Source of the DNA: Gemmataceae bacterium
Lineage (GTDB): Bacteria; Planctomycetota; Planctomycetia; Gemmatales; Gemmataceae
Direction: 5' to 3'
Assembly (NCBI GenBank): GCA_025055215.1
Contig: JANWYO010000217.1
Coordinates: forward strand, 1 to 33,350
DNA: 33,350 bases
Each line of letters opens with the position of its first letter. Positions within the stretch are counted from its first letter, which is position 1. Below the pieces are notes generated by a model. That model searched no databases, had not been told where the DNA came from, and saw only the letters and a program-made list of their open reading frames with translations. This document shows, piece by piece, positions 1 through 33,350 of the stretch. The translations under genes were made by a program, and so were the position numbers.

Positions 1-3
1 GCC

Positions 4-1413
4 ATGGCAGAACCCAAAGTAAGCGACCTGCTCATCATCGGGGCCGGCCCCGGCGGGTATGCCGCGGCCTTCCTGGCGGCCGACAAGGGCATGAGCGTAA
101 CCCTCGTCGATGCCGGCGAGCGGCCCGGCGGCACCTGCCTGCACGTTGGCTGCATCCCGTCCAAGGCCCTGCTGCACGCCGCCAAGCTCATCACCGACAG
201 CCGGGAAGCCCATACCTGGGGCCTGAAGTTCACCCCACCGCAAATCGACCTGCTCGCTTTAAGAAAGCAGGAATTCGCCATCATCGACACGCTCGGCAAG
301 AACCTCGCCGAGCTTTGCCAGCGCCGGAAAGTCGAGTACCTCGCCCGCCGAGCTAGCTTCGTCGATTCGCGCACCGTGCAACTGGACGACGGCAGCCGCC
401 GATCGTTTCGGTACTGCATCCTGGCCACAGGATCGCTTCCGGCGCGGCCCGCCGCCCTGGCCCTCGACCACCCGCGGGTCATGGATTCCACGGCCGCACT
501 GCGCCTCGACGAGGTTCCCGGGTCGCTGCTGGTAGTCGGCGGGGGTTACATCGGTTTGGAGCTGGGGTATGTCTACGCCGCCCTTGGCAGCCAAGTCACG
601 GTCGTGGAGCTGACCGATGGCCTTTTGCCGGGAGTGGATCGCGACCTGGTCCGCCCCCTGCAAGCGCGGCTGGCGACGCTATGTCACCGCATCTGGCTGA
701 ACACGAAGGTGGTGCGGATGGAGCCGGCCGGCGCTCAGGTTCGGGTGACGCTCGAAGGTGCCGAGGTATCGGAGCAGACGCCGACTTATGACCGCGTGTT
801 GGTGGCCGTCGGCCGACGTCCGAACACGGAGGGGCTGGGTCTGGAGAGGACGCGGGTACAGCTGGACGCCAGGGGATTTGTCTGCGTCGATGAGCGGCGG
901 CGAACCACCGAGGAGCACATCTACGCCATCGGCGACGTGGCGGGCGAGCCGATGCTGGCCCACAAGGCCACTTTCGAGGCCAAGGTGGCGGTGCGGGCCA
1001 TCGCCGGCGAGGCAGCGGTCTTTGATGCCCAGGCCATTCCGGCCGTGGTCTTTACCGATCCCGAAATCGCCTGGTGCGGCCTGACGGAAACCGAGGCGAA
1101 ACGACAGCAGCGCGAGGTCCGCGTGAGTCGTTTCCCCTGGGCGGCCTCAGGTCGGGCGCTGACCCTGGGACGGCCGGAAGGATTGACCAAGCTGATTGTG
1201 GATCCGGACACCGAGCGACTGTTGGGTGTCGGCATCGTCGGGCCGGGGGCCGGCGAAATGATCGCCGAAGGGGTCTTGGCGATTGAGATGGGCGCGACAG
1301 CCACGGACCTGGCGTTGACCATCCATCCGCATCCCACCCTGAGCGAGACGGTGGCAGAAGCCGCCGAGGCATTGCACGGCACGGCGACGCACCTGTATCG
1401 GCCGCGGCGGTAG
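4..1413 (+). CDS. lpdA: Dihydrolipoyl dehydrogenase (E3)
   Basis: Flavoprotein that re-oxidises dihydrolipoyl groups with NAD+ in 2-oxoacid dehydrogenase or glycine cleavage complexes in the cytoplasm. The 469-residue length is normal for the family. Visible motifs are the FAD-binding GAGPGG (residues 13-18), the redox disulfide in GGTCLHVGCIPSK (Cys45 and Cys50), a second dinucleotide site VVGGGYIGLELG near residue 180, a second FAD contact AIGDVAGEPMLAHKA, and the C-terminal catalytic pair His443/Glu448 in HPHPTLSE. All catalytic residues are present. ATG at position 4 opens the frame; anything upstream, including the ribosome binding site and partner E1/E2 genes, lies outside the window, so the complex served cannot be decided. 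It is followed by a strong hairpin and converges with the ACT gene. Confidence 0.96.
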   Translation: MAEPKVSDLLIIGAGPGGYAAAFLAADKGMSVTLVDAGERPGGTCLHVGCIPSKALLHAAKLITDSREAHTWGLKFTPPQIDLLALRKQEFAIIDTLGKNLAELCQRRKVEYLARRASFVDSRTVQLDDGSRRSFRYCILATGSLPARPAALALDHPRVMDSTAALRLDEVPGSLLVVGGGYIGLELGYVYAALGSQVTVVELTDGLLPGVDRDLVRPLQARLATLCHRIWLNTKVVRMEPAGAQVRVTLEGAEVSEQTPTYDRVLVAVGRRPNTEGLGLERTRVQLDARGFVCVDERRRTTEEHIYAIGDVAGEPMLAHKATFEAKVAVRAIAGEAAVFDAQAIPAVVFTDPEIAWCGLTETEAKRQQREVRVSRFPWAASGRALTLGRPEGLTKLIVDPDTERLLGVGIVGPGAGEMIAEGVLAIEMGATATDLALTIHPHPTLSETVAEAAEALHGTATHLYRPRR

Positions 1414-1433
1414 GGGAGTCGCCGGGCGGCGGC

Positions 1434-1465
1434 GCGGCGGGGCCGCCGGGCGGCGGCCCCGCCGC
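1434..1465. terminator. Bidirectional GC hairpin between convergent genes
   Basis: Perfect 14-bp inverted repeat (1434-1447 and 1452-1465) with a 4-nt loop GGGC, 20 nt after the lpdA stop and 1 nt before the stop of the convergent ACT gene. It has no T-tract on either side, so it is a terminator candidate by position and strength only. Confidence 0.6.
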
Positions 1466-1466
1466 C

Positions 1467-1961
1467 TCACAGCTTTTCCTCCAGGTCTTTCTCGGTAAAG
1501 ATCGTGAACCCCTGCCGGTCGAGCGTCTGCACAGCCGTTTCGTGGTCCTCCACATGCAACGCCAACGCCGAACGCCCCTTCGGACCGAACAGCAGGGGAT
1601 AGGCATAGTGGACGTTGATCTCGGCCGATAGCAGGGCCTTGCAGATTTGCAACAGCGGGTGAGGACCGTCGGGCAGCTGCACCACCAGCAGGTCACTTTC
1701 GGTGACGGCGAGCCCGGCCCGCTGGAAGATTTCCAAGGCCCGCTCCGGGTCGCTGAGGACCATGCGGATGATGGCGCAGTCCGCCAGATCGACGATCATC
1801 AGCGAAACGATATGGATGTCGGTGGTTTCAAACAGGCGAACCACGCGGAGGAGCCCGCCGACGCGATTTTCCAGAAAGACGTTGAATTGCCGCACGCTGG
1901 GCCAGTCTCGGCCGCGTGCAGTGTCGAAGCCGATGCCGGCACGTTCGTGGCCGTAACTCAT
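1467..1961 (-). CDS. Tandem ACT-domain protein
   Basis: 164-residue protein made of two ACT-like ligand-binding modules. The first (about residues 24-95) contains FNVFLENRVGGLLRVVRLFE, a typical start of ACT strand 1 and helix 1; the second (about 98-160) begins LLVVQLPDGPHPLLQICKAL. ACT pairs of this kind usually sense amino acids; no catalytic domain is attached. Its ATG overlaps the TGA of the upstream anti-sigma-like gene by ATGA, so the two are probably translationally coupled. This suggests an amino-acid-responsive regulator, but ligand and target cannot be read from the sequence. A stand-alone acetolactate-synthase-type regulatory subunit is the main alternative; the N-terminal 24 residues are unlike IlvH. 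Confidence 0.85.
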   Translation of the reverse strand: MSYGHERAGIGFDTARGRDWPSVRQFNVFLENRVGGLLRVVRLFETTDIHIVSLMIVDLADCAIIRMVLSDPERALEIFQRAGLAVTESDLLVVQLPDGPHPLLQICKALLSAEINVHYAYPLLFGPKGRSALALHVEDHETAVQTLDRQGFTIFTEKDLEEKL

Positions 1962-2446
1962 GAAGACTCATCCTTGCCAGGGAGCCCCGGCGGTTCACGC
2001 AGCGGAGGCCTGCGGAACTTGCAGATCGCGACGCCGTTGCCTCGATCGTTATAGCGGACCAGGTCCATGTAGCAGCGCATGAGGAAGACGCCGCGGCCAC
2101 CGAGCCGCTCCAGATTTTCGGGGGCGGTGGGGTCGGGGACATGGTACGGGTCGAAGCCCGGCCCTTCGTCGAGGACCTCCACCCACAACTGGTCGGCGCC
2201 AACGCACCACCGGACCTGCACCGCCTTGGCTGGATCGTTCCGGTTGCCGTGCCGCACGCCGTTGACAATCGCCTCCTCCGCGGCCAGGCGGACGGCGAAG
2301 CGATCGTTCTCCGGCCACCCGAGTTCGACCATGCGTGTCAGCAGCCGGTCGAGAATCGGCTTCATTTCCGAGAGGGCGTGCAACTCAGTCTGGTGCCATC
2401 CCTCCTCGGGGCTAGCGAGGCCGGCCCCTTCGTCGGGCGAGGTCAT
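1958..2446 (-). CDS. Anti-sigma factor-type ATP-binding protein (RsbW/SpoIIAB-like)
   Basis: 162-residue GHKL-fold ATPase without a dimerisation/phosphotransfer domain, as in RsbW-type serine kinases that bind sigma factors or anti-anti-sigma factors. Seen: N-box AAEEAIVNGVRHG (Glu58/Glu59, Asn62), G1 box DEGPGFDP (Asp93-Phe98), and G2 box GGRGVFLM (from Gly117). The start at 2446 (MTSPDEG...) is preferred over a TTG at 2545 because GGAG lies 10 nt upstream and the first 33 residues of the longer form have no family similarity. It overlaps the ACT gene by 4 nt. No sigma or STAS partner gene is in the window, so the partner is unknown. Divergent from the aminotransferase gene across 236 bp. 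Confidence 0.88.
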   Translation of the reverse strand: MTSPDEGAGLASPEEGWHQTELHALSEMKPILDRLLTRMVELGWPENDRFAVRLAAEEAIVNGVRHGNRNDPAKAVQVRWCVGADQLWVEVLDEGPGFDPYHVPDPTAPENLERLGGRGVFLMRCYMDLVRYNDRGNGVAICKFRRPPLREPPGLPGKDESS

Positions 2447-2682
2447 GCGCCGTGTTCTCCCGTCCAGACTCGCGGTCGCCGGCACCTTGTCGGTGCTGGC
2501 GACCCAGGATCCTGGTCCCTTGCCATGATAGTCAATCGCCCCCAAGCCGAACCAGCGGAATTCGCCGACCCGACTCGGGGAAGACGTCGGGGTGGTAAAC
2601 TGTTACATTGGTCGAGACCTCGAAGGCCCGCGGCGGAAGGTCCGCCCGAATCATCCCAAACCCGGGTCGCTCGGAATTGGGT

Positions 2683-3912
2683 ATGCAAAGCGAACCGAAC
2701 ATCCTTCAGACGCCCTTTCGCATCGACGTGGCGGATCGAGTCAAACGGCTGCCGCCTTATTTGTTCGGCAAGATTAACGAGCTGAAGTACCGCAAACGCC
2801 GGGCTGGCGTCGATGTCATTGACCTCGGCATGGGCAACCCGACCGACGTCCCGGAGTCCCAGGTCATCGACAAGCTGTGCGAGGCCGCCCGCGACGATCG
2901 CAACCACCGCTACTCGGTCAGCAACGGATTATACAACCTCCGTCGAGAAGTCGCCTTGCGCTACGCCCGCAAGTACGGCGTCCAGCTGGATCCGGAGACG
3001 GAAGTCCTGGCGGGGCTCGGTTCCAAGGAGGTGTTCAGCCACATGTGCCTGGCGTTGCTTGGCCCCGGGGACACGGCCATCGTACCGGCGCCGTCGTTCC
3101 CGGTGCACGTTTACGCCGTGGCTCTGGCATCGGCCAACGTCATCAGCCTCGATTGTACCGTTCCCGACCGTTTCCTCGCCAAGGTCGCCGACGTGGCCGA
3201 ACATCTGTACCCCCGCCCCAAAGTCCTTATCATCAATTTCCCCCACAACCCCACCACCACCGTCGTGGAGAGGGAGTTCTTTGTCGACGTCGTCCGGCTG
3301 GCACGACGGTTCGGCTTCATGGTCATCCACGACTTCGCGTATGGCGACGTCTGTTTCGACGGCTACGAGGCACCGAGTTTTCTCAGCGTGCCGGGGGCCC
3401 GCGAGGTCGGCGTGGAAACGACGACCATGAGCAAGGGCTTCAACATGGCCGGGTGGCGTCTGGGCTTTTGCGCGGGCAATGCCGAAATGATCCGCGCCTT
3501 GGCCACCATCAAAGGCTACTACGACTACGGCATTTTCCAGGCGATTCAGATCGCCGGTATCGTCGCCCTACGGCTGGGAGAAGAGCCGGTCTCGCGGCAG
3601 GCGATGGAGTACCAGAAACGCCGCGACGTGCTGGTTGACGGCTTGCAGCGGATCGGTTGGGAGGTGGAGAGGCCCAAAGCGACGATGTTCGTCTGGGCCA
3701 AGTATCCGCCGGAATGGCAGGCCCGCATGGGTTCGATCGACTTTGCCATGAAACTCCTTGAGGAGGCGGAGGTTGCGGTCAGCCCTGGCCGCGGCTTTGG
3801 CGAGGCTGGTGAAGGCTACCTCCGCCTTGCTTTGGTGGAAAACGAGCAACGCCTCCGCCAGGCCGTGCGGCAGATCGGCCGCTGCCTCCGCAGCGAGAAA
3901 TCGGCCGGCTGA
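2683..3912 (+). CDS. PLP-dependent aminotransferase, class I/II (AlaC-like)
   Basis: 409-residue fold-type I aminotransferase, cytoplasmic. Motifs: GMGNPTDVP near the N-terminus, the cofactor-binding NFPHNPTT (Asn189), HDFAYGD (Asp217 and Tyr220), the Schiff-base lysine in [10 protein letters not shown] (Lys251) and Arg259 after it. The N-terminal [17 protein letters not shown] resembles glutamate-pyruvate aminotransferase AlaC and the LL-diaminopimelate aminotransferase neighbourhood; AlaC-type alanine synthesis is the likely role but substrate is inferred. ATG 2683 is chosen over an in-frame TTG at 2608, whose extra 25 residues look non-protein-like. A strong hairpin follows 29 nt after the stop. 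Confidence 0.92.
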
Positions 3913-3941
3913 GGACGGCCGCTGCGCGGGGCTGCCGGGGC

Positions 3942-3972
3942 GGCTGCCGCGGCCCACCGGGCCGCGGCAGCC
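3942..3972 (+). terminator. GC hairpin after aminotransferase gene
   Basis: Perfect 14-bp inverted repeat (3942-3955 and 3959-3972) with a 3-nt loop ACC, starting 29 nt after the stop codon. No T-tract follows. Most likely a transcription end or mRNA 3'-end stabiliser. Confidence 0.6.
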
Positions 3973-4099
3973 CTCAGGCCTCGGCCTCAAGCCGGGAAAC
4001 CCTGCCAACCCACACATCATTCACGGTTGCCGGCAGACCCTGGCACGGCAGCAGACCCGACTGGCAGCGGCAAGCAAACGAAGACCAGCGACAAAAGTG

Positions 4100-4265
4100 T
4101 TCCTGTGGATTTTGGCGAGGTCAGGCGCAGCGGCGGAGAGGGATTCATCGGTTCGCGCTCGCACGCGGCTGAAAGACGCCTGCCGCGCCCCCAGCGAGCG
4201 CGAAACGATCCATCGTGAACGCGAAACGAGGAATCAGCCAGGGCTGGGGAAAGACCGCCACCCGG
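4100..4265 (+). repeat. Dispersed intergenic element, copy A
   Basis: First of three diverged copies found in this window; the others are at 15850-16030 and 25896-26066, both on the minus strand. Conserved block 1 lies at 4132-4153 (begins GGCGGAGAGGGATT) and matches copy C at 21 of 22 positions. Block 2 lies at about 4194-4260 (contains GAGCGCGAAACGAT and AACGAGGAATC) and aligns closely with copy B. The sequence ACGATCCATCGT within block 2 is a short inverted repeat. It sits in the 508-bp gap 3913-4420; the only other thing I see in that gap is the hairpin at 3942. Block 2 points toward the PilZ gene. A short frame starting GTG 4215 crosses the element but is not supported as a gene. Confidence 0.75.
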
Positions 4266-4420
4266 AGTGCTCACCCCCCAACCACAGCTGCATCGACCGG
4301 AAAGGTGAAGTTGACGGCCGAAAAACAAGAAGCTACATTCTCGCCCACACCGCAGACGATGCTGATCCTCGGCCCAACGTCGCACGCCTCGGCCGTATGC
4401 CGCAGGGCAAGGAGGCCATG

Positions 4421-4828
4421 ATGTCATACACGCTGGACGTGCCGCCCGCTCCTGAGACTAGTGCCCCGACAGAACGACGCCGTTGGCCACGCTTCGAAAG
4501 TGGCTTGCGGTGCTGGTGTCGCTCCGTGGCCATGAGCCGGGTAGGCGGCGCATGGCCCGCGCGGGTGGGTGATTTGTCGGTTGGCGGCATAAGCCTGGTC
4601 CTCAGCCGCCGGTTCGAACCGGGGACCCTCTTGGCGGTCGAGCTGCGCAGTTCGACGGGAGAGCACCTACGCACCGTCGTCGTCCGCGTGGTTCGAGTGG
4701 TCCCACAACCCGTCGGAGCCTGGTGTCTCGGCTGCCAATGCTCCCAACCGCTCAGCCCTGATGATGTAGGCCCCTTCCTGACACCACCATCGGCGATGAC
4801 ATGCGAGGCACCCCCACTGGCGGCCTGA
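4421..4828 (+). CDS. PilZ domain protein
   Basis: 135-residue single-domain protein. It has both halves of the c-di-GMP binding signature: RxxxR as RRWPR (Arg20 to Arg24) and the D/NxSxxG motif as DLSVGG (Asp51, Ser53, Gly55), followed by the beta-barrel strand pattern VVVRVVRVVPQPVGAWCLGCQC. It should therefore bind c-di-GMP and act as a cytoplasmic effector. The start at 4421 is chosen because GGAGG lies 5 nt upstream; an ATG at 4418 is possible, and the long open frame extending further upstream is the intergenic repeat region read through. The next gene, 37 bp downstream, is a Flp pilin, hinting at control of pili or surface behaviour. Confidence 0.9.
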   Translation: MSYTLDVPPAPETSAPTERRRWPRFESGLRCWCRSVAMSRVGGAWPARVGDLSVGGISLVLSRRFEPGTLLAVELRSSTGEHLRTVVVRVVRVVPQPVGAWCLGCQCSQPLSPDDVGPFLTPPSAMTCEAPPLAA

Positions 4829-4865
4829 CGTGACTGGCCGTCGACCGGTTCAAGGAGGAACTCTG

Positions 4866-5045
4866 ATGGTCCCATGGATGCGGAGCCTGTGGCGGCTTCT
4901 TCCAGACGAGGATGGCCCCACAGCGGTAGAATACGCCGTCATGCTCGCCCTCATCATCACCTTCTGCCTTGCCGCCATTGGTGCCATCGGCGTCAACACC
5001 AACGGCAATTTTGAGTCGCTTTCCTCACGGCTCAGCTCGTCGTAA
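4866..5045 (+). CDS. Flp family type IVb pilin
   Basis: 59-residue prepilin. The leader ends in DEDG, followed by PTAVEYAVMLALI: cleavage after Gly17 by a TadV/CpaA-type prepilin peptidase would leave Glu at +5 and Tyr at +6, the Flp signature, before a hydrophobic helix of about 20 residues and a short Ser-rich tail. The start at 4866 has an ideal AAGGAGG 7 nt upstream (4852-4858), which excludes the earlier in-frame GTG. Tad assembly genes (tadA, B, C, rcpA, cpaA) are absent from the window, so the secretion machine must be encoded elsewhere. Likely forms the fibre of a Tad-type adhesive pilus. Confidence 0.92.
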   Translation: MVPWMRSLWRLLPDEDGPTAVEYAVMLALIITFCLAAIGAIGVNTNGNFESLSSRLSSS

Positions 5046-5084
5046 CACACAGGCCACGGTCAAGACTTCGACCAGGGGCTGCCT

Positions 5085-6011
5085 ATGGCGAAGCAACGAT
5101 CCTTCGTTGCCGACTACCTCGTTTACCTGGTGCTGCGTCTGTTCGTGTGCGTGATCCAGGCCTTGAGCTGGCGGCAGGCCCTGGCGGTTGCCCGGCTCCT
5201 GGCCTGGATTGCCTATTGGGTCGATCGCCGCCATCGGACGGTGGCGCACGAAAATTTGCGGCACGCCTTCCCTCACCTCGCTGCTGATGAGCGCGAGACT
5301 CTGGTCCGCGCTGTCTACCAGCATTTTGGCACCATGCTGGTCGAGATCATGCAGATGCCGCGACTCCTTTCCGCCCGTACCTGGCGCCGGCACATGGAAC
5401 TGCCCCAGGGTCGGCTGTTCGTCGAATGGTGCTTGCAGGATCGTCCGTTGATGTTCGTCCTCAGCCACTTCGGCAACTGGGAATTGGGCGGCTACATCAT
5501 GGGACTGCTGGGCTTTCCGGTGCATGCCATCGCCCGGCCGCTCGACAATCGGTTTGCCGAGGCCTACTTGCGCCGGTGGCGGGAGCGAACCGGGGGCAAG
5601 ATCCTGGCGAAAAAGGGGGATTTTGAGCGGATGGATGCCCTTCTGGCCCACGGAGGTCGACTCGCCACCCTGGCCGACCAGGACGCGGGAGCCCGGGGAC
5701 CGTTCGTGGAGTTTTTCGGCCGACCGGCCTCCACGCACAAAGCCGTGGCGTTGCTGTCGCTGGAGCATTCGGTGCCGCTGCTGGTGATCGGGGTCCGCCG
5801 TCTCGGGGCGCCGATGCGTTACCAGATGGTGGTCGAGGACGTGATCCTTCCCGAAGAGTACCACGGCCAGCCGGACGCTGTCCGGGCCATGACGCAGCGC
5901 TTCACGACGGCGATTGAGCGCCTGGTGCGTCGCAGCCCGGAACAGTATTTCTGGCTGCACCGTCGCTGGAAACATCAACCGACGTCGCGGAAGCAGCGGC
6001 AAGCCGCCTGA
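5085..6011 (+). CDS. LpxL/HtrB-type lysophospholipid acyltransferase
   Basis: 308-residue inner-membrane acyltransferase of the lipid A late-acyltransferase family. Seen: an N-terminal hydrophobic segment (about residues 11-47), the catalytic HX4E motif in SHFGNWE (His128, Glu133), the following ARPLDN block, and DQDAGARGPFVEFFGRPAST, equivalent to the family's FFG motif. The C-terminal YFWLHRRWK is also typical. It would transfer a fatty acyl chain to a lipid A precursor, implying LPS in this organism; a role on another glycolipid or ornithine lipid cannot be excluded. It follows the pilin by 39 bp on the same strand. Confidence 0.9.
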   Translation: MAKQRSFVADYLVYLVLRLFVCVIQALSWRQALAVARLLAWIAYWVDRRHRTVAHENLRHAFPHLAADERETLVRAVYQHFGTMLVEIMQMPRLLSARTWRRHMELPQGRLFVEWCLQDRPLMFVLSHFGNWELGGYIMGLLGFPVHAIARPLDNRFAEAYLRRWRERTGGKILAKKGDFERMDALLAHGGRLATLADQDAGARGPFVEFFGRPASTHKAVALLSLEHSVPLLVIGVRRLGAPMRYQMVVEDVILPEEYHGQPDAVRAMTQRFTTAIERLVRRSPEQYFWLHRRWKHQPTSRKQRQAA

Positions 6012-6016
6012 GCGGG

Positions 6017-6041
6017 CCGGGCGGCCGCGGTGCCGCCCCGG
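6017..6041. terminator. GC hairpin between convergent acyltransferase and kinase genes
   Basis: Stem CCGGGCGGC (6017-6025) pairs with GCCGCCCCGG (6032-6041) with one bulged C and a 6-nt loop, 5 nt after the acyltransferase stop. It lies in the 73-bp convergent gap before the kinase stop at 6085. No T-tract. Confidence 0.45.
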
Positions 6042-6084
6042 CGTGGCCCTGGGCCGCCGCCACGGTCGGAGCAGCGGCCCCCAA

Positions 6085-9000
6085 TCAATCCGCGGCCCAG
6101 ATCTTGACCGTGCCGTCAGCCGAACCCGATGCCAACCAGCGGCCGTTGGGGGCGAACGTCAGTGCGTGGACGCTGCCTCGGTGGCCTCGAAGCGTGGCCC
6201 TCTCCTGTCCGGTTTGGGCATCCCAGAGCTTGATCGTCCAGTCATCGCCGCCGGTCGCTAGGGTCTTGCCGTCCGGGGAGATGGCCAGGGCCTTGAGCCG
6301 CTTGCGATGTCCATGCAGGATCGCGCACGCCTTCCCGGTGGCTACATCCCAGATGCGGAGGGTTTCGTCGTCACTGACGGAGACGAGCCGACTGCCATCG
6401 CGCGTGAAGGCGATGGCGGTGACGGCGCCCCCGTGGCCTTCAAGGAGCGCGCGCTCCCGGCCGGCATCCACGTCCCAAAGCCTGATCTTCTCGTCGTCGC
6501 TGGCGGAGGCCAGGATCGCCGCCGTCGGCGAGAAGGCCAGGGCCACCACCGACCCCTCGTGACCGGTCAATTTCAGCACCTCACGCCCCGTGGCCATGTC
6601 CCAGAGCCTGATGGTCTGGTCGTTGCCCGCTGACGCAAGGGTCAAGCCATCCGAGGCGAACGTCACGGCCCGAACAGCCTCGCCGCCGCCCACTGTCCGA
6701 ATAAGTTGGCGGTCGGCGAAGTTCCCGAGGGACCAGAGGGACAGGCGACCATGCTCTTGAGCAACGGCGAGGATCCGACTCTTGGGGTCAAACGCCAAGG
6801 CATTGGCGGCCAGCGGTTCCTGCGGCAAAGTCCCCGCCGCGGTACCGTCGGGCAGTTTTACGAAACGAACGCGCCGCTTCTCCTCAGCGATGGCCAGCGT
6901 CATACTGTCGGGCGCGAAGATGAGGGTGGCACCAGGCGTTGTGGCAGCCGGTATGGTCAGCGACTCCTGCTGGGTTGAGACATCCCAAACCCTCAGATTG
7001 CCAGGCCGTTCGGTTTCGGTACTGCCGGAGATCAGGTTCCGGCCGTCTGGGGTAAAGGCGAGGGTCAGGACGGGGGCCACGTGGCCGCGGAGGACCGAGC
7101 GTTCTTCGCCGGTCAGTGGCTGCCACAACCGAATGGTGCGGTCGGCCCCGGCAGAGGCGACTGTCTTCCCATCGGGAGAAAAGGCGACGGCATAGACGAA
7201 ACTCAGATGGCCGGTGCACTCCTCGCGTGGCCTGCGCTGGTGTACGTCCCAGAGTCGCACGGAGCGATCGAGGCTGCCCGAGACGATCGAGCGGCCATCG
7301 GGCGAGAAAGCGACGGACGTGACGCCGTCGTGGTGCTGGTGGAACTTGGCCCATTCGGTGCCTTGGGCCACCTTCCATAGCCGGAGCGTGCAGTCGAGGC
7401 TGGCGGAGACAAGCAGCGAGCCCTCGGGATTGAAGGCGACGGCGCCAATGGCATCGTTGTGGCCTTGCCACACAGCGCGAAGCTTCCGCTCGCCAATATC
7501 CCACAGTCGCACCCGCCCGTCGCTGCCGCCGCTGGCGAGGGTCTTGCCATCGGGAGCGAAGGCGACGGCGCGCACCTGCTTTTGGCCATCCTGAAGGACG
7601 GCTGACTGCTGCCGCTTACCCACGTCCCACAGCCGGATGGTGCCGTCCTCGCCGGCGGAGGCGAGCGTTGTACCGTCGGGGGCGAAGGCCACGGCCAAAA
7701 CCATGTCCGTGTGCCCGCGTAACTCCCCCAGGGGCTCGCCACGGGAGAGGCCCCATAAGAAGACGGTTCCGTCCCAGCTGGCCGAGGCGAGGACGCGGCG
7801 TTTGGGATTGACGGCCACCGAACTGACGGAATCGCGATGACCGATCAAGATCCGGCGTTCGCGGGCGCAGAGTCGGTGGAGGAAGCCCCAGGTAAAGTCG
7901 CGTAACTCAGGTGGGCACCGGTCCTGGTCGCGGAGCAATTCCAACCCCTCGGCGGGGTCGCGCAGCCACAGGCCCGCCGCCTTCGCCAGCTGCAAGGCGT
8001 AGAGGCTGCGGCGGGAATGCTCCAGCTGCTCTCGGGCGATGCGCTCTTGGCGCTTAGCCTCTTCCTCGTGTTGCCGTGCAATCCTCTGTTGCCGCAGGGC
8101 CTCGAGCTTTTGCCGCTCCGCTTCCTCGCGCTGCTGCTGGGCCTCGAAAGCCCGTTGCGATTCATGGCGGGTGTACAGCAAGATGCCAACCAACATCCCC
8201 GCCGCGGCCAGGTGGAGCAGGATCACCAGCGCCGCCGCTGCCGGCCGACGCCACGCCCACTTGAGGAAGCGCTCCACCCAGCCCACCGGCCGGGCCTTGA
8301 TCGGCTCGCCGCGAAGAAACGCGGCCAGATCGTCGGCCAAGGCTTCGGCAGAGGAATAGCGTTTGCGCGGCTCCTTTTGCAAGCATTTCAGGCAAATGGT
8401 TTCCAGGTCGCGCGGCACCTTGGAATGGAGCCGGGCCGGCGGCACCGGCTCCTCGGCGATGGCCTGCATCATGGTGTCCAGCGGCGTCTCGCCGCGGAAC
8501 GGAGGCCGACCCGTCAGCAATTCATACAAAATCGCTCCCAAGGCATAGACGTCGGCCGCCGGACCCGCGCGGTTGCCGCGCCCGACGGCTTGTTCCGGTG
8601 CGATATAACTCGGCGTGCCGATGATCGCCCCCGTTTTCGTGTGGCCGGTGTCTTCCTCCAGCCGTCGCGCCAGACCGAAATCGGTGATTTTCGGGATGCA
8701 GTCGTCGAGCGAGGGGGGCATCGGCTCGGGCGGCATCTCGTCTTCGTCCAGCTCCAGGGGCGGCGCCTGTTCCCAGCTCAAGAGGATGTTTGCCGGCTTG
8801 AGGTCGCGGTGGACGATCCCGCGCTGATGGGCAAAGTGCATGGCCCGGGCCAGGATTTCCACCAGCCGCGCCGCCTGCCGCGCGGGCACCGGTGAACCCC
8901 GCAGGTACTGGGCCAGGCTCCCCCCGCCGACGAATTCCAGCGAGAAGTACGGTCGGCCATCCTGCTCGCCGACCTCATAAATCTGCACAATGTTGGGGTG

Positions 9001-9405
9001 GTGCAGCGCCGCGGCGGCCTCGGCCTCCCGACGGAAGCGAAGCAGCGCAGCCGGCGAGGCATGGTCGCCAGCCAGGATCATCTTCAAGGCCACGACCCGG
9101 TTCAAACTGATCTGCCGGGCCTTGTAAACTACCCCCATGCCGCCCCGGCCTAGTTCATCGAGGATCTCGTAATCCGGAATCACCGGCACGTTTCCCGGAC
9201 CCGCGGCCGAGGCATCCCCTCCGCTGGCGGAATCGGACGCTTCACCGGCGGCCCGGCCGGACCAGACCGTGAAGGCTTCCTCCTCGGGATCCCAGTCCCC
9301 GCTGGGGGGCGAGCCGCACTCCGGGCAGGCGGCGGTCAGGGTGACGTCGGTGCCGGCCGGTACAGGCCACTGGTGTCCGTGCGGACAGCGATACACTCGG
9401 GTCAT
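6085..9405 (-). CDS. Membrane Ser/Thr protein kinase with 14 WD40 repeats
   Basis: 1106 residues. Order: zinc-ribbon-like N-terminus (CPHGH near 7 and CPEC near 27), kinase domain (about 79-370) with [11 protein letters not shown] lysine Lys108, HRDLKPAN (Asp201, Asn206), DFG (Asp242) and APE (269-271), one transmembrane helix (about 388-411), a Gln/Glu/Arg-rich coiled coil (about 417-470), then 14 WD40 units to the C-terminus. All kinase residues are intact, so it should phosphorylate Ser/Thr from the cytoplasmic side, with the propellers on the other side of the membrane. Between HRDLKPAN and DFG there is an acidic, proline-rich insert about 25 residues longer than usual. ATG 9405 is chosen because the zinc-ribbon begins there and GGAG is close upstream; the 70 residues before it look non-coding. 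It lies 125 bp downstream of the ExbD genes. This architecture is typical of Planctomycetes. Confidence 0.93.
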
Positions 9406-9530
9406 AGTCTCCGTTTGGCGCACGCCCCCAGCCCTCCGCTCCCTGCGGTCGGTCGTCCTCCCTAAATAAGACGACCACGACGGAAACTTTGTTTGCCGTC
9501 GGCGGCCACGCAGCGGGTTAACGCCGGCGC

Positions 9531-10154
9531 TCATCCCGGCGTCGGCACGAGCAGGTAGACTTTCTCGAACCCCGCCCCCTTGGCGGCATCTTGAATCGTC
9601 ACCACCGTGCCCCAATCGACTCCCGTGGCCACGATCAACAGATGCGTCTTGCGCTGCTCTCGCAGATGCCGGCGCAGCGCCGGCACCAGGTCCTTTTCCT
9701 CGACCGGCTGGCCTTCCACCAGGATGACGGATCGGCCATTTTGCCCTTTCGCCTCCACCCGGACGACGAAGCGCTCAACTTCCTCCCGGGTCTTGACCGC
9801 CACGCCTGCTGAGACTGTTTCGTCGGTGGTGCTGGGCATGTCGAGCACCTTACGCATGGTGTCGTAGGTGGTGGTCAGAATGAAGAAGATGAGAAGGACC
9901 AGGGCCACGTCGATCAACGGATTCATGTCCAGCCGGGTCTCGTCGCCGTGGACCTTGGGGGGCGGAGGCTCGAAGTCAGCGGCCAGGTCCGCCAATGCGG
10001 GGTGGTTCTCGATCGCCTGCCAGCGGTCGTCGGTGGGGCCCATGACTTCATCGGTCGGCTCCCACAAACCGTCGCGCAGCCCCTCGGCCACTTGGGGTAA
10101 GGTCAGTCCCTCGATGGCCTGGGGCGAACCTTCGTGTCGGACCTTCCAGCTCAT
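9531..10154 (-). CDS. ExbD/TolR-family protein with GYF_2-like N-terminus (1)
   Basis: 207 residues. The C-terminal part is ExbD/TolR: a single transmembrane helix [19 protein letters not shown] (about 78-97) with the proton-coupling Asp82, then a periplasmic domain ending in [24 protein letters not shown]. Unusually, about 60 residues precede the helix and begin WKVRHEG, with [11 protein letters not shown] and W45, the spacing of a GYF_2 domain, followed by a Pro-rich linker. In ExbD topology this extension is cytoplasmic, so it could bind a cytosolic partner. Start ATG 10154 overlaps the TGA of the second ExbD gene (ATGA). With ExbB it would form a proton-driven inner-membrane motor. Its energised outer partner is not in the window. 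Confidence 0.9.
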
Positions 10155-10858
10155 GGCTGCTTTTCCGATACCTCACCGTAGATCCGGCTGATCCCCAGCG
10201 GCTTGCGCCGCTGCAAGTGGACGGTCATCCGACGGACGGTCTCAAAGGGCAGCTGGCGATGGGCGGCGACACGAACCTCCACTTGGCCGCGATGCTGCCG
10301 CAGACGGGCGTCCAGCCGTTGCAGCACCTGCTCCTCGCTCAGGCCGGTGTCTTCGGCGTCTGGCGGGGCCTGCCCTTGGCCGATGGAGTAGACCGGCTGG
10401 CCGGCCGCGTCCCGGTCAATACCGATCCAGATCATCTCGGGGTCGGCTTGGACAAACGAGAACTCAGTTTCAGGCGTGTCGATGCCCGCCCCGGTGATGA
10501 CCACGGTACTGGTCATCATGAAAAAGATGAGGAGAACCAGGCTGATGTCGATGAGGGGAATCATGTCCACGTCTTCGTCGTCGTCTTCCCGGGGGCGATA
10601 GGCGAACTCGAATGCCACCCGTTCCAGCGCCTCCGCCTGATCGTCCGAGCGCCGCGGGTCGGAGCGGGGAAGATACGCCGCCAGCATCGGGTCGTCGGCC
10701 AGGCGAACCCACTCGCCCTGGCCGGCCGGCCGGCAGCAGTCGTCGTCCAGGAGCCGGCCCTGCTGGATCCAGTCGGCCACCACGGTGAAAGGAACGCGGC
10801 GATAGACCGTGTTCAATTCGACAACCCAGACGTCAAGCAGGCGTCGGGGATCCGACAT
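10151..10858 (-). CDS. ExbD/TolR-family protein with GYF_2-like N-terminus (2)
   Basis: 235 residues, a divergent paralogue of its downstream neighbour. A cytoplasmic N-terminal domain (about residues 9-64, VWVVELN...VVADWIQQGRLL...GEWVRL) has the tryptophan spacing of GYF_2; then a strongly acidic linker (EDDDEDVD) leads to the ExbD helix MIPLIDISLVLLIFFMMTST with the key Asp104, and a periplasmic domain follows. The start at 10858 is chosen because GGAAGGA lies 7 nt upstream, rather than the GTG at 10864. It is 108 bp downstream of exbB and overlaps the next exbD by 4 nt. Two ExbD subunits of unlike sequence suggest a heteromeric ring inside ExbB. The partner transported or energised is unknown. 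Confidence 0.88.
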   Translation of the reverse strand: MSDPRRLLDVWVVELNTVYRRVPFTVVADWIQQGRLLDDDCCRPAGQGEWVRLADDPMLAAYLPRSDPRRSDDQAEALERVAFEFAYRPREDDDEDVDMIPLIDISLVLLIFFMMTSTVVITGAGIDTPETEFSFVQADPEMIWIGIDRDAAGQPVYSIGQGQAPPDAEDTGLSEEQVLQRLDARLRQHRGQVEVRVAAHRQLPFETVRRMTVHLQRRKPLGISRIYGEVSEKQP

Positions 10859-10938
10859 GATCACGTCCTTCCCGCTCCCGGGCGACGGCGCCCGCCGGGC
10901 ACGGATGGGGCGGGGCCGGGGGGGTTCCGATGGTCCAT

Positions 10939-10962
10939 CCGCGGCGGCTGGTCCCGCCGCGG
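10939..10962 (-). terminator. GC hairpin just after the exbB stop
   Basis: Perfect 9-bp inverted repeat CCGCGGCGG / CCGCCGCGG (10939-10947 and 10954-10962) with a 6-nt loop, 4 nt downstream of the exbB stop and inside the exbB-exbD operon gap. It may be an attenuator, an mRNA processing or stability element, or a partial terminator that sets ExbB above ExbD. Confidence 0.45.
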
Positions 10963-10966
10963 GTGG

Positions 10967-11635
10967 TCAGCGCCGCGCCGCGGTGGCCTCCGGGGCTCTC
11001 GCGGGTCCAGCCGTCTTGGCGCTTTGCACCAGCACCAGCAGCTTCTGGGCGGCGCTCTTCATCTTAACCTCAAACTTGCTGATCCAGTCCTTGAAAAGGA
11101 CATGGGCAAAGACGAGTGGGATCGCTGTCACCAAGCCCAGGGCCGTGGCGAACAATGCCAGGCCGATGGCGCCGGCGTGGCTGGTGACTCCCTTGGCATC
11201 GGTCGCTTTCTGGATGGCATTGAACGTGTTGATCATGCTGATGACGGTGCCCAGCAGCCCGACCATGGTGGCGATCTTGGCGATTGCCAGGATCGGGGCA
11301 AGGAGAAAGTTCAGGTCAGGAAGGATCTCCAATTCGATGACATTGGCCATGGCGCGGCGCATGGCCGCCAATCCTTGGCGGGAGGTTTCCAGCCCCGCCA
11401 CATACAGGCGCCGGGGAATGACGCCCGGCTGGGTGCGGCAGAAACGAAGGGCGGCCTCGATTCCCTCCTTCTCCAGCTTTTCCTGGAACGCCGGGAGGAA
11501 GCGGTTCATGTCGGTCGTGGCGCCCAAATTGAGGAGGATACGCCACAGTACCAGCATGATCGCGACGAACGACATGAAGAACATCGGAATGGCGAAGTAC
11601 CATTCCGTGGTCACGAACTTGATGAACGCCGACAT
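10967..11635 (-). CDS. ExbB/TolQ/MotA-type proton channel protein
   Basis: 222 residues. An N-terminal transmembrane helix (about 10-30, WYFAIPMFFMSFVAIMLVLW) is followed by a cytoplasmic segment and two more helices in LLAPILAIAKIATMVGLLGTVISMINTF and GAIGLALFATALGLVTAIPLVFAHVLF. The MVGLLGTV and ALFATALGLVTAIP patterns are the ExbB/TolQ hallmarks. It would form the pentameric channel that surrounds ExbD. ATG 11635 is used (GGGGAAG upstream); the longer frame adds 15 odd residues. The gene is followed 108 bp later by two exbD genes and preceded 73 bp upstream by the EF-G-like gene. The Ala-rich C-terminus (GPARAPEATAARR) is a disordered tail. Confidence 0.92.
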   Translation of the reverse strand: MSAFIKFVTTEWYFAIPMFFMSFVAIMLVLWRILLNLGATTDMNRFLPAFQEKLEKEGIEAALRFCRTQPGVIPRRLYVAGLETSRQGLAAMRRAMANVIELEILPDLNFLLAPILAIAKIATMVGLLGTVISMINTFNAIQKATDAKGVTSHAGAIGLALFATALGLVTAIPLVFAHVLFKDWISKFEVKMKSAAQKLLVLVQSAKTAGPARAPEATAARR

Positions 11636-11708
11636 GCTGGGACTTCCCCGTGCGTGGTTTCCGTGGCCCGGGGGTCGCACGGCTCACGCGGCCTGCGACC
11701 AGGGCGGC

Positions 11709-13856
11709 TCAATCCTCCTCTTCCACAGCAACCTTCGCCTTGCTGATGATCTGCTGCTGGATGTTGCCGGGCACCACGTCGTAGTGGCTGAATTCCATCG
11801 TATACGATCCCTGGCCCTGGGTGATACTGTCGAGCGTAGCTTTGTAGCGCGTCACCTCAGCCAGTGGGACCTTGGCCACGATCACCGCCAGGTCACCCGG
11901 CAGGCTGTCCTGATTTTCGATGCGGCCTCTCTTGGTATTCAAGTCACCGAGGATCGCCCCCGTGTATTTCGAGGGTACCGTCACTTCCAGGGTGACGATC
12001 GGTTCCAGGATCGCCGGGCGAGCCGTGAGGATGGCCTTCTTAAAGGCCATGCGCCCGGCAGTCTTGAAGGCCACTTCCTTGCTGTCCACTGGATGACTCT
12101 TGCCGAAATAGACCTCCACGCCGATGTTCTGCATGCGATAGCCCGCCACGGCGCCCTGCTCCATCACCTCCATGCACCCCTTGTAGACGGCCGGCATGAA
12201 CTGGTTCGGAATGCTCCCGCCGACGATGCAATCCACGAAGGCGAAGTTGTACTCCGGCTCGTAACGGCAGTATTCCTCGCGGATCTCGGGGAACCGCTCC
12301 TTGTTCATGAAGCGGGCGCGGCATTCCTCCTCGGTGGTGATGTCGCTGGGAAGCGGATACACCCGCAGGTGGACCTCGCCGAACTGCCCCGCGCCGCCGG
12401 TCTGCTTCTTGTGACGGTAATCGGCAGCGCCTTCGGCCGCGATCGTCTCCCGGTATGGGATCTTCGGCTCCTTGGTGATGATTTCCAGATCGTAGCGGCG
12501 CTTGAGCCGTTGCTGCACGACGTCCAGGTGCAGTTGGCTCATGCCGTTGATGACTAATTCCTTGGTCTGGGGATCGCGGGTGATTTTGAACGTGGGATCT
12601 TCGTCGGCGATCTTCTGAAGGCTGCCGGAAATCTTCTGTTCGTCGCCCCGGGACTTCGGCTCGACCGCCAGCCCGAACATCGGCGTCGGAAAGACGGGCC
12701 GAGGCAGCCGAGGGGCGTTGGCACTGGTCGCCACGGTGTCGCCAATCGCCAAGTCTTCGACCTTCGCGACGGCGATGATGTCGCCGGCAATCGCCTCCGG
12801 GATGGACTTCTGGCCTTTGCCCTGGACGAGGAGCAGGCCGCCGGTCCGCGAGGATTTGCCGGTCCGGAGGTTGACCAGCGGCTGGTCGCTGGTCAGCCGG
12901 CCGGAAACAATGCGGATGAAACTCAGGTTGCCGACGAACTTGTCGGACAGGGCCTTGAACACCAGGCCGACCAGCTCGCCCGATTCGCTCGGCTCGATGG
13001 TCACTTCCTGGGCCTTGTCGCCCGTGCCCTTGGTGCCGGTCCATCGTCGGCCCTGGCTCGGCGAGGGCGCATATCGGACGATAGCGTCGAGCAGCTCCGC
13101 GATGCCGATGTCCTTTTTCGCCGCCGTGCAGAAGATCGGGATGACGGTCCCGGAGGCGACGGCCTTCGGGATCGCTGCCGTCAACTCCTCGGCCGAGACC
13201 GTGCCCTCCATCAGGTATTTCTCCATCAGCGCATCGTCGCTTTCGACGATGGCGTCGATCAGCTTAGAGCGAGCCGCCGCCAAGTCCACGGGGCAACCGG
13301 CGGGCACTTGTGCCGGCGGTTGCAGCACGCTGAGCACGCGGCTGAATGCCGGCCCGACGGCATCAGGCACATTGAACAGGACGCAATTCTTCCCGAAGCT
13401 CTCCTGAATTTGGGCCACCAGTTCTGGGAACTTGATGTTGTCCGCATCGAGTTTGTTGATGACCAGCAGGCGCGCCAAGCCGCGGCGGCCCGCCTCGGCA
13501 AACATCCGCCGCGCGTTGACCTCAATCCCGTTGGGAGCGGACAGCACCACGATGGCGGCTTCCACCGCTTCCAAGGCGCCCAAGGCCGCTCCCACAAAGT
13601 CGGCGTAGCCGGGTGTGTCCAGCAAGTGGACCATCTTGCCTTGACTTTCCAGGTGCAGGACACTGCTGTCGATGGAGATCCGTCGCTTTTTCTCTTCCTC
13701 GTCGAAATCGGAGACGCTCGTCCCTTCGTCCACGCTGCCGCGGCGATCGACCGCCCCCGCCTTGGCCAGAAGGGCGTCGGCCAGGGATGTCTTGCCCGCG
13801 GCCCCGTGGCCGACCAGGGCCAGGTTGCGAATGTCGTCTACCTTGTAGTTCGCCAT
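11709..13856 (-). CDS. EF-G-like translational GTPase paralogue
   Basis: 715 residues with EF-G domain order. G1 is GHGAAGKT (16-23), G3 is DTPGYAD (80-86), G4 is NKLD (134-137); domain IV carries GGAGQFGEV and a long C-terminus (RGRIENQD...). It differs from canonical EF-G: the switch motif is KKRRISI instead of RGITI, and the catalytic His after DTPG is Tyr84. These differences match the second EF-G-like family (Thermus TTHA1498 / mycobacterial FusA2 type), whose role in translation is not settled. I therefore do not call it fusA. It is encoded 33 bp downstream of hisA and 73 bp before exbB, and is likely cotranscribed with them. Confidence 0.88.
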   Translation of the reverse strand: MANYKVDDIRNLALVGHGAAGKTSLADALLAKAGAVDRRGSVDEGTSVSDFDEEEKKRRISIDSSVLHLESQGKMVHLLDTPGYADFVGAALGALEAVEAAIVVLSAPNGIEVNARRMFAEAGRRGLARLLVINKLDADNIKFPELVAQIQESFGKNCVLFNVPDAVGPAFSRVLSVLQPPAQVPAGCPVDLAAARSKLIDAIVESDDALMEKYLMEGTVSAEELTAAIPKAVASGTVIPIFCTAAKKDIGIAELLDAIVRYAPSPSQGRRWTGTKGTGDKAQEVTIEPSESGELVGLVFKALSDKFVGNLSFIRIVSGRLTSDQPLVNLRTGKSSRTGGLLLVQGKGQKSIPEAIAGDIIAVAKVEDLAIGDTVATSANAPRLPRPVFPTPMFGLAVEPKSRGDEQKISGSLQKIADEDPTFKITRDPQTKELVINGMSQLHLDVVQQRLKRRYDLEIITKEPKIPYRETIAAEGAADYRHKKQTGGAGQFGEVHLRVYPLPSDITTEEECRARFMNKERFPEIREEYCRYEPEYNFAFVDCIVGGSIPNQFMPAVYKGCMEVMEQGAVAGYRMQNIGVEVYFGKSHPVDSKEVAFKTAGRMAFKKAILTARPAILEPIVTLEVTVPSKYTGAILGDLNTKRGRIENQDSLPGDLAVIVAKVPLAEVTRYKATLDSITQGQGSYTMEFSHYDVVPGNIQQQIISKAKVAVEEED

Positions 13857-13889
13857 GTCGTCTACCTCGAAGAACCGCCGGCAACCGAC

Positions 13890-14627
13890 TCAGGTTCCCG
13901 GCGAAGGCTGCCTCCGCGTCACCGCCCGCAGGGCTTCCGGCAGGGCGATGGTTCCTTCATAAAGGGCGCGGCCGATGATGCATCCCGCCAGCCCCAGATC
14001 GGCCAGCCGGCAAACGTCGTCCAGCGTGCTGATGCCGCCCGAAGCGATGAGGGGCCGCGTGACCGACTCCCGGAGGACTGCGTAGGCGGGGAAGTTCGGC
14101 CCGTTCATCATGCCATCGCGGCTGATGTCCGTATAGACTAAGGCGGCCAACGGCCAATCGCCGCAGCGGCGGGCCAAGCCCACGGCGGACAACTCCGTGG
14201 TGGTCTGCCAGCCGTCGAGGGCAACTCGGCCATCGCGGGCGTCGATCGCCAAGACCACCCGCCCTGGGTGCTGATGCGCCATGGCTTCCAACCACGCCGG
14301 CTCGCGGCAGGCCCGGGTCCCGAGGACCACCCGCGCCACCCCCCAACCTAACACCTCGGCAATGTCCGCCGCCGTCCGCAGCCCGCCCCCCAGCTGGCAC
14401 GGGACAGCAACCTCGGCCACGATCCGCCGGATCGTTGACCCGTTGATCGGCCTCCCTTCCTTGGCCCCGTCTAAATCCACCAGGTGCAGGGCCTCCGCTC
14501 CCTGCTCCACCCACTGACGGGCCACGGCGACCGGATCGGTGCCGAACACCGTCTCCTGCGCGTAATCACCCTGCCGCAGCCGCACGCAGCGACCACTCCG
14601 TATGTCAATGGCCGGCAGGATCAGCAC
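13890..14627 (-). CDS. hisA: 1-(5-phosphoribosyl)-5-[(5-phosphoribosylamino)methylideneamino]imidazole-4-carboxamide isomerase
   Basis: 245-residue TIM barrel catalysing the Amadori rearrangement in histidine biosynthesis. Seen: PAIDIRSGRCVRLRQGD with the general base Asp8, the phosphate loop QLGGGLRT, the catalytic YTDISRDGM, and the second phosphate site IASGGIST followed by GRALYEG. The length is standard. It begins with GTG at 14627, a weak AAGG lying 9 nt upstream. It is the first gene of the run hisA, EF-G-like, exbB, exbD, exbD. Other his genes are not in the window. A plausible -10 hexamer lies about 30 bp upstream. Confidence 0.95.
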   Translation of the reverse strand: MLILPAIDIRSGRCVRLRQGDYAQETVFGTDPVAVARQWVEQGAEALHLVDLDGAKEGRPINGSTIRRIVAEVAVPCQLGGGLRTAADIAEVLGWGVARVVLGTRACREPAWLEAMAHQHPGRVVLAIDARDGRVALDGWQTTTELSAVGLARRCGDWPLAALVYTDISRDGMMNGPNFPAYAVLRESVTRPLIASGGISTLDDVCRLADLGLAGCIIGRALYEGTIALPEALRAVTRRQPSPGT

Positions 14628-14656
14628 GCTGGGCTACCTTGTCGGGACACGTTGCC

Positions 14657-14662
14657 ATCATA
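14657..14662 (-). promoter_or_regulatory. Possible -10 box for the hisA operon
   Basis: TATGAT on the minus strand, about 30 bp upstream of the hisA GTG, in a small AT-richer patch of an otherwise GC-rich gap (14628-14850). No convincing -35 hexamer is visible at 16-18 bp, so this is tentative. Confidence 0.28.
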
Positions 14663-14850
14663 AAAGGCCAGTTTAGCGAAATGTGGCGATGACGTGAAGG
14701 ATGGTAGTGCTCACCTTGCGGCAGCGGGGACGTTCGAGCCTGGCCGCCGCGCGGGAGCCGAGGCTTGAGAAAGGTGGCGGGAAGTCGCTTCACGAAATGG
14801 CAGCAGCGCCGTCGCGCCGACGGGTGTTCCGGCGCTGGTCCAGAAGGCGA

Positions 14851-15087
14851 TCACGGCGGCGGGAGCAGCGCTTCCCGGTCCAGCTCCTGCCGCAGGGCCT
14901 CGGCCTTTTGCCGGGCGTTTGTTTCGGTGATCTGCTCGGCGCTGACGGGGACCTGCGGCGACGACGGTTTGGTGGCGGTCGGCGCGGGGGGCGGCGCCGC
15001 GGCGGCCGGGGCCGGCCGCCGCGGCAGCCCGCTGCAGCCCACACTGATCCCGCTCGCCACCACTACCAACCACGTCACCTGCTTCAT
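14851..15087 (-). CDS. Small putative lipoprotein, Pro/Ala-rich
   Basis: 78 residues. The N-terminus MKQVTWLVVVASGISVGCSG looks like a lipoprotein signal ending at Cys18, although the lipobox (SVGC) is not ideal. Next come an Ala/Pro-rich linker (PRRPAPAAAAPPPAP) and a short helical stretch (AEQITETNARQKAEALRQELDREAL) that may form a coiled coil. Its ATG overlaps the stop of the secreted protein gene by ATGA, so the two products are probably made together. I do not recognise a family; a periplasmic structural or scaffold role is only a guess. Confidence 0.6.
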   Translation of the reverse strand: MKQVTWLVVVASGISVGCSGLPRRPAPAAAAPPPAPTATKPSSPQVPVSAEQITETNARQKAEALRQELDREALLPPP

Positions 15088-15677
15088 GGCTGGCCCTCAC
15101 CCCCTGCCGTCCGTCGCGTGCCTTCCCTGGCGGTCGCCGGCCCCCGGGGTTGCAACTTGGCCGAGCTGGGCGTCGCCTTCGGCGCCAGATGACGGTCGAG
15201 CGTCTCCTCGTCCGAGTCGAATCGGGCGGAACTGCACGGCAAATGGGCGATTCGCTGGGCGTAGGTGGCACGGGCGCGCTCGTCGAGCTGTTCCACCATT
15301 CGCTGTAAATCGTCGTCCTGAGTCTGGCAGGCGATTTCCGCCAGGCGGTCACAGACCTTCAAGCGGCGGAGCAGCGCCTCTTGTTCCCGGAGGCGTGTGG
15401 CCACGGCCTCGTCGGTCTTGCTCGGGGGAGCGTCAGTGCCCGTGGCCGTGGGGCGAACCGGCTCCCGTCCGGTGGCCGGCGATGGCGCGGGCGGGGTGCG
15501 TCCCGAGGGTCGGTCGGCTGCCAGGAGCTTTTTGACCAATCCGGCCTGGGGATTGCGGCTGCCGAAGGCCGGCGGCGGCCCCTTGCCGCGGAACGCCGGC
15601 TCGCCGCCGCTTGCCGTCGTCACTCCCAGACTCAAACACGCCGCCACGGACCAACTCCAGTGCTTATCCCAGACCAT
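15084..15677 (-). CDS. Secreted protein of unknown function
   Basis: 197 residues, unrecognised. ATG 15677 has GGAGG 5 nt upstream, which rejects the much longer open frame running into the repeat region. Residues 1-25 (VWDKHWSWSVAACLSLGVTTASG) look like a Sec signal peptide. A disordered Pro/Ser/Thr section follows, then a charged helical region (about 105-150: TRLREQEALLRRLKVCDRLAEI...) resembling a coiled coil, then a basic tail. It is coupled by a 4-nt overlap to the small lipoprotein gene downstream. Because the lipoprotein also has a helical segment, the two could interact, but this is inference. Confidence 0.6.
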   Translation of the reverse strand: MVWDKHWSWSVAACLSLGVTTASGGEPAFRGKGPPPAFGSRNPQAGLVKKLLAADRPSGRTPPAPSPATGREPVRPTATGTDAPPSKTDEAVATRLREQEALLRRLKVCDRLAEIACQTQDDDLQRMVEQLDERARATYAQRIAHLPCSSARFDSDEETLDRHLAPKATPSSAKLQPRGPATAREGTRRTAGGEGQP

Positions 15678-15849
15678 AACCCCCTCCGCGCGCCTTGCTA
15701 CGGCCCAGCCAAATACCCGATCGCGGACAACGACGTCGGCGAGCGGCCGTATGCCAAAGCCGGTCGGTCCTGTCCAGATCAGTCTGAGTGCATCTGTGGG
15801 GTAAGGCGGGGGTTGAGCGCACCAGACGGCGGTTGGCTCCCCCTCCGCC

Positions 15850-16030
15850 CATTCCTCTTTTGCCGCATCATAATTCATCGATTTGCGTTCGCTCGGCATC
15901 CGGCGAGCGCGAATTGATGAATCCTGAACGCTTCCTGCGTGGCCAACGCGCGCCGCTCACCCTCGCGTGAGCCTGAACCGATCAATCCCTCTCCGCCACT
16001 AGCCCTTCGCCCCGCCGAGACCCGCAGGGA
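15850..16030 (-). repeat. Dispersed intergenic element, copy C
   Basis: On the minus strand, 15976-15997 matches copy A block 1 at 21 of 22 positions, and the block 2 motif is recognisable but diverged (GAGCGAACGCAAATCGAT, then AGAGGAAT at about 15850). The space between blocks differs from copy A. It points toward the secreted-protein gene at 15677, about 170 bp away. The containing gap 15678-16386 (709 bp) shows no supported gene; its remaining 350 bp on the right look non-coding on both strands apart from promoter-like sequence before 16387. Confidence 0.7.
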
Positions 16031-16386
16031 CACCCCCCAGTCTTGCCTGATTTCAACTCCGCATCTGGTTGCAACAACCGTCCGACCTGAAAGGGCCCTC
16101 GCAACGTTCGAGGACCTTGCCCGGCAACCCCTCGGAGAGCGCGCCCCTTCGGGACCGACCAGGCTTGCGAGGGTGGATGGCGACCCTGCCCGGGCATCTG
16201 CGAAAGACCGGCCGAGCTAAAAAGCCCCGGAAGGCTTGTCAGGCCGGGAGAGCTGCGGGTGCGGGGCGGCCCGCGGGAGCGCGCCGCGCCGCCGAAGCGC
16301 TCTTGTCCCTCCCCCGTGGGGCCGTGGTATGATGCCCGCCGCTGGGAAAACATGGGGTTTTCCCTGGTTTGCCAAGGAGGCGCGAC

Positions 16387-16659
16387 ATGGCCAGGAAAAC
16401 GACCTGCCCCATCAGCCGAGCCCAATTCCGTAGCCAGGCCAAGCCCGTGGTCGTCAAGATCGGCGACCTCCCGTTGCAGGCCGAGGTCAAGGAATTCTCC
16501 ACCGGTTCGCTGGGCTGGTATCTCAACGGGAAAACGACGATCGACGTCGGCGGCGTGCCGGTGTCGGTCCAGATCGGCATGAACATGACCATCGTCGGCA
16601 GCAAGGAGCTGCCGGAAGACGCCCCGGTCGCCGCGGAGGCGGTTTCCGCCGTGGCCTGA
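16387..16659 (+). CDS. Conserved-looking 90-residue protein, unknown function
   Basis: Short, beta-rich, with no signal peptide or membrane segment. The ATG has a perfect AAGGAGG 6 nt upstream (16374-16380). The sequence is non-repetitive and protein-like, with alternating hydrophobic residues (VVVKIGDLPLQAEVKEF, GKTTIDVGGVPVSVQIGMNM) suggesting a small beta-barrel or sandwich, and an Ala/Glu-rich tail. Cys7 is the only cysteine. A TATGAT hexamer at 16328-16333 could be its -10, with a TTGTCC at 16303 spaced 19 bp away. A hairpin 14 nt after the stop suggests a single-gene transcript. I recall similar short proteins in Planctomycetes but cannot verify it; no function is offered. Confidence 0.75.
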   Translation: MARKTTCPISRAQFRSQAKPVVVKIGDLPLQAEVKEFSTGSLGWYLNGKTTIDVGGVPVSVQIGMNMTIVGSKELPEDAPVAAEAVSAVA

Positions 16660-16673
16660 GATCGCTCGCCCCG

Positions 16674-16702
16674 GGCCCGCGGTGGACTGTTCCCCGCGGG
16701 CC
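16674..16702 (+). terminator. GC hairpin after the 90-residue gene
   Basis: Perfect 9-bp stem GGCCCGCGG / CCGCGGGCC (16674-16682 and 16694-16702) with an 11-nt loop. It lies 14 nt after the stop at 16659 and before the next gene's ribosome binding site (GGAG at 16717). No T-tract. Confidence 0.5.
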
Positions 16703-16729
16703 GGGCTTCCTGCTCCGGAGAAGTCGTCC

Positions 16730-17749
16730 GTGCGCCGGTCCACCAGGTTGCTCGCCGTGTTGGGGGTCCTCATCAGCACAGCCGGCCCGCTGACTGCCCA
16801 ACCAGCCTCCGTGACGGTCGAACCCATTGAGTATCAAGGCTGGAAAAATAACCTCCGCCTCAGCAACGGCACCGTCGAGATCGTCGCCACCCTGGAGGTC
16901 GGGCCCCGCATCATCAGCTACCGTCCCCGTGACGGCCGAAATGTCTTCAAGGAATATCCCGACCAACTGGGCAAGAAGGGCGAGACGTCGTGGCAAATCC
17001 GCGGCGGCCACCGCCTCTGGATCAGCCCCGAAGACCCCGTCCGCACCTACGTCCCGGACAATGGCCCCGTCCACCACGAACGCCTCGGTGCCGTCGTCCG
17101 CCTCCGGCCGGCGGCCGACATGGCCCACGGCCTTCAGAAGGAGATCGACCTGGAGCTAGCCCCCACCGGCACCCAGGTCAAAGTGACCCACCGCGTCAAA
17201 AACATCGGCAAGGAGCCGACCGAGCTGGCCATCTGGGCCTTGTCGGTCATGGCCCCAGGCGGCGTCGAGGTCATCCCCCTCCCGCCGAAACGGCCCCACC
17301 CCGGAGGCCCGCATCAGGCCAAGTCCGCCGCCGACTTCGCCCCCCATCAAAGCCTGGCCCTGTGGCCGTATTTCGACTTCCAGGACTCCCGGTGGCATTT
17401 CGGCCGCCAGTTCCTCACCCTCCGCCAGGACCCCAACGCCAAGTCGCCGACCAAACTTGGCCTGTCCCACCGCCAGGGATGGGTCGGCTATGTCAACGGC
17501 GGGGTGCTGTTTGTCAAACGCTTCGGCTACCAGGAAGGAAAGACGTATCCCGACCACGGCAGCAATTACGAAACCTTCACCAACGCCGACATGCTGGAAC
17601 TGGAAACCCTCAGCCCGCTGGTGCGCCTGGCCCCCAACACGGCCGTGGAGCACGTCGAAACCTGGGAGCTTCACCTGGTGCCGGCCGATGCCGCCGCGGA
17701 CGAAGCACGCATCCTTCAGCACATCGTGCCCAAAGTCACGGGCAAGTAA
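16730..17749 (+). CDS. Secreted DUF4380-like protein (galactose mutarotase-like fold)
   Basis: 339 residues starting with GTG at 16730, chosen because GGAG lies 9 nt upstream and a Sec signal (RRSTRLLAVLGVLISTAGPLTA, cleavage near TAQ) starts at once; the earlier GTG 16682 adds 16 residues in front of this. The mature protein is beta-rich and contains WKNNLRLSNGTVEI, VGPRIISYR, GGHRLWISPED, ALWPYFDF and KRFGYQEGKTYPDHGSNYE, the pattern I associate with DUF4380 and the aldose-1-epimerase-like supersandwich. It may bind or act on a periplasmic carbohydrate; no catalytic residues are assigned. It converges with the Nudix gene (gap of 31 bp). Confidence 0.82.
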   Translation: MRRSTRLLAVLGVLISTAGPLTAQPASVTVEPIEYQGWKNNLRLSNGTVEIVATLEVGPRIISYRPRDGRNVFKEYPDQLGKKGETSWQIRGGHRLWISPEDPVRTYVPDNGPVHHERLGAVVRLRPAADMAHGLQKEIDLELAPTGTQVKVTHRVKNIGKEPTELAIWALSVMAPGGVEVIPLPPKRPHPGGPHQAKSAADFAPHQSLALWPYFDFQDSRWHFGRQFLTLRQDPNAKSPTKLGLSHRQGWVGYVNGGVLFVKRFGYQEGKTYPDHGSNYETFTNADMLELETLSPLVRLAPNTAVEHVETWELHLVPADAAADEARILQHIVPKVTGK

Positions 17750-17780
17750 GCCGCCCAGGACCGGCCGCGACCGGGGCCGC

Positions 17781-18188
17781 TCACGCCGGCTGCCGGGCCG
17801 CCAAGGCTTCGAGAATAAGGTCGCGGAGGTCCGGCTCTTGAATGCGGGCGATGGCGCGTTCCCCGCTGAGCCACCGCCGCTGTCGCAGCTTCATTTCGGG
17901 CCAATCGTCGGCGACTTCGGTGACGTCCAGGACGAAGACGGTGACGTGGTAGCGGCGGCCCAGCTTTTCATAGTGGTAATGCCCGATCGGTTCGCCCCGC
18001 AGGACGCCAATCAGCCCGGCCTCTTCCCAGGCTTCCTGGAGGGCGATGTCGGCCGCCGTCTTTCCCGGCTCGAAGCACCCCTTGGGGACGACCCAGCGTC
18101 GCCCACTGCTTGAGGTGATCAGGCACACTTGTCCGGAGAGGATGGGGATTGCTGCCGCTTGCCGGATCGCATCGGAAAGGACCGCCAT
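17781..18188 (-). CDS. Nudix hydrolase
   Basis: 135 residues. The Nudix box is present as GCFEPGKTAADIALQEAWEEAGL: Gly and the EExxG part are canonical, while the usual first Glu is Lys and the Arg is Gln. The preceding VVPKG and the GK variant resemble diphosphoinositol-polyphosphate-type (PKG...GKT...EAxEEAG) Nudix enzymes, so a phosphoanhydride substrate is likely, but specificity is open. Cytoplasmic. MMAV gives two adjacent starts (18191 or 18188). Convergent with the DUF4380-like gene and 153 bp downstream of the SDR gene, with a hairpin between them. Confidence 0.88.
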   Translation of the reverse strand: MAVLSDAIRQAAAIPILSGQVCLITSSSGRRWVVPKGCFEPGKTAADIALQEAWEEAGLIGVLRGEPIGHYHYEKLGRRYHVTVFVLDVTEVADDWPEMKLRQRRWLSGERAIARIQEPDLRDLILEALAARQPA

Positions 18189-18284
18189 CATTCAAGCACA
18201 CCCCACGAGGGAGGATGATCTGCCGATCAGAATGCGGCACGAGCGCAGCTGTTGTCAAGCGCTATCGGGGTTTCTTCATCGTTT

Positions 18285-18325
18285 CTGCACGGCTTCTCTG
18301 CGTTGCCTTCGCGCGGGCCGTGCAG
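18285..18325 (-). terminator. Hairpin downstream of the SDR gene
   Basis: Inverted repeat CTGCACGGC / GCCGTGCAG (18285-18293 and 18317-18325), perfect over 9 bp with a 23-nt loop, starting 16 nt after the SDR stop. No T-tract follows on the minus strand. Confidence 0.4.
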
Positions 18326-18341
18326 GGAGGGGGATCAAGGC

Positions 18342-19103
18342 TCAGCGGGCAAGGTAGCCGCCATCCACGACCAGGGTCGTGCCGGTGATGTAGGCGCCCG
18401 CGTCGCTGGCCAGAAGAAGAGCAGCGCCGACCAATTCCTCGGGCTGGCCCCACCGCCCCAGGGCGGTGCGGCGGGCAAACTGTGCCTTCTCCTCTTCCGA
18501 CAACAGCGTGCCGGGCAACTCGGTGAGGAACGGGCCCGGGGCAATGCAGTTGACGGTGATGCCAAAAGGCCCCAAGTCGAGGGCGCTGGCGCGGGCCAGC
18601 CCCAACAGCGCGGACTTGGTCGCCGAGTAGGCGTTCCGCCCTTCCTTGGACACGATCCCCATGATCGACGAAATGTGAATGATCCGTCCCCAGCGGCGGC
18701 TCTTCATCCCCGGCACCACCGCCCGCGTCAAGGCCATCACCGACGTGAGGTTCAACTCGATGATCCGGTCCCAGTCCTCGTCCTTGATGGCATCGATCGG
18801 CTGAGGGATGTTGCTGCCCGCGTTGTTGATGAGGACATCGACCCGGCCAAAGCGGTCGAAGGCTGCTTGCGCCAGCCGGGCCACGTCGGCCCGACGGCAC
18901 ATGTCGGCGACGACGTAGATCCCCTGGCGGCCGGTGCCGCGGAGGATGTCGTCCAGCGCGGGTTTGAGTTCCGCCTCGTGTCGGCTGGAGATGACCACAT
19001 CTGCCCCGTGCTCGGCCAGGCCGCGGGCCATCGCCTTGCCCAGGCCGCGACTACCGCCGGTCACAAGGGCGACTTTTCCGGTCAAGTCGAAGAGGGTGCT
19101 CAT
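18342..19103 (-). CDS. Short-chain dehydrogenase/reductase (classical SDR)
   Basis: 253 residues, standard for classical SDRs. Seen: the dinucleotide motif TGGSRGLG (15-22), NNAG (93-96), LNLT (Asn118), the catalytic Ser145/146, Tyr159 and Lys163 (YSATK), and the IAPGPF loop. It acts on an alcohol/ketone with NAD(P); 3-oxoacyl reductase or sugar/gluconate dehydrogenase are both possible and the sequence does not decide. Residues after TGG (SR) and the SSR following beta strand 2 suggest NADP preference, which is inference. ATG 19103 is chosen; the 44 extra upstream residues read as non-protein. It lies 46 bp downstream of bioB, on the same strand. Confidence 0.92.
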   Translation of the reverse strand: MSTLFDLTGKVALVTGGSRGLGKAMARGLAEHGADVVISSRHEAELKPALDDILRGTGRQGIYVVADMCRRADVARLAQAAFDRFGRVDVLINNAGSNIPQPIDAIKDEDWDRIIELNLTSVMALTRAVVPGMKSRRWGRIIHISSIMGIVSKEGRNAYSATKSALLGLARASALDLGPFGITVNCIAPGPFLTELPGTLLSEEEKAQFARRTALGRWGQPEELVGAALLLASDAGAYITGTTLVVDGGYLAR

Positions 19104-19149
19104 GGTTGATTGGCCGGCGTGTGGCCGGCCGGGCTGGAGGAACAAAGCG

Positions 19150-20223
19150 TTACAGCGCCGGCAAAGGCTCAGCCAGCACCGGCAGGGGGCGCGGCCTGCG
19201 AATCGGTGCGGCAGCTGGCGGCGCCGGGTCGGCATCGCCGACGCGGTCGCCGTGCCAGGTGAGTTCCAGGTCGTCGATCATCTGGAGGTCTTCGTGATTG
19301 GGCCGGCCGGTCGTCGCCAGGTAGTTGCCGATCAGGGCGCTGGTGGCCCCGACGTAGAAGATCCAGCTTTGCAAGTCGCGGAGGTTCTTCTCCCGGCCGC
19401 CAGCCACCTTCAAGTCCACCCGCGGGAGGATTAGCCGCATGACGGCCACGATCTTGAGGATTTCCAGCGGCTTCAGGGGTGTCATGTGCGCCAGCGGCGT
19501 GCCAGGGATGGGGTGGAGGAAGTTCAGCGGCACCACGTGCGGGTTCAGTTCTTTCAGGCTGAAGGCGAGGCTGACGCGATCGTCGATGCTCTCGCCCATG
19601 CCGAAGATGCAGCCGCAGCAGATTTCCAGACCGACGCGCTGCGCCAGGCGAACGGTCTCGACCCGTTCCTGCCAAGTATGGGTGGTGACGATCTGAGGGT
19701 AGAACTCGCGGGAGGTTTCCAGGTTGTGGTTGATGCGGCGGATGCCGGCGGCCTTGAGGTCGCGAGCCTGCTCTTCCGTCAGGGTGCCGAGGGTCGCGCA
19801 GTGGCAGATCCCCTCGACCGACTTCATGGCGTGGACCGCCTCCATGATTTTCGGCCATTCGCGGCGGGTGGGACCGCGGCCGCTGTTGACGATGCCAAAG
19901 GCGCTGGCGCCACGGTCGCGGGCATCGCGGCAGGCGGCGGCCACGTCGGCTGCCTCCATCATTGGATGCGGCTGGATGCCCGTGTCGAAGTGGGCACTCT
20001 GGGCGCAGAACTTGCAGTCCTCGCTACAGTTGCCGAACTTGCTGGCGACGATGCTGCAAAACGTCACCCGGTTGCCGTGAAAATGTCGGCGAACCTTGTG
20101 GGCGGCGTAGAAGAGATCGTAGCGGTCGTCACCGTCCAGGGCGAACAGTTCGCGGGCCTCGGCCCGGGTCAGTTCGCCACCGGCGATGATCCGCGAGGGC
20201 AGCGCCAGGATGTCCACGGGCAT
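19150..20223 (-). CDS. bioB: Biotin synthase
   Basis: 357-residue radical SAM enzyme that inserts sulfur into dethiobiotin. The [4Fe-4S]/SAM motif is CSEDCKFC (Cys66, Cys70, Cys73); NHNLETS, CCGCIFGMGE and NFLHPIPGTPL are further BioB blocks, and LVD-type Arg/Asp residues for the auxiliary cluster are seen in the C-terminal half (VRL, RLILPRVDLKVAGGRE). Start ATG 20223 has AAGGAGT 7 nt upstream. An Ala/Pro-rich tail of about 25 residues after GDADPAPPAAAP is longer than usual and probably disordered. No other bio gene is in the window; the downstream SDR may be cotranscribed. Confidence 0.95.
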   Translation of the reverse strand: MPVDILALPSRIIAGGELTRAEARELFALDGDDRYDLFYAAHKVRRHFHGNRVTFCSIVASKFGNCSEDCKFCAQSAHFDTGIQPHPMMEAADVAAACRDARDRGASAFGIVNSGRGPTRREWPKIMEAVHAMKSVEGICHCATLGTLTEEQARDLKAAGIRRINHNLETSREFYPQIVTTHTWQERVETVRLAQRVGLEICCGCIFGMGESIDDRVSLAFSLKELNPHVVPLNFLHPIPGTPLAHMTPLKPLEILKIVAVMRLILPRVDLKVAGGREKNLRDLQSWIFYVGATSALIGNYLATTGRPNHEDLQMIDDLELTWHGDRVGDADPAPPAAAPIRRPRPLPVLAEPLPAL

Positions 20224-20290
20224 ACACAAACTCCTTCCCAGGTGTGGGCAGCTCGAGGCACGACCTGTGGGATCGGCCCAGCTGGGGCGT

Positions 20291-20323
20291 TGGGGCCGAC
20301 CGGCCAGTGGCCGGTCGGCCCCA
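20291..20323 (-). terminator. GC hairpin after the polytopic membrane protein gene
   Basis: Perfect 15-bp stem (20291-20305 and 20309-20323) with a 3-nt loop AGT, starting 7 nt after the stop at 20331. It separates this gene from bioB, whose start is at 20223. No T-tract. Confidence 0.6.
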
Positions 20324-20330
20324 GCCGCTT

Positions 20331-21017
20331 TCAACCGGCTTCACGGTAAGCCTGCTCTCCGCCATGCCACCGCGAGCGCAGCCAGCCACCGCGGGCACGC
20401 TCCTCCCGCCAGCGCTCCAACTCCAATCGCTGCCATCGGCGACGGCACCGCCAGCGGTCCAAGGCGAATTGAAGGACGATCCCCGCCACGGCGACCGAGG
20501 CCACTGCAACATTCAGCCAAAGGGGCATCCGCTCGGCCAGGGCCGGGGCGTCGACTCGATTGAGCCGATCCAGCAGACACAGACCAGAGTAGGCCATGAC
20601 GACGGCGCCGGCCAGACTGGTGAGGGCCATGGTCCAGACGCGAAACAACAGCACGCCGACCAGGCCGCCGGCGAGGAAGGGGAGCAGCGTCTCGTTCCAG
20701 GCGGGGAGCCAGGAACGCAGGAACAGGACGGCGGCCAGGCCGCCGGCCAGAAACGCCAGCACCCGCACCAGCGCCAAGGCCAGGATCCCCGCCGCGATGG
20801 CCAAAAGCAAGGCGGCGAGCAATGGTTGCAGGCCCCACTCTCGGCCGGAAAACAGACCCAGCATCCCCCCGCTGGCCGTGGTCAGGAGCACGATCCAGAA
20901 ACGATGCGCCAGCCACCCGGTCGCCCACAAACTGGCCCCGAGGGCCAATCCGAGGGTGCACAGGGTCACCGATGCCCCGCGTGCTTCAGCGAGGATTTCG
21001 GAAGAGATGACTTGCAT
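20331..21017 (-). CDS. Polytopic membrane protein, unknown
   Basis: 228 residues with about seven hydrophobic helices, for example VTLCTLGLALGASLWATGWL, FWIVLLTTASGGMLGLFSG, a pair in PLLAALLLAIAAGILALALV and LAFLAGGLAAVLFL, and another pair around LLPFLAGGLVGVLLFRVW. The cytoplasmic C-terminus is strongly basic (RWRCRRRWQRLELERWREERARGG). The glycine-rich helix pattern (AGGLVGVLLF, SGGMLGLFSG) resembles DUF4203/TMEM198-like proteins, but this is weak. No catalytic motif. Followed by a strong hairpin, so probably monocistronic. The 219-bp upstream gap holds the 39-bp tandem repeat. Confidence 0.75.
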   Translation of the reverse strand: MQVISSEILAEARGASVTLCTLGLALGASLWATGWLAHRFWIVLLTTASGGMLGLFSGREWGLQPLLAALLLAIAAGILALALVRVLAFLAGGLAAVLFLRSWLPAWNETLLPFLAGGLVGVLLFRVWTMALTSLAGAVVMAYSGLCLLDRLNRVDAPALAERMPLWLNVAVASVAVAGIVLQFALDRWRCRRRWQRLELERWREERARGGWLRSRWHGGEQAYREAG

Positions 21018-21124
21018 GGCCGTTCATCCTCGAGACCGACGCTATCTGCCGCTTGGCCACAGAGCAGGTGGACGATACCGCCGGCGTGGGGAAAGTGTCA
21101 AGGCAGGCAAAGGGCGGGCACGCC

Positions 21125-21202
21125 CCCGCCTCGTCGGTTCACGCTCCCTTCACCCCACAGTAGCCCGCCTTGTCGGTTCACGCTCGCTTCGCCCCACTGC
21201 CG
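21125..21202. repeat. Two-copy 39-bp tandem repeat
   Basis: Units 21125-21163 and 21164-21202 match at 33 of 39 positions, sharing CCCGCC and GTCGGTTCACGCTC. The gap 21018-21236 otherwise shows nothing coding. Part of the unit (TCGGTTCACGCTCGC) resembles a segment of dispersed copy A near 4148. Confidence 0.7.
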
Positions 21203-21236
21203 CCCCCGCTTTTCCCGCTCACCGAGCGCCGCTGGC

Positions 21237-22022
21237 TCAGCGCTGTGCCCAGGGAGCGGGCCGCTTCTCAAAAAAGGCCCGCAGTCCCTGCTGACACTCC
21301 TCGGTCAGCCGAGGCTCTGCACTGGCCAGGGCGGTCTCCTCGAGGGACATCGCTTGGCGAGAAAAACGCTGGAGCAGGGCCTTGGTGGTGGCCAGGGCCT
21401 GCGGGCCGCCTTCTGCCAGGAAGGCGGCCCAACTGTGGGCAGTGTCGAAGAGTTGCGCCGCCGGGACGACGGCGTTGATGAGGCCGACGCGCTGAGCCTC
21501 GGTCGCCTCCAACAGTTCACCGCTCAGCAACAGCCAGCGTGCCGTCCGCTCCCCGACATGGCGCAACAAATGCGGCATCACCATCGCGGCCACCAGGCCC
21601 CGGCGGACCTCCGGGTAGCCGAGCCGTGCCGACGGCACGGCGAGGGCCAAGTCGCAGACGGTGACCAGTCCGGCACCGCCGGCGACGGCCGGCCCATTGA
21701 CTGCGGCAATGCTCGGTTTGGGGAGCGTGTAGATCAGGTCGTAAAGCCGGGCCAAGCGGATCGCGTCGGCACGCACTTCGTCGGCTTCATCGGGCTGGCC
21801 CAGCTTCGCTTGCAGCTCCACAAGGTCCATGCCCGCGCAAAAGGCGGGGCCGGCACCGGTAAGGATCACGCACCGAACCGCGGCGTCGTCCCGCGCCCGG
21901 GCGAAAGCCGAGGTCAACGCCTCGATCAAGCCTCGGCTCAGGGCGTTGCGCCGCTCCGGCCGATTCATCGTCAGCACCACGGCCGGCGGCCGTAGCTCGT
22001 AGCTCACCAAGTCGCCGCCCAT
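21237..22022 (-). CDS. Enoyl-CoA hydratase/isomerase family (LiuC/methylglutaconyl-CoA hydratase-like)
   Basis: 261 residues of the crotonase fold. The oxyanion-hole regions NRPERRNALSR and GAGPAFCAGMDL, and AVNGPAVAGGAGLVTVCDLALA, are intact. The first crotonase catalytic Glu position appears as Gly, while the second is kept (GYPEVRRGL); this arrangement occurs in methylglutaconyl-CoA hydratases (LiuC/AUH) and some other members, so a leucine or terpene degradation substrate is favoured over fatty-acid oxidation. The ATG overlaps the stop of the AtuA-C-like gene (TGATG), indicating tight coupling. Substrate remains inferred. Confidence 0.85.
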   Translation of the reverse strand: MGGDLVSYELRPPAVVLTMNRPERRNALSRGLIEALTSAFARARDDAAVRCVILTGAGPAFCAGMDLVELQAKLGQPDEADEVRADAIRLARLYDLIYTLPKPSIAAVNGPAVAGGAGLVTVCDLALAVPSARLGYPEVRRGLVAAMVMPHLLRHVGERTARWLLLSGELLEATEAQRVGLINAVVPAAQLFDTAHSWAAFLAEGGPQALATTKALLQRFSRQAMSLEETALASAEPRLTEECQQGLRAFFEKRPAPWAQR

Positions 22023-22387
22023 CAGCTCTCTCCCGGCGGCTGTCGCCGCATCGCCTCTAAGCCCTCCGGCTCCTCGATCGGCATCTGCAACAATGCCAAG
22101 GCCAACGCCTTCCCTTGGCTGTCGCTCCGGAGCGATCGGCTGGCCCCCCCCGCCAAGACATCGTACAACACGAAATTCAGCCCCAGCACGTTCGGCACCT
22201 CATAGCGCTCGACCCGGCTTGGCCCCAGTGACGCGAAATAGCGGCCGACAACCTCGGCCGTCAAATGCTCCCGCAGCCAGGCAAAACCCGCCGGTGTATA
22301 GGCAATCACCGCTACATTGGCGTGGTTCCCCTTATCGCCGCTTCGGCCGTGGGCGATGGTTCGCAGTGGCATCGTACCTGCCGTCAT
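22022..22387 (-). CDS. AtuA-like C-terminal domain protein
   Basis: 121 residues. The stretch LRTIAHGRSGDKGNHANVAVIAYTPAGFAWLREHL matches the small domain normally fused to, or encoded after, the AtuA (DUF1446) protein of acyclic terpene utilisation. The rest (RYEVPNVLGLNFVLYDVLAGGASRSLRSDSQGKALALALLQMPI) fits this family. Here it is a separate gene, and no DUF1446 gene is visible in the window. It is joined by TGATG overlap to the LiuC-like hydratase, which supports a shared catabolic pathway, probably acyl-CoA dependent. It follows the GT-C-like genes by 17 bp, perhaps in one transcript. Confidence 0.82.
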   Translation of the reverse strand: MTAGTMPLRTIAHGRSGDKGNHANVAVIAYTPAGFAWLREHLTAEVVGRYFASLGPSRVERYEVPNVLGLNFVLYDVLAGGASRSLRSDSQGKALALALLQMPIEEPEGLEAMRRQPPGES

Positions 22388-22404
22388 GTCGGCTCCTCCG
22401 ACAT

Positions 22405-23841
22405 TTACTCCGACTTCCTGACCAGCACCGTCGCCAGGCCGTCATCGTAGACCACCCGAAAGTCCGGCTCCTGCCGTAGCTGGGCCGTCAGCGGCGCCGT
22501 CGCCGGCCCCAGCACCACGCGGGCTTGGGCCAAATCCGGGTCGGAAAACGGATCGGCCACGTTGCTCCAAACGTCGAGGTTGCGGCGCAGCCGAGCGTCG
22601 CCGTGGAGGTTGGTTCGGCCATCGATACACACCGGCAGGCGCGGCAGCCTCCAGATGAGGAAACCGCCCCAGTCGAAGTCATTGTAGAGAGGTCCAGGGA
22701 TGGTTTGCTCTTGCAGCCAGGCCGCCGCCCCCACGGGATACCGGGAGGCTAACGCAGCCTCGAGGCGGTCGGGCGTCAGCCCCCGAAGGCTGCCGAGCAC
22801 CACAAACAGGCCGGCCACGACGGCGCCAAAGGCGATCCGGTGCCACCGGAGCGCGGGGACGGGCGCCGGCCCGGCCGAGGCCGGCCGGGCGGGCGCCGCG
22901 AGCACGGCGGCGACCGACGCCAGCACCAGCAGCCACAGGTCCCGTCGCGAATGAAGGAAGGCCGCCATCCCCGCCGCCAGCAACAGGCCGGCGAACAGCG
23001 ACCGCCGCCGCAGCACGGCGACGACACCCCAGCTGGCCAGGACCACGCCCAGCCACTCTCCCCAGAGCATGGTCGTCGGCCGCGGCGCCCGCAGTTCCTC
23101 CACCCACTGATACGCTCCCCGCTGCGTGGCGTACTCAAGCACCACGCCGTAAAGCTGGTAGTGGTAGGGAGTGGCCAGCGTTGCCAGGCTGCATGCCGCC
23201 GTCAGCCCCAGCAGCCGGCCCAGGAGCCAGCCACCCTGACCTCGTAGCCACTCGACAGCCCCGGCCAGGCAACCCAGGCTCAGAAGCCCCAGGCCGTACA
23301 CGAACTGGATATGGGTGTTCGCCCAGAGGACGTAAACGGGCGGCAGCAGGCCGAGCCACCACGCCGCGGCGTGACCGGCCCGCAGTTCCAGGATCGCGGA
23401 TAACGTCCACGTCGAGAACAGGATCGTCACCAGCCAGGGGCGGTCAGTGAACAGAGGCCCAAGGCTGCCGACGGCCAAGGTCAACAAGGTGACACCGACA
23501 AGGGGGCGCGGCTCATGTCGGGCGATGAGCCGCTGAAGCGATGCAGCAATCGCCACGGCGAGACCCACCCGCGCCACTAGGATGGCGAAGAGTCCGCCCG
23601 TCTGATACAAGCTGTGGAGCACCACGCCATATAGCCAGCTGTAAGCCACCCACCGTCGCCCTTGGCTGGTCCAGCAGAAAGGGTCGGTTTCCGGGACGGT
23701 ACCATGCTCCATGACCCACGCGCCGGTCCGCAGCTGCCAACCCAGGTCCGCGGAGGTCTGGGGATGAAGGGTCTCCAAGGCCAGCATGATATAAGGGAGC
23801 AGCCAAACGAGGACCTCGCGACCGGGCGGTTGGTTGCTCAC
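22405..23841 (-). CDS. GT-C-like polytopic membrane protein (downstream paralogue)
   Basis: 478 residues. The start is GTG 23841, overlapping the TGA of the previous gene by 4 nt (GTGA); the longer frame upstream is the neighbour's other reading frame. The protein has about eleven hydrophobic segments and a soluble C-terminal domain of about 120 residues. Near the N-terminus ADLGWQLRTGAWVMEHGTVPETDPFCWT followed by WVAYSWLYG resembles the first-loop signature of a widespread GT-C-like family; the C-domain opens IPGPLYNDFDWGGFLIWRLP. It is homologous to its neighbour. A lipid-linked sugar transferase role is possible, but the substrate and even catalysis are unproven. Confidence 0.78.
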   Translation of the reverse strand: MSNQPPGREVLVWLLPYIMLALETLHPQTSADLGWQLRTGAWVMEHGTVPETDPFCWTSQGRRWVAYSWLYGVVLHSLYQTGGLFAILVARVGLAVAIAASLQRLIARHEPRPLVGVTLLTLAVGSLGPLFTDRPWLVTILFSTWTLSAILELRAGHAAAWWLGLLPPVYVLWANTHIQFVYGLGLLSLGCLAGAVEWLRGQGGWLLGRLLGLTAACSLATLATPYHYQLYGVVLEYATQRGAYQWVEELRAPRPTTMLWGEWLGVVLASWGVVAVLRRRSLFAGLLLAAGMAAFLHSRRDLWLLVLASVAAVLAAPARPASAGPAPVPALRWHRIAFGAVVAGLFVVLGSLRGLTPDRLEAALASRYPVGAAAWLQEQTIPGPLYNDFDWGGFLIWRLPRLPVCIDGRTNLHGDARLRRNLDVWSNVADPFSDPDLAQARVVLGPATAPLTAQLRQEPDFRVVYDDGLATVLVRKSE

Positions 23842-25355
23842 GGCACCGACTCCTGGGCCTCGCGGCGGCGAAAGAGGACGGCCGGCTCGCTCCGCCGTAC
23901 TTCGACCCAAGCGGCGGCGCTGCGGAGGTAATCGTCCATCGGCGAACCCGCCTCGACCAGGGCGTGGTCGAAGCCCCACTGCCGGGCCCAGGCTTCGATG
24001 CGCTCCGGGTGGTGTTTCATGGCGTCGTCGAACTCGCGCAGCCAATCGTTGCCGTACACTTCGCAGCGGTCATCGACGAAGACCCGCAGGCTGGGTGTGA
24101 ACCAGATGAGAAAGCCGCCGTGGTTGTAGTCGTTGAAAATGGGCGTCCCCAGGGGCCGAGCGGCGGCGTAGGCCCGCAGCTCGGGGAGCAGCTCCAACGG
24201 CCAGCGGGACGGGTCGAGGCGGGCCCAGCCTCGGCCGAGGATCGGCCAGCCGATCCCGGCCGCCTGAAGGATCACCGCCAGGGCGACGAGGCATACCGGC
24301 ATCATCAGGGCCCGCCGTGGGAAAGACCGGGGTTGCGAGGGCACCTGGTAAAGGTCGGGGCGATGGCGGGCGAGCCAGGCAGCCCAGCGGGTGTGGGGCC
24401 AAAGGTCGGCCCAGGCTAAGGCCGCTGTGACCGCGAACAACGGCGCGTGCCGGATCCTCTCGCAGGCCAAGACCAGCCACACCAGCGGCACCAGCCAGGT
24501 GATTCGCGGCCATCGGGGCCAAGTCCCGGCCAAGGTGGCCAGGTACACTCCTCCCCACCCCAGCACCAACAGGCCATCCAAGCGCCGGGGGTCGAGCGGT
24601 GCGTGCTCGACGATCATACGCGGCAGGTAATCCATGCGCATGATTTCGATCCACGTTCGTGGCAGGTCCGCGCCGTATGGGTTGATGAAAACGGTCAGCC
24701 CGCAGGCGATGGTCAACACGGAAAAGCCCCAAAGTGGCCCCGGCGTCTCGCACCCCAGCAGCCGATACACCACCCAACCGCCCAGCACCAGCAGCATCGT
24801 CCCCAGGCCGCCGAGCACGCCCCCATGAATGTTTGTCCAGACGACGAACAGGGGCACGAGCCACCAGAGCCGCCGCCAGTCGATACGTCGCGCCTCATAA
24901 TCGTTCAACCAGGCGAAGGTGAGCGCCAGGAAAATGATGCTGACGATGTGCGGCCGGACGTGAAAGTGCGACGTGCTGGTGGCAAGTGTCAACAGAATGA
25001 CACCGGTCACCATCAGCCCGTGCAGCCCGACGGCGAGCAGGCGATGAGCGATCCAAGTGTATAAGGCGGCGAGGATGACGGCACTGGCCCACAGGAGCGT
25101 GTCGAAGCCCCCGACGGCGTACAGCCCGGCCATCACGCACTCGCCCAGCCACTCGTACGGCACCCAGCGTTGGCCAAAAAAAGTGCAGCTATACGGGTCG
25201 GCGTGGAGAAACTCGCGCGCTTGCAGGATGCGCTGCCCGGTGACAATATGCCAAAAGGTGCCGGGGTCGCGGAACAGCCGACTGCGGCCGCCCACAATCA
25301 GGATGGCGGTGAGAACCAGAAAAAAGCCGGTCTCCGCTCGCCAGAGCGAGCGCAT
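23838..25355 (-). CDS. GT-C-like polytopic membrane protein (upstream paralogue)
   Basis: 505 residues with about eleven hydrophobic helices. The first-loop block RDPGTFWHIVTGQRILQAREFLHADPYSCT...WVPYEWLGE corresponds to TSADLGWQLRTG...DPFCWT...WVAYSWLYG of its neighbour, and the C-domain TPIFNDYNHGGFLIWFTP corresponds to GPLYNDFDWGGFLIWRLP. An acidic residue in the first loop (RDPG) is where GT-C enzymes keep a catalytic Asp, so an enzyme role is plausible. ATG 25355 follows the small membrane gene's stop by 24 bp. I know this layout from environmental bacterial genomes without an assigned function. Confidence 0.78.
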   Translation of the reverse strand: MRSLWRAETGFFLVLTAILIVGGRSRLFRDPGTFWHIVTGQRILQAREFLHADPYSCTFFGQRWVPYEWLGECVMAGLYAVGGFDTLLWASAVILAALYTWIAHRLLAVGLHGLMVTGVILLTLATSTSHFHVRPHIVSIIFLALTFAWLNDYEARRIDWRRLWWLVPLFVVWTNIHGGVLGGLGTMLLVLGGWVVYRLLGCETPGPLWGFSVLTIACGLTVFINPYGADLPRTWIEIMRMDYLPRMIVEHAPLDPRRLDGLLVLGWGGVYLATLAGTWPRWPRITWLVPLVWLVLACERIRHAPLFAVTAALAWADLWPHTRWAAWLARHRPDLYQVPSQPRSFPRRALMMPVCLVALAVILQAAGIGWPILGRGWARLDPSRWPLELLPELRAYAAARPLGTPIFNDYNHGGFLIWFTPSLRVFVDDRCEVYGNDWLREFDDAMKHHPERIEAWARQWGFDHALVEAGSPMDDYLRSAAAWVEVRRSEPAVLFRRREAQESVP

Positions 25356-25379
25356 GGGTCAGAGTTTCCCGGAACGGCG

Positions 25380-25760
25380 TCAACGAGACATCGCCTCGAA
25401 CAATCGTAGCACCGGCCCCGTCATGGTCACATGGAACAGACACAAGACCAGGCAACAACCGGCAAAGACCAGGGTGTTGACCCACGTCGCGGAGACCTGA
25501 TCGCGTGCCAGCCATTGCGCGAGGAGCAAGCCCAGGCCAATGGCCAACGCGGCGACGTAGAGGGCGGTGGTCGGGATGGCCAGAAACAGCTCCGTCGTCC
25601 AAGGGAGCAAGAGGTTGAAGTCCTCGAAAACCCGAGCGAATGCCGCCCGCTCCGACGGGACGGTAACGGCAAGGTAGAGGAGCGAAAGGAGGGCGAAGAG
25701 CAAAGTCCCCCTGCGCATCCACCTGCTCCAACGCATGCTGGCGGCGAGCCGATCGCTCAT
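25380..25760 (-). CDS. Small membrane protein, first gene of the GT-C-like run
   Basis: 126 residues with three hydrophobic helices (RGTLLFALLSLLYLAV near 17-32; ELFLAIPTTALYVAALAIGLGLLLAQWLA near 57-85; WVNTLVFAGCCLVLCLFHV near 93-111). ATG 25760 is chosen for GGAGG 7 nt upstream; the longer open frame runs into dispersed repeat copy B. It is not recognised. It lies 24 bp ahead of the paralogous pair and may form a small accessory subunit. Confidence 0.7.
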   Translation of the reverse strand: MSDRLAASMRWSRWMRRGTLLFALLSLLYLAVTVPSERAAFARVFEDFNLLLPWTTELFLAIPTTALYVAALAIGLGLLLAQWLARDQVSATWVNTLVFAGCCLVLCLFHVTMTGPVLRLFEAMSR

Positions 25761-25895
25761 CCGTGTTCCTCCCTTTTCTCCCAGTCTACCTGGAAGGCCG
25801 GTGGCGTTCAAGGATCGCCCAACGACGCCCTCGCGTCGGCGGGCTGCGGGACGCCGGCCGGGTGCTGAGGAGCAACTATCGCTTGGGGCGGGGTG

Positions 25896-26066
25896 GAGCG
25901 CTTCGAGCGGTGGTTTTTCCCAGTCCCGCCGATTCCTCGTTTTCGGTCCATGATCGGTCGTTTCGCGCTCCCTCCGTAGCCAGCCTGCGTCTCCCATCCT
26001 CGCGCCAGCGCAAACCGAACAAACCCCTCCGCCGCTGCGCCCTCGCCCCGCCAGAATCCAGGGGGA
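25896..26066 (-). repeat. Dispersed intergenic element, copy B
   Basis: On the minus strand, block 1 is at 26013-26033 (GGCGGAGGGG...TTCGGTT) and block 2 at about 25911-25970 (GAGCGCGAAACGA...AAACGAGGAATC), aligned to copy A with roughly 80% identity by eye. It points toward the small membrane gene at 25760, about 135 bp away, and away from the Cys-rich gene at 26224. The gap 25761-26223 (463 bp) otherwise holds only a 14-bp direct repeat (26069 and 26094). Confidence 0.72.
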
Positions 26067-26068
26067 CG

Positions 26069-26107
26069 ACGGATGCCGAATTCCAGAGAGACAACGGATG
26101 CCGAATT
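26069..26107. repeat. 14-bp direct repeat with 25-bp period
   Basis: ACGGATGCCGAATT occurs at 26069-26082 and 26094-26107, right at the upstream edge of dispersed copy B. It could be a target-site trace or small tandem duplication. Confidence 0.6.
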
Positions 26108-26223
26108 TCCCTATTGACGGCAGCCGCGCGGCCGGTTATGGCACCGCATCACTTGGGAGGAAAACCCGGAGGGTCGGCCGCGTGCCGGCGCTCCCTCCAC
26201 CGTCACGCTCGGAGGCGATGTCC

Positions 26224-26481
26224 ATGCGCGGTCGAAAGTTGTTCCTCGGGACGGCCTGGCTCGCGGCCTTGCTGGGACCGGGCTGTTGCCAGTGGTGCGA
26301 GAAACACTGCCCCAATCGCAACACCGTGTCGGCGGCGCCGGCGACGTATTGCGTGCCCTGCTGCCCGACGGTGGCGGCGCCAGCCACCTATTATCCGACG
26401 ACGGCTTCGTATGCGCCGGCTGCTGCGCCGGCCCCCGCGCCGCAAGGATTCCAACGGCAGTTTACCTGCGTCTGCCAGTGA
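26224..26481 (+). CDS. Small Cys-rich secreted or lipoprotein
   Basis: 85 residues. ATG 26224 has GGAGG 8 nt upstream (26211-26215), which excludes earlier in-frame starts. The N-terminus RGRKLFLGTAWLAALLGPGCC looks like a signal sequence ending near Cys19, possibly lipidated, though the lipobox (GPGC) is poor. Eight or so cysteines are seen in GCCQWCEKHCPN, YCVPCCP and FTCVCQ, surrounded by an Ala/Pro/Tyr-rich disordered spacer. The arrangement suggests metal binding or disulfide cross-linking in the periplasm or cell wall. No family is recognised. It converges with the Hsp70-like gene, 19 bp away. Confidence 0.65.
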   Translation: MRGRKLFLGTAWLAALLGPGCCQWCEKHCPNRNTVSAAPATYCVPCCPTVAAPATYYPTTASYAPAAAPAPAPQGFQRQFTCVCQ

Positions 26482-26504
26482 GCCCCCGGTCAGGGGCGGC
26501 TCAC
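26478..26504. terminator. Convergent hairpin that includes both stop codons
   Basis: GTGAGCC (26478-26484) pairs with GGCTCAC (26498-26504), and inner CCC pairs with GGG with a bulged C, giving about 10 bp. The TGA of the Cys-rich gene (26479-26481) and the TGA of the Hsp70-like gene (26501-26503 on the other strand) lie in opposite arms. A bidirectional terminator is likely. Confidence 0.5.
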
Positions 26505-29335
26505 GACGTTGACGCCTCGTCGCCGCGCGACCGCAGCCGCAGACCGACCGGCAGGGCATCGCCGAACATCTGGCTCTGCTCCTCGGTCTCCCACTCTGTG
26601 ACCTCCTCCACCATTCGCAGCCAATGCTCCGGGAGCGCTTGGCCGCGCAAGACGCTCAAGACGCCTTCCCGATGACGCTCGTCCACGTCGAGGGCGCGCT
26701 GGCCGCTCCGCCGCGCCAACTGGGCCAGGCAAAAGGCCCAGGCCAGCCGTTCGCTGTCGTGCCCCGGTTGGAAGGGCAAGAGGGCATCGATCCATCCCTC
26801 GACCACCTGCGGGTGCACCACCGCGTTGAGCGGGCCATACAGCAGCACCCGTGCTCCCAATCGCGTCAGCGCCCAAAAGGCATAAGTCGGAACCGGGCTG
26901 CGCCGCAGCGGCTTGAGCAGGGCCTGGCCCAAAGCCTCCTTGGTCTTGACGTCGAGCCGTTCCAGGCTGGCGGCGGCCCGCCACATTTCCGCTAATTCGT
27001 TCGCCAGGGGCTTGACGCCGCCTTTGCCCTTGCCCGTGAGCAGGGCGGGGCGCAGCCGGTCGGCCAAGGCGGTCTGGAGGGGGGCGGGAAGGCCACCGGC
27101 CACCCGCCGCCACATGATCCAGTAATCGGCCCCGCCCTCCGGCTGCCGCGTGGTCTGCGGGGAGCGGGGCGGGGCGTGCATCATCTTCCACAAGGTTTCG
27201 ATCCGATACGGGTCGAGCGGATCGCCGAACCCGGGGCGGAGGCTCCAGCCGACGAGGTGATACCACCGGCTCAGGTGGGCGGGGGACTTGCGCCGCTGCT
27301 CGGCCTGTTCGCCGAGGAATTCCCACAAGCGGCGGCACAGGCCGGTGGGCCAGTCTTGTCGCGGCGCTCCCAGGGCGGCTTCCAGCGCCTTGGTCAGCTC
27401 CTGGGGAGCGGGGCCGCTGTTGGAGTCGAAAGTCGCCCGGATCAAGGCGCCGGCTTGCTGGACCTGCTCTTCCGGCCAGACGTCGGTGACACCCGGCCGG
27501 GCCGGCGGCCCGGCGGGTGAGTCGGTTTCCTCGGGGAGGACATCGCGGACATTGAACTCCAGCCGCCAGCGGTTCTGTCCCTCTTTGGCGACGCACCACA
27601 GTTCCAGGGTGCCGATGTCGGTGCACCGGGCGGCGAGGGTGACGGGGACATGTTTGGTGCCGCTGCGTTTGCCGCCGCGCAGGACGGTGTGCAACGGCGG
27701 CAGGCGGCGTAACTGGTCGGGGGCCACGGTGAGGAGGTCGCCGGCGCGGTCGTCGCCACGGACCGTGGAGGTGTACAGCGGAAAGGCGACCGGCTGGCCC
27801 AACGTTAGCTCCAGCTCCGGCTGGTCGATGGTCAGCTCCTGGCCCTCTTCCAGGTGCTGCGGGAGGACACAGAGGACCGCGAGCGGCGTTTGGCCGTCTG
27901 CCGCCGGCGCCGCCGGCGGCGGCCCCTGCGCCCCCACCGCGATGTAGTACGACCGCGCCAGCCCACCCCCGATGCGTCGGCCGCCGCTGTGCCGCAGCCA
28001 GCCGAAATATGCCGCTCCCCAGGCCACCGCCAGATCGAGCGACGGATTGGTGAGGACCAGAGGCCGCCAAGGTCGCTGCCCGGTGTCATACCAGTGGTGC
28101 ACCACCTCCAGCAGCCGCGCCCGCAAGGCCGCCGCCTGAAAGACCCCGCCATTGAAGAGCACCGCATCGGGTGGCGGGCCGTCGCTCCCGAGGTGGCGGC
28201 GCAGAAACAGCGCCAGGTGCCGGCTGATGGCCGGGTCGGCAACATACGGCAGGCCCATCTCGTGCAGGCCGGTCCGCGGCCCGCGGATCGGCTCGGCTTC
28301 GCGCGGCACCAGGGGAAAAAAACCGTCGAACAAAAGTTGCCGCACCTCCGCCCCAGTCAGGGTGGCGTGCTGCGTGCCGCCGACCACCTGCCGACCTCGA
28401 CCCACGACCGTCACCGTGAGGCTGGCCGACGGCTCGGCGGCCAGCAGCGTCTCCTTGGCCGAGCGACACGCCTGCGTCAGCAAGCCATACTGTACGGCGT
28501 CGAGCCGACCAGCCCCGGGCAGCTTCGTCTCCACGAACTTTGCCAGGGCCAAGTCCATGTTGTCGCCGCCGAGCAACAGATGGTCGCCCACCGCCTGCCG
28601 GACGAAACCCAGGTCGCCTTCCCGCTCCACCGCTTGGATCAGGCCGAAGTCGCTGGTGCCGCCACCCACATCGACCACCAGGCACCGCGCCCCCGGTTTG
28701 AGGGCCTGAAGCTCGGCCGGCGGGTGCGTCGCCAGCCAGCAGTAGAACGCCGCCTGGGGCTCCTCCAAGAGCGTCAACCGTTCGATGCCCGCTTGCCGGG
28801 CGGCTTCGACCGTCAGGTTCCGGGCCACGTCATCGAAGGAAGCCGGCACCGTCAGCACCACCGGCTGCTCTTCCAGCCGGTCGCCAGGGTGGGCATAATT
28901 CCAACTCTCCACCAAGTGGCGCAGGTAGCGGGCCGAGGCTTCGACGGGCGAAATCCGCGGCACGTCCGCCGGAGCGCTCCAGGGCAATAACGGTGCGGAG
29001 CGATCGACACCGGCATGGCACAGCCACGACTTGGCCGACGTCACCAATCGACCGGGCACCTTGGCGCCGTGCTGGCGGGCGAATTCGCCGACCGCATACC
29101 GCCGGGCCGGGTCCCACGGGAGCGCCGTCGCCCCGGCGGGCAGGTCGTACGCCCCAGGGAGATACAGGAACGATGGCAGCAACGGCCTCGTCCCCACTTC
29201 CGCCGGGGCCACCAGCTGGAGCACGGGAAACGTCTCGATTCCCGACCGACCCGCTTCCGGAGGGCGGTGCAGGTCGATGTACGCCAGCGCGCTGTTGGTC
29301 GTTCCCAGGTCGATGCCGATGAGATAGCGAGGCAT
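26501..29335 (-). CDS. Hsp70-family protein with large C-terminal extension (DUF3731-type)
   Basis: 944 residues, much longer than DnaK (about 640). The N-terminal ATPase is recognisable by LIGIDLGTTNSALAYID, VVDVGGGTSDFG (phosphate 2) and the adenosine motif DAVLFNGGVFQAAALR. After about residue 480 the sequence no longer resembles DnaK's substrate-binding domain in full; beta-type segments are followed by a helical, Trp-rich region (for example FLGEQAEQRRKSPAHLSRWYHLVGWSLRPGF) that I associate with DUF3731. It probably has an Hsp70-like nucleotide-switch function with an unusual client domain. No J-protein, GrpE or second Hsp70 is adjacent. It is divergent from gmhB across 145 bp. Confidence 0.9.
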   Translation of the reverse strand: MPRYLIGIDLGTTNSALAYIDLHRPPEAGRSGIETFPVLQLVAPAEVGTRPLLPSFLYLPGAYDLPAGATALPWDPARRYAVGEFARQHGAKVPGRLVTSAKSWLCHAGVDRSAPLLPWSAPADVPRISPVEASARYLRHLVESWNYAHPGDRLEEQPVVLTVPASFDDVARNLTVEAARQAGIERLTLLEEPQAAFYCWLATHPPAELQALKPGARCLVVDVGGGTSDFGLIQAVEREGDLGFVRQAVGDHLLLGGDNMDLALAKFVETKLPGAGRLDAVQYGLLTQACRSAKETLLAAEPSASLTVTVVGRGRQVVGGTQHATLTGAEVRQLLFDGFFPLVPREAEPIRGPRTGLHEMGLPYVADPAISRHLALFLRRHLGSDGPPPDAVLFNGGVFQAAALRARLLEVVHHWYDTGQRPWRPLVLTNPSLDLAVAWGAAYFGWLRHSGGRRIGGGLARSYYIAVGAQGPPPAAPAADGQTPLAVLCVLPQHLEEGQELTIDQPELELTLGQPVAFPLYTSTVRGDDRAGDLLTVAPDQLRRLPPLHTVLRGGKRSGTKHVPVTLAARCTDIGTLELWCVAKEGQNRWRLEFNVRDVLPEETDSPAGPPARPGVTDVWPEEQVQQAGALIRATFDSNSGPAPQELTKALEAALGAPRQDWPTGLCRRLWEFLGEQAEQRRKSPAHLSRWYHLVGWSLRPGFGDPLDPYRIETLWKMMHAPPRSPQTTRQPEGGADYWIMWRRVAGGLPAPLQTALADRLRPALLTGKGKGGVKPLANELAEMWRAAASLERLDVKTKEALGQALLKPLRRSPVPTYAFWALTRLGARVLLYGPLNAVVHPQVVEGWIDALLPFQPGHDSERLAWAFCLAQLARRSGQRALDVDERHREGVLSVLRGQALPEHWLRMVEEVTEWETEEQSQMFGDALPVGLRLRSRGDEASTS

Positions 29336-29480
29336 GATTCGGGTCTGGCAAATCCTTGACGATGATGAGGGGGCCTAGGTTTCTCCGGCCAAGAAATTAT
29401 TTTATCCGAGGCAGCGCAGGCTGGCGCCGCGGGTCGGCGTTGGCCGCCGACCCGCGCGGAAAGGGCAAAGGAACCCTGCC
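29336..29480. promoter_or_regulatory. Divergent promoter region (Hsp70-like gene and gmhB)
   Basis: 145 bp between two divergent starts. It has an AT-rich island (29391-29406, AAGAAATTATTTTATC), rare in this GC-rich window and a likely -10 region for one or both promoters, and a long inverted repeat at 29428-29456. A TTGACG at 29356 is -35-like on the plus strand but lacks a -10 at standard spacing. Confidence 0.45.
29428..29456. repeat. Perfect 12-bp inverted repeat upstream of gmhB
   Basis: CGCGGGTCGGCG (29428-29439) and CGCCGACCCGCG (29445-29456) with a 5-nt loop. It ends 24 nt before the gmhB start and lies in a divergent region, so it is not at the end of any gene. It could be an operator or a 5'-leader hairpin. 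Confidence 0.65.
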
Positions 29481-30020
29481 ATGCAGCGAGCCGTTTTTCT
29501 CGACCGCGACGGCGTCATCAACCTGGCGCCGATCCGACATGGGAAGCCGCAATCGCCGGCCGGGCCGGATGACACGATCATCCTTCCGGGCGTGCCGCAG
29601 GCCCTGGCTGAACTCCGGGCCGCGGGCTTTCTGTTGATCGTGGCCACGAACCAGCCCAACGTCGCCAAGGGGTTGCAATCGCGCGAGTCGGTTGAGGCGA
29701 TCCACGCCTTGTTGCGCCGCCAGCTGCCACTGGACGCCATCAAGGTCTGTTACCACGACGACCGGGACGGCTGCCTCTGCCGCAAGCCCAAACCCGGGAT
29801 GTTGCTCGAAGCGGCGGCGGAGTTTGACATCGACCTGTCACGCTCATTCATGGTGGGAGATCGCTGGCGCGACGTGGCCGCCGGCCACGCTGCCGGCTGC
29901 CGTTCCATCCTGGTGGCGTACGACTACGACGAGCCGCCGGCCCAGAACCCGGACGCCGTGGTGGCGTCGCTGTCCGACGCCAGCCGGTGGATCCGGGCAC
30001 GGTTGGCCGAGGAGAGCTGA
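29481..30020 (+). CDS. gmhB: D,D-heptose 1,7-bisphosphate phosphatase-like (HAD-IIIA)
   Basis: 179-residue cytoplasmic HAD phosphatase that removes phosphate from heptose 1,7-bisphosphate in LPS or glycan heptose synthesis. Seen: nucleophile motif FLDRDGVIN (Asp8, Asp10), ATNQPNV, the zinc-site residues Cys90, His92, Cys98, Cys100 in CYHDDRDGCLC, the motif-III lysine in CRKPKPG, and the metal Asp motif MVGDRWRD (Asp127, Asp131). The zinc loop is shorter than in E. coli GmhB. Start ATG 29481 has AAAGGA 8 nt upstream. No other heptose gene is adjacent; related histidinol-phosphatase-type specificity cannot be fully excluded. Confidence 0.88.
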   Translation: MQRAVFLDRDGVINLAPIRHGKPQSPAGPDDTIILPGVPQALAELRAAGFLLIVATNQPNVAKGLQSRESVEAIHALLRRQLPLDAIKVCYHDDRDGCLCRKPKPGMLLEAAAEFDIDLSRSFMVGDRWRDVAAGHAAGCRSILVAYDYDEPPAQNPDAVVASLSDASRWIRARLAEES

Positions 30021-30038
30021 CGGCGGCGGCCTGGCCGG

Positions 30039-30065
30039 CGGGGCGGCGAACTAGCCGCTGCCCCG
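30039..30065. terminator. Imperfect hairpin between convergent gmhB and hom
   Basis: CGGGGC (30039-30044) pairs with GCCCCG (30060-30065), and an inner GGC/GCC pair makes an interrupted stem, in the 56-bp convergent gap. Weaker than the other gene-end hairpins and without a T-tract. Confidence 0.35.
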
Positions 30066-30076
30066 ACCAAGTCCGG

Positions 30077-31381
30077 TCAGTCCGCCACCGGGTAGTAAAC
30101 GCTCGGCGCCATCACGCACGGCAGCCGATCCACCCCGGCGACCGCAGCCCGAAAGTGTCCGGTCAGCGTCGTGTGCGTCATGATGACTAGCGGCACCGTG
30201 TCCCCCTCGTGCTCGTCCAGCGATTCATGCTGCACGACTGAGGCGATACTGATGTGATGCTGGGCCAGTACCCGCGTAACCTCGGCCATCACCCCCGGCT
30301 GGTCCACCACCAGCAGCCGAAGGTAGAAGCGGCTACGCACGCTGTGCGCCGGCAGCAACGTGATCCCCGCCTCTTGCCCCGCCCAGAGCCGCGAGGTCTG
30401 GAAGCTGCGCTGGGCGCGCCCGATGGCCATGTCGATCAGATCGGCAACCACGGCGCTGGCCGTCGGCATCTGGCCGGCGCCACGGCCGTAGTACAGCGTG
30501 TCGCCGACGGCGTCGCCGACCACATGGATGGCGTTGTAGGCGCCGCGCACCTGGGCCAAGGGCGTCAACCGCCGCACCAGCACCGGCGAGACGTGCAGCG
30601 CCAATTGCCCATCGCGCAGCCACGCCTCCGCCAGCAGTTTCACCGTGTAACCCAACTCCTGAGCAAAGCGCAGGTCGGCTTGTTGCATGTCCGCAATGCC
30701 GCGGCATTCGATCGCTGACGGCAGCACGTCCACCCCAAAGGCGATGTGCGCCAGGATCGCCAGCTTCTGGGCCGTGTCAGTGCCATTGACGTCGAGCGTG
30801 GGGTCCGCCTCGGCATAACCGCGCCGCTGGGCTTCAGCCAAGACATCGGCGTAAGCGGAGCCGTTCTCGGTCATCCCAGTCAAGATGAAATTGCAGGTGC
30901 CGTTGAGGATGCCTTGCAGGGAGGTGATCTGGTTGGCGGCCAGCCCTTGGGACAGGGCGGCGATGATGGGAATTCCGCCGCCCACGCTCGCCTCGAAAGC
31001 CACGGCCCGGCCATGCCGCCGGGCCGTGGCGAAGACCTCGGCGCCATGTTCCGCCAACAGCGCCTTGTTGGCCGTCACCACATGCTTCCCCGCCGCCAAC
31101 GCCTGCAACACCGCCTGCCGTGCCCAGGTGGTGCCGCCGACCAGCTCCGCGACGCATTGGATCGCCGGGTCGCCGAGAACCTCGCCCAGGTCGGTGGTGA
31201 GCACCCCCGGCGGGAGCGCGACGTCTCGGGGTTTCCTCGGATCGCGGACCACCACCCGGCGCAGCACCAGCGGCCGGCCCGCCCGCGCCGCCAGTCGGCC
31301 CGGCTGCTCCAGCAATAGCTTCGCTACGCCGCTGCCGACGGTACCGCAGCCCAGCAGCCCAATGCCAAACGGTTCAGCCAT
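30077..31381 (-). CDS. hom: Homoserine dehydrogenase
   Basis: 434 residues. It reduces aspartate semialdehyde to homoserine for Thr, Met and Ile synthesis. Seen: the dinucleotide motif GLLGCGTVGSG (near residue 9), TANKALLAEHG, EASVGGGIPII, the catalytic block ADPTLDVNGTDTAQKLAILA, and a C-terminal ACT domain (LRLLVVDQPGVMAEVTRVLAQHHISI), which typically gives threonine feedback control. The start at 31381 has GGAAGG just upstream; the frame's 23 extra residues are ignored. It is the downstream gene of the isomerase, with a 77-bp gap holding a strong hairpin, and converges with gmhB. Confidence 0.95.
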   Translation of the reverse strand: MAEPFGIGLLGCGTVGSGVAKLLLEQPGRLAARAGRPLVLRRVVVRDPRKPRDVALPPGVLTTDLGEVLGDPAIQCVAELVGGTTWARQAVLQALAAGKHVVTANKALLAEHGAEVFATARRHGRAVAFEASVGGGIPIIAALSQGLAANQITSLQGILNGTCNFILTGMTENGSAYADVLAEAQRRGYAEADPTLDVNGTDTAQKLAILAHIAFGVDVLPSAIECRGIADMQQADLRFAQELGYTVKLLAEAWLRDGQLALHVSPVLVRRLTPLAQVRGAYNAIHVVGDAVGDTLYYGRGAGQMPTASAVVADLIDMAIGRAQRSFQTSRLWAGQEAGITLLPAHSVRSRFYLRLLVVDQPGVMAEVTRVLAQHHISIASVVQHESLDEHEGDTVPLVIMTHTTLTGHFRAAVAGVDRLPCVMAPSVYYPVAD

Positions 31382-31418
31382 GCACCTTCCCACACGCCGA
31401 CCCCGTGGTATTGGCCGA

Positions 31419-31441
31419 CGGTGCCGGCCCTGCCGGCACCG
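31419..31441 (-). terminator. GC hairpin after the isomerase-like gene
   Basis: Perfect 10-bp stem CGGTGCCGGC / GCCGGCACCG (31419-31428 and 31432-31441) with a 3-nt loop, 17 nt after the stop at 31459 and upstream of hom. No T-tract, so it may be a partial terminator or mRNA processing site. Confidence 0.5.
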
Positions 31442-31458
31442 GCCGCCCACCAGCGGAG

Positions 31459-32367
31459 TCAGGAGACAAACTGCTCCAAAAACCGCTTGCTTTGCCGCAA
31501 CGCCCGCTTGCGATCGGCGAGCGACCCCTCGTAAGCCCGATCTTCCACCTCGATGCAGACCGGCCCGTGGTAGCCGGCATCCGTCAGGGCGCTGAAGAAC
31601 GCGCCCCAGTGGACGTCCCCCAGCCCTGGGAGCTTGGGCGTGTGCCAGCCGAGCCCCAGGATGCCACGCTCATACAGCCGCTCAGTGTCGATGCGGGTGT
31701 CCTTGGCGTGGACGTGGACGATCTTGCGGCCAAACTCGCGAATGCAGCGGACGTAATCGATGTGTTGCCAGACGAGGTGGGAGGGGTCGAAGTTAAGCCC
31801 GAGGCGATCGCTCGGAATCTCCTGGAAGATGGTCCGCCAAATGGCCGGCGACACGGCCAGGTTCTTGCCCCCGGGCCATTCATCCAGGGAGAAAAGCATG
31901 GGGCAATTCTCCAGGCCGAGGGTGACGCCATGCGCTTCGGCATGCCGCACCAGGCGCGGCCAGACGGCGCGGAACAACGACCAATTGGCATCGACACTCA
32001 AAGCGGGGTCGCGACCGATGAAGGTATTGACGATGCCGACGCCGAGGTGGGCCGCGGCGGTAATGACCCGCTCCAGGTGCGTGATGACTCGCTGGCGGTG
32101 TTCCAGGTTCGGATCGAGCGGGTTGGGATAGTATCCCAGCCCGGAGATGGCGACTCCGTGCGTGTGCACCAGGCTGCGGACTTCCTGGGCCTTGTCGTCG
32201 TCGAAGTTCGTGACGTCGATGTGGCAGACGCCCGCATAGCGGCGATCGGCGGCGCCCGGAGGCCAACACATCAGCTCGACACAGGCGAAGCCCTCGTCGG
32301 CGGCGAAGGCCAACACTTCGCTCAGACTCATCTCGCCAAGGATGGCACTGACAAAACCGAGTTGCAT
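31459..32367 (-). CDS. Sugar phosphate isomerase/epimerase (xylose isomerase-like TIM barrel)
   Basis: 302 residues. Metal-ligand positions of the AP-endonuclease-2/xylose-isomerase-like fold are seen: VELMCWPPG (Glu), GLENCP (Glu), NFDPSHL (Asp, His), HVHAKDT and CIEVEDR (Glu). It probably isomerises or epimerises a sugar or inositol-type substrate; the exact substrate is not deducible. ATG 32367 has GGAGGGAG upstream. It is 27 bp downstream of the DUF6807 gene, with which it is likely cotranscribed; this pairing suggests carbohydrate catabolism. Confidence 0.9.
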   Translation of the reverse strand: MQLGFVSAILGEMSLSEVLAFAADEGFACVELMCWPPGAADRRYAGVCHIDVTNFDDDKAQEVRSLVHTHGVAISGLGYYPNPLDPNLEHRQRVITHLERVITAAAHLGVGIVNTFIGRDPALSVDANWSLFRAVWPRLVRHAEAHGVTLGLENCPMLFSLDEWPGGKNLAVSPAIWRTIFQEIPSDRLGLNFDPSHLVWQHIDYVRCIREFGRKIVHVHAKDTRIDTERLYERGILGLGWHTPKLPGLGDVHWGAFFSALTDAGYHGPVCIEVEDRAYEGSLADRKRALRQSKRFLEQFVS

Positions 32368-32394
32368 GCTCCCTCCCTCCGAAGACAGGCGAGA

Positions 32395-33330
32395 CTAAGC
32401 CGCGGCCTTCCGCCGCAGACGCACGCGCCAGGGACGCTCCGACGCGACAACCTCCCAACCGGCCGAGGCCGCGAAGGCCCGGCGGCGCTGCTCCGCTTGG
32501 TCCCGATCGAGCGGCCCGGCGTGCAGGTGCAAACCGTAGCGCAACGTCAACGCCGCCTTGGCGGTGAACGTGTACCCTTCATTCAGGCAAAATGCGGCCG
32601 ACATCCAGCCGTCGTCGCGCACGTGCCAGGGAGGAGGATGACGGGGGTTGGCGGGGTGGTCGAACCAGGTGATCCCCTCCCACAGCATTCCTCGCGACGC
32701 ATCAGCGACCATCGGGCCGCTGTAGTCCATCCACCGGGCGGGTCGGGCGAACAGCGCCTGTTCGCCGACGCCGCCTTCGCTGCTCGTCAGCCGACCGCCC
32801 CCATATTGGGCGCTGATGCTCGCCGCCACTCGCAAGCCGAGGAAGCCGAAGTTCGTCTTGCCGATCGGCAGCTGCTCGGTCGCCGGTGTGAAGGTGGTCT
32901 GAAGTTCCAACCAACTCTCGCCCTTCTCCAAGGGGCGGAAGACGGCGATCAACTCTTGCTCCAGGAGGCGGACCTTATGGCTGTCGAACCAGCCGAGCCG
33001 GACAACCATGCCGGCTTCGTCATGCCCGTCCTGGTAATGCACCCAGGTTTCTTGGCGGATTTGCTGGCTGCCACCGCGCTCTTCCCAGAAGTTGACACCG
33101 CCGATGTCTCGATGGCCCCACCACAAGGCGCGGTGGTGGCCGTGGTCCGGGGCTGCCGGGTGTCCCAGGCGGAGGACGGACCGCCCGGAGGGGCCGATCC
33201 AGGGGAAGAAGAAGGGCCGGGGATAGCGCGGCGCCGCATGCCAGCGGAGGCGCTCCTGGCCGCCCACCTGAAACGACACTTGATCGTCGGCCAGGGGGAC
33301 GATCTGGACGTGGGGAACCTGATAATTCAT
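32395..33330 (-). CDS. DUF6807 (PmoA-like) family protein
   Basis: 311 residues. Seen: YPRPFFFPWIGPSGRSVLRLGHPAAPDHGHHRALWWGHRDIGGVNFW, the block typical of DUF6807 ('PmoA family') proteins; its DHxHHRxxWWGH histidines look like a metal or sugar site. Later WHVRDDGWMSAAFCL is also typical. No signal peptide is visible. ATG 33330 is used; an in-frame GTG at 33342 is possible and, because the window ends 20 bp further on, the true start could be upstream. No strong ribosome binding site is seen before 33330. Downstream the isomerase gene follows. Carbohydrate-related role inferred. Confidence 0.85.
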   Translation of the reverse strand: MNYQVPHVQIVPLADDQVSFQVGGQERLRWHAAPRYPRPFFFPWIGPSGRSVLRLGHPAAPDHGHHRALWWGHRDIGGVNFWEERGGSQQIRQETWVHYQDGHDEAGMVVRLGWFDSHKVRLLEQELIAVFRPLEKGESWLELQTTFTPATEQLPIGKTNFGFLGLRVAASISAQYGGGRLTSSEGGVGEQALFARPARWMDYSGPMVADASRGMLWEGITWFDHPANPRHPPPWHVRDDGWMSAAFCLNEGYTFTAKAALTLRYGLHLHAGPLDRDQAEQRRRAFAASAGWEVVASERPWRVRLRRKAAA

Positions 33331-33350
33331 GGATGGGCCCACTGTTTGGA

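Follow-up and report, generated by a model that had tools for sequence, protein, structure and literature searches.

A high-copy, gene-less element of a Gemmataceae genome, placed at a fixed distance from predicted promoters

Three intergenic copies in the window, the whole 33,350-nucleotide stretch analysed here, belong to a dispersed family of gene-less elements of about 206 bp. The window is the entire contig C52 of a MAG of 4.58 Mb (347 contigs, 96% complete). For one protein of the window the best named relative, 72% identical, belongs to a Gemmataceae bacterium, which makes this taxon plausible. There is good support for a transposon that was inserted at a fixed position with respect to predicted promoters; the element is very probably a promoter-targeted MITE, moved most likely by a prokaryotic Mutator-like transposase. 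In bacteria, transposition aimed at promoters has been described for ISs, transposons and ICEs; in the open-access literature we found no report of it for a high-copy element that carries no gene.

Copies, ends and target-site duplications

With copy A of the window as the DNA query, at least 40 scored copies and 255 first-look candidates, 72–83% identical, were found in the same genome (best E-value 1e-27, copy A itself excluded), and the 206-base consensus returned 278 candidates there. This confirms a dispersed element rather than a chance resemblance. A profile search of 1.33 Mb of sampled genome gave 76 loci, 65 of which score above 60 bits; extrapolated from this sample, the family, for which an earlier note on this DNA had proposed a genome-wide search, has 170–260 copies, about 1% of the 4.58-Mb genome. 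Members are on average 80% identical to the consensus, and the family is therefore old; many copies are truncated. The full element has no copy in 59 relatives, and an exact-pattern search of genome_contigs and viral_contigs, from which the own record was perhaps excluded, gave no match. Several contigs, those at L067, L072, L080 and L083, end in or near a copy of the element; the repeat may thus be one cause of breaks in the assembly, from which a multi-copy autonomous element could be missing.

The consensus reads 5'-GGGTGTCCCTCT...AGGTGCACCC-3', with the termini listed as GGGTGTCCCTCT and GGGTGCACCTAT, and conservation across 46 oriented full-length copies has a sharp boundary at both ends (5'-GGGTGTCCCTCTGGATTT ... 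CGATAGGTGCACCC-3'). The terminal inverted repeats are imperfect (GGGTGtcCCT and GGGTGcaCCT), being identical at 8/10 positions and at 17/24 over the first 24 bases.

Comparison of the flanks over duplication lengths k of 2–15 singles out 8 bp, with an excess identity of 0.258 (z 11.45; the runner-up, 7 bp, has z 3.25). The flanks of 23 hold-out copies, full-length, lying outside the sampled stretches and picked in the searches above because they resemble copy A or the consensus (some were in the first alignment, none was used in finding the duplication length or the promoter distance), are 58% identical at 8 bp against 29% in mismatched pairs (z 8.75). Of the interpretations first offered, a degraded mobile element is the one that fits, with inverted ends, 8-bp duplications in two independent sets and many decayed copies.

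The profile search recovers all three window copies, with limits wider than those first noted (Table 1). Copy B had seemed less clear because its core (15786-16035) contains an extra inverted REP arm of about 43 bp; additional core units are present in other copies too, so the core expands or contracts. The sequence AGACTG of the target-site duplication is still kept in copy B. The flanks of copy C, TCGGCATC and CAGCACCC, contain no recognisable target-site duplication. At 26060-26105 of the window, a tandem duplication of about 29 bp (GGAATTCGGCATCCGT...) of the junction contains the 5' end of copy C.

Table 1. Features of the three window copies and their surroundings
Feature	Position	Strand	Basis or remark
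Copy A of the putative MITE	4095..4295	+	Profile match 150 bits; exact ends set by the conservation boundary over 46 copies
Copy A, left target-site duplication AGCGACAA	4087..4094	+	5/8 match to the right one
Copy A, right target-site duplication ACCGGAAA	4296..4303	+
Predicted host-promoter -35 box TTGACG beside copy A	4311..4316	+	Starts 15 bp past the end of copy A; sequence and family-wide phasing
Predicted -10 box TACATT beside copy A	4334..4339	+	17 bp after the -35 box; sequence
PilZ-domain protein gene downstream of copy A, 135 aa	4421..4828	+	Pfam PF07238, E 1.3e-11
Copy A, REP-like core unit, left arm GATTCATCGGTTCGCGCTC	4142..4160	+	Inverted repeat; motif shared with RAYT-flanking REPs
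Copy A, REP-like core unit, first inverted partner GAGCGCGAAACGATCCATC	4196..4214	+	Sequence, inverted repeat
Copy A, REP-like core unit, second inverted partner GAACGCGAAACGAGGAATC	4217..4235	+	Inverted repeat
Copy B of the putative MITE, with the extra REP arm	15786..16035	-	Two profile segments, together 135 bits
Copy B, 5' target-site duplication AGACTGGG	16036..16043	-	6/8 match
Copy B, 3' target-site duplication AGACTGAT	15778..15785	-
Gene downstream of copy B, 197 aa, signal-peptide-like start	15084..15677	-	Longer frame: no Pfam match
Copy C of the putative MITE	25868..26071	-	Profile match 157 bits; sequence
Gene downstream of copy C, 126 aa, hydrophobic segments	25380..25760	-	No Pfam match

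Measured to the start codons at 4421, 15677 and 25760, the distances from copies A, B and C to the next gene are 125, 108 and 107 nt, near the range of about 115–175 bp given before. The gap lengths depend on the start codons chosen and therefore differ in part from the earlier values of 508, 709 and 463 bp: the first is unchanged, and the other two become about 769 and 740 bp with re-called starts. Genes were called with a simple custom script, not a standard caller, and by these calls the copies are intergenic: of the 65 strong loci only 2 are inside a gene, possibly through miscalled start sites.

Position relative to predicted promoters

A predicted sigma70-like -35 box starts 14–17 bp, typically 15, outside one end of the element; its modal position is 17 nt past the end of the profile, equal to 15 nt past the true end. 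All promoters considered here are predictions from the sigma70 consensus. Outside either end, the mean promoter score is highest at 15 nt (z 5.9 and 4.8), and agreement with the promoter consensus at 8/12 positions or more is seen at 24–25% of ends versus 0.8% of control windows. At a threshold of at least 7/12, the 46 discovery copies divide into 17 with a promoter at the right end only, 15 at the left only, 2 at both and 12 at neither; the corresponding figures for the 23 hold-out copies are 6, 8, 0 and 9. Pooled over both sets, 48 of the 69 full-length copies have a promoter next to them, against 8.5% by chance (p 2e-35): it is at the right end in 23, at the left in 23 and at both in 2, and 21 have none. 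The signal is nearly always confined to one end of a copy (mutual exclusion, Fisher p 1.6e-4). In copy L056, TTGACA-16-TAGAAT begins at 15 bp from the element, after a perfect CCACGGCC repeat.

About 30% of copies, B and C included, have no predicted promoter at the expected place. Within the window the textbook arrangement is found in copy A only; the good predicted promoter of copy C lies farther off, some 56 nt past the element, and copy B has only a weak one at another spacing.

The distance from the element end to the promoter is constant at 15 nt, while the distance to the start codon ranges from about 55 to 200 nt. Compared with random insertion into gaps, divergent gaps are favoured (32 copies, 20 expected) and convergent gaps avoided (2 copies, 8 expected); right ends that face a start codon lie 80–160 nt from it in 24 of 47 cases, where 6.9 would be expected. 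Both the gap preference and the start-codon distance would follow from the constant promoter spacing. The 15-nt linker between the end and the -35 box, which contains the duplication, is not conserved; the promoter is therefore the host's and older than the insertion.

In the window, all three copies have the same orientation toward the next gene, as described earlier. Genome-wide this does not hold, since in tandem gaps 14 copies are oriented toward the start codon and 10 away from it. A strict orientation toward the downstream gene was a first impression that was lost with more copies and with promoters at both ends; the equal frequency of promoters at either end likewise argues against the regulator site of fixed orientation that the earlier note had considered.

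Since every copy flags a likely sigma70 promoter at a constant offset, the family offers a map of promoters in an organism for which a metagenome assembly is the only source, as well as a natural series of upstream-region replacements in which the effects of insertion on expression could be tested. The placement, about 15 bases in front of promoters, avoids breaking genes yet adjoins the sequences that would drive them.

Comparison with promoter-targeting mobile elements

The arrangement probably arose when a transposase supplied in trans recognised the GGGTG...CACCC ends and inserted the element with an 8-bp duplication, typically 15 bp upstream of a sigma70 -35 box and with either end toward the promoter. 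The likeliest enzyme would be a p-MULT DDE transposase, like that of TnGBS/ISLre2 or of the ISKra4 members that target promoters, which would contact RNA polymerase or promoter DNA; the copies have decayed since. Promoter targeting of this kind would explain the intergenic position of the copies, their preference for divergent and avoidance of convergent gaps, and the distance of about 100 nt to start codons. We consider the p-MULT assignment reasonably likely; the class of the enzyme, targeting through RNA polymerase, the present immobility of the family and any effect on expression are what we infer from the pattern.

Correia/NEMIS, MITEAba12 and the Coxiella MITEs resemble the element in being short, gene-less, high-copy and intergenic, with inverted ends; we know of no fixed distance to host promoters in any of them. 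Closer counterparts are found among the p-MULT elements. For TnGBS and ISLre2 (p-MULT 3) the insertion point is 15-17 bp upstream of the -35 box in sigmaA promoters, part of the ISKra4 group (p-MULT 4) inserts 13-17 bp from the promoter with either end, and p-MULT duplications measure 8-9 bp (PMC3942029). An independent survey singled out ISLre2 and ISKra4 for their unusual distance of 50-250 bp from genes (PMC9208149). The element shares with TnGBS/ISLre2 the spacing upstream of the -35 box and the 8-bp duplication, and it has two marks of the promoter-targeting p-MULT group: a -35 box 13-17 bp downstream of the insertion, and repeats of 8 or 9 bp. In contrast, TnGBS and ISLre2 are ICEs or ISs with a transposase and have the right end toward the promoter, whereas the element is about 206 bp long and gene-less, occurs in both orientations and resides in a planctomycete. 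The inverted repeats of p-MULT elements are 18-39 bp long and end in C; the element has the terminal C and, in its old copies, 17/24 identity over 24 bases. For p-MULT 4 elements that insert both ways, 83-100% is reported, more than this complementarity of the consensus ends. A circular intermediate and mobilisation by a Mutator-like DDE transposase are further traits of promoter-targeting p-MULT elements.

Genes of ISKra4 type are present in 55 of the 95 genomes of the bacterial family, and the ISKra4 ends GGG(T/C)GTAACC partly resemble GGGTGTCCCT of the element. Most of the relatives' elements found with the ISKra4 profile agree with the element ends at 6-7 of the first 10 bases, and they have 9-bp duplications where these are readable; none of the eight examined has a promoter at 13-17 bp. 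The ISKra4-profile elements L228-L238 of relatives have ends of the form GGG(T/C)GTAACC..., with perfect 9-bp target repeats in L228, L230 and L234.

No Y1, ISKra4 or IS256 transposase was detected in the own genome, which is fragmented and 96% complete; in the search for ISLre2 even the controls gave no match. Inspection of the partial copies in the sample for an autonomous form revealed no transposase within any of them, and one that seemed to lie in a gene is a truncated copy at the beginning of a large ORF that encodes no transposase. With no such transposase found in a 96%-complete genome and a mean identity of 80%, the family seems to be an old orphan.

A MITE of another IS family that makes 8-bp duplications, such as IS1595, ISL3 or IS66, with a promoter preference that reflects the structure of the target DNA, seems to us rather unlikely. 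In its favour, such duplications are not exclusive to Mutator-like elements, and no p-MULT partner was found. Against it, among the papers found, only p-MULT 3 and some of p-MULT 4 are described as keeping a fixed 15-bp distance to the -35 box (PMC3942029).

The REP-like core

The central inverted repeat of the element matches the REP units that flank RAYT genes in relatives. Among 398 genomes of the class, only four have its core motif, GCGCGAAACGATSAATC, in multiple copies, namely the own genome (39 copies), G331 (45), G029 (28) and G017 (4); a control with the reversed pattern gave a single match in one genome. In the three relatives the motif is a dispersed REP, single or in inverted pairs. 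RAYT-like genes at L105, L109, L158, L159 and L160 of G331, G017 and G029 have inverted copies of GCGCGAAACGATSAATC on both sides, as in a REP/RAYT system, and a RAYT-like protein matches the NCBIfam family REP_Tyr_transpos with an E-value of 7e-13, under the curated cut-off.

In the simplest history a REP pair would have become the interior of the MITE before the MITE spread, so that the inverted repeat was already in the middle of the element. Tentatively, the element may be a hybrid selfish element, in which the REP pair of a RAYT system was captured by the MITE of another, promoter-seeking transposase. If so, some 200 promoter-side insertions could have replaced the native upstream regions, and hence the regulation, of several percent of genes. 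A REP core within a MITE ties together two kinds of repeat that are normally handled apart.

The tight spacing to the -35 box and the two tandem core units of 21-22 bp on one helical face, which could resemble activator sites, might also suggest a cis-regulatory module, an activator or UP-like array phased with the promoter and kept by selection across a large regulon. Such a module is very unlikely, given the 8-bp duplications, the sharp transposon-like ends, the promoter at either end and the many truncated copies; elsewhere, moreover, the core occurs as REP units without the promoter frame.

We also regard it as highly improbable that the whole element is a REPIN, a REP pair spread by a single-strand Y1 (HUH) transposase, in spite of the RAYT-flanking motif in G017, G331 and G029 and the sub-threshold match to REP_Tyr_transpos. 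The element has a 206-bp frame that the relatives' REPs lack, this frame carries 8-bp duplications, and no RAYT gene was detected in the own genome. Y1 transposition makes no target duplications. The REPIN was rejected as the whole element on the duplications and the missing RAYT; a REP/RAYT origin accounts for the core, not for the element.

A structured leader RNA or riboswitch-like element, another early suggestion to which the strong hairpin potential (consensus MFE -98 kcal/mol) and the position upstream of genes would be suited, is scarcely credible, as covariation is no better than in shuffles (compensatory changes 40 versus 43.8, broken pairs 708 versus 715), Rfam gives no match, and where an adjoining promoter was found, its -35 box is downstream of the element. 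The palindrome of the putative MITE is an ancestral feature, now in decay and not under selection for pairing.

Of the core motifs in the own genome, 47 lie inside the element and 7 outside it. Although RAYT was undetected there, stand-alone REP-like motifs are seen at L076:2942, L118:3961, L119:9110, L138 (joined contig C282) 32913, L185:1795 and 1877, and L201:728.

Follow-up and report, generated by a model that had tools for sequence, protein, structure and literature searches.

The window analysed here, a stretch of 33,350 nucleotides from a Gemmataceae bacterium, corresponds to contig C52 in a genome of 4.58 Mb with 95.9% completeness. Its minus strand carries, in this order, a hisA-like gene, an EF-G-like GTPase, ExbB, ExbD1, ExbD2 and a kinase-TM-WD40 protein. 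The features are given below by window position, with the evidence for each in brackets.

13890-14627, minus: hisA-like gene (named by eye)
11709-13856, minus: EF-G-like GTPase, upstream (Pfam EF-G domains)
10967-11635, minus: ExbB/TolQ-like channel subunit, 222 aa (PF01618, channel residues)
10151-10858, minus: ExbD1, 235 aa, with a predicted N-terminal GYF-fold domain (PF02472)
10661-10846, minus: predicted GYF-fold domain of ExbD1, about residues 5-66 (hhalign, model, fold matches)
10496-10552, minus: transmembrane helix of ExbD1 with Asp104 (hydropathy, alignment)
9531-10154, minus: ExbD2, 207 aa, with a predicted N-terminal GYF-fold domain (PF02472)
9981-10154, minus: predicted GYF-fold domain of ExbD2, about residues 1-58 (hhalign, model, fold matches)
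9876-9932, minus: transmembrane helix of ExbD2 with Asp82 (hydropathy, alignment)
6085-9405, minus: kinase-TM-WD40 protein of 1106 aa, outside the conserved set (PF00069, WD40)

Elsewhere in the window, a 944-residue ORF at 26501-29335 on the minus strand appears Hsp70-like by eye and is longer than an ordinary DnaK.

An earlier note had placed an ExbB and two different ExbDs at 9531-11635, and the three genes are indeed found there on the minus strand. ExbB scored 71.4 bits with PF01618 (cut-off 22.9), and ExbD1 and ExbD2 scored 51.2 and 62.9 bits with PF02472 (cut-off 25.4), which assigns all three proteins to their families. The ExbD1 and ExbD2 genes share a 4-nt overlap. Matches to the NCBIfam models for ExbB, ExbD, TolQ and TolR remained far below the equivalog cut-offs, which places the set among the divergent members of the superfamily, outside both canonical Ton and canonical Tol.

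The residues expected of a proton-driven motor are largely retained. T130, T164 and P173 of the window ExbB are invariant and align with the ring residues Thr148 and Thr181 and with Pro190 of E. coli ExbB (numbering from the available part of PMC12215075), and the counterpart of E. coli Pro141 is a threonine, i.e., this proline is not kept. The transmembrane aspartates that the earlier note had pointed out, Asp104 in ExbD1 and Asp82 in ExbD2, are each invariant in 53-row alignments of relatives. Hydropathy puts the start of the hydrophobic helix at residue 103 for ExbD1 and at residue 75 for ExbD2. In E. coli TolR and ExbD the corresponding aspartate is found at position 23-25 (PMC12215075 and PMC8599685, available parts), whereas it is at position 104 or 82 in the window proteins. 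Among relatives of ExbD2, no plasmid-borne copies were found.

Both ExbDs thus possess some 60 additional residues ahead of the ExbD helix, which had been described as GYF_2-like. Neither window protein matched Pfam GYF_2 (PF14237) even at E <= 1, let alone at the gathering score. Among relatives, GYF_2 was the second most frequent Pfam match, though a weak one, reaching sub-threshold scores in 2 of 53 ExbD1 and 6 of 53 ExbD2 sequences (best E 0.0015). Profile-profile comparison with hhalign used a profile of 31 GYF_2 domains taken from the window's order; it gave probabilities of 91.9% for the ExbD1 domain and 92.0% for the ExbD2 domain, as compared to about 0.2% for the ExbD halves and to maxima of 11.6% and 5.6% for the two domains with 60 column-shuffled GYF_2 profiles. 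The two N-terminal domains matched each other at 96.0%, a column-shuffled ExbD2 domain gave at most 6.4% with the ExbD1 domain, and by this profile criterion the two domains are mutually related.

Searching the PDB with both N-terminal sequence profiles returned weak unrelated rows and no GYF match, so a fold search was needed. AlphaFold models built from 52-row alignments showed folded domains with mean pLDDT values of 83.7 (ExbD1) and 87.8 (ExbD2). For both models, the top PDB ranks in Foldseek were nearly all GYF domains (GIGYF1/2, Smy2, GltJ and others), and the non-GYF rows among the leading matches were subunits of the chloroplast TOC-TIC complex. VIA gave Z scores against GYF domains of 4.8-6.6 for ExbD2 and 5.1-6.1 for ExbD1, with one further GYF domain at 3.6 and 4.2; unrelated rows began at Z 3.2 for ExbD2 and 2.3 for ExbD1. 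From the hhalign comparison, the shuffled controls, the confident models and the fold searches we conclude that both ExbDs carry a predicted GYF-fold domain and that they are not GYF_2 members by Pfam's threshold; the description as GYF_2-like therefore holds for the fold and fails at the family cut-off. In the ExbD1 domain, D9, P23, D40 and W50 are kept in 52 of 52 rows. One of the nearest solved structures is the GYF domain of GltJ (7z3c), with 24% identity to the ExbD1 domain. The zinc ribbon and GYF domain of GltJ reportedly act as an MglA-controlled switch. A literature search, thin on subscription papers, found no description of ExbDs with a GYF domain or a zinc ribbon.

The gene order proved to be well conserved. 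Of the 95 family genomes, 67 have an ExbD1 match with E <= 4.3e-15; three further, weak matches fell on ordinary ExbDs and were dropped. Among 67 ExbD1 loci, drawn from 66 genomes other than the window's, ExbD1 is followed by ExbD2 in 63 and preceded by ExbB in 60; several of the missing ExbB or ExbD2 neighbours fall at contig ends, and in L095, L100 and L102 ExbD1 lacks an adjacent ExbD2. The ExbB-ExbD1-ExbD2 order is therefore conserved in the family, and the kinase lies outside the conserved unit. Upstream, an EF-G match was present in 26 of 67 family loci and hisA in 24 of 67. We rejected both as parts of the motor and take them as old synteny. The frequent upstream neighbour of ExbB is an EF-G-like translation-factor paralogue, located in the window together with the hisA-like gene at 11709-14627.

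The 1106-residue membrane kinase announced by the earlier note does exist. It follows ExbD2 directly on the minus strand after a gap of 125 nt, and hydropathy indicates one transmembrane segment at residues 392-410. Its proposed role as operon partner did not survive comparison: among the 54 family loci whose downstream sequence spans 3 kb or more, a same-strand kinase about 1.3 kb downstream was found in two, both of one genus, and the window genome contains 49 kinase matches. L095 is a third locus with a kinase match, absent from this length-filtered count. The kinase was accordingly rejected as a conserved partner, and its link to the operon is most likely local.

Clustering of the ORFs neighbouring the operon identified a different protein, a TonB-like transducer, which adjoins ExbD2 in convergent orientation in 25 of 67 loci. 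Its short cytoplasmic tail has a conserved motif (F-W-x-x-Y-S/N...E-x-P-x-S). The tail is followed by a single membrane helix, and a linker rich in Gly and Asp leads to a C-terminal domain that is also conserved and comprises about 135 residues. This domain had no Pfam or NCBIfam match, and the transducer profile (alignment A7) found only low-complexity Gly-rich and other chance-like matches in the PDB. The possibility that it is a divergent vWA domain was rejected, with no Pfam vWA match among 22 members and an hhalign probability of 0.3%. In the membrane helix, [SAT]-x3-His occurs in 37 of 45 family transducers (strict S-x3-His in 19 of 45) and is missing in the other 8 as well as in all 10 class-mate copies scanned. 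The Ser and His of the TonB/TolA helix contact ExbB/TolQ, according to the available part of PMC12215075.

The transducer follows the motor genes through the family. In 95 genomes, ExbD1 and transducer occur together in 66, ExbD1 alone in 1, the transducer alone in 8 and neither in 20 (Fisher p 3e-13, with shared ancestry ignored). Genus g28 has two genomes with both and five with neither, and in G063 ExbD2 is split from ExbB-ExbD1 yet lies about 0.75 kb from the transducer. The window genome has one copy (G000:C195:9799-10836), which contains S-x3-His and is on a different contig, i.e., not linked to the operon. Phylum-wide, 19 of 294 genomes gave a match: the window's own, 17 of the class and one weak match outside it. 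The conserved partner of the motor is thus the TonB-like transducer, adjoining the operon or co-occurring with it, and the pairing of motor and transducer is well supported.

The cytoplasmic tail of the transducer contains proline in many family copies. Of 55 transducers, 22 showed two consecutive prolines (PP) ahead of the tail motif in a strict scan, which missed the window genome's own VPPEKTIWQRYS. Tails without PP occur in genera g36 and g26 (L057, L058, L062, L064, L065, L073). In the g36 loci L057, L058, L062 and L064, the tail without the proline motif coincides with a strongly diverged ExbD2 N-terminal domain, with 14-17% identity to that of the window. By eye, the gene ahead of the transducer and on its strand is DnaK-like in L087 (5906-7864), L091 (5956-7974), L229 (6216-8168) and L233 (6105-8042), and such a gene is also found where the transducer is unlinked to ExbB-ExbD.

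Outside the family, the comparison covered ten class-mate loci and seven loci of other families, both sets taken from best matches and hence non-random (best ExbD2 matches for the class-mates). In all ten class-mate loci ExbB comes first, the next gene encodes an ExbD without recognisable extra domain, and the ExbD after it bears a CxxC...CxxC zinc ribbon at its N-terminus; A6 aligns nine of these, and L191 is the tenth. A transducer homologue directly precedes ExbB in eight of the ten, and L184 and L188 have no linked transducer. After the zinc-ribbon ExbD, all ten loci encode a protein of about 1,150-1,230 aa. In the three that were scanned (L183, L187 and L190), each has a PQQ-type propeller and two have an FHA domain. 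The FHA-TM-PQQ-propeller proteins of about 1,200 aa (L183 8330-11995, L187 8361-12023 and equivalents) resemble the kinase-TM-WD40 protein of the window in their layout of cytoplasmic domain, transmembrane segment and propeller. In the window's family, the FHA-propeller profile (A8) gave many weak, mostly FHA-only matches; its membrane-to-middle part was matched by ORFs of about 1,060-1,440 aa in several relatives, with none for the window genome among the matches listed.

In more distant families, an ExbD with a GYF-like N-terminus follows ExbB, as a rule as the sole ExbD, and the ExbD of L182 passes the Pfam GYF_2 cut-off (29.1 vs 25.8 bits). In L176, L178 and L182, a vWA transducer with Ser-x3-His precedes ExbB; the vWA domain was called by Pfam for L178 and from a MIDAS-type motif by eye for L176 and L182. 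These vWA-ExbB-ExbD(GYF) loci belong to two other planctomycete families. The ExbD1-domain profile matched in 7 of 392 phylum genomes, including the window's, and three of the matches lie at an ExbD N-terminus outside the family. A canonical TonB-ExbB-ExbD locus is likewise encoded by the window genome; it lies on contig C154 and holds the only TonB_C match of the genome, and no linked TonB with TonB_C was found at the ExbB-ExbD1-ExbD2 operon. This makes the latter a second system.

Together, the results point with a probability of roughly 60% to a 5:2 motor of the Ton/Tol type that pulls a TonB-like transducer and has exchangeable adaptors on the cytoplasmic side of its axle, by which it is docked or braked. 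An ExbB pentamer would surround an ExbD axle, probably an ExbD1-ExbD2 heterodimer, and proton flow past Asp104 and Asp82 would produce movement. The motor would pull the transducer at the edge of the pentamer and so may carry force outward. By extrapolation from the available part of PMC12215075, the GYF domains would lie below the cytoplasmic opening of the pentamer, where an adaptor could dock a partner from the cytoplasm, perhaps the tail of the transducer itself, and in this way position, engage or brake the motor. Candidate ligands are this tail or, by analogy with Myxococcus gliding, a cytoplasmic switch protein. That a zinc ribbon replaces GYF in the class-mates suggests an adaptor role. 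A tentative extension, possible though with the odds against it, is a widespread planctomycete motor class under control from inside the cell: GYF or zinc-ribbon adaptors on the rotating axle would bind a switch protein or the tail of the transducer and so serve as clutch or brake. Equally tentative is the part of this reading by which the tail motif changes with the adaptor, PPxExFWxxYS going with GYF and PVMRVTxYDxVSS with the zinc ribbon.

Adaptor docking has to be weighed against a simpler role in which the GYF domains merely stabilise or fold the axle, for example by plugging the cytoplasmic cavity of the ExbB pentamer, with no other ligand. The N-terminal stretch of TolR occupies the cytoplasmic cavity of TolQ (PMC12215075, available part), and the linker between the ExbD2 domain and its helix is short, about 15 residues, both of which agree with such a plug. 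However, the domain is strongly conserved, with a mean column identity of 51%, and is exchanged for an unrelated zinc ribbon in class-mates. Both fit adaptor docking better, and we consider the plug unlikely. The motor might instead belong to a Glt/Agl-like machine for motility or surface transport. There, the GYF or zinc-ribbon adaptor would be bound by a cytoplasmic switch (e.g., a small GTPase), which would bring the motor to a track or a structure at the surface. Gliding is not known in the window's family, which counts against this reading; we consider it improbable, despite several parallels. AglRQS of M. xanthus likewise has one ExbB and two ExbDs (PMC3169522, PMC4488436), GltJ and AglR are MglA effectors (PMC12288465), and GltG has an FHA domain (PMC3169522), all from the available parts of these sources; class-mate operons also have an FHA protein, and the GltJ GYF structure is close to the ExbD1 domain (7z3c, 24% identity). 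On the other hand, AglQ and AglS leave no room for an N-terminal domain, with the ExbD match beginning at residues 15 and 28.

Phosphorylation of the GYF-ExbD motor by the membrane kinase, giving a kinase-controlled complex, is the least probable of these readings and highly doubtful. The position of the kinase gene, directly behind ExbD2 on the same strand with 125 nt between them, would suit this role, and the FHA-TM-propeller protein encoded behind the second ExbD in class-mates makes phospho-signalling near such motors plausible. But a same-strand kinase about 1.3 kb downstream occurs in only 2 of 54 family loci, the window genome has 49 kinase matches, and no FHA-propeller gene linked to the operon was found in the window's family. 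Of the energised complex with scaffold domains and phospho-control that the earlier note had envisaged, the predicted GYF-fold N-termini and the conserved order are retained and the kinase is lost. The adaptor-bearing motor with its transducer would be of wider interest. The axles of known Ton and Tol motors have almost no cytoplasmic part and hence no built-in control point inside the cell, which folded, conserved and swappable axle adaptors would provide. Adaptor domains would also make the positioning and switching of 5:2 motors testable by domain deletion. Furthermore, a transducer family without known relatives is added, and the ordinary TonB set of planctomycetes, whose envelope biology is poorly understood, is joined by a second energised machine in the envelope.

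Several described systems share part of this gene content. The tonB-exbB-exbD1-exbD2 operon of Sphingobium SYK-6, with homologues in Xanthomonas, also has one exbB and two exbD genes; unlike the window set it is linked to tonB and has a role in nutrient uptake, and the available part of its description mentions no GYF domain (PMC8599685). AglRQS, the gliding motor of Myxococcus xanthus, combines one ExbB-like and two ExbD-like proteins, a likeness in gene content; the early start of the ExbD match in AglQ and AglS indicates that they have no cytoplasmic domain, unlike the window ExbDs (PMC3169522, available part). In PVC bacteria, systems with tolQ, paired unlike tolR genes and three-domain vWA force transducers with a Ser-His transmembrane helix have been described (PMC12204202, available part). 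A tolQ-like gene and an unlike tolR-like pair are common to these and to the window set, the planctomycete transducer likewise has three domains and a Ser-His helix, and the vWA transducers of L176, L178 and L182 match those of PMC12204202, as far as its available part describes them. The transducer of the window's family shows no vWA relation (hhalign 0.3%) and so falls outside these systems, for which the same text mentions no cytoplasmic ExbD domain. With TonB-ExbB-ExbD and TolA-TolQ-TolR, the window set has in common the ExbB/TolQ and ExbD/TolR domains, the proton Asp, the channel Thr residues and a single-TM transducer, often with Ser-x3-His. It differs from these motors in the C-terminal domain of the planctomycete transducer, which belongs to no Pfam or NCBIfam family, and in having two ExbDs, each with a predicted GYF fold on its cytoplasmic end.
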